From assembly GCA_026745465.1 (NCBI GenBank), contig JACYXH010000826.1, positions 1,522,501-1,586,500 of the forward strand: a DNA stretch of 64,000 nt, read 5' to 3'. The translations under genes were made by a program, and so were the position numbers. This document shows, one piece after another, positions 1 to 64,000 of the stretch (the first letter of the stretch is position 1; each line of letters begins with the position of its first letter). The notes under the pieces were generated by a model. That model was not told the DNA's origin. It saw nothing but the letters and a program-made list of their open reading frames with translations, and did not search any database. The DNA is from Lota lota. Its lineage: Eukaryota > Chordata > Actinopteri > Gadiformes > Lotidae.

Positions 1-64
1 AAAAGAGTGCATTAAAGAGTTTGTTAAAGAGTGTGTTAAAGAGTGTGTCTGCGGGTCTGCCCAC

Positions 65-11525
<11,461 letters not shown>

Positions 11526-11596
11526 TGACACGTTGTCACTGACCCAAAAATAACCCCGCAGGACGCCCCAGCATTTCCACCGGCTCGGGCAGCACC

Positions 11597-11630
<34 letters not shown>

Positions 11631-11992
11631 CCACTTTAGTTATGCTTGGCAAATACACCTATCGCGCACATACAGTCTGTGAAATCACGCAGAGACGTCT
11701 GGTTCTGGTCCAGGTGATCCCGAGGCTGTAGGCCATTCGGTTCCTCCGCTGGACGTATGGAAAGAAGACACACACACAGAAAGAGCACCCGACGGACCGA
11801 GTGGAGAGAGAGCGGTGATATGATGCGGCAGTGAAGGACGCAGTGCCTTCCTTTATTAGAATTGCAGACACCTAAAAACACACACACACACATGCACGCG
11901 TGCACACACACACTGTTAGATGGGGCAGTTAGATGTGTGTTTTTGCATGGGGAGATCTTGTTTGGACAGGGGGGGGGGCCCTCCCCTCCCCT

Positions 11993-11993
11993 C

Positions 11994-12027
<34 letters not shown>
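11993..12027. repeat. Poly-C homopolymer
   Basis: A C run of about 35 nt upstream of the clcn1 start. A second run lies at 12244-12262. Both are flanked by short CA arrays. Confidence 0.95.
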
Positions 12028-12759
12028 ACACACAGGGCTGCCCCTGCAACGTGATCAGGAAGATGCACATGACACTCTTATGACAGCTCTCACCTCGTCA
12101 GCCAATGACGCAAGGCCACCGGCCTTGAGCCATCGGCTCAATGAGTTCCCCATGTCTCTCTATCTCTGTCTCTCCACTCATCTTCCTCCCGAGTCTTGCA
12201 CTGTCTATAGCAAGCCCATGTTGCTGAACTGCTTCAGTAGCTAACCCCCCCCCCCCCCCCCCATAACTCCACACACACACACACACATTAGGTGGTCATA
12301 TGAGAAGGGACTTAGTCAAGGGTTGGGAAGTTGTGTGCAATTAACAAAGTGCCATCCCCTTTAACACAGCAACTCATTAGAAAGCACACTGGAAAACGCC
12401 ATACGCGCTCACACACAAACACCCCTATACCTACCGACTTGCTTCCCTGCTGTGGCTACATCCCGTTTGGACCAAACTGTTCTTACCGTCTCAAACCCAT
12501 TTTTACCCCCCCTTTATTCCGGGCCAGCCTTCCAAGCAGATATGACAGGCCCACACACACGCACACACACAGCAGATCCCCTTAACTCTGCCCCGCTTTG
12601 TGGTCCACACGCCAACGCATAACAACCTAATCTCACCGCACACCGGAGGGCAGCGAGAAATGTGTCACTCTGCGCGCCAGTCTGTGTATGTATGTGTGGG
12701 TGGGTGTCCTTCTGCGTGTGTGTGCGTCCTTCTCTGTGTGTGTGTCCATCTGTGTGTCC

Positions 12760-12795
<36 letters not shown>

Positions 12796-15033
12796 ATTTG
12801 AGTGTGTGTGTGTGAGTGAGTGAGTGTGTGTGTATGCGTTTGTGTGTCAGTGGAGAATGACTGTGGACAGCTGATGGGGCTCCATTTGATACACAGTTAG
12901 CGTTATCACTGCTGTCTGGGAGAGATCCATGCTTACTGCTTGCAGCGATCACACTAGCGAGAGAGAGAGAGCAGAGGGGCAGCAGCAACGCATGGGATCC
13001 AGTCATCCTATACCTGGGAACCCGTAACCCCGACCACCCCACCGCAAGCACACGCTGTACGGAGGAACAACACACACAAACACAGCAACAAGAAGGGTCG
13101 TTACATTAGGTTTCTACAGTTTCCCGCTGCAAGGATTCCACTCAAACTGTGTACTATGCGGGGTGCTTCTACGATTTAAAACAAAATGAACACAGATGGA
13201 ATGGTCATATATAATCCCCCGACCAAAAATATTTTTTTAATAAAACAATACACTACAAATCATTTAGCTTGAAAAAACGACAGCGTTTATTGTATACATT
13301 TGGCAGTCATTGCAATTGACAGAAATGCAATCCCCTATCCCCCCCTACTGTGTGCCTCTCACAGTTTGGCAGTGAATCTGATTCTTAACTACTTGCTCAC
13401 TCTACTACACCGTACTGTGTGCTGATTGGTCCATTACATCCAGCAAGTGGACACTGGACCGGAACCACAGCCAATCAGGAGCAATTCCTTCTTTGAGCTG
13501 AGCGTAGTAAGAAAAATAAAAAAAGGAAAAATCTAAAGCACCTGATGCATATTTTTTTGTGGACATCTGACAATCAATACTGTTCCTAGCCAAGCACGGC
13601 CTCTCCTCTTTCCCTCTAACACCCTTGTAACGAAACACGTTCTTTCAAGGAAACAACAACAAACTGCCGCCATGTTTTTAGCGTAACAGGCAGAACGTGA
13701 TGACCCACTGTATATGTGTAATCCCTGTTGTCAAATATGCAAACAAAAGATATGATAACCCCACTGCTATTGAAAACTGCATAGATTTTGTACAAAGGAA
13801 GACAAAGATTATACTTTATCATACAGTGTAGCGACTGTATCCATGGAGATAGCGGTCTGATGGTCAACGTACAGCACGCAGGGGGTGGTCCACACGTGGA
13901 GAAATACTATTAGGCATCGGAGTTATAGTAAAGGTCAAAGTTCGACAAAGTTCGACGGGGGTTCGACGGGGGTCACGCGACTAACACCACATTCCCCTGG
14001 CGGACCACCGGGGTGGGGGGGGGGAGTCGGCTTGATGGCTACTTGACAGCATGGAGCTAGCTTAGAGTGGCTTCCACCCTTGCGAGGATGTTCACAGATA
14101 ATAGCTCAATAACAGCTCAAAAATGCCCAAGCCACCACATTTGGAAGACAAGGGACATGGAATTGAATGGAGCTTTCAATCCGGCCATTTGATGGACATC
14201 AGGGGCCGAAGACGTCCATTAGCTTGAAGATTGGTGAGGAATTATAAAAGGGAGGGCATTGTCTCTGGTTTACGTGGAGCTTAACCACTGTAGTGGGAAT
14301 GTATTCAAGCTGTGTAACAATTGTGGTATTAAGGGATGTTTAAATGGTGTTGGTCAATTGTGCTGTCAAAAATATTGTTATCAAGAAATAAGTGGTACTG
14401 AGCAAATCAAACATTTTCCTTTTTTTTTCTTCTGTGGCACAGCGAATTATTCTATACTGCCCCCTGTCTGTAAGAGAAATGTTCAGAACATACAAAAACA
14501 ACGAACATGTGCATGGCAAAGATGGAAATACCTATAAAAATCAGTTTCATAAAAAATAAAGCGACAAAAATAGATCTATGTAAAAATAACTTGTTTTTAA
14601 AAGAAACCTATAACCTCTGAATCATAAGCACCCACAATAAATGACTTAAGTGTCCCATTGGAGAATGCACGCTTAAACCCCATAACTGGCATAGATAGCT
14701 AACACAAATGAATACGCTTAGCCTATAAATTGTATGCAAACACATGCATCTCCTCAACATCTTCAAAATCAACAAATACATGTAGATTACCATAAGCTTC
14801 CTCCTTTTTCTCTTCCAGGATTTGGGTATATGTTTGTGTGTCAGTGGACGGGGCACCAATGTTTGAACAGCAAATGAACAAAACAATCCTGAATGTGAGT
14901 GAAAGGAACCACATTATTCATCATTATCATTATACGTCATTATTACAGTGGAATGTAATAATGACGTATAATGAGTGTGAAAGAAAGTGAGACGGAATGT
15001 ATCAGTGAGCCTGAGTGGGGAACACAAGGAATG

Positions 15034-15074
<41 letters not shown>

Positions 15075-15117
15075 TGTGTGTGTGCATATGCTGGTGTGTG
15101 TATGTGTGCATGTTCTG

Positions 15118-15194
<77 letters not shown>
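15034..15194. repeat. (GT)n microsatellite cluster downstream of casp2 stop
   Basis: Two GT arrays (about 15034-15084 and 15119-15190) separated by imperfect GT-rich sequence. They begin about 40 bp past the casp2 stop, so they probably fall in its 3'UTR or flank. Confidence 0.95.
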
Positions 15195-15195
<1 letters not shown>

Positions 15196-15230
15196 GCATG
15201 TGCGTCTGTATGTGTGTGTGAGATCAGAAG

Positions 15231-17428
15231 TCAAAACTGGTGCTGGTACTTGGGGAACAGGAAGAGGTCATTGCAGAGAGAGCTGGTGAACTCCGACATC
15301 TCTTTACAGCGATGGTGGGGGGTGCCCGGAGCGAAGCCCTCTCTCTCCTTGATACGTGCATTCACCTGGAGGGGGGAAGGAAGTCCACACATTATAAACC
15401 TATAAGTGAAAGTATTTCTCAAATAATTTGTCCCCACCCACTTTAAAAAATGTATTGTTGCGATTCAGGTTCTAGCATCGGATTTATATCGGATTATAAA
15501 TCTACAACAGCTGACAAAACTCTTCAGACAGAAGAAACTTCAGACTGAATTAAGTGAAACGACATAGACGTTCAGCATTATTGTATTTTAGAGTACCTTT
15601 CTAAGTCTTAACAAACAACAAGGCACATAACAATCAAGGCAAACAATGCACAACCCTAGGCTGTACAATTGAAAACAAGGCAGGAAAGACAAGATATTGT
15701 ACTCAGATCACCTGCACGAGGATGTCGGCCAGGTGGGTGTCCCGGGAGCGCAGCCGCAGAGCCGCGTTGAGCTCCTGGATGAACCAGGACCCTCTCTTGG
15801 TGTTCCTCATGGCTGCAGTGCCTGCGGATGGGAGAACGCACTGAGCTTAACAAACTGCTGTGGTAACCTCTGTGAGTTAGCATGTCAAGGAGACATGCTA
15901 ACATCCACAGGTTATAATAATAATGATGTAATAATGGGATCTGAACATCTGGTGCCAAAATTCAAATTGGCAAATCCCAGAGAAACTCAGACTGGGAAAA
16001 ACACCTCCACGGATAAAGTCTCCTCCTGATAAACTTCATAGTCCAGGCGTAGTACCACGAGTTGCTACAATGATGCAGACTTGATCATATATGTGCTGCT
16101 GCCGAGGGTACAAATCCGTATCCCTCCTCCACTGAACAACTAACTGGTGGCTGATGAACCTGACTAATAGGTTTCCCGGAAATTGGTTTCACCCTACTCA
16201 GGTTTGATAGGATAAGGTAATAATGTGGGTGTTAACAGTGGAAAACGTGAATGAACTCTCAACCGGTTGGCCGTAATGTTAATCTGATGTTGGTCGCTAC
16301 AAGGTTTGCAAGGTTTAAGGACGATTTTTCCTATTCGTTGATGGATATTGATTTTAAATTCAGTTTTCTTGGTTCTTATGCGGAGCCTTTCTAGAATGTT
16401 ACGAAGTTGTCTCTTGTGGGACAACAAACCAAATTATACCTATTGAGAATATGGTGTGAAATACAGCGCATTGAAGGAGCAGGGGCTTTTGAGGCATCTT
16501 GTCCAGGGAGACTTCATCCATCCTACCCCTAAGGAAGCAGCATCGTGTTAAGAGGGTATAAGGAGGCATACGGGTGCACTCACTGAGTCTCTGACCTTTC
16601 AGTGAAGCGAAGCCACAGATCATGTCAGAGCGCTGGGGCAGCTTGATCCTGGGCCTCCCCAATGACATGGCCCTTCTGGAGCCGGGGTCTCCCTCACCCT
16701 CCCTCCCGGCATCCCTCTGCTCACAGCTAGGGGAGCCCGTCCTCACCGGTCCGTCTGTCTGCACTACTCCACAGTCCATCTCTTCTGGAAGACATTAAAG
16801 GCGTTGTGTTAGCGGTGTGACATGATGTGGTCTCATCACCGGGCTGGACCGGACGAGACCTTGTTGGAAGTCGTAGCGAGACCACCATAAATCGATAATT
16901 GTTAATCATTCATCAAGTGAATCATGTTGGATCATTGATATGAACAAGAAAAACATGATGACATGATAATAGATTTGTGATAGTAATACCTTTTCATATA
17001 TATTTATTTAGTTGTATATAATAATTTTTTCAATACATATCCACAATTACCTTAAAACTCCTTAAAAAATATCTTTAAAATATTTTCCTTTGAAGTAAAT
17101 CACAAATTTGAAAAAATGGCCTGCAGGGACAGGGAGTTGGCTGGAAGGACACCTAGCAACATGGTTGCTCCTAACCAGAGTGATGACAGAGTGTAATGGA
17201 CCAGGGCCTTACCCCCTCTGCAGGCCTGGACGAAGAACATCTTGGGTTTGTTCTGCAGGAGAGGGCAGTGGGAGTTGTCGAACGCCTCAAATACCCAGTC
17301 CAGCTGAAACACGCCCCGGGAGACAATTACACACATGAATGGGTGGTCCTCTCTTTCCTCTTGTTTACGTAGTGCAAACACACACAGACACACACATAGA
17401 CAAACACACACACACACACGGCGACACT

Positions 17429-17463
<35 letters not shown>

Positions 17464-20400
17464 AAAACACACCCACAGACACACACACACATACACACAC
17501 AGAGATTATGAGATTTGATACTGATTTATAGGGGTGAGCGATATGGCAAAAATATAATATCACGATTTCTTTCAGGTAGGATCACGATCAGTGATCGTAT
17601 CTCAATTATTTTTCATGTTTTGCAAGTCACAGTACAACCAAACATTCTAATATGCCTACATCCATTGCACTATTACCCCTTGCCTGCTTACCTACAAATA
17701 AACCCCTTTAAACCCTTCGTCTATCTCCGCCTTGTGGTGTTCTGCACTTGGGTTCCCCGACCCGTACCATAACAGTTATATTATATGTTGGACCTAGTGA
17801 GAGATCTACAACTAAAGATTTAAATGGGGGAACGCTCCGCAACGGTCAAAAGGAAAAAAAGGTCTCCAACACGGGCTGTGCATGTTAACCATATCCACGC
17901 TCAGTAATAAGTGATCTTAAACGGGGAACGAATGGGACAATCCGCGGTCCAAGTCCTGCAGTGTTAACTGAAAACTAAAGCTGAATGGATGGCGTTAAGG
18001 TGGGGCATGAAGAGAGGAAACAGCCAGTCAGGTTCCAGCCATTAACACTGCTAGACCCACGGTGACATGGACCGCTGAGTCTGCCTCTCAGTCACCGCTT
18101 AAGATTGCGTTATTGCAGTCTCTGCGTCTCCACAGACCGGCAACTGTTTAATTTCATATTTATTACGGCGCCTCGCCTATAGACAGTTGTAGGAAACACT
18201 GGTTTCAAAAGATGACCTATCTAACATTAAAGTGTAAGTGAACCCACATACTTTTTTAGTACCGTCATAGTGTATGAGCATTATAATGAGCGATGATATA
18301 AATGGAATGCGCCACACACCGTGGCGCGATACTATAAGTGTCCGAGAAGCTAAAGCCTCACTCGGACGCGTATACCAAAAATAAACCGCTGCTCAGACGG
18401 AGCGCCACCATCCACACACACCGTTGTGTTATACTATAGGTGTCCGGGAAGCCTAACCCTTATTGAAGGTAATAAACCTTATAGAAGAAAGTGGGCTTTA
18501 AGATTTGGCTGAGAGAATAACGTTCGATGCGTGTATGAGCCATAGAATTTAAACTGATAGAATGTGCACTGTTGCACGATGCTAACGACCTCTCTGTAAA
18601 GGCAGATCATGCATTTTATTTTTCCTGATTTAAATGACTGCTTTGCCATACAAAACACACACACATACACACATACATACACACACACACACCTGGAGTA
18701 GCTCTCCGTCTGTGCTGTACACAGCTCCGTCCACGCCGTGGGACAGTAGACACACCACACAGCTGTCTGCTGTCCTGTGGTCTGGGAGCCGGCAGAACTG
18801 CTCAATGCACTCCCGCATAGCCTGGAGACAGAGAGAGAGAGGGAGGTTTGAGAGAGGTTATCATACCACAACCATACAGAGAAAAAGAGAGAGATTAGAA
18901 GAGAGAGAGAGACAGAGAAAAGGAGAGTGAGGCACAGAGACAGAGAGAGAGGGTTAAAAGAGTTGTGAAAATAACATTTAAAGAATTAAAGAAATGGTAT
19001 AGAGAGGGATTCATGTGGTCAAAGGGTTGCAATTCTAGTATATGCTGAAAAGGAGTCCACTGGTATGAGACCACCCTATAAATGTTCAAATAAAACAAAA
19101 TAAACTCAAGGTAATACTGAGCAAGACACTTTGGGCTCACACTGTTGCTTTTATGTAGATGATCAGGGTAATTCGGGTGTGTGTTGTTTCTTTGAACAGC
19201 ATTTTCACACCCATGTGTCACAAGAAGGCAGACCAAAAACAGCACCTGGTAGCATATGCAAACTAGGCTATGGCTGCCATGCAAACTACTTCTTCGTTAG
19301 CACCTGGTCTAAAATAGGCTAGGGTGCCCTCTCTGAAGTGTATGTTGAAAAGGCAACGTGTCGCAACGAGGCGTGAAGGTCTTCAGGAGGTCAAGTGGTT
19401 CATGCCTGCACTTGTTACACTGACCTCTCCATTCACCGCTTTCTTTTGCCAGCTTTTGGCCTGGTTTAATAATAATAATAATAATGGCTTGTATTTATGT
19501 TGCACTTTTCAAGACACCCAGAGCGCTTTACATAGTGAGCGTATGTGTGTGGGGGGGATGTGACACCTCATCCACTTCCACACAACACGCGCAGGGTCCA
19601 AAATTAACACCTGCCCCAGGCCAAGCCTGCCAAATGGTCAAATTGATCCGCCATTGGCCGGCAAAAGAATATCAGGGTTCCATATTAAAATGTTAGACTC
19701 TGAACAAATGATAGCAAAACCCTGAAAATAACAGATGTTGGTGATGAAATATGTACTATATTATTATCATTATTATATCATTATTATCATGATTGCATTA
19801 GGTGTGTTGGTCTTACCTGAGCAGTGAGGTTCCGGTGCACGGTGACTACAAAGTCCAGCTCTGTGAAGACCTTCCGGAGGACATCCTCGTCCACCTCGCC
19901 CCCCTTCCTGTGGTCAAGGTCAGGGGCGGCGCAGGGGTCGAAGGTCACGTTACTGATCACTAAGGCACAGCCTCTCGGCGACGAACACATCCTGTAAGAC
20001 TGGACAATGGGAGAGAGAGAGAGCAAAGGGACATGGGAAGGAGCCGAAAACATGACAATGTGAGACAAAAACTGGTTATTGTGGTTCACTGGCTATATGT
20101 CCGATGATTCTGTTTCCAATCAATTCAATTAAACTAATGACACTAATGTTATTGCGTCTGATGTTGTGATGAATATACAAATAATTGTATTTAATTGATT
20201 AATAAGTAATAATTATTACAACTGGTATTCCTTTTTCTCAAAACCATAAATGTCATTTGTCGATGACCATTAACTAAAAGTCTGACATTTACTGTTTCCC
20301 CGTAAGAGTACAGCACCCACCCACTAATTGAACATGTCGTCCAAAGCCATTGAGCTTCTATTAAAAATAAAGTAGGGTCGTGTTAGGGTCGTTTGCCTTC

Positions 20401-22303
20401 CCATTCTACCCCAGCTTTCACCTGTTCGCAGTGAGTCAGGTAGAAGTCTTGGGTGCACGGAAGCACAGGGGTGGTAATGGGGCAGTCAGTATCCAGACAT
20501 GTTTCCATGGATTCTGAAACAAACACACGGTCACAGGCAATGCATTTAAAACGGCCGGCCCTACTGATTAGATTGTAACAGTACTACATATGTATATTAT
20601 ACTATTTCAGTAACAAGTTGAACTAAATGTATGGAAACAGTTTATTATATTAAACATTTTAGTATGGTCCAATGCACAAGAAAACATTACGATGAAATGT
20701 TTTTTCAGATTTAGACAATTTGTCTATTCTTGGAAAGAACCAGTGAAGAGGAATGTAGTGTGAATCTAGTGACTCCATTCCTATGTGAAAAACAATGGTC
20801 TCAAACCACTGACTGTTCCCTGTGTTCCTTTTTTCAAAATACTTTTAAATACTTTTTTCATCTCCACATTGTATTATGTCTAGTTTATGAGTGGAAAAGA
20901 AAGCCCCAGCAAGGTCAGGGTATCTCCGCTGGCGCTCCTTGCACCACCTGCAGGTGCAAGGAGCTGTAAATCTCTCAGTCAACCGCCATTCCACTTCCAC
21001 TCAACCACAAGGTCAACTCAGATGGTTTCGCGATTCAAACAGAGACACCCCACCCTTTTGTTGCCACAGAAACAAAAATAATATAGTGAGTAAAGCGGTT
21101 GAGGGGGATAATATTGTTGACGGTATAGAAGCATTGGTATTGAATGCAGGCTACACTTACCGTGTGTCCGTTGTCTCTTAGCTGCTATGACCTCTTGTGT
21201 GGGATGTGGAAGAGGGGACTCGACAAACCTCTGCAACGGAACATCAGGCATTAATTATTTAAAGCATGGAGGGGGTCAGTGGAAAACGTTTCTTGGACAA
21301 ATAAAAAGCCTCTAATTTGTGTAGCATCCTAGTATAACTGTCCTAGCATTTTGCATAAATATTAACAGGTGTTTAGAGGCTGCCTCTATATTCTCACCTC
21401 TGTTCCTTCACCCCTCTTTCTCTCTGTGATCGACTCGTGCTGCTTGTGTATGTCAGTTTGTCTGAGTTTGGATTCTAAGAGCAGGAAACCATCTGAGGCT
21501 TGGATAGGCTGGGATGCACTCACATCGCTAGCCTCGTCCCTGTCACTGTCTATCTGCAGGGCAAGTGACTGGAGCACAAGGTCTACTTACTTAAATACTA
21601 TTACATTCTATCTTCCTTGATTTTAATTGATTTTGTCAATTTTCAACCTTGGAATCAGTATGTTTTACATAGTTTGGTTTAGTTGTTGTGTTATAACAGT
21701 GATAACAGCTGTTATTGTCAAATATTGATAAGAGGGCCCTACTCACCTCACTTATTTTCTCTAGGTAAGTGTTCAACACTCGTGTATCTCGTTCTGGCTG
21801 AAGTTCAGAATTCTATAAGGAACAACAATCAAATGTGTCAAGGATGTTAATAGGTTTATAATGCATATACTCATATACTCGTGTACAGTATTGTGATCAT
21901 CGTGCAGATCCTTACGTCTGTGCTAAATTGCTCTATCTGGTCACTCAAGTGGTGCTGCTGTGTGACTCGCAGTGCTGAGCAGAAGCTGTTGAACGCACTG
22001 GGGCCCCGCTTGGGTAGAAGGAAAAGCAACCGCCAGTTTCGCTTTGCAGAGATTTTCATGGTCTGGAGTATGATAACAGATATGAATTACAATATAAACT
22101 AGAACAAAATATGAAGTGACCTGTCACAACACTCATTCACGCCATTCACGTACCAGAATGCTCTCCGCCATGTCTTCGGTAAGAATTTCGTCCGCCTGTA
22201 GATACTGGATAAATTGCTCATCTACCACCATTTGCTGGCAGAAAACCGCAGACAGTTTACGAAGTGCTTGTTTGTCCCGATCTGACATCCCGCACCGCAG
22301 CAT
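15231..22303 (-). CDS. casp2: Caspase-2 (CARD-containing initiator cysteine protease)
   Basis: This is an initiator caspase, activated in the PIDDosome, that cleaves substrates after Asp. Twelve coding exons, all in phase, give 463 aa (human 452): 22303-22154, 22062-21916, 21812-21747, 21553-21524, 21230-21161, 20513-20422, 19999-19817, 18821-18693, 17303-17213, 16784-16596, 15821-15712 and 15365-15231. Residues 1-99 form the CARD ([14 protein letters not shown]). Exon 8 carries the catalytic histidine in LLSHGVDGA (His274). Exon 9 carries FFVQACRG with the nucleophile Cys317. The small subunit begins around [15 protein letters not shown], continues with [16 protein letters not shown] and ends FHRCKEMSE-like ([15 protein letters not shown]). 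The start is the first ATG of the CARD exon; a second ATG lies five codons downstream. Exon 4 is only 30 nt and is the least certain. casp2 lies upstream of clcn1 in the same orientation, as in human 7q34. Confidence 0.96.
17378..17503. repeat. (CA)n microsatellite in casp2 intron
   Basis: Imperfect CA-rich array in the intron between the exons carrying the catalytic His and Cys. A shorter array at 18653-18692 directly abuts the exon 8 donor. Confidence 0.94.
17525..17640 (+). repeat. Interspersed repeat with GATATGG/ATCACGAT motif
   Basis: GGGGTGAGCGATATGGCAAA followed by ATATCACGATTT and ATCACGATCAGTGATCGTAT resembles a widespread fish interspersed repeat beginning GGGCGATATGG. It lies in casp2 intron 8. 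Limits are approximate. Confidence 0.5.
18228..18465 (+). repeat. Unnamed dispersed repeat, casp2 intron copy
   Basis: The block AAAGTGTAAGTGAACC, TGAGCGATG, GTGGCGCGATACTATAAG and GTGTCCGAGAAG recurs in reverse orientation in ncapd2 intron 8 (53400-53570). Its 3' part is also repeated locally at 18405-18460 (TATACTATAGGTGTCCGGG). It has no coding potential. It looks like a short non-autonomous element that I cannot name. Confidence 0.6.
19468..19560 (+). repeat. Interspersed repeat with AGCGCTTTACA motif
   Basis: An AAT triplet run is followed by TTGCACTTTTCAAGACACCC and AGAGCGCTTTACATAG. This matches the common fish repeat that reads roughly 'atagcgcttttcaaggcaccc...gcgctttaca'. It lies in casp2 intron 7. 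Confidence 0.55.
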
Positions 22304-23854
22304 GTTGGCTGTTTGTGTAGACGTACTAAATTGTGAAACATAAAATAAATGCCATCACAACGGAACTGAACGCAATAACTGGATCTGTTAATACTTTGCT
22401 TTGTTGACTGACTATAATGACGCAAGGAGCATTTAACAGTTCATTCGGCAGAAGAAAACACCGTAACCATAGACTTCTATTGTTTTATGTGTCATTACAA
22501 ATCTACGAACAGATAATGACTAACGTTTATATTTGGATTTGCGTAGATATTATACGCGCTTACGCTATTTACGCAAACAAGTGTATCCGAAACTATGCAC
22601 AATAGAGCTAAGGATATACTCAACAGACTCTTTGTTTTTGAATTTTTGTCATACCCCATGCATAAGCACATAATTTATTATCGTATAGAACTATTGCTCT
22701 TCAAATGACAATGCTAACTAGCTAGCTAGCTAGCGGATTAAAATTTGTAATTGTATAAAGTTATCACCTACAATACCTTCTATGGATATTGAATAAAATA
22801 ATTGTACTCCAATAACCACAAACATATCGGAAAACATCTAGGTCCTAAAACATCGATAATCCCATGCTATTACTAATTATTTACTCACATTGGGTCCTTC
22901 TGTAATCCAACTTCCGCGGGGTCTTCGGGGGCGGAGTCAAAATTCACTTCTTTTTTTATAAACCAATGAGAATAGGAGGTTCTTTGACAGACTTCCCAAG
23001 GAGCGAAGCAACATGGTGTTTGCAGTGGGCTATTTCTCACTGGTTTGGGGCACATTTTGAATTTGAATTCAGCTATCTGTAAACAATAAACCAATTGACG
23101 AAAGCACTTGGAAGAGTGACAGAACCAGTGACCAAATAGTAGGATATGCACGAGTTAAAGAAAACGGTACATAATTGCCTAGAAAACATAAGTAATGATG
23201 GATCACAACGAAATGCAGCCCATGCAATCCAAGGGCATGGTTTGTGTAGTCTGCTTTTTTGTTTGTTTACCCCATTTCTCTCTTTACCTTTTTCTTATTC
23301 TCTGGGCTTCCTTTACCCTCTCCTGCTGTCTGTCTCCCTGCCCTCGCTGTGTGGTCCATCAATAATTGATGATTTCTACTGACTAAAAGGGTAACAGGTC
23401 CATGAGAAAAATCTACAATATGTATTCCCTTCGAAGACTACGTTTCACCTCAGTCCCTCCTCAGAAAGTATTTCTAGTGGAATATTACATCATGCAATCT
23501 GTAGACGACGCTCACTTACTGGCTTGTCTCATGTCAGAGGTCGCGGTGGCTGCTCATTATCAAAGTGTACCTGTGGCCAAGAGTGGGTTAACTCGGTGTC
23601 GCTGGCTGACAGCGGGATAGAGGGAAGGAAGTGCAGAGAGCTTAAATGAGTGAGAGGCAGGGGGCATAGAGAGAGGAGGAGGTAAAGGAGGAGGAGAATG
23701 ATAGAGAGAATTAATTCAGTCCTTAACCAGCCCCATCCGATTGACGCCACAGCCAACTGGTGTATGCTAAACGCTCACAGTGGCACAGAGTCATGGATGA
23801 AGAAAAGAGGAACATCAAGTTGCTCCCCAGGAAGACAAGTGTCACTCTAGAAAC
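22304..23854. other. casp2/Rap1GAP-like divergent intergenic region
   Basis: About 1.5 kb between the divergent starts of casp2 and the Rap1GAP-like gene; it should contain both promoters. Seen: a GCTA tetranucleotide palindromic run at 22719-22734 and inverted CCAAT-type sequences near 22963. No TATA box was convincingly placed. No gene was found. Confidence 0.55.
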
Positions 23855-26800
23855 ATGTGGGAGGTGAGTGGAGACATCTTTAACTTGAGAAGATCAACTC
23901 AACCGAATTTGAATGAAAGTGTATATGTGGGCAGATTCGGGTCCTGAAGGATGAATGCTCCCTTTGTTCGGTGTAATAATACATTTCCCGCTTCTGTAGA
24001 TAACCCTTCCTTGTTTGCGGTGCAGGCAGGTTTACATATGGTGATGAGAAAACTGTAGGATTCAAATGCTGCTTTTTCCATTTTTACTGTGTAAATATAA
24101 TGACAAAAGAGAGCAACAGGTTCTGGAGGATTAAAGTAATGACTACTGCTCCTTAATGTGTGCTTATCCACCTGTTGCTGCAGACCAGAATCGGACCTCA
24201 GCACACGAGACGTCCTGGCCCTTCCTGCTGCAAATGACGCAAAGCCCCTCTGCTCTACCAGCAGCAACCAGAGGGTGATCACCATTGTTATCTGTTTAAC
24301 ATTTGTTTGGACAGTTCATTACATATATATGTAACTATAACTTTACATCATTTAATGCATTCAAAGACTGATAGAGACGAATCGTCGAACACTATAACAG
24401 CAGCCTTTTCCACTTTCCAGTGAAATGTTGTGTCATTCTTTGTCGTCTTCCTCTTTCAACCCACGTTTCTTCTTTTTCTTGTCTGCCGTTCGACTGTCCC
24501 TGCTCTCTGTGTCTCTGCTGCTGACCGGTGTTGATTACAGGTTACGGAGCTGTTCGAGATCATCGAAAAGCTACAGGTAAGAGTTTTAAGTGAACTTCTA
24601 TTTTCCTGCTTCCTTTATGAACAATGCCATCTGTTCACCATTGTATCACTGCTCCTCTTCCTCTCCATTAGGGAAGTAGAATAGATGAGCAACGATGTGA
24701 ATTCCCTCCGCCTCTTAAGGTCAGCCACTCTAAATTAGACTCTAAGCTGTTGTAACACATGCATTAGACACATGCTTTTATTGGACCACAACAACAACAG
24801 TGCTAAATAATAATGTAAATAAACGTGAACAGACCACCATTAACATGAGAGGCATTGTCTTGGTTGCGTCGCAGTCCCAACTGCTGAAGATAGGGGGTGA
24901 GCTGCCCCTCATTCTCCCACCCAAGTTGGGAGGTTACTGGCTGGATCCCCCCCTGGATAAGCTTGTAGACATGAGCCCCTGCACCTCTCCCCAACATGGC
25001 CTGGACCCAGCTTGCTATGATATCTTGGAGCGAGACAGCGATGCCAAGATCTACCGAGAGTTCTTCGGCTCACGGGTCAGTGGGCATAACCTTCATTACT
25101 ATATGACATATCCCCCAAAAAATTTACGATTGTTAACATTCAGTTGATTGTCATGTTTGCATGTATTTGCTGTTAACCTATTTCATGTCATTTGGCAAAT
25201 GCTTTTAGTTATAAAAAAATAGGTATGATCAGATAAAGGGTTTTGGCTCAAGAATGACAGGTAGACTGCAGAAATTGGTGTTTGAGTGCAGTGCCTCTGG
25301 CTGGGAGTCAAGCCCTACCCTAACCACTAGACTATCCTGATGTAGCTGGTCTGTCCTCTTTCTTTCAGTACCATCACACGTTCATAGCAGTGGATGCCTC
25401 TCTGGGTCCATTGGTTCTCTCTGTGTGTTTGGAGGAAGACAATCAGAGAATACGTGTCATCCTAAGGTTTGGATATTTTGTCTACTCTATTACTCTTTCA
25501 GGATTGACTTTTGACAATGTAGTGTCTTTGAGTATTTAGAAAGGTGTTATAATGTTTAAATCTATTATTATTTTTTATATATTATTTGATTATTATTGTT
25601 GTATTTTTACAGCCATACAGTCATTTACAGCCTCCAAAATCCCCAACATTTCTGTCTATGTTGAATATATTTTATTTTTAGTTTATTTATATGTCGAAGC
25701 TGCATCAATATTTTCTAAAAAAACAATTATTATTGTCTTGCAGGATGAAGGAATGCTCTCTGCATGGAGTTTTCTCCCTTTCGCTTTTCCCCAATGTTCC
25801 TTCTGCTGTTGAGTTAGCCACGGTAAACAAATTACCTGCAGTTGACAGATTATAAATGTATTAATAAAAATCTATGTATTATATTATGACATCCACTGTC
25901 ATATCACTTGTAGAGGCTCTGTGAGAATGTGACCGTGACCCGGTTTGAAGCAGTCAGCTATCTGAAGGTGGGACACTATTCTATACTTGAGGATTGACAT
26001 CTATATTGAATATAATAAATAATCATTTATACCACTACTTTTCCAAAACATATCTCACCTTGTTCCCTTCCTGTTAAATCTTCTTATGTAATCTGTCATC
26101 GATTCTCCAGGCTCCGGAGTTGATAATAGCGTTTGATGAGCACAGGGTGTCATCCAATTTCAAGTTTGGCATCTTGCTCCAGAAAGAAGGGCAGGTATAT
26201 TTTTCAAAAACCCTTTCTACTAATATGGCAACATGTACAGTCTGTGCCCTCCATCTTGGAAACGTGTCTTTGTGTTCAGTTCACGGAAGAGGACATACTG
26301 AGCAACACCGAGGAAACTCAGGAGTTCCAAGAGTTCTTGTCCATCTTGGGAGAGACAGTTCAACTGCAGGGATTCACTGGGTAAAAGGAAAATACCTAGC
26401 GGTGTCTTAGTTTTAAATGACAAACATTTCATGCCCTGTCATCACGTGCTGTCTTTAAAATCTTGTCTCAGATTCAGAGGAGGTCTGGATGTGTCTCATG
26501 GTCAAACTGGAGACGATGCAGTCGTCACTTCCTTCCAGGGAAGACATATCATGTTCCATGTAGCGACCAAGCTGCCATTCACTGAGGGCGACCCACAGCA
26601 GGTCAGCGGCTGCATCATTGTAATCAATTTTGGAACAGTGATTAAGAGTTGTGTCTTTCCAAATGAGATGCTTCAAACTTACTGTAAGACGGTAATGTTT
26701 GGAAAAAGGATCATCGCTAATTAACTCTTCCCCTCCTCCTCCTATTTTCTTCTATCTCCCCTACTTAGTTACAGAGGAAGCGACACATTGGGAATGACAT

Positions 26801-28937
26801 CGTGGCATTGGTTTACCAGGAAGGCAAGACCCCTTTCATCTCTGATGTCATCAGCTCCCACTTCCTGCACTGCTTCCTGGTGGTTCGTAAGGTTCGGGGA
26901 GAGCAGGACCAGAAAGCAGCAGGAGGATACCAGGTCAGCCATTAGCAGTGTATGTCTAAGGTGTAGACATTACATAACTACATGCATTTGACCCAAAGAC
27001 AAAAAAAGAAGTGATTATTGGCATTATGACCTAAATAATTTGTTTGTTGTTGATGGTTGTTCATTTTTTCTATTTGCAATGAGTAAGAACATAATCTATT
27101 TGCAGGTTTGTGTGACAGCCAGAGAGGATGTTCCCCCTTTTGGTCCTGTTCTACCAGATCCTCCCATATTTACAGATGTAAGGGACAGGGACATAAACAG
27201 CATGACAGCCTTCAAACTCCCCGCTATGTGTTAACCTAATGCAAATATTTAATCTAACTCTCGTCCTCCAGAGTTCCTTGCTCAGACAGTTCCTCCTCAC
27301 CAAACTTATCAATGCAGAGATCTCCTGCTACAAGGCGGAGAGGTTCAGCCGTTTGGAGGTAGGCAGATACACGCGATATGGAAGCAAAGCTATCAGTAAG
27401 GTCAAAGTTAATTCACAATCAGCCAATGCTACTTTACCCATGCTTGTTCATTGTTCTTCATCTTTCTTATCAAGCTCCGCACTCGTTCGTCCCTACTCGA
27501 GGGCCTGCAGAATGAACTGTCTGCCCGCTCCCAGTGCATGCTGGGAGATCCATTCTCGACGGCCTTGCCATCGTGTGAGGGGCTCAGGGGCATGTCCGAA
27601 GGCAGTGGAGGTTTCATAGAAAACTTCAAGGTTAATCTTAAGGTCGTATCAGTCTTGGTTTTGAAGCTTTACCCAATAGGGTGTAAATACTTTCTGTCAT
27701 GATTCTCTCACCAGAGAGCCATTCGCGTGCGCAGTCATTCTTTTGACACACTCGGTGTCCCCAAGAAAATTGGGGGTATTGTAACACACAGGCCAAAGGT
27801 AAGTTATCCACCTCTCTTTGAAAAATAAAATAAATATGATGAAATACGTTTGCTGAAATGAGTGATGTTCAATCTCATTTCTGACTTCATTGCAGACCGC
27901 ATATTCAGAGAAAGATGATGAGAGGTAAGGGCAATGAAATCAAAGCAACTGTTCAGTTATCAAAGTATATTATTACAGTTTTATACATAAACACAATTGT
28001 TAAAAAACGGAGGGTCATCTTGGGCTTCCTGTACAGACGCAAGGCGATTTTATACAGGCATGCTGCTGCTAATGCATTAAAACGTCTGGATGAACTTTAT
28101 CACCTGTATCTCTGTTTCATCACAGCGGATAAGTACTCTATACATCATTGCATTTTATACAGCAAGTTGGGCTGGCCCTCCCTCAAAATAAGAAGGGAGG
28201 AGAACTGTTCATTGTTTATATACAAGACTATTCTTTAGAAACTCCCAGCCTGTATCACCTCACTTTTAACAGTGGAAATCCAGTTCACACACAAGCAGGC
28301 TAGTTTTGCATGCACCTAGAGCCTCGTCAAAACTAGGGGAAACAACTTTAAAATTCTGTGCCTCAAAATATTTTAACAAATTACAACAAAGACTGAAACA
28401 AGAAAAACGAATTATGCTGGGCCAATACAAAACACTGTTAACCAACCTGGGCCAGCCTGATCCTCTCAGTGTCTGTATATTGTTTTATTAGTCTCAAAAG
28501 GTAATCCCTATTGCAACTGAGTTTTAATAATTACTAGCTTTTATTTATATTTTCAATTTTAGGTATTTATTACATTATTTATTTCGATTATTGGTAATTC
28601 CCTGCTCTGTTATGTTTTAATTTTATTCCATATCTTACCTATTCGATTATTTGTGTTCTCATGTATTTATATAAATGTTTTACTTTATGTCACTATCCAT
28701 AGGCGTACATACCTCCCTGTGTGTTACTGCCATGGCATATTGTCTGTACACAGAGCCTCATTAAAAGAGTCATTGGACTCAATCGAGCTTCTCTGGTTAA
28801 ATAAAGGTTGAAGATAAGAATAATTGGGTTCTTTTCTGCTTTTCAGTGAAAAAACCCCAGACTCTACAATTCCTGTGGTAGAAAATTCAGAATCGGCCGA
28901 CCTCGGAAACCAACAGTGTTCTCATGAAGAGACATAG
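23855..28937 (+). CDS. Rap1 GTPase-activating protein-like
   Basis: This protein is predicted to stimulate GTP hydrolysis by Rap1. Exons: 23855-23863 (tentative), 24541-24576, 24672-24719, 24875-25075, 25369-25466, 25744-25822, 25914-25967, 26111-26194, 26280-26380, 26472-26601, 26769-26933, 27106-27177, 27272-27358, 27475-27630, 27715-27798, 27896-27924 and 28847-28937. Together they give about 507 aa. [11 protein letters not shown] followed by GSRIDEQRC is a GoLoco motif (G-alpha-i/o binding). The RapGAP domain follows, with [15 protein letters not shown] and [14 protein letters not shown]; Asn289 corresponds to the catalytic asparagine thumb (Asn290 in human RAP1GAP). [17 protein letters not shown] closes the domain. 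The C-terminal tail is much shorter than in human RAP1GAP (663 aa). The first exon is weak: only ATG 23855 (MWE) is in phase with the GoLoco exon, so the true start may lie elsewhere. It is probably a teleost rap1gap paralogue; I am not sure which. Confidence 0.9.
27945..28812 (+). mobile_element. L2-like LINE 3' relic in Rap1GAP-like intron
   Basis: This element lies in the last intron of the Rap1GAP-like gene, sense to it. Broken reading frames match the C-terminal end of fish L2-type LINE ORF2: [41 protein letters not shown], and downstream [20 protein letters not shown] and LTNLGQ. It ends near 28800 with GGTTAAATAAAGGTTGAAG, typical of the 3' tails of such elements. Frames are interrupted by stops and shifts, so it is dead. 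The 5' limit is approximate. Confidence 0.8.
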
Positions 28938-29647
28938 CTACAAACTGTATACAAATCGGCACCCTGGTTGTCTGTAATTGTTTAAATGAAAAAGTGTACT
29001 ATTTAATTTTTTCTAGTACATTTGAGTAGGCCTAAATGACAGAATGTATTTGATCTATTGTACTTTTAAACTTAGAAAATTCTGAGAATCGACAAATAAA
29101 TGTATACCTTAATTTGATCAAAGCCAAATTATGGTCAAAGATGGTCAAATATGTTCTTTCTTGTGATGTTTAGCCCACAGGCAGCCAAAGGATGGCAGTA
29201 TTGTATTTGTCGATCCGTTTCATTTCTTCCAAAACAAACGAAGCATGGTTGAAAGCGGAAGGAAGCTTCAACACCAGTGCTCGGTTGCTAATGCTAGAAT
29301 TACAACATAAACACGCTGATCAGCACAAATACAACTGGGACGTCGTTTTAGTAACTATCCACATGCTTTACATTTCCACATAACGTTAACTCGTTGCGTA
29401 GAACGTATCCAAAATCGACTAAATAATCTCTTTGCACCACCTTTGAACGAGCAGAATCTAGTTGATAAAACTGACCCATTTAATGAGCAGACTTGGGCCA
29501 AGTGAACTTTGACACACTGCAGAAAGGTAGACAAACAGCCCCCCTGATTCGACTCCATTCAACTTCGTGTTTCACTCTAGAAATACAAATGATACAATAC
29601 AAATAAATAGTGACCATCCAAGAGACAAATAATTAAAAATCCTGAAG
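28938..29647 (+). other. Rap1GAP-like 3'UTR and gstk1 promoter interval
   Basis: A polyadenylation signal AATAAA at 29095-29100 probably ends the Rap1GAP-like transcript. The remaining 550 bp should contain the gstk1 promoter; no distinct motif was assigned. Confidence 0.6.
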
Positions 29648-31626
29648 ATGTCCTCTAAGAAAGTGGTCGAGTTGTTCTTTGATGTGGTTTCCCCGTACAC
29701 CTGGCTTGCGTTTGAGGTTCGTACTGGTCATGTTGCTATTGGAATGTAGTTTTAGATGTCATACAACAAACAATATTAATGTGCATATTGTGCATATTTA
29801 GGTTATGTGCCGATATCGAAATGTGTGGAACATCGAGCTGAAATTGCGTCCTGGTTTCTTGGGAGGTATTATGCAAGGTTCTGGTAAGCTTATGGTCAAT
29901 CAGTAACATAGCTGTGTTGAACTTTTTTTATTTATTTTTTACTGTTCCTGTATCAGTTTCATACTATTGCATGTGTTGTTATATGTGTGTTGGGGATGCA
30001 CCGATACCAGTACTTGGACTCGGGCCCGATACTGTGCTCATGTAGTCGTAAAACGTCTCCGATACAACCACCCGATACCACTTTACTGAAATAAGTCCCA
30101 AATTTAAAGAAAAAAAGGGGTAAAAATCATGTTTTTGCCATTCTCCCCAAAACACAATGTGAGCGTTCCACTGTGCTGCGCCGGTGCCCCTTGGTCGTGA
30201 TGTCAGACTACATCGGAAAAGGTAGACGAAAAGAACGCCACCTGCGTTCGCAGCAAAGTGGAACGTTCACGTAGTGTTTTGGGGAGAATGGCAAAAACAT
30301 AGGATTTTACCCCTTTTTTCTCAAAATTTGGGACTTATTTCAGTAACAGTGATAAAATGGCATAGATGACCATGTTGACGATCATATAAGACAAAACGAT
30401 CACGGTAAAAAATAAATAAATAAAAAAGGTGTTTTGGGTTCACTGGCTCTTTAAACTGTAATGGTATTACAGTTGTATTACAATTATAGTGTACATAGTT
30501 GACAATCTTGTATCACAATTGTGTATTCTTATAATGTAGGAAATAAACCTCCTGGGCTCGTTCCAAACAAATTCCTGTACATGAACAAGGACTTGAACCG
30601 CTTGGCCCAGTATTTTGAAGTTCCCATTCAGGCTCCCGTTAACCCTTTTGAGGCCATGTTTGAAAAAGGTAAGGCCACCTATCATTGGGTTGTACAAGTG
30701 TGAACAACCGTGACATCATTCAAATGCAACTGTATAACCTTTTAGCTGGGAGTCAGAGATATTCACCACTACAAGACTACCCATAATATCCATTATTCAA
30801 ATGCTCAACTGAAAAAGATGTAGGTGCCAATTCCATGTCCACATAATGAAAAAAATCCTAATTTTAAATAATTCGTCCTAGGCTCCTTGTCTGCAATGCG
30901 GTTTGTAGTGGCCGTGCAGGAGCAGGCGAAGGATGGTGACAAGCAGGTAGAGCTTGTTTCTAGGGAGCTGTGGAGAAGAATCTGGAGTCAAAACAAAGAC
31001 ATCACCACACCTGAATCCCTCTCCGAGGTAGGCCCCATCTCCTCAGATCACCTCTATCTGTCTACTAGCCAATGACTAAGTGATTTAAAGTGTATAGAAT
31101 GAAACAGAAAAACAAGTGAAATGTGTGCTGCTGTGTTAACTGCCTTGCAGGCAGCGATGAAGGCAGGGATGTCTGCCAGTGAGGTGGGAGAGTTGCTGAG
31201 ACTGTCCTCCACCAAGGAGATAAAAGAGAAGTTGAAAAGCACGACACAGGAAGCACTTGACCATGGGGTAAGTGAGATGACCCTGTCTGATCTGATATTT
31301 AAAAAAAAATACTCTTCCATGTACTAGTCTGAATTGTTGTTGGGATTTTTGCAGGCTTTTGGCTTTCCCCTAATCGTTTGTCATGTAGATGGCAAGCCAG
31401 AGCCGTTTTTTGGTTCTGACCGTTTTGAGCTGATGGCACACTGCATTGGTAGGCATTTTTTAACTCTGCAAATGAAATTGTGATTGAATTAATCGTTGCC
31501 GTTTTCAGATTGATTTCTTTGTATCCTTCATTCATCCATATGTTGTTCATCCATATGTTGTTTTTTTATATTCTAGGAGAGAAGTGGCTTGGACCTCAGC
31601 CCAAACAATCAGCTGCCAAACTTTAA
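29648..31626 (+). CDS. gstk1: Glutathione S-transferase kappa 1
   Basis: This is a thioredoxin-fold (DsbA-like) GST of mitochondria and peroxisomes that conjugates glutathione to electrophiles. Seven exons, all in phase: 29648-29716, 29802-29883, 30540-30668, 30882-31027, 31151-31267, 31355-31448 and 31577-31626. They give 228 aa (human 226). ELFFDVVSPYTWLAFEV holds the catalytic serine (Ser15; Ser16 in human). Other landmarks are SGNKPPGLVPNKFLYM, KGSLSAMRFVVAV and AFGFPLIVCHVDG, the last followed by a segment ending FFGSDRFEL. The protein ends AKL, a plausible type 1 peroxisomal targeting signal (human ends ARL). A polyadenylation signal is at 31772-31777. Intron 2 carries a fold-back repeat. 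Confidence 0.97.
30083..30346. mobile_element. Fold-back (MITE-like) element in gstk1 intron 2
   Basis: Two arms of about 98 bp form a long imperfect inverted repeat, 30083-30180 and 30249-30346. Both begin or end with TTACTGAAATAAGTCCCAAA or its complement and share the complement pair GCCATTCTCCCCAAAACAC. They are separated by a loop of about 68 bp. It encodes no protein. Just upstream (29995-30082) is GGATGCACCGATACCAG, a motif common in fish interspersed repeats. Confidence 0.75.
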
Positions 31627-32233
31627 CATAACACTTGCCTTTAAACACTGTGGATGCCGTTCACGACTGAGTGGTTAATCTATGTACCGATAGCACTTTC
31701 TAAAACTCTTTAACATGGAAATGTAACTCTGAAAACGATGTGTTTAGTTTCACAAAAATCCTTGCTTCCTAAATAAATACTGTAGATATTGAATAACTCT
31801 TGTTTCTTTGTTTAATGATCAAGCTATTTTTGCACTTACATCTTGTCACAAAGGTGAGAAAACCTGCCATACAGGTTCGATTTTCAGAGATATGATGAAA
31901 GACATGGAATGAGATAAATGCCAGATATGCGTAAACAATAGACTAAACAGCAGAACAAAACACATGGGGGGAAAAGTGGTAGGACCTGTTTTCTTAACAG
32001 ACAAGGAGGTAGAGTTAGCAGTGGCTGACGCACAATAGCTAGAGATGATTCAACCTTACAGTGAAGAATAGTGCCAGGAAAGACGCTAATGGTAAACACA
32101 AAACCAGGAGTTAGGACTGTTCTATTGAAATCCCGAAACCGTGCTTAATCTCTTTATGCCTCAACCATTTATGCGGTGATTAAGGCCAAGAAGAAGGAAC
32201 GAAAAACAGGAGAGGGGAAGAGGGTGGGGTTAC

Positions 32234-32505
32234 TATAAAAACAGAAGGTGTAACCTGAACAAACAGCAAGGATCCCGTGAGTCCTCTCCGGTCACCAGAG
32301 AAACAGGATAATGAAGAACTAACCTGGCGCGCGCGCGGCAGCCCAACTCCATCTAGTCACTCACGTGGGAAATGTGTGAAAATCGTGCTGAGTATATGAG
32401 AGACCCACTCACAACAACCATTGGCAGATGGTGAGAACTTGACCGAATTAACCTGCTCTCCGGATATATTGACAAATTACAGTATCAGAAAACGGAAGGA
32501 ATAAG
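32234..32505 (+). promoter_or_regulatory. Possible styk1 TATA box and 5'UTR exon
   Basis: TATAAAA at 32234-32240 is followed by a segment that ends at a good donor (AAG|GTAAGG after 32505). Because the styk1 start codon sits immediately behind an acceptor (ATAG before 32939), a non-coding first exon such as this is expected. Transcription start is inferred, not seen. Confidence 0.4.
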
Positions 32506-32588
32506 GTAAGGATCTATTTGTGGGTTTTTTTATACAGTTGTTGCGCTGTGTGCTGCACTTTATATGGTCATTCCTGTATGCTGCAAAC

Positions 32589-32641
32589 CCTCCGGGTTTA
32601 AACATAATGCGTTTTCACATTAAATTGTCCACCAAGACAAA
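32589..32641 (+). repeat. 53-bp direct repeat, copy 1 (upstream of styk1 CDS)
   Basis: CTCCGGGTT, CATAATGCGTTTTCACATTA and ACCAAGACAAAG match, with few differences, the block at 37641-37693 in the same orientation. It lies in the inferred first intron of styk1. No family is recognised. Confidence 0.65.
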
Positions 32642-32939
32642 GTACATAACAAGAGACAGATACCGCATGTGAATTGGCTGTCAGTGTGTGGTCAGACTGC
32701 TTCCTTGTTGTTGTCACTGCTGATAAGAGTGACGTGCCAGATACTTTGGTCATCCAAAAGTAGACCATTAGATAAACAGAACAGGTCATTATGGCACCCC
32801 TATTGTCCCAAACGGATCAAAACTGCAGGCCAGTGTGTACATGAAAGTAATCTCAAAGCTATTTTGTTCTATTTAGATTCCATCTATGTAGCCTACAACT
32901 ACATAGATATTCTAATTTACAATGTTTCTATTTAATAGG

Positions 32940-33487
32940 ATGTCTTCTGTGTCTGATGCTGACTCCCGCTGTGGTACAGGGGATACCATTTGTGGTATGG
33001 ATGAGTGCATTCTCACTTAATTTTCTCTTGATTCACATTGTATTTTGTAAATGAAAAAACATATATACTAGTTTCTAGTCTCACACTACATGCCAAAGGC
33101 CCCGTAGAATACTCTAAATCAACTGCAACCCTATGCAGGTGAGCTCATTGCAATATAATCGGCCAACACCACGGATTCAACTCAAGCTTAACGTGGTTCA
33201 TGTTTCCTGCTTCCTGGTACAGAGATCCGTGTGTATGAGCAGGAGGTGATCGTCGTGCCCATCCTGCTGCTGGCCAGCTTCCTGGTCACGCTGATCTTCA
33301 TACTGCTGCTGCGCTTCTGCCCAGAGAAGGTGGAGCGCATCAAGCCGCAGGCCAAGCAGTCGACCTACAGACAGCGTGCCAGGCGGACGCTGCATGGCAT
33401 TGATGGTGAGACAGTGTGTGGGTTGAATCGGTGGAAGAAATGAACAAATGTATTATTGTGATAATCTCACAGAAATCTATGATATTG

Positions 33488-33518
<31 letters not shown>

Positions 33519-36362
33519 CAACTACATTAAACATCGACATGAATTAATGTTCTAACATTGTACAATTCAATAATTCCCCATTCCTATTGCTGTGGTGCAA
33601 ATGTGCTGTATGTAGTAATTTGTTTGCTTAATGGGTGGGGTCGCACCGTCTCTAAATCAGTTTTGGTAGCTGTACTGTCATGCTAATTACAGCAACGATA
33701 CCAAATGGCCCTCATTCTCGCTCTCCCTCTCCTCTCACTTCCTCTGTCATCCATCACTCCCTCTCTCTGTTCGCAGCTCCACCAGGTATCAACGTCCTGG
33801 AGAACGAGAGCATAGCGCTGGACATAGCCAGCTCCTACTCCACCTTCAGCCCACCCAACACCTACGCCAGCAGGAACCTCTTGCACAGGGTGGACACCCC
33901 CTCGCTGAACCTCGGCACCACCCTGGAGAAGCACCAATGCATGCCCAGCTACACCCCCACCGTGCAGCCCAGGGAGCTGCCTCGCCAGAGGCTGCCCGAG
34001 TCCTTCAACCTGGTGACGGCTCTGCCTACCACCTTCTCCCTGCGCTCGGACACCGCCGTGTCCCTCTACCGCGCCCGCATGGAGAACCGCAACGTGGTGC
34101 TGCGTGTGCTCAATGGTGAGAGAGAGAGACTTAAAATAGTGGAGGTGGGGGGGGGGGGTTTCATTAGGCGTTTGAAACAGTAGCTACTCCAGTTTCTCTC
34201 AGACCTGACCAGTATTTCGGTATAAATTTGTTAAAGGGACCGTATTACAGTAGTTGTTGTGAAGTTTACTCAGATATTTGGTGTCTGGACACAGAGCTCC
34301 CATTCATTGAAACCACTGGCAGTTCTAGAGGAAGTTCTAACAAGCAGGATTTGTTTAGACGTGGTAGTTATTCTGCTATGTCTACTACTACTCATTACTC
34401 ATCTGATTTCTCCTATGTTTTCTGTCCGGCTAAGACACTGCGAACGCCAATGAAAGACATGCTTTTCTGGGCTTCGCCTCCTTCCTGTCACAGCTGGGTC
34501 CTCATCCCTTCCTCCCAGAGCTCCTTGGTGTGGTGTCTCTGCGGGCGCCACTGGTCACCGTGGTGGAAGAGCTTGAGAACCGAGACCTGCTCGGGTTCCT
34601 CTGGAGATGCAGGCAGCAAGTAAGCATGGGGCTGGAGAGGGGTACTATACTGTACTACACATTCCCTGTTATATCGTTTTGTAGGTGTTAACTTATTTGT
34701 CATGTTCTCAATATAGAGAAAGAAAAATAGAGCTGCGCATTTACATGTTGCCTTCTGCAATTATCTTGTTCTGGAAATGGTCAGAGGAAAGTATGAGGGG
34801 TAAAGAGCTTATTTGCATGTGTGCGTTTTTCTTTCTTAGGAAAATGCAGACCCTCCATGTCAGATGACCGAGAGAAAAATCTTTACCATGGGCAAACAGG
34901 TGGCTTCAGCGCTGGTATGTGCGCCTCTACGATACAGCAGCTTCTTACTGGTTGACACTAGCCTGACATTGCCAGACCAATTCGCCACATATTAAATAAA
35001 CGGTTGTGATTGGCCCGACCCAGGCCAGGTCTGCTGGAAATCTGTCTGAACGGGAGGGAGGCCAGACGCATATGAAATAAATCATTACCTTTCGTCTGAT
35101 TCGTCTGGTTCCCACACTAGGTTGACACCACATATTTGACTTTCAAATCTATGTCATACAAGTTACCAAAGGTCAAAGTGCAATCCAGCGTAGAACCCCA
35201 TGTGTTCGTAACCCACTCTGTGAAATAAGAGTTCCTCTCCCTCCTCCCCTTACTATTTGTATTATTGTAAAGTCACCACAGATACAAGGCAAAACAAAGG
35301 TAAACCACAGTGTTTTGCATGTGCAAACGTCATTCATGGTATTTCATAACTATGAATGACCTCAATGTGTGTAATGTTGCCTTCACTAGGAGTTCCTTCA
35401 TTGCAAAAATCTTCTCCATGGCAATATCCGGGCTCGCAGTGTGTTGGTCAGCCGGGAGCACACGGCCAAGCTCTGGGGCCTGGAGGGAGTATACACCAGG
35501 AATAACCAAGAGGATAATCATAAGGAGGACCCTGGAATAAAGAAGTGGCAAGCCCCCGAGCTATTGGCCAAGAAACCCGCCAGTGAAAGCAGTGATGTGT
35601 GAGTTCTCGCTGAATACATTGGTATTACATCAGCTAAGGAAAATTACATGCAGGACGGCATGCCAAGTTTTTGTCATCCACATCCACTATCAAATACTCA
35701 TTTATACCGCTCTTACTCTCTCCCTTCTCTCTCTCCTTCTCTCTCTAAAGGTGGTCATTTGGCCTCCTCTTGTATGAAATGGCAACACTCGGTAAGTTAA
35801 ATTCATTTTAATTTGTAAAAAATCTTTCTCTAGAGGATAGACTTGAAATGGCTACCATAGATTCTGAATCTATACAAGAATAACCTAGACAAGAGCTATA
35901 ACACTGTCTCCATACCTTCGTTTCTCCACAGGTGAAGCCCCGTTTGCTGAAATCCCAGTGAAGGAGCTCCTGCAGTTCCACCAAAGAGGGAAAACCTTGA
36001 GGAAACCTTCCAACTGCTCTAACACACTGTGGGTGTCCATTAACCTTCCAAATAACATACTCACACACACCTGGTGTCAGCTCAGTTGCTGATTGCTTTT
36101 GAATATGAACTATTATGTTCTCACTATACCACACTATAATCTCTCACTATCGCTCTCTCTCTCTCACAGGTATTCGATGATTAAGAGCTGTTGCCAGTGG
36201 AAGGAACAGGAGAGAACCTCATTGGCTGAATTAAGTCGTAAGCTCCAATCATCCGAGAAGAATGCCAGTGACAAAGTCCTACGGGGGCCAGAGCCAGTTA
36301 ACATTGAGAGGTACCTGCAAGAAGCCGGCTATGGGGAAGCTAACAGCTACACTATATTCTAA
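32940..36362 (+). CDS. styk1: STYK1/NOK-like receptor pseudokinase
   Basis: Nine exons, all in phase: 32940-32994, 33223-33405, 33777-34115, 34435-34619, 34840-34914, 35390-35598, 35751-35791, 35932-36028 and 36170-36362. They give 458 aa (human STYK1 422). There is a short extracellular N-terminus, one membrane helix at about residues 26-50 (EVIVVPILLLASFLVTLIF), a basic juxtamembrane segment and a kinase-like domain. Family matches include DLLGFLWRCRQ, GKQVASALEFL, DVWSFGLLLYEMATLG and YSMIKSCCQW. Canonical catalytic residues are missing: the VAIK lysine is Arg189 (VVLRVLN), HRD reads HGN (289-291), and DFG is replaced by GLE after AKLW. WQAPELL (the APE motif) is kept. Human STYK1 has HGD and also lacks DFG. 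The ATG directly follows an acceptor, so a 5'UTR exon is expected upstream. Confidence 0.93.
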
Positions 36363-37941
36363 CCACTGGCTGTGCCAAACACACAGAAAAATACTAAACA
36401 ATGCACTTTGCTTAGAGACAAATGGCCAATCGGCCTACTTTGGAGAACACGGATCCCAGAGTGCATGGTGAAGTCTTATGGGGCAGAAGAGAAACTGTTT
36501 TGCAGCTCCTTTGCCTTATGGTGTCGGAAGTGTAATTTATGTTAGGCACAATCTATGCCCAGTGTCATTGCATATCACTGTTATTACTATCATAAAATGT
36601 TAAAATGGCCTCAAGTCATATGCAAACTTGACCAAAGCTTTGCTAGCATCGCAGCTTTTAGGTGAAATCATTGTGTATATTTTGATTTGTTTACAAAAAC
36701 GGATGCAAATGTATAGCAAATGAATTAATATATCGTTTAAACAAATTTGTATATGTCCGTATTTTGTTAAAATAGGGACATGTAGAAATTAAATGAATGT
36801 ACTTTGTTGAATAGGCCGAACATTTTGTTACACCCACGTTTTACTGTGATTATCTAAGCTAAATAAGGGGATCCCAGGTGAGGAAGTCGTATGCAGCACT
36901 TTGCACAATGTCTAATGTGATTGCGTTAGGGTTAGCTATGAGATGGTCTAATAGCGCTCACCTGAAGTGAATGACTTAAAGACATTTCAGCATTAAGTTG
37001 AACAGGCATTGTTTATTGGTTTATTACTGCATACAGGTCAACAGGGCGCTTCTGGTCAGTTCTCCAAAGAGGAAACCACGACACCTCTATTCAGGTAGTT
37101 AGGTCGGTTAAAGCTGCTAAAACTCACTACATAGACATCCATGTAAAACTGCCCTGGAAAAATAGAACTTTGATCGTAGTACAAAATGAAAAAGAAACAG
37201 ACAAGGTATAAAAGTGTTTTATAACTGGTACAATAAAAAAAAGAATGACTAAAAGAACAGACTCTAAATGTGTTTCACTATATGTACGGAGCCTGGTTTC
37301 ATGTTTTAAAGATATACTCTTTTGCTTAAAAAAAACAAAAAAAAACATTGTCAAAGAAATGGAATGAATGAATGTGGGGTTTGACACTCCAGCTCACCAC
37401 TCCAGTTAAAGCACCCTCAATTAAGAGTTAAAAAGGCAACATTCCTCTGTTTCTTATAATGCAACAGACTTACTTGACCTAGCAAGCAGAACTAATTTGC
37501 AAGCACGATTAGCTCTGTATGCACAGTCAGTCACACACAGAGATTATACTTACGCTACAGTTGCTACATACATTGACGGAAACATCCCACTCGCTGTTTC
37601 TCTCTCTAACTGACATAACGTAACGTTTAAGCCTATTGGACCTCCGGGTTAACACATAATACGTTTTCACATTAAATTTTCTACCAAGACAAAGCCAGGG
37701 CACTTATTCCCAAACCTTCTCCTTCCACACTCACCAAAATGAAAGCCAAAGAGGAGAACCATCAGTGTATGTCTTGTGTTAGTCATGGTCCACTGTTATG
37801 ATTGGATCATTATCCTGCAACCACTCGCTGCAGTCTGAAGCCCTGATTCAGACCCCAGTGACGTGATTAGATGTCAAACCCAGACCCCGCTCTGGTCTGT
37901 TCCATTCATGCTAATGGTGTCAGATCCACACGGCGCAAACC
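36363..37941. other. styk1-phc1 convergent 3' region
   Basis: Holds the 3'UTRs of two convergent genes. A minus-strand AATAAA (37012-37017) is a likely phc1 polyadenylation signal. A plus-strand ATTAAA near 36788 is a weak candidate for styk1. Copy 2 of the 53-bp direct repeat is here. No gene was recognised. Confidence 0.5.
37641..37693 (+). repeat. 53-bp direct repeat, copy 2 (styk1-phc1 interval)
   Basis: This is the partner of the repeat at 32589-32641, with CATAATACGTTTTCACATTA and ACCAAGACAAAG. It lies in the intergenic or 3' region between the convergent styk1 and phc1. It could be the remnant of a dispersed element. Confidence 0.65.
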
Positions 37942-38909
37942 TCAGTCTCGTAGGTTGTTGATCGAGGCGCAGATCTTGAGGGCAGGGCCCAGCTTGATGT
38001 TCATGGTGGATATGAGATGATCTTCTCTGAGCAGCATCAGGGCCTGGCCATCTATCTCCTGGGAGAGAAACTGGCTTGCCAGCTCCTCACAGCCTTTGTT
38101 TAGAGAGAAGGTGGGACACATGGTAAATACACCAGATGAATGAGCACACCAACCATTGCACCTTGCGCTGCCATTAAAAAACAGGCCATACTACATTCTT
38201 TATGAAGGCTACGGACCTTGCAGTGACGAAATGAACCTGCAGACTTCTGCCACGCCCCAGTGGGTGGGGCTCCCGGGTAAGACGTTTGCGCTATCCATTG
38301 GGTGGCTACTAGGGGCCAAGCTGTCAGACTGCGGGACGCTGTGGGGGGGTCTTGGGCAGGATAGAGAGGAACTTGGGGAAAGCGAGGGAACAAACTCCTC
38401 TTCGTCCTCCTCCTCTTCTCCATCGCTGGACTGGTCTTCTGAGTGACTGGACTCTGACTGACACTGTGACGGAAGGAGATTTGTAAATAGTAACTAAACA
38501 CACATTAGGTCTGGTAAGGCACCGTCTGCTGTGGTTTAACTGATTGACTGGCTGAAATTGTACCTGGTGAATAACGTCACTTACTTATCATTCAAACTAA
38601 GGCCATGATGGCTGAATTAAAAAAGATCAAGGCTATTTGGAAGAACCCTTGCAAATAGAGGGTGGAAATACTTTTTGGGACTATTTATGGAAAACGGAGT
38701 CATGAATAAATTAGCTCCTAAATCGATTAGAATGAACCAATTTAAAACAATAGGCAACACCCAGCCATGTTGTTCTGGATTTCTCATAGTGTGCCTCAAG
38801 TTACTGAAATCACACTATTCACAAAGTCCTACTAACTGGGCTGATTATTAATCCTCTGCAAACTTGCCTCCGTAATATAATGTGTTTAAGTAAGTAGTTG
38901 TAGTAGTGG

Positions 38910-38968
<59 letters not shown>

Positions 38969-41900
38969 GGTATGTGATTTTATTAGCGTTAACCGGAGAA
39001 CTGAGCCCAACCATGTTATGTGTTATTCTACGAAGGAATGCGTGTTAGACAAAATAAACCCACAAAGCCTATTTCATCGGGATGTGCATCTGCAAGTACC
39101 AAAATCAAAGTACTCACATGATGGTACTTGCCAATACAATTTACTGATGAAAGTACTAATTTTCAGTTATCACAATAGTGACAGTTCTGCATATTTAAAG
39201 TATTCACCAATATGGTACATTTCCCAGGGAACACCCCTAAAGATGCACAATGGAAGCGCTAGCCTTCACTTGTGGTTATGGGTAGAAAGGAATTACCGGT
39301 ATTAATGTACCAACAATGAAATACAAATAAATATAAATTAATCAGTATTTACAATGTGTACAATATGATGACTGAAAATTGAACATGAAGAAAAGTACCA
39401 GTCCTTGCTTGGTAAAACAGTAGTGTAACAGTAATGGCACAGTATGATAAATGTCCTGAAAACAACCACTCATGAACACGGGTGAGTATGCTGTGGTTGT
39501 TGAACTTGACCGCGACACCAGCCGCACAGAACCGAAACACGGTACCTTCGGCTGTCCAGACACATCACCATGGGTACGGGAGAAAGAACCGAGGCATGGT
39601 ACCTTCGGCTGTACAGACCCATCACCATGGGTACGGGAGAAATTAGGTACTGTTTCAATACGTTAAATGACATGTCAAGTGGTGAAATAGGCCTAACCGG
39701 GTCGACTACATGACATATGTGTTATGTTTCGGAGTCATGTATTTTACATTTTCAGAAATGTCTTTCATTCTGTAACAGAACGCGGAGGTTCTGGCTCTGT
39801 GCTTGGAAGCGCAGATGATTGGTAGATCAGTTGCTGGGGTGCAGTGGACCAGCAGTAATGAGATGCTTTTTGGAAGGTAGATGAGAGGCCTTTTGGAAGG
39901 CAGAAACTAGAAATTCACCTATTGATAACTAAAAACATTTAGTGACTCGGCGGTTCATAATGTTTCAATCCATTTTCGGACAATGTTTTCGGACAATATC
40001 GATTGGGACTCGCATCATTAACATTCAAATTGGGGATCAATGCGCATAGGTGAATTGTGACATTGCACTATTTCAGTTTCATGCTGACAACAAGTTTTCC
40101 CTATTCATTAGTAAGAGTTGCTATGGGGAGCTTCCTGACTAGTTCACTTAAGGTGTCCTGGTACCTGGTGTTTGCTGACATCACTATGATTTGATTGATT
40201 TGCTCGATGGTTGGTTACATACTAAGGACAAAGTCAGTCTGTTACTGTAACCTCTATACGAGTCTTTAAACAGGACTCACCTTAACAGGTAAATGTTTGC
40301 CTGATATTTTTGCAGAGGCGATCTCTGAGCTGCTTCTCCGAGGAGGGCCTCTCCGTCGGATGGAGCTCTCCGGGTGTGGAGGAGGCTGCAGAGGGGGGGC
40401 CCCTGGACCAGCGCGCCCTCTGCTGATGCGGAAGTGCTGGCTGCAGCTCACGTTGTACCTGGAGGTAGTCACACACCAGAGTCTTTAGTCCAAAACCACA
40501 ATGGCATTGCATTGAAACCTGTACAAAACATTGTGATTGTCACAAAGTATGTGAATGTGTGATTGTAAGCAGAGCTGCGTCTGCTCTCTAAACAAGCTCG
40601 ATTTTAGTGTGCATATGTACATACGTGTGGCACTGCTCAGGGTGGCAAAAAAACAACCACATGATATACCAATATACGTGTTTAAAATGAAGCGTATGGT
40701 TGGGATAAACTGTACCTCTTAGCACAGGTCTTGGAACAGAATCTCTTAGATCCTCTGAACTGACCGGCTGGAGCAAGACTCTGGCAGTACTCACACTTCA
40801 ACACTAGGGAGAACACAACAGAACATTATTACAACCTTATTATATCATATTAGGTTAATAGACTGTATTGAATGAACATTTTCAAATTGAAATGACAACC
40901 TTTACTTGCAGATCCATTCTCTGAGCGCCCAACCAAGGCAAACTCTCTGTCCTTCATGAGCCCTGCCACCTACCAAACAAAATAACAACATCAACAAATA
41001 GGCATCATAGACAAAGTCATTAATGGAGACGAATAAATGACAATGCCATTGGCTTGGTGTGATAACATGGTTATGGTGGTACTTACGGGGAAAGGTTCAG
41101 CTCCCTCCTGGATTACAAAACCCTCTATGAGGTGGGTGAGAACTTGGGGTTTGACCACGGCCTGGGGCAGAGGGGCTCTGTCCTTGTCCCCGAGGCCTAC
41201 CCTTGATAAGGGCAGCGGTAGGGACAGCAGAGGGGGAGACGAGAAGGCCGTGATGGCAGACGGAGCTGGTTAAATCCAAAGGACGAGAATAGGCTTAAAT
41301 GTTAAACATTCACATTTCACAAACTATATTTGCCATGTCAAGTTAACAATTATTATTTTGTGTATGTGGTGTCTGTATGTGTTGTGGAGAGGGCAGCTGT
41401 AGTACCAGTGTCCTTAGCAGGGGCCGGTGATAGCGGAGGAGCAGCCTCTCTCATCAAAGCGCAGTCGGACAGCTCTGTTGCCATCTCACCGGTGGCATCT
41501 GAATCAGACTTCCTTTTCAAGGAGCCGACAGCAGGCTTTGTCTAACGGCAGGAGAAAATACACATTATATCTCCTTGTTCCCCTCAATGCGGTTCTCCCC
41601 TTCATCAGAGCCCCTAAATGAAAACAAAGGTGATGAACTTTACCATGGTGCCGGCACCGCTGTTGGTATTCCCGCCGGTTGTGTTCTCCGGAGCTGTGTT
41701 CCCTCGGTTCTGGACCAAGGCCAGGGCCTGCGTGTTCCCCGCAGAGCCGGGTCGGGCTCCCACCAGCTGGACAGGGATGTGGGGAGGGTGGTGTCCCACG
41801 GGGGTGGCCTGGCTGTGGGTGGGAAGGGCCGGGAGAATGGCCGGTGGGTGTCGAGGGGGCAGCTGGACTGGTAGGCGGTGTCCCTGAGTGGTTTTGGGCT

Positions 41901-44467
41901 GGATGGGTACAGGGCCTTTGTCCACCGTAACGTTAGTCTGCTGTAACGGCTGCACTACTAGTGTCTGGGTGTTGATACTGGCCTTAGTGGTCACAGAGCC
42001 AAGTGAATAGCCCTGTGTGGAGGTAGAAACACTCGAGGTGGGAACCAAGATGTGCGTCACCGTGGCAGAGGGGGTAACCGTGGTTACTGCTCTTGCCTGG
42101 CAAAGAGCAGAGGGGGAGAGGAGGAGCTGGGACAAGGGTAAGGCGGAGGATGTCGAGGAAGGAGCAACAGATACAGCAGAGTTAACAGTCATGTTGGCCT
42201 GGCCATCGGGCTTTATCCCCACACATGTGGCAGTAGCCTGCTGGGGGTAGGTGGACATCTGCTTGGCCAGTTGCTGCGGCTGTGGCTGTACTTGCTGCTG
42301 CTGGGCCGTCTGTGGGAAAGGCTGCTGTTGCTGTTGTTGGCCAAATGAGAAGTTGGCAGCATCCTTCCTGTCTGAAAACTCTGACTTTACCGCAGTCGCT
42401 CTGGAGGCTGAGGCACAGTGGAGTGCCAGGTTCTGCACCTGGAGAAACGGAATTGCTTACTGATGATGGTTGTAAAAACTACTTGAGTACAAGTACTGAT
42501 CAAGCAAATCATAAAAAATGTACAATAGAATAATCGAAAATCGTTTTGTAGTAATTTTACAAGCATCTTACAAATACATTATATGTTATGTTGGTATGTA
42601 TTTTGGCCTCATTGTTGTTAAGAGGCTGAATAAAATAGCTTCGTTCATCAATGTTTAGTAGCTGGCCCAGTTAGGCGGAGTTCCCCACGCATTCGACACG
42701 TTTTAAAATAACGAATAACGCCAGGCATCAAATCTGAATATAAAATCTATAGCGCTGATGTGGTGGTGTATTAAAAAAATGACACACCGCAATAGCAGCT
42801 TATGCAGTTTACTAGTTTCTTTTTGAGTAAGAAAAATATTGGATTTCAAAAGATATTCATGCTCTGGATTAGTGATGAGACACAGTTAACTAAAGACGCG
42901 ATCACAGGTATGAGTCCCGAGTGTCTAGAAGTGTATACCTGCCGAGGAGACGGGGCTTCCAAGCAAAACCGTCGGGCAGCAGAACTACGCTCTTAAGAGC
43001 CATAGTTTGATCAATATTTCTAGACAATCAGTGAATTACAAAGTACATTGCCCTGCCCTAAACAATAGCCTAATTAAAACGCAATTCAACCAGATATGTC
43101 ACATCTCAAAATGTCTGAAATGGATATAAAATTAAAATCACTACATACACATATTGAGTTGGAACAATTGTGCAATTTTTTAACCTGGTCATTTTCTGAA
43201 GGAGTGCTAGGAAAGGTAGGCTTGATTTCTTGCTGTTGCTGTTGTTGTGGCTGCTGCTGGGTCACTGTTGCTACAGCTGCTGTGGCTGTACCACCTGGCA
43301 TGAATATCAGCTGGGGGGCAAGCGGGGCCCTCAGGGAGCGGTTGACCTAAGGGATCAATGATAACATATTAGTCATGTTCAGAAGTGGCAGTGCATGATC
43401 CAATGTGCTGTAAGCAATGACTAACAGGACTGTTTGGGCACAAATACCATATTACCAAATGTGTGGTGAACAGTATTGTGATCATGTATTGCGTATTTGA
43501 ATTACCCAATATAGTATATAGCCTATTTTATGGTTAGAATAAGCAAGCAATGGATCAATTCTGAATCAAAATTTGAATGCAGAAGTGGAATTTGTTAAAT
43601 TCCTTTTAAAGGAACTGAGATTGCTACACACATCAACTACTGAATGATAGTGTCTTAGATTAAGCTAAAAATAATACGTTATAGTCCAAGAACAATGTTG
43701 ACTTTAACTTACTCTGAGATACATCTGTCCCTGTCCAGCAGAGTTCCCGCCCAACAATACCGATTGGTTAAGAGCTGTTGTTGTCGCACAAGAGGTTGGA
43801 CCAAGGGGGCGGGGATTTGTCACCGTCCCTCCTCCAGAGGTGGTGCTCAGGTTGACCTTAAAGGAACCATAAAAACATGTATTCAAAACATCTGTTGATG
43901 CCCACGCTTTAACAAAAGGAACATATGAACCATATGACTTACAGTGGTGGTGGTAACACTGTTATTGGAAGAGTTTGACTGCCGACTCGCTGCAAGCGTT
44001 GCCTAATGTAAAAAGAAAAGCAAATACGTATATTAATAAATTCCCCGGTTTTACGTTTAATGTAATATGCGCACGTACAGGGAGTTACCTGTTGCACAGC
44101 AGCCAGGTTGTGGAGCTGGACACTGTTGATTTGCTGCTGCTGCAGCATTAGCTGCTGGAAGTACTGAGCGGCATTTGGCTGCCTCTGAAGTGCCTGGAGA
44201 GCCTGAGTTAACAAGTTACACATTTAATGGACATGTCAACAAGGGGTTTTCATGCATCTTGCTTTGTAGCAAAACAATCACTATTCCAACAATATTTACA
44301 AGTACATGTATGTATTTGTATGTAATGTAGGTACCCAAATAAAGGCATACCTGTACAGCCTGTCTCTCATACAAAGACATGTGGGCTATCTGGGGTGGGC
44401 GGGAGTTTCCCCCTGTCTGAGCATTTCCATTGGTGGAACTTGTGTTTTGATCCTCACCTGCATCCAT
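37942..44467 (-). CDS. phc1: Polyhomeotic homolog 1 (PRC1 subunit)
   Basis: This is a Polycomb repressive complex 1 component that polymerises through its SAM domain. Thirteen coding exons, all in phase, give 811 aa: 44467-44351, 44202-44089, 44002-43943, 43856-43713, 43346-43185, 42438-41644, 41541-41406, 41265-41087, 40969-40906, 40803-40716, 40458-40281, 38463-38217 and 38093-37942. N-terminal PHC1 blocks are QIAHMSLYERQAVQ and ALQALQRQPNAAQYFQQL. Gln-rich and Ser/Thr-rich stretches follow, including a 795-nt exon with Gln runs. The HD1 region is QVLTHLIEGFVIQEGAEPFP (about 550-569). The FCS zinc finger (about 591-620) has CEYC followed by RGSKRFCSKTCAKRYNVSC. An acidic segment precedes a SAM domain at about 747-811 (SQEIDGQALMLL, MNIKLGPALKICA). 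The N-terminus matches PHC1 rather than PHC2. A 5'UTR exon is likely upstream, because an acceptor lies immediately before the ATG; a candidate donor is at 45076. A minus-strand AATAAA is at 37012-37017. Confidence 0.96.
38913..38968. repeat. (AT)n microsatellite in phc1 intron
   Basis: AT dinucleotide array in phc1 intron 11. A shorter AT array lies in styk1 intron 2 at 33489-33518. Confidence 0.95.
39538..39655. repeat. Tandem duplication, about 57-bp unit
   Basis: Two adjacent units each contain GGTACCTTCGGCTGT, then CATCACCATGGGTACGGGAG. They lie in phc1 intron 11, between exons 40458-40281 and 38463-38217. The internal GGTAC-type palindromes resemble fish DNA-transposon-derived repeats, but I cannot name the family. 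Confidence 0.6.
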
Positions 44468-46239
44468 GCTAGAAAGAATACATCGTATTAAATAATGACA
44501 ACCGTGTCGTTGTATTTTCTCAATATACTAGATACCGAATACCTGGCTGCAGACAATTATATTGTAAAGTATGCACCAATAAGTCTGACATGGTTGAGAT
44601 GAGGATAACTACAATAGTTAATAGTCCACAACGAGATTGGCAACAGTACACGTTCCAGATTGACACATGGATCGCAGAACAAATGGATTGTGGCGTTTAC
44701 ATTAGCGCCAGGCGGTCGACTGGCTGTCAACGTGATATATGAATGCGAGGGAAAGAGCAACAGGGAGGGAGAAAACACAAGTGTGGGGCTACCAGGTTAT
44801 GGCTAACAATACTGGCTAGAATGTAATCCCAAACAACACTGTCTGCATCCATTACAAATGCCATTTAACAACTTAAACGGTTTTAGACAAATAAACGAGG
44901 GCATGCATTCACTGCACAATGGTCAAGCGAATTCGGGAAAAACAAAAGTGTATGGTGATGACAAAAACGTTTACTGGCTAGCGTTACAGACCAGCGTAGC
45001 TAGCAAGCAAACTTAAATGCACAACCTACTTTTTTTTCAATGTGACTAGTTACTTTCGGTGGTAAACAATATTACCTTGATAATATAGGTTTGTCCTTTG
45101 TTTTGTTATGATGAAAAAGTTAGGTTCATCCCTTTTTATGTGCCGATATCCATAAACCCTTAGCTTCTTCGACAAAATCCCGCCCCTGAACATTCCCTTT
45201 CCGGTGAATCCGTGGTCGCTACCACTTTTAGATGGACATGGGAATGTTTTCATCCAAGGAAAAGAAAACGTTTTCAAATCTCCAATTGGGTTAGTTCTAT
45301 AATTAATTTAACATAAGTGCGGACCACTTCACTAAAGGAAAACTATTTTTGTGCCAACAATGCTTACTTTGAAATGAAATAATGTGTAGGGTCTTATGCT
45401 CCTACACATGATTGGTTCCCCAAGTAAAATGGACCCAAATGTGCTAAAACCATACGACAAAAGCTAAAAACACATTTTTTTTAAGTTACACTTTTGTTGC
45501 ATGGTGTCACGCTTTTTCTACCTAGAGCTGCCAAGTGCCAGCCAGAGTAGCCAATAACAACATAACTTAGAAAAAAAAACTGTTACAGACATCCAGCTTT
45601 ATTGTATTTTTATGTAAAACTATTGTATACCGTATGTGGTTATACACAGCAGAAATGCAGGCATCTATTGCAGCATGGAATGTATTACAATTAATGGATT
45701 AACTATGCTAACATTTGAGTCTATTGCTGCACATCCTGTTTAATCATGCATTTTTTTTAAATGATTGCAGTCTTTTTCTTATGTCGTTTTGTACAGTTTG
45801 GTGCATAATTATTATTAAATAGGATTCATTTACTTCAAAACCTTCCAAATGTCTTCAAGTTTATGTAGCAGATTGGTTTTATGCATTCATGCATGATGAA
45901 AACATGGACGTATTAAACCCACAAATACATTGTATGCCATATTTGCTTAAACAAGATATTTGAAGTTATGTTGTTTGAATATGGATGGAAGTTAAAAACG
46001 TATGACAGGCCATGTATACATTCAATATGAAATGTATGGCTTGTACACCGTATGATAAGAATGAGCCAATGTGATCACATGGTTACAATGTAAATTTTTT
46101 ATAGAACGAACACTGGTACGTTTCTTTAAAAACACAAAACCCCCAAAACGTCATATATACGAAGCACACGGGAGAATGGCGGCAGCCAATCGAAACCTTT
46201 CCTACGTTGCCGGAAAATGTGTTGTTTACATTTTCCAAG
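44468..46239. other. phc1/ing4 divergent upstream region
   Basis: On the minus strand an acceptor precedes the phc1 ATG directly, so a non-coding exon lies upstream; AAG|GTAATA ending at 45076 is one candidate donor. The ing4 promoter should lie at about 46100-46239. Between 45300 and 46050 I see only AT-rich unique sequence. Confidence 0.5.
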
Positions 46240-46248
46240 ATGGCGGCG
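46172..46248 (+). promoter_or_regulatory. ing4 core: CCAAT box and two YY1-like motifs
   Basis: AGAATGGCGGC (about 46173-46183) and AAGATGGCGGC (46238-46248, containing the ing4 start codon) both fit the YY1 consensus AANATGGCGGC. CCAAT lies at 46186-46190. Such YY1 sites at the start codon are common in vertebrate housekeeping promoters. Function is inferred. Confidence 0.55.
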
Positions 46249-49200
46249 GGAATGTACCTGGAACATTATTTAGACAGTAAGCATTAAATAGTTATTTGTT
46301 GATGGGAAGGGATTTCGTACCGCGTATTTCAACACTGTCTGTCGATGAGAATGTAATAGGCCCTATCATCCATGCTTGACTCTTGAATTAAACACAGTAG
46401 AGTTTAGACGACCAATCGCGATTAATGTCTTTTGGGCACAGTCTATTTACTGGAATTGTTATATCCTCCCAATAATGGTTGCATTTAGGAAAAACCACGT
46501 AAACATATGAACTAGCTTTACGAAGTTAGCTATATAACTCCTTATTGACTTCAACAGGTGATCTTTGTTTTTATTTAGCTACGTTTTATTGTTTGTACAT
46601 TTGATTATTCCCCAATCTGATCCCCGCGGCATACATCCCATTTGGTGGTTTATGATTGCAATTCTCTTTTATATGAATGCCTATTGCCCGATTCCTATTT
46701 ATTAGAAAGCATATAACTTACTGTTGCCTTTTATTTTACAACACCAGGCATAGAGAATTTGCCATTCGAATTGCAGAGAAACTTCAATTTGATGCGGGAC
46801 CTAGACCAACGGACAGAGGGTATGGTTCATACATAGCTAATACATTATTGTTTGTTTTGTATCCACGAGAATGTAGTGCTTCACACAATTTAACCTCAAC
46901 TGTGAGAATGAAAAAAAAGTTGATTTGTAGTCTGTAGTCCAGGTAATAGCCATTGCTTAACGCTTACTAGTTGAAAAGTTTATGTTAACTCCGGCATCAC
47001 GCCTCGGTGTGTATGTCTTCTATGGAATAGCATAATAATTCAGTCAAAGTACCATTTCACAAAGCCATTCTACTTTGCTCCACAGATCTTAAAGGACAAA
47101 TAGACTCCCTGGCCAAGGAGTACACTTCCAATGCCAGAACTCTATCTTCGGAGCAAAAGCTCTCCATACTGAGACAGATTCAGCAGTCATACAGTAAATG
47201 CAAAGAGTTTGGTGATGATAAGGTGCAGCTGGCAATGCAGACATATGAGATGGTGAGTACAAGTTAGTGCCCTAACATAGGCATTCTGCAGGCAACAGAC
47301 TATAAGGTTCCACAAAAAAGTGAAAATGTTTACATTTTATGTTTGGTAATACAAATAATGTTTACACAATTGAGAATATTTCTTTAGGCTATCATTTTCC
47401 CCATTCAAGAAATTGGCTATATTGGATCCCAGAAAATGGTGGTTAGCTTCAACTTAATTTATACACAACCATATGAGGTTTTCTTCTATTGTTTTCTTCA
47501 GGTTGACAAGCACATCCGGCGGCTGGATACAGACCTGGCCCGGTTCGAGGCTGACCTGAAGGAGAAACAGATTGAGAGCACTGACTATGATTCTACCTCC
47601 AGTAAGGGAAAGAAAAGTAAGTGTTTCCTGGTTTTGCCATAATAGAACCCTTCACGACTGACCTTAAATGTAAACATTAGTCGATTACTCACTCCCATTA
47701 CTTTGGTAATGTATATTTGGGACTGAGGTCAAACACAACCTATTCACTTCCATTTATTTGTAATACAGTACTATCAAGCCAGACTTGCCAACTATCTTTG
47801 TGGTATAAGGAGATTTAATCCACAATCATGGTGAATGGTTTGTTATTAAGCCAATGTTGAAAACCAAGGTCTGCTTTGGTACCTTATCGTCTGCCTTGTT
47901 GTTTGATCTTTCAGCTGAAGCAAGGCAAAAGGAGAAGAAGATGGCTAAAACTAGGTCTAAAGTGAAGAGCTCGGATGAGGATGGCAGTCCCAAGAGTGCA
48001 CAGAAGAAAGTCAAACTCCTCCAACCGTGCGTATCATCTTGAATGAGCCTTCTTCGCAGACTTCTCTAGTTAATGTCTTCAGTCAGCATGTTTATGATTG
48101 GTTATTATGGTAGTCCTGTTATTCAAGTACTCAAGACATTATGTATTCTTACAACTTTAGACTCTCAATGATCCCCCACTGTTGTTTTATTCACCAGAGG
48201 AGAGTTCAATGCTCCAGCTTCCAACTTTGGCAACGTGCATCCTTCAGATGTGTTGGACATGCCTGTGGACCCCAACGAGCCCACCTACTGTCTGTGCCAC
48301 CAGGTCTCCTATGGGGAGATGATCGGCTGTGATAACACTGACGTAAGTCTCATTCACAATTCTGGGTTTGACACTTGTCGTGGAAATATTAATCGTAACT
48401 ATAAAATACATTTATATACAAATTATATTAACCTTGTTTATATAATTACTAGTCAATTGAAAATTAATTTGTATACATTCTCCTTGGACCTAGAGATGTC
48501 TCCCTTCCTCTCTGTAATTGAAAGGTGTTAAGATAGTTTGCATTTGCGTTGCCACTGTAGCCACGAGGTCTGATACTGAGGCAATGCCAATCTACTGACT
48601 TCTTTGTTGTGCAGATTCCTTTAACTGTCCACTTCACCCATAGTGTATTGCAAATTAACTTGGTCTCTCCCGCCATGGCCAATCCTAAACGCTCCACGAT
48701 GGTCACTCCCCTTCACCTTTGTTTCCTTTGTTGTTACTGCCCACGATGTGAAGGTTTCCCTATAGGAATCATGTACACCCATTGTCTCATTGAATGTATG
48801 CTTGGCTAGGCCATTTCTAACAAATTACACTCAGATAATAGCTCTTAAATCTTACCTACAGAACCTTTACGTGTTTCTGCTATACTTAACCCAACCTGCT
48901 CCTTAATTCCCTGTTCCCCTCTTACTTCACTGAGAAATTCTTAATTTAAGCGTCTCCTACAATAACTATACATACTGGTAAAGTTCAGTTGATGAAATTA
49001 AAGCAATGACCACAGATCTTAGTTTGCTTGACATTTGTCTTGATGATTCCAGTGTTCCATCGAGTGGTTCCATTTCGCTTGTGTGGGTCTGACAACCAAA
49101 CCACGTGGGAAATGGTAAGGAAGCCCTCAACCGAAAGAGAAGCTGTTAACTTAACTTTTTCATATTTCATATTATAACAGTTTAATCAATTCCCATTGAA

Positions 49201-49288
49201 CACGATTAACACCAGTTTGACACAGAATTATTGTTTCATTTCACATAGGTATTGTCCACGCTGCTCTCAAGACCGAAAGAGAAAATAA
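46240..49288 (+). CDS. ing4: Inhibitor of growth protein 4
   Basis: This is the H3K4me3-reading subunit of the HBO1 histone acetyltransferase complex. Eight exons, all in phase: 46240-46276, 46748-46819, 47086-47252, 47502-47616, 47915-48026, 48198-48342, 49053-49114 and 49249-49288. They give 249 aa, the same length as human ING4. The N-terminus [13 protein letters not shown] and the segment around [19 protein letters not shown] form the dimerising coiled-coil ING domain. A Lys-rich central nuclear-localisation region follows. The PHD finger begins [18 protein letters not shown], continues [17 protein letters not shown] and closes with YCPRCSQ; all Zn ligands are present. The protein ends KRK. 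The start codon lies in a YY1-like AAGATGGCGGC context. An AATAAA is at 49598-49603. ing4 is directly followed by ncapd2, as in human 12p13. Confidence 0.98.
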
Positions 49289-50667
49289 AATGACTTTGTT
49301 AGTGAAACAAAAGAACTCTGAGAACAGATTGAATAGATGGAAAATGGCTGGAATAGTATTTTCAACATTAGTTATTAGTACGTTTTACATATTTCTTAAT
49401 GTTTGGTGCTTTATTGGTTAACATTTTTGATGGCCTTGGTCTGATGCAGTGTATGAAGGAGACTAATGGTTACAACTGTATTTAAAATTTCATATTTGAA
49501 ATGGTTGAATTTCTTTTTTTATTTACTTTGGTGCTCATTGTAATGTTTTGTTGTAGGTATTTTTTGTTATTTTTTACATTTTGTTATACAAATGAAAAAT
49601 AAACACTACATTTGCCCCTAATAGTTAGACATTTACAAATGCCATAACACTGATATCAATATTGCCGTGTATGACTACACAATTCTCTAAAATAGCTTTT
49701 CAATTAATAACTTTTATTTTTATTTTACATTAATTTCCTATGTTTAGCTCTAGCTTTTTTTTGAATGACAATGAGTAGGGTGAGAAAGTTAAGACCAATG
49801 CTGCATTTTGACAGTATTACGTTTTGGTAGTAAATTGAAATTGTCGTTTTAAAGATTTGATTGAGTGTTGAATGGAAAATAAGACATTTCATGAGGGAAG
49901 TATTGCCATTCCTGTAGCTGAAACATTTGTACTAGGGAGAGGGTGTTGATTATGTTTTCAATTATTTGAATACAGCTACTACCTCAACAACGTGTCTGCG
50001 TTCTATTTTGAATGGCTTTTTTGCAGAATACCAACGACATTATATGTGGTGACCTGTTTTGGTAGAGGTCGGCATACTTTCTTGGTGCTGTCGTGCTATC
50101 GTTTTCCGCTAGGTGGCACACTATCCCTAAAACGTGGTTCTAAACGGGAACTGTAGAGGCGGGTCAATACATGACGTCACTGGTCCAGTTATTTGGCGCG
50201 ATGTCTAGACGTATTTCAAACACTAGTTTCAAACCGTTTGGGGAGAGTCAACTACTAGGCCAGGGGTCCCGTCTTCAGTCGTCCCAACTGTGGCTCATAA
50301 GGCTACCCACAACACTGGTGAGTACTTTAACATATGGTTATTTGGTTTTAACTTTGACCAGCCGTGACTAATTTCTGCTGATGATAAGCATGGGAAAAAC
50401 AAAGCTAACGCGAGTGGACATGCCAACATTATTGTCATTGGTTGCTAGCACATTAGGCTAAATTTCCACGATAATATGGCGTTAGCGTTTAATACTACTT
50501 TTACAATCGGATCCGAGCCGACATATACATACAACAGTGTATAGTTAATTCTTAAGTCGTAACTTTTTTTTACCAAGATTGGAGGGCTTATGGCCAGCAC
50601 ATCTTTGTCACAATCGAACCAGATCTACTTTCTTTGTTGAGTAAGTTGATGTTGTTGTACTACAGAG
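49289..50667 (+). other. ing4 3'UTR and ncapd2 promoter/5'UTR interval
   Basis: The ing4 polyadenylation signal AATAAA is at 49598-49603. A non-coding ncapd2 first exon probably ends at donor 50317 (CTG|GTGAG), and its intron ends at acceptor 50665, three bases before the start codon. Confidence 0.6.
50172..50230 (+). promoter_or_regulatory. ncapd2 promoter elements: CRE, E2F-like, CHR-like
   Basis: A consensus CRE TGACGTCA is at 50172-50179 and an E2F-like TTTGGCGC at 50192-50199. Two TTCAAA (TTTGAA on the other strand, CHR-like) lie at about 50214-50219 and 50228-50233. The combination suits a cell-cycle gene controlled by E2F/DREAM. Confidence 0.5.
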
Positions 50668-53600
50668 ATGTCTTGGGACTTCTTTGTACCTGTCTGCGTG
50701 GGCGACCTCGTGAAAACCGGGGGTATCAACCAGTATGTGGTTCAGGATGTAGTCTACCCGAAACATATACCATCCCACCTCAACAGTAAGTAGTAAGATG
50801 GCGCAGAATATGGGGTATTTATGCATTACAAATTATATATTTTGTTTAACCTTACTGTATTGTTTCTGAACGTTATACTTCTCAAACAGGTTTCAAGTCC
50901 GCATTAAGAAGCCAGGGGCCGTCGTGTATCTTGGAGCACTTCGACACTGGTTACAGTGTGCTACAGTGAGTCTAGCAATCTACACCTGCCTTTTTTATTT
51001 GTCTCCTCGTGAATTTAAACCATTTTGGCATTGTTCCAAAATCATGTTTCTCTCTTTAAGGCACAGCAACGCAGTGGACTTGAGCATCAAAGAGGACACT
51101 CTGGAATTACTCATACAAGGTCAGATTTTCTACATGTTTGCATGAACATCAATGGATCAAAAATGTGATTTCATAATGTAGTAATTAACAGTCTCAACCT
51201 CCCCCCTTTCATTATTTTACAGTTGTGAGTGGCCTTTCTGTGGCCTTGCCTGCATTGCTCATCTCCACTAACCTCTCAGCCGCAGACCGCAAGGAGCAGC
51301 TAAATGCAGTGAAGATGGGTGTATTTTTACTCTGCAAACTTACAGAGGTGCTTGAGAGCGACTCCTGCAGACAAAGTATTGTAACTGCACCAGGCAAGGT
51401 ATGGATGCGAGGGGGTGTACTCCACTTTAAGTACAATGAACAGTAGCAGCTGTTATTTTTATTTATTTTTTATCTTTGAGAGTACTTTAATGCCCAGTGA
51501 TGAGATCATGGCATTTATGAGCTTGTCGGCCCAAGAGATCTTGCTCTAATGCCACCTGGTTGGTGGGTAATCTTGGCGGTGTGACGGAGCCGTGTTGCAC
51601 TGCTGTAAGGGCTCACCTACAGTCATTTAGGACCCTCCACTTTCTGTCCTCTGAGTAGAAATACAGATGGACACGTGGTAGGTCTCAGACAGTGTGTCTG
51701 TCGTCTTTTTTGTGAATGATTTATGAATGTATATGTATCAGGTGGCAAGAAGCAAGTCTCTGTTGAGGGTCTTTTGAAAGCGATGAATCTCATTCTTTGG
51801 TAATCTGAGGGCAAATGCAAAAAACAAGTGTACAGAAAACAGCATATCACTTGTTTGCAATGTTTAGATATATTTTGCTCTTACCATAACAGGCAGGCAA
51901 AAAGGCCAAGGCTGGAGAAGGTCTGGCACAGTGGGACTCTGAGAGGGAAACGGTGCTGCAGGCCCTGGTACAACTCCTCCAGCTGGATATCCGTGCCCTC
52001 TGGAGCCTGTCCCTGGTGGAGGAAGAGTTCATCAGGTACACAACTGCTGGTCTCGTGCTGCAGCCCAGACCGTTGTTTAACATTGTTTGTTTAATGGGAG
52101 ATGACGAGTGTTCCGGCTTCTGCAATAATTATTTTTATACAGTGTAGTTAAGAATGAACATCCTCTCTCTGGATCTGTTCCAATAGCTGTGTGACATGCT
52201 GCTGCTACAAGCTCCTTGAGAACCCGACCATCAGCCACGTGAAGAGCAAGCCCACCAGGGATGCAGTCATCCACCTGCTAGGGCTGCTGATAAAGAAGTA
52301 CAACCACCTACTGGGTTAGTCACGTTATCATCATATTCAGAAGTCTTTAAAGCTAAACCAGAACCAAACCAGGAAATACGCCCAATTGGTATGCTCGAAC
52401 AAGACGCCTTCTTCATTAAACGAGGTTCATGCCTGACTTTGTACTCAACTCAAATATCCTCTTCCCACCCACTGCCTTTTGCTGTTCTCCACAGGTGCAA
52501 GTGTCAAAGTGATTCAGTTGCTGCAGCACTTTGAGCAGCTGTCCTCTGTGTGTGCTCAGGCGGTCTCTGTGTGGAGCACAGAGTATGGAGTCAGGGCTAT
52601 AATAGGAGAGGTCATACGGTAAGGGACAATCTTTTCTAAGGACTGTTTTTTTTTATGCACTTTCTTTTGGCTTCAAATATTTGGGTTTGTTCGCGCAATA
52701 CATTTATGTATACATCAATACATATGCATTTTCTTAGTCACGTCAATTTCATTTGTATAGCCCTTAATCCCAGTTAGTCTCAAAGGGCATCACAGGCCAC
52801 ATTAGGATACCTGTTAATCCTTTCCCCAAAAGAGCGAGCAAGAAACATAATTATAATGGAAGAAACCTTGAAGGCGTGCATTTGGGACTCCCTGAAACGC
52901 ATACATATGATACTTATGGTCATTGTGAGGCTAACAAATGGATATTTGAACGGTTGACCTTTTTGCCTAATTAAGGGAGATCGGTCAGAAGTCCAGTGAG
53001 GAGCTCGCTAGAGAAGGGTCAGGGGTCAAGGCCTTCTCTTCTTTCCTGTCGGAATTGAGTTCCCTGGTGCCTGAATTGATTATCCCCAACATCAGTTTCC
53101 TCATCACGCACTTGGAAGGAGAGGTGAGACCAACACACCTCAAGATGGTGAACCCAAAATCAATTTGCATGCAATTTTGTTACTGTTACTGAAATAAGAC
53201 CATCATTTAGAGAAAACAGGAGTAAAATCCAATGTTTTTGCCAGTCTCCGCCGACCAGTTTGCTCCACCTGGAACGCAGCTTACGTTCTTTTCGTGACGT
53301 CGAATGGCCTTTTAGTATACTTTTTGATGTCCTGACGATGGGACCCCTGCGTGAGTGTGTGTGTGTGGCACTGTCTGAGCAGTGGTTCATTTGGATGTTC
53401 ACGTTCGAGAGGGCTATCCTTCCCGGACACTTAAAGTATAACGCCTCCGTGTGGGAAGCTTTTCATATAAAACATCGCTCATGCACATCAACCTTTTTTT
53501 GTTTTATTATCTCATAGTGTTCGAATTCCAGCTGAAACAGTGGTTCACTTACACTTTATAAACCGTGATTAGGTGTACAACAGTGTAACATGTTTGAATG

Positions 53601-56600
53601 GCCCTTTTATGTTGAATGTGGTTACTGACACTATAAATGCATCAAACAAAATTCAGTTTATTGGTAGAAAGTGCCTGACTGTATTTGGCCTAGTATAATG
53701 TAGTAGCCCTTGTGTTAGATTCCCAGCCGTGAGGAACTGGTTAGATCCCTAATGGCCACAGCATCTGTAGGCATCCACGAGCAAGATGCCTTACCCTGAC
53801 CTGCTCCTAAATGTCCTTTATCTTAATTCAATGTGCATCGCTTTGGATAAAGTTGCTACAACTAAATGCTATGTTCCATCTGTTAACCAGAGCAACAACA
53901 TGCGTGTGGCGGTGTGTGAGGTACTGGGAGACATCCTAGTGCGGGTCCTGTGCGGAGACGGTCTGGACGAGGCTGGTAAAGCGGACCGCGACCGCTTCTT
54001 CGACACGCTGCAGGAGCATCTGCATGACACGCACTCCCATGTTCGGGCGCGCGTGCTGCAGGTCTACACGCGCATTGTCAACAGCAAGGTTAGTTTGCCC
54101 TGTCGTCACCAAAAGCCACTGCCACGACATTTTTATGGCTCTATTGTTGAATATTGCTCTGTGTTCTGCCTGCCAGGCGTTGCCATTGTGCCGGTACAGT
54201 GAGGTGATGGGGCTGGCTGTGGGGAGGCTGATGGACAAATCTATAAATGTAGTGAAGAGTGCCATCCAGTTGCTGGCGGCCTTCATTGCTCATAACCCCT
54301 ATAGCTGCAAGGTAATTAAGACCTAGAACACCGTAAGATGTAAAGTTCCCTTTCCTGTGGTCCTTAGTTTTGAGTGTTGTGTTTCAGTTGAGCAGTGCAG
54401 ATCTGAAGAACCCTCTGGAGAAGGAGACGACGAAACTCAAAGAGCTGAAGGAGAAACTGGAAGGCAAAGCACCCGGTAAACAAACACTTTAATGCCTCAA
54501 AAGCATCTCTTCAACTTAACCGCTCATCCACCATGCCCAGTGATGATACCAAGGCAACTGTGAGCTCATTGAACCAGGGGGCTGGGTTGTCCTTGTCCTG
54601 ACTGGCTGGTAATCTTGGCCGTGCAGTGAAGGTTTACTGCTCGGCTGTAAGGGCTGGCCTACAGTGACAGGCTCCTCCCACTATGACCCCACTTTCAAAG
54701 ATACTTAAGTCGGGTAATAATGAGGAGGATGCTAACAGCGTGTGTGTTTGTGTGTGTGTACGTCAGGCAAGGCGTTTACCCAGCTCTCGCTGTTTGATGT
54801 GCCATGAGCTTCTTCTTTGGTAATCTGAGGGTGAGCTCTGAATTTGGAGCTAGGTTGACATTGTTGTTGCAGCAAGTCATTTATTGATCAATTATTTAAT
54901 CGTATGTCTCACTGTCTTGAGTGCACTGCATTGCATGCTTTCTCCTTAGGCATATTTGATGAAGTCTCCATAAATGCCTGCTAAATTATAGGTTATGGCA
55001 AATCCCTAGTACCCGTCCATATGATGTGTGAATCCTGAGACCTCATCAATCGCAAACGACAGCCTTTGAAAAAAATTAGCTTTTTAACATATTTATTTTT
55101 TTAACTGAACTGATATTTACATAAAAATGCAGCAGTGAGGTCCATTCATGCGTAAAGTGTGTATTTAAAAATTATGATTTGAAAAATGTTCCCTGCAATC
55201 GTTAATCTTGAATTATTTTGCTTGGTGGGGTCCAGCCTGTGTTCTGCATGTTGATGTTTATACTGTTCCTCGCTGATGTTCCTTGCCAGTGGCAGTCATA
55301 AGGGCGTCAGAGCTGTGGGATGCCATGGAGCCTGAGCTGCTGACCACTGCCAGGGCTGTGTTGGAGCCCACCAGTGCAGAACAGGAAGACATGGGGGCTG
55401 AGGAAGAGAAAGAGGTGGTGGAGCAAGAGTTGGAGGAGGCACAAGATGACAGGGCAACAGCTGTGCAGATTGCACAGTTACTGCGCGTCAATAAATACCG
55501 GTGAGTTTTGTGAAATACAATATCGGCCCATTTAACGTTCTGATTTTTCTAACTATTTTGATTGCCGATTCAACATTTTGCCCAGTGATGATACCAAGGC
55601 GAATGTGAGCTCATTGAACCAGGGGGCTGGGTTGTCCTTGTCCTGACTGGCTGGTAATCTTGGCCGTGCAGTGAAGGTTTACTGCTCGGCTGTAAGGGCT
55701 GGCCTACAGTGACAGGCTCCTCCCACTATGATCCCACTTTCAAAGATACTTAAGTCGGGTAATAATGAGGAGGATGCCAACAGCGTGTGTGTTTGTGTGT
55801 GTGTACGTCAGGCAAGGCGTTTACCCAGCTCCCTGTGGTTCGATGTGTCATGAGCTTCTTCTTTGATAATCTGAGGGTGAACTGTAGACAAGGAATACAG
55901 CTGGCCAATCATATTTGTCTCCACCTGGGGTCTATATTTGAGTCAGGGTCCAGAATAATTTATCTTCTTTTTACCAGCCATGGATAATTAATCTATCAGC
56001 CAAACAACTGTTTTAATATTTAGCCTAACAATTTCACCTGCCGAATGGTCAACTCTACCATTGGCTGGTGGCAGATGTTAATTTCAGACTGATTTGAGTT
56101 ATGTTGCTTCAACCATGCCATAACTATACCGTCCCAAACCTCCTAATTGAACGTCAGAGGTCCCAGGTAAATAAACTTTTACCTATTACTATTATGTACC
56201 TCTTATATTTGATTTCTTCAGACATGCGGTGCGTCTGTGTATAAAAGCACATGGCAGATTCCCCCAGTCTGAGATGTTCTCTAAACTCGACGATCTCACC
56301 CCCGAGACGGTAATGGAGGCCCTCGCTCTGCTCTTCAAAGGTAAAGGCTGCTCTCGCATACGCTGGTGTGTCTTTATTAAGAGTGAGTGCTCTGCTATGA
56401 AACGCTATGCAGACAGGATCATTCCATTTAATTGAACTGTCCCAATGTGTCATCTTGCGTCAGAAAAATGATTACAGGGTCTAAAAGTTCAACGGTACTT
56501 AATAAGTGCTTTTTAAAATGTACGCTACCAAGGAAAAATGGAACATGGAATAGATTAACATGAAAAAGATAAAGACTAAGTAAATATAATTGAAAACCAG

Positions 56601-59600
56601 AGCCTGGCCAATATATTGGCCTATCACAGATATATCGGCTACATGTTTGCCGATATGAAAACTTTAGAAATGGTGTAGATTAAGTACCGCTTTATAAATC
56701 CTCTACTTTGGTGGTTGACCCTCTAAATGCTTTAACTGAGCACATCCACGTAAACACTCCAACACACCAACAGTTTTACATCATGTGAAGGTTAGTAGCC
56801 CTTTACTGCCTAGAATCCAGTATCAGTCGGGCTCTATTGAAAACGTTCCGCACTTCCTTTTTAATGACTAATTTCCCAGTCAAATGTATTATTTGCACAG
56901 CACAAAATGGAAGTGATCTGACACAAGTGAGGCATGCCAGCTGTTAAGTCGATGCAGACTTTATATGAGGATGAGCCGAAACGTTAATAATCTTATTTAA
57001 TATTTGAGTGTTTCAGATGGACATTTTCTTTAAGCTTGACCGCTAAAAATATATTGTGTCCAACAACCAAATCTGTCTCCAAAATGTCTTAATCGGTCTA
57101 TCAATATCTTCCACCAGGGCCTGACGAAGACTCTGGCGAGCTCAGTCAGAATCTGCCCCCAACCCCTCAGAAGGAGGTGGAGGAAGAAGACTCTGAGCTC
57201 AAGAAACAGGAGATGTTGGTGCAGTACCTCAAAGATACACAAAGCTTTGCCCTGCAGGTGGAGAGGTCCATCTCGGTCATCAACACCATGCTCTACTGCA
57301 AAACCACCTCGGGTACGTAGGAACTGTTATTGGTGAGATTGCAGTGATCATGGGGAATTTTACCTGCTGTTTATTTGTAATGATAGGATTCAAAATGTCA
57401 TTTGGTTTTTACAAGTGTACACGGTAATTTATTTGATAAACTGGTTCTCATCTCATTTACTAGAATTCATAACAATAACCTACTAATTAAAATATATATA
57501 TTTTTTTTAAAGAGGTAACTCCATTAAGTTCAAATATGTATTGTCGTACTCTTATACTGACCGCGTATATGTGTTTCAGTGGTCCAGGAGGCAGTGCAGT
57601 TCTGTGTGACGGTGTGTGAGTTCAGCGTGGCCAACTCTCTGTCCGGGGTGAGGAGGATGCTGCCCTTGGTCTGGTCCACTGACGCCACTATCAAGGACGC
57701 TGTGGTGCAGGCCTACAGACGCCTCTACCTCAACCCCCAGGGAGACTCCACCAGGTAGGTAGCCCACTCTGGGGACACTGGATGACTCACTGGCCATAGT
57801 CGATAACGAAGGACCATGTCATTATGGACTGAAACATGTTTAAATAAATGTTGTCATGTTTGGTTTCAGAATACAAGTTTGATGGTCACATGTCTCACTG
57901 TTAATTTTACAGTGGTAAGATTATCATTTGTATCATTTAAGTGCTTCGACTTGAAAGCAAATGGGTAATCTATTTTACTCCATTACTTAATATGATTATG
58001 GATTACATTTATGTGAACAGTGATATTTCTTCATTATGCTAAGCTATCCAATGCTTCTTACTGCGATCACATCTTTTCCACTCCAAGGCACCATTTCCTC
58101 CATGAAATATGAATTGATGGAGATGCCCTTTTCCCTTCCAGAGCCAAGGCCAACACGCTCGTGGACAGTCTCTCTGAGCTGATGGTGGATGCTTCTTAGG
58201 AACCATCCAATGTCTGGAGGAGATAGTAAGTGCTCTTCTTCTACATCACCCTAATCAAACCCTCCCTGCAAAGCTACAGTTAATAATCGGAATCCACCCG
58301 ACAATATTGGGCGTTTGTTGATATACGGGTCTACAACAGGATATTGGAGTACAACAAAGGAACATTTAAATGAAGTGCTAAATTGGTCATCAGCTTTATT
58401 TTCTTATTCTTTGAGGTCTGACCTGAAATGAGATTACAGAAAAGCGATAATTATCTTTCTGTCAAGGATGGTCCAGTTATGCAACAGAAACACACACGTG
58501 TGTGGGTGTGGGTGTGGGTGTGTGTGTGTGGGTCTCTAACCAGTAACTCGTTTCCCTGCTAGGTGCAGGAGTTCTTTGGCAGTAGCAGCAGTCTCCAGTC
58601 CACCGTGGTCCAGGTGCTGTGGGAGCGCTTCACTGGCAAACGAGAGACTTCGCCGCTCCACAGAAGGGCTGCGGTGATACTGCTGGGCATGGCTGCACGG
58701 TACTGCCAAGTTGTCTTTTATACGAGCACCGTGATTAAGTTATACATGTCTTCCTTACATTTGCAATCAATACCACAATTAACTTTTTAAAAGAAAAGAC
58801 TAGAAGGCTGAGGATTGTTGAAATGGATTGAAAGAGTGGAGAACCGTGATTTAAACTTCTGTAAATGCAAACGATTTTGATGAGCTCGTAGTCGCGGAGA
58901 TTAAAAGATGGGGACGTTGTTTATTTACTATCCAGCAGTGCGTTAGACCAACTAGGCAACAAGGTAACGTTGCAAATGTTTGTTCACTTGGTATATCAAG
59001 ACTTAAAACAAAGTGATCACAAGCAGAGGATGACTTAGGTAAAGTTAATTTATTGCATTAAAATAAATATGAACTTTGCAAAACATCATGAACACAGTAG
59101 AGCTGTCAATCTTCCTCTATATCCCATTCGAATTTTATTCCTTATACATTTTTATATTCAAATTGTTCATGCAAAACATTAGCCTATTAGTAATACTTAC
59201 TATGTACCTTTACACTGTATACACAGGTTTGTGTATACCACAATGCCACTATTAAACGTTCTGCCCACTAGAGGGCATTTTACTAATAAACATTTCTTTA
59301 TTGCCAAGGAAATATTAGGCACAGAAGGATATTGCATTAACACACCCACTTATCATAATCCTCTTCATCCACGAACAGCCATTCGCTACACTATTTAACT
59401 CTTGGATTAAAAAGTAAAACTCCAGGATAATTGAATCCTCTAAATACATAGCATATTTTGGTTAAAGGACGGAGCATAATCTCATCTTCTCTAAGCTATA
59501 TAGGTTGAGTATTCCATCCGTCTTTTCACCGCGATTATTATGGGTATATGCCACAGATTCGCATCGCGGCTGATGTAAATAGTTTTTAACATGCGTGTAG

Positions 59601-62600
59601 ACTTTATTGTTCATCAGGTGTGACGTGAGAAAAGCATTTTGTTTTCACATGCGAGTAGGCTGAGGCGAGAAGGGCCAGAGTCCCTTTTATTAGAGTAAGT
59701 TTTGGAGATAAATGTTGAGCTTTTTCTCTTTGATACGCTCGCACGCTCTCACTCCGCAGTAATTTAAAGGAACTCTGTTAGCAATGGCACTCACATAGCG
59801 TCAAGATAACGCTGCTTTGTTTTTATTGCATACATATTTTTATAGCTAATATTATTTACTGGATTTCGTTTTATAAATTTTTGGGCCTGACGGGGCCTGT
59901 ACAATTATAGGGGAACCACTGGTATTTATACCCCTTCTGTGAGGCGGAATAAGGGGATTTTCTGCAGCGAGGAGCTGCCATGTTTTCCAATATAAAAACA
60001 TTGATCCTCTTGCTGGCTTCTCAATCTATTTATCAACCACAACTTGGCTCTGTCTGATGTAAGAATTTTGTATCGTTAAAGAAAGGATTGTTGAGCCCTA
60101 TGATGCAGCAAAGGCTTATGTGAGCTTACTGTACTGGAATACCATGTTTCCGTACATGGAGTACCCTGTCTGGTAGTCTGCAAAGTGCAGCAGAGGTTTG
60201 CTGTATTATTGATGGCCAGTCCACATCAGCCATGTGTATCCACCTGCCTACCTGGATCCCCATAGAGATAGATGGAGGGTGTTAGAGGCAGGAGGGTGAC
60301 AGTGAATCGAATGCTTTGAACTATGTAATCTCCAGTGGGAAGGTACCCAACAGTTGGCAATGTGCTCCTAGGTAATCTGAGGGTGACTCATTCTTCTCAT
60401 CAATATGCGCTATATTGGACCAGAACATTAATTGCCTTCAGGGTTGTGGGCTAAGTCAAGTAGATTCTTGAGGAAAAGGTACATGATTAGTAACCCTAAA
60501 TATAAATGCATACAAGGATACAAGGCTTATTGTCATTAGGCAGAACCATAATCACTATACTGAGGCTCCCCCAAGTCACGACCACATAACTCCTGGCTCC
60601 TTGCCAGCGTGATGCACTGAATGTAGCTTACTACAACGCTGCTCCTCAATGTACCTCAAAGGATTTCTGAAGGGAAGCGCGAGCTAGAGGGTAAAGAGTC
60701 TATCTGCAGTCCACCCACGCTGCCGCTCTTCAGCCAGCCAGGAGCATTTAGAACATATTTAATCTTGCATACTTCTGCAAACCCTGCCTCCCACGTACAT
60801 TATGTGGACAGCAGGCAGGCCTGGCCTCTGAGGTTAACTAGTAAACCTGTAGGGCAAACATGCTGAGAAATTACCTCGAGCCTGCGGTCTGTCTGGCCGT
60901 GTTGTCCCCAGGAAAGCTTCAAGACAGGTTTTTTTGGTAAGTATTTGTTTTATTGATTTGGTATCCATGCGAGTTGCAGAATAGAGAGACAAAACTGACA
61001 AGTGGTTTCCTGGAAAGATTGAGCTTGTCTTAGAGCTTGTACAGTGTAGATTCAGTAGCTGGACACGTGCAATCTGATAATTGTTCATTACTTTTAGATC
61101 TAGCAGTCTCAGTTTTGTAAACTTAAAATTGCATCTACAGGACATTTAAGGACTTTGCTTTCAGCCCGCATTGTAGCAGCGCTCTGGTATAGCCGAAAAC
61201 GAATAAATATTTAATAATAATGAATAAAATATATTTTATGATATTGGAAATACAATTAATAGGGTACTTTTTTTTCATGTAAGCATCCCACTTTCCCCCT
61301 ATATCACATTTTATTTGTATGTGCTAAAGCGCATAGTCAATTCTAATTCAGACAACTTTATTTATCCCAAGAAGGGCAATTCATTAGGGGCTTTCCCAGT
61401 CCATTTATACGACTTAAGACTTAAACTCACAGACAAGATAGTGATATGTCGGAGGCTACAGATCAACGTACGTAGGTCAGTACAAGATGACAACGAGCAG
61501 CAGTAAATAAAATGAATACAATTTCATGTTTCGTATAAATAACCAAGTTTAAGGAATGTAACATTATTTAAATTGACCACTGTCAGCGTTTAATAGCTTG
61601 ATAGTGGAAGGAGTGAAGGACTTAGTGTAGCGGCTTGTTCTGCTTAGGGGCACCTTACCTAAGGCCTGGGGGCATTACAAGGAATTCACTGGACAGAACA
61701 TGGTCCGATTGGCTGATAATTCTCTTTGCTTTCTGGGCCGCCTGTTTCTCCAGGAGGTCTCTCGGCTGTGCTCCAATTATCTTGGCGCAGACTTTGACCA
61801 TATACCATTCAAGCTATTCTGGTCCTTCACAGACAACCCATTAAACCAACAAATGAAAAAGGTAGACTTTCAATTAATGCTTGATAAAGATTGCATACGA
61901 TTTTTGACACATTAACGTCAAGTAAGTTATCACATCATTCGACAAAGGCAGGTAGGGCACAAACATGATCGGACTCCGAACCATGGAGAGGAGACAATAG
62001 GGCGGTGTCGTCAGAGGATTTCATAAAGCCCTGTTGAGTTATTTGTATACATAATAAAAAGCAGGGGGGACAGGACACAATCCTGGGGTGAGTCCATATT
62101 TGAGACCTTGATGTTGGTCTGATGTGTCTATTCACCAATACCTGCTGGATTCAGAGAAATCGGAATAAAAGTCTCCCATGAGATTTCGTTTCTGGAGGTG
62201 CTTATAGATGCTGTTGAAAATGAAGAGCTTTGCATCCTTTACTAGCTTGGTAAGGTAACTGAAGGGGTCGAAGTTGATCAATCAATGAGGGAGACAACCA
62301 TAGCTTTTAAAATGTTCTCAAATGATAAAGGATGTGAGCGCAACAGGTCAAATAATTTTGTTCCTTCAGGGATTTTGATTTTGGTATGATATTACAGTGG
62401 ATGTTTTCCAGATTGTAGGTATCTGGCCTATCATCATCTTTATCCCCATCAATTACTTCAACAGGGCCGAAAGGGAGGTGGTGCTCAGTAATGTGGAAAC
62501 CTTCTGCAACGTGGCTCTGGGGGAGAAGGTGGCAGAAGACTTCCTGCTGGCCAGAGATGTGGTCATCACCATCAGCAGCATCACAGATCACGTCAGGGTA

Positions 62601-63703
62601 AGCACAATTAACAGTTAAATGGTTAGTTTGAATGACTATTTAGGAATTACCATTGATTGAATGCATACATTCTTTTTGTACCAACACCATTTTCTAGCAA
62701 TCAAAGAATGCCCCCTTCAGACTGTCCCACAACCACCAGCTGTTCACCTGCCTTACAAAGGCCATCGCAGAAGGTAAATACATTATCTTGCTGGAAATCT
62801 AGACTGCTTTGTGATTCATAGATTCCACATGCTATTGGACATTAGGACACCTCACACGTGGTACAAAGTAAATTGACTAGCTCTTCCCCTTTACCTCCCA
62901 AGGTGTGGTGAAGGAGGACCCTCACTGGCAGAGTTTCATGGAACAGGCTGTTCGTCTCCTGTACTTCCTGGCTGAGTCCCCCGACCATCTCTGCTCGCTG
63001 CTACTGCAGCAGAGCACTCAGCTCTTATTGGACCAGGTCGCCAAAACTGCAGAAGCCACCAAGGAGACGGTCCAATCCCAAGGCGGCTCGCAGGACTCTC
63101 AGGATTCTACTGAACAAGGTCTCCAAATGTGCTGTGACTGACATCGTTTTAGCAAATTATGATGTTGAATGAATTGGAGAGCTTCGCACATCCAAACTGC
63201 AGTGTTTGTGCGCCGGAGTATGTAAATGTATTAATTGAAAACAAAAACAAAAAGCACTTGCAGCTTCCAATGCAACAGTGGTCAGTACATCTAAACCTGA
63301 TTTTAAGTCTGTCTAAAACCAGTATGTTGTAAATCCTTTACTTTGTCTATTGAAGGCTAGTCTGAAACTTAAAACGGCAAGTTTCTATGCAATATACAAA
63401 TCCAGTTGTAATGAAAGAACTAAAATGTATTTCTGGAGAAGCCTGTTTTGTTGTTGTTGCTGCTGCTTCATTGCCGTATCCTGGACAGCCATTGTCAGCC
63501 GTGCTCCCTGGTAGTAAATCCTGTGTTCCTGTGTGTTGGCTGTAGTGAGCAGCGTGAGCCTGGCCCAGCTGCTGTCTCTGTGCGGTTGTGTGGCTTTCTG
63601 GCAGGTGTCCCACCTGGAGGGGAGTGTGAGCGCTGAGCTGCGGAGGAGGAGAAGAGAAACTGAGGAGAGGGAGGAGAAGGAAAAGAGGCCTTCGAAATCT
63701 AAG
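50668..63703 (+). CDS. ncapd2: Condensin I subunit D2 (HEAT-repeat), 5' part, with internal frameshift
   Basis: This is the non-SMC HEAT-repeat subunit of condensin I, needed for mitotic chromosome compaction. Exons seen: 50668-50785, 50890-50965, 51061-51119, 51223-51398, 51893-52035, 52187-52314, 52495-52618, 52976-53123, 53891-54088, 54177-54311, 54388-54475, 55290-55500, 56222-56340, 57118-57312, 57580-57754, 58142-58225, 58563-58699, 62465-62597, 62698-62773, 62903-63118 and 63546-63703. The gene continues past the window. Matches to human NCAPD2 include GGINQYVVQDV, LLQLDIRALW, LAVGRLMDKS, QEMLVQYLQD-like (KQEMLVQYLKD), GVRRMLPLVWS and YLNPQGDS. All phases agree except in exon 16. After DAS the frame runs into TAG (58197-58199); one extra base would restore GTIQCLEEI and the correct phase for exon 17. 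A 5'UTR exon ends at donor 50317. Introns 4, 11, 12 and 17 hold scaRNA-like sequences, and intron 17 (3.8 kb) also holds a LINE relic. Confidence 0.94.
51491..51813 (+). ncRNA. U85/SCARNA10-like C/D-H/ACA scaRNA, copy A
   Basis: This copy lies in ncapd2 intron 4. Box C GTGATGA is at 51497-51503 and box D CTGA at 51805-51808, closed by a perfect terminal stem TGCCC (491-495)/GGGCA (809-813). Ten bases before box D, TCTTTGGTAA (51794-51803) pairs with U5 snRNA loop 1 UUACUAAAGA, with one G-U pair. The base five upstream of box D (G51800) faces U5 C45. An internal hairpin carries AATCTT (51569-51574) and GTAAGGG (51605-51611). These pair with either side of U5 U46, and an ACA lies exactly 14 nt after the start of the 3' guide strand. 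A dual C45/U46 guide is the known role of human U85 (SCARNA10), which I recall as an NCAPD2 intronic RNA. The ends are inferred from the terminal stem. Confidence 0.85.
52739..52810 (+). repeat. Interspersed repeat with TCAAAGGGCATCACAGG motif
   Basis: ATTTGTATAGCCCTTAATCC and GTCTCAAAGGGCATCACAGG resemble a common fish repeat (TATAGCCCTTT...CTCAAAGGGCTTCACAGG). It lies in ncapd2 intron 7. Confidence 0.55.
53184..53300 (+). mobile_element. Diverged arm of the same fold-back family in ncapd2 intron 8
   Basis: TTACTGAAATAAG, then GAGTAAAATCCAATG and TTTTTGCCAGTCTCC, follow the same order and spacing as the gstk1 fold-back arm (TTACTGAAATAAG, GGGGTAAAA, TTTTTGCCATTCTCC). I do not see a matching opposite arm nearby, so this may be a truncated or solo copy. 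Confidence 0.55.
53400..53570 (-). repeat. Unnamed dispersed repeat, ncapd2 intron copy
   Basis: Read on the minus strand this contains AAAGTGTAAGTGAACCACTG, ACTATGAG, GAGCGATG, CGTTATACTTTAAGTGTCC and GGGAAG, in the same order as the copy at 18228-18465 in casp2. It lies just downstream of the diverged fold-back arm, so the two may belong to one larger element. Confidence 0.58.
54534..54833 (+). ncRNA. U85/SCARNA10-like C/D-H/ACA scaRNA, copy B
   Basis: This copy lies in ncapd2 intron 11. Box C GTGATGA is at 54540-54546 and box D CTGA at 54825-54828, with flanking GCCC/GGGT able to pair. The box D guide TCTTTGGTAA keeps G54820 at D-5, opposite U5 C45. The pseudouridylation pocket has AATCTT (54611-54616) and GTAAGGG (54647-54653), with ACA at 54661-54663, again 14 nt on. 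It is nearly identical to copy C but clearly diverged from copy A outside the functional segments. All guide elements for the U5 C45/U46 pair look intact. Confidence 0.86.
55579..55879 (+). ncRNA. U85/SCARNA10-like C/D-H/ACA scaRNA, copy C (altered methylation guide)
   Basis: This copy lies in ncapd2 intron 12 and is a close duplicate of copy B. Box C GTGATGA is at 55585-55591, box D CTGA at 55871-55874. The pocket strands AATCTT (55656-55661) and GTAAGGG (55692-55698) are intact, as is ACA (55706-55708). The box D guide reads TCTTTGATAA: the base at D-5 (55866) is A instead of G, so it would face U5 C45 as an A-C mismatch. It may therefore keep U46 pseudouridylation but lose C45 methylation, be retargeted, or be decaying. 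Confidence 0.8.
60094..60385 (+). ncRNA. Diverged scaRNA-like sequence, copy D (candidate)
   Basis: This candidate lies in ncapd2 intron 17. It shares the frame of copies A-C: AGCCC plus a box C-like ATGATGC (60100-60106, last base C instead of A), TGAGC shortly after, and GGTAATCTGAGGGTGA around box D (CTGA 60377-60380). Overall spacing is similar (about 290 nt). The U5 guide upstream of GGTAA is disrupted (CTCCTAGGTAA) and the internal pocket strands do not match U5. It could be a decayed copy, a scaRNA with another target, or a partial coincidence. Confidence 0.45.
61335..62300 (-). mobile_element. Rex1/L2-like LINE relic in ncapd2 intron 17
   Basis: On the minus strand, an RT fragment near 62135-61960 reads QDCVLSPCFLLCIQITQQGF and then DDTALLSPLHGSESDH. 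This matches the conserved QG(C)VLSPLLF...DDTA region of reverse transcriptase. Downstream (61900-61590) come FICWFNGLSVKDQNSLN, KIIGAQPRDLLEKQAAQKAK, SDHVLSSEF and SRYTKSFTPSTIKLLN, the usual LINE C-terminus. The minus-strand 3' end around 61380-61335 carries the GGATAAATAAAGT tail. Frameshifts show it is inactive. It helps explain the 3.8-kb intron. Confidence 0.82.
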
Positions 63704-64000
63704 GTACACCAGGAAACTATTTACGGTTTGTTTAGTTTGAGCAAAACTATAGTCTTTCTTAGTCCTAGTCTAGGTGATGCAGTATAGGTATAATGAACAT
63801 TGCAGAATCTGCAACCATAAATGATGACTAATCAGTAACTTGTTGCACTGGGTAATGTTTTAATAAAATTGTTTAAGCTTAAAGGTGCAGTTTGTAGAAT
63901 TTAGCAGAACCAAAATGGCAGAGTTGGAATATATTAAGTGTTTTAATTAGTATATAATCGTTGTGTTTTCGTAACTTTAGAATAAGCATTGTGTCTCTCC

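Follow-up and report, generated by a model that had tools for sequence, protein, structure and literature searches.

The window analysed here, a stretch of 64,000 nucleotides of Lota lota DNA, holds the 5′ part of the condensin gene ncapd2, and three of its introns each carry on the sense strand what, judging from sequence, is very probably an intron-encoded U85 (SCARNA10), a composite box C/D-H/ACA guide RNA (copies A, B and C; Table 1). The host gene can be followed through 13 exons with AG/GT borders that, once spliced, give an open frame of 574 aa. The best match of this spliced protein among condensin complex subunit 1 chains has an E value of 5.1e-41, and Pfam Cnd1_N is matched at 2.3e-39, which bears out ncapd2 as the host gene named by the original prediction. 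When coding exons are counted, copy A lies in the intron between exons 4 and 5, copy B in that between exons 11 and 12, and copy C in that between exons 12 and 13, so that the intron numbers 4, 11 and 12 given at the outset are right on this count. We place a putative 5′UTR exon, by eye, near 50150-50320, and if it is counted as well the introns of A, B and C become 5, 12 and 13. The copies are spaced 3043 nt and then 1045 nt apart.

Table 1. Features of the ncapd2 locus of Lota lota, in positions of the window.
Feature	Position	Strand	Description and basis
ncapd2, 5′ part	50668..56340	+	13 coding exons, one open frame once spliced; introns carry the three copies
U85 copy A	51492..51813	+	322 nt; RF01296 68.7 bits, best U85-model score; genome search
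Copy A, H/ACA hairpin 1	51555..51623	+	U46 pocket (AAUCUU ... GUAAGGG); fold, pairing
Copy A, C45 guide and box D (TCTTTGGTAATCTGA)	51794..51808	+	motif position 303; pairing
U85 copy B	54535..54833	+	299 nt; RF01296 56.5 bits
Copy B, H/ACA hairpin 1	54597..54665	+	same as that of C; fold, pairing
Copy B, UG-rich stretch	54739..54762	+	one nt downstream of the ACA box
Copy B, C45 guide and box D	54814..54828	+	motif position 280; pairing
U85 copy C	55580..55879	+	300 nt; RF01296 52.1 bits; 96.3% like B; A at D-5 of the C45 guide
Copy C, H/ACA hairpin 1	55642..55710	+	same as that of B; blastn/motifs, pairing
Copy C, UG-rich stretch	55784..55807	+	same as that of B; sequence scan
Copy C, altered guide TCTTTGATAA and box D	55860..55874	+	A opposite C45; motif, pairing

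The U85 family model RF01296 (snoU85; Rfam release 15, curators' cut-offs, in this case 41 bits) gave three matches in the window, all on the plus strand and all running end to end (model positions 1-329), with E values from 3e-15 to 1.8e-10 and scores above the cut-off (Table 1). The claim of three U85/SCARNA10-type copies is therefore upheld by the Infernal/Rfam search that had been proposed as its check. A rescan of positions 48000-64000 with laxer filters returned the three U85 matches again, together with four other matches, each under the cut-off of its own family. The search was also carried to the species' own genome (575,287,041 bases in 867 contigs), where 26,428 first-look candidates led to 27 scored ones, a procedure that weak copies could escape; three matches were obtained at E <= 0.001, corresponding to copies A, B and C, and no fourth copy was found at this threshold among the scored candidates. 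A dedicated search of the large intron at 53124-53890 was relevant since the available text of a paper on pikeperch assigns one copy to 'intron 9' (PMC11788885), and no U85 match at E up to 10 was found in the stretch 53100-53900. Resemblance by chance, or driven by repeats, could be suspected from the UG stretch of copies B and C, which is microsatellite-like and may indeed be a microsatellite, the window having 8 GT-rich places on the plus strand (two of them in B and C) and 12 on the minus strand. Yet matches over the full length at these E values, just three of them in 575 Mb, together with the double changes that preserve pairs in hairpin 1 (see below), leave this explanation a practically nil probability, and we regard it as refuted by the window matches and the genome search.

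The three copies share one anatomy. By motifs and folds, a box C (GTGATGA) near the 5′ end and a box D (CTGA) near the 3′ end flank a two-hairpin domain that ends in ACA in 3/3 copies; the letters at the start are GCCC, while those after box D are GGGC in A as against GGGT in B and C. The pocket AATCTT / GTAAGGG with an ACA exactly 14 nt downstream is likewise present in every copy, and these elements are thus as first described. At the expected H-box site, the sequence reads ACAGTC in A and ACAGTG in B and C, with a mismatch to ANANNA at the last base. All six H/ACA hairpins are more stable than mononucleotide shuffles (z of -2.85 to -3.76, 200 shuffles each). Hairpin 1 carries a typical two-sided pocket. 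Its versions in A and B can be aligned without gaps over 69 nt and, with the fold of B (23 pairs) as a reference, A retains 22 pairs and loses one: 15 are unchanged, 5/23 are altered on both sides and two on one side. As the five double changes leave the pairing intact, the helix of hairpin 1 appears to have been preserved through change. Hairpin 2, in turn, takes the same fold in B and C although they differ there at positions 153 and 199.

The guides were then set against U5 of the same species, with positions in the human numbering. The genome holds 47 U5 matches over the cut-off, and the 28 that were inspected comprise 9 of type I and 19 of type II; the loop is CUUUUACUAAAG in 27 of these 28 and CUUUUACUGAAG in the remaining one (L017, type II). 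Pairing was computed against three representatives, namely type I, type II and L017. U5 of type I is arranged in tandem on one contig (C363) with a period of about 716 bases, and type II in tandem units of about 2.3 kb, one scanned type II stretch also containing U1, U2 and U6; the U5 loci hold further U5-like stretches, outside the counts given here, including one with an altered loop at L008.

In all three copies, the U46 pocket forms 6/6 pairs with type I U5 on the side 3′ of the target, compared with 5/6 for type II, where an A.C mismatch occurs, and 7 pairs, including two G.U, on the opposite side. Upstream of box D, the element TCTTTGGTAA is found in A and B only and makes 10 consecutive pairs (one G.U) with U5 of types I and II, the G at D-5 facing C45 in both copies. 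Copy C has TCTTTGATAA instead, so that at D-5 an A faces C45 and the base due for methylation is itself mismatched. The proposed check against the species' own U5 hence came out in favour of the guides; the C45 guide follows the D-5 rule in A and B and fails in C, as implied by the original prediction, which had named A and B alone. The choice of U5 C45 and U46 as targets agrees both with this pairing and with the data available for human U85, which resides in NCAPD2 and targets U5 U46 and C45 (PMC3766210).

Because an A replaces the G opposite C45, the methylation guide of copy C is probably dead. By the model, copy C is a U85 homologue, yet it is without a working C45 guide, and because of this break it has to be set apart from A and B. 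One could go further and suppose that just A, or just A and B, works, while C, alone or together with B, is a duplicate of RNA size on its way to becoming a pseudogene. Besides the A at D-5 in copy C, this would be in line with the RF01296 scores of B and C, which are below that of A, and with their distance from the 3′ splice site, the intron end lying 456 nt from the end of B and 342 nt from that of C as compared with 79 nt for A. However, B and C have the same hairpin 1, and hairpin 2 keeps its structure through the differences at the two positions noted above. Furthermore, two of the three pikeperch copies are 91.38% alike and each about 62% alike to the third, according to the available part of the report, and this pair outnumbers the odd copy in 6/6 animals (normalised counts of 98.84-638.7 versus 2.41-31.9; PMC11788885), even if these counts are weak proof of mature RNA since the libraries were enriched for poly(A). 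Drift of this kind thus seems to us rather unlikely, and we favour three copies built as guides, of which C probably lacks one activity.

The relationship among the copies is uneven. B and C share 96.3% identity over 300 columns (blastn), and their 11 differences spare hairpin 1, two falling in hairpin 2, one in the C45 guide, two close to the 5′ end and six within positions 253-268; A and B are aligned by blastn in pieces, with 72% identity over 69 nt and shorter pieces elsewhere. The likeness of B and C extends past the ends of the U85 model by 1 nt upstream and about 4 nt downstream, and their 100-nt flanks show no likeness beyond that of shuffles, of which 252/300 (upstream) and 206/300 (downstream) reach the observed score. 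This confinement to the RNA implies either that the RNA alone was copied or that homogenisation or constraint acts on the RNA stretch as the surrounding intron drifts. The same limits, and the unrelated flanks, could also be expected if B and C derived from reverse transcription of mature U85 RNA, i.e., from snoRNA retroposition rather than from recombination or gene conversion. But the search for an A-tail or a target-site repeat gave none at either copy: no run of five or more A is found within 40 nt downstream, and exact repeats between the 30 nt upstream and the 40 nt downstream do not exceed 5 nt. In addition, two landings in one gene would be improbable in themselves. We hold retroposition to be a rather unlikely origin and retain copying, or homogenisation, of the RNA-sized stretch as the preferred reading. 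Downstream of copy A, six A stand in a row.

Signals for Cajal-body location are less regular. As described in the available parts of two studies, human U85 reaches Cajal bodies via CAB boxes, and four UG-rich box C/D scaRNAs in human rely on a UG motif to which TDP-43 binds (PMC4041459, PMC6412121). The terminal loops of the Lota lota copies read GGAG and GUAG in A, and GAAG and AAAG/UAAG in B and C, all of them NNAG variants, and no perfect ugAG CAB box occurs within a loop of the minimum-energy fold in the three copies; the UGAG at 51652 in A overlaps the final pairs of hairpin 2, and that of B and C sits in the hairpin 2 stem. One nt past the ACA box, B and C contain CGUGUGUGUUUGUGUGUGUGUACG, and this combination of NNAG-only loops with a UG stretch is absent from the U85 consensus of RF01296. 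The UG-rich stretch is a feature in common with scaRNA2, 7, 9 and 28, which, unlike the composite U85 copies, are C/D scaRNAs in the descriptions available (PMC6412121, PMC4041459). It is conceivable that B and C have added a UG stem of the TDP-43/WDR79 type to a composite U85 with weakened CAB boxes, which would give a U5 guide a new address label, and that C is a pseudouridine-only RNA, the twin functions being split between copies. For the terminal hairpin of consecutive G.U/U.G pairs that marks UG-stem box C/D scaRNAs, B and C could form 3 standard and 6 wobble pairs, but this hairpin comes out at +3.4 kcal/mol, so that it is not predicted to be stable, and does not appear in the minimum-energy folds. 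On TDP-43 knock-down, human U85 shows no shift to the nucleolar fraction in the accessible data of the published study (PMC6412121). Because of the positive folding energy and the frequency of UG microsatellites in the window, the address reading stays speculation, and we consider it quite improbable.

All in all, the homology, the anatomy, the host gene, the match of the guides to the species' own U5 and the loss of the C45 match in C are established, and a working of the three copies may be outlined on this ground. Each would be expressed with the host gene and, as is expected for U85, trimmed from the debranched intron following splicing. Presumably located in Cajal bodies, the RNAs would then modify U5, with hairpin 1 of A, B and C guiding the pseudouridylation of U46 and the element preceding box D in A and B guiding the 2′-O-methylation at C45. 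As for the order of duplication, A would probably be the ancestral-type copy, and B and C a later pair in which the RNA-sized stretch alone was copied or is still homogenised.

The closest parallel is found in pikeperch, in which three U85 transcripts of 315, 325 and 321 nt were reported in introns of Ncapd2 in 2024 (PMC11788885). As in Lota lota, one host gene contains two copies that are alike and one that is odd; the pikeperch positions 1364, 4179 and 5288 lie 2815 and 1109 nt apart, distances similar to those of Lota lota, while the lengths differ from the 322, 299 and 300 nt found here and the introns are given as 5, 9 and 12 as against 5, 12 and 13 with the putative UTR exon counted (PMC11788885). 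The spacing favours the same places for U85 in the two fish despite the differing intron numbers. In the main text of that paper, there is no occurrence of scaRNA, Cajal, duplicat-, paralog, snRNA, pseudourid- or methylat- (PMC11788885). Among the titles and abstract openings of the papers listed, we found no other report of several U85 copies in a fish, which is no proof of absence. The proposal that this fish has multiplied the RNA thus stands as regards three copies in ncapd2; as pikeperch also has three (PMC11788885), the multiplication is not confined to a single species. The shared spacing and two-plus-one pattern, a comparison of arrangement and not of letters, point to a multiplication that may predate both species. 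The three copies of Lota lota also suggest that the three-copy state extends beyond pikeperch. Three-copy U85 in ncapd2 is accordingly real, well built and largely ordinary, with a like arrangement already reported and a textbook mechanism; what is additional with respect to print is the likeness of B and C stopping at the RNA ends, the loss of the C45 guide in C and the UG repeat of B and C. The copies offer a natural series on the number of U5 guide copies that a vertebrate retains, and they bear on whether one RNA's two activities can be shared out among copies and on whether homogenisation within a host gene affects the RNA alone.

A similar situation, with regard to host and targets, is present in other vertebrates. 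In the text available, human U85/SCARNA10 has the same host gene, NCAPD2, and the same U5 C45 and U46 targets, but it is entered as one gene, whereas Lota lota has three, one of them with a broken C45 guide (PMC3766210). Chicken GGgCD80 (U85/U89), in NCAPD2 intron 3, likewise shares the host gene and the U5 C45 guide, one isoform being given in the accessible part of the source (PMC2653536). That box C/D guides become duplicated within a single host gene is itself described as common (PMC2653536, PMC8178906).

Comparison of 28 U5 loci, out of 47 matches found in the Lota lota genome, indicates that the U5 genes of this fish fall into two classes by their stem. When pairing was worked out on representatives, class one fitted fully to the U85 pocket, the hairpin 1 pseudouridine guide for U5 U46, and class two showed an A.C mismatch to it 6 nt 3' of U46. 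On one contig (G000:C373:1792300-1797400), U1, U2, U5 and U6 genes lie in tandem units of ~2.3 kb each, within which U1 is on the opposite strand.

UG-rich stretches of U85 copies and U5 classes (C, contigs of the L. lota genome, G000; L, U5 loci)
Feature	Position	Description
UG-rich stretch, copy B	54739-54762	one nt 3' of ACA box
UG-rich stretch, copy C	55784-55807	one nt 3' of ACA box
U5 class one	C363, C382 (L001-L008, L023)	stem AAAUCUUU/AAAGAUUU
U5 class two	C373, C245, C2, C3, C621, C711, C781 (L009-L022, L024-L028)	stem AAGCCUUU/AAAGACUU

Elsewhere in the window, an exon-like ORF (47031-47267) matches Pfam PF12998 (ING N-terminal domain) at 5.9e-10, from which a putative ing-type gene is placed upstream of ncapd2, and part of an intron (53690-53890) may resemble a degenerate teleost SINE tail.
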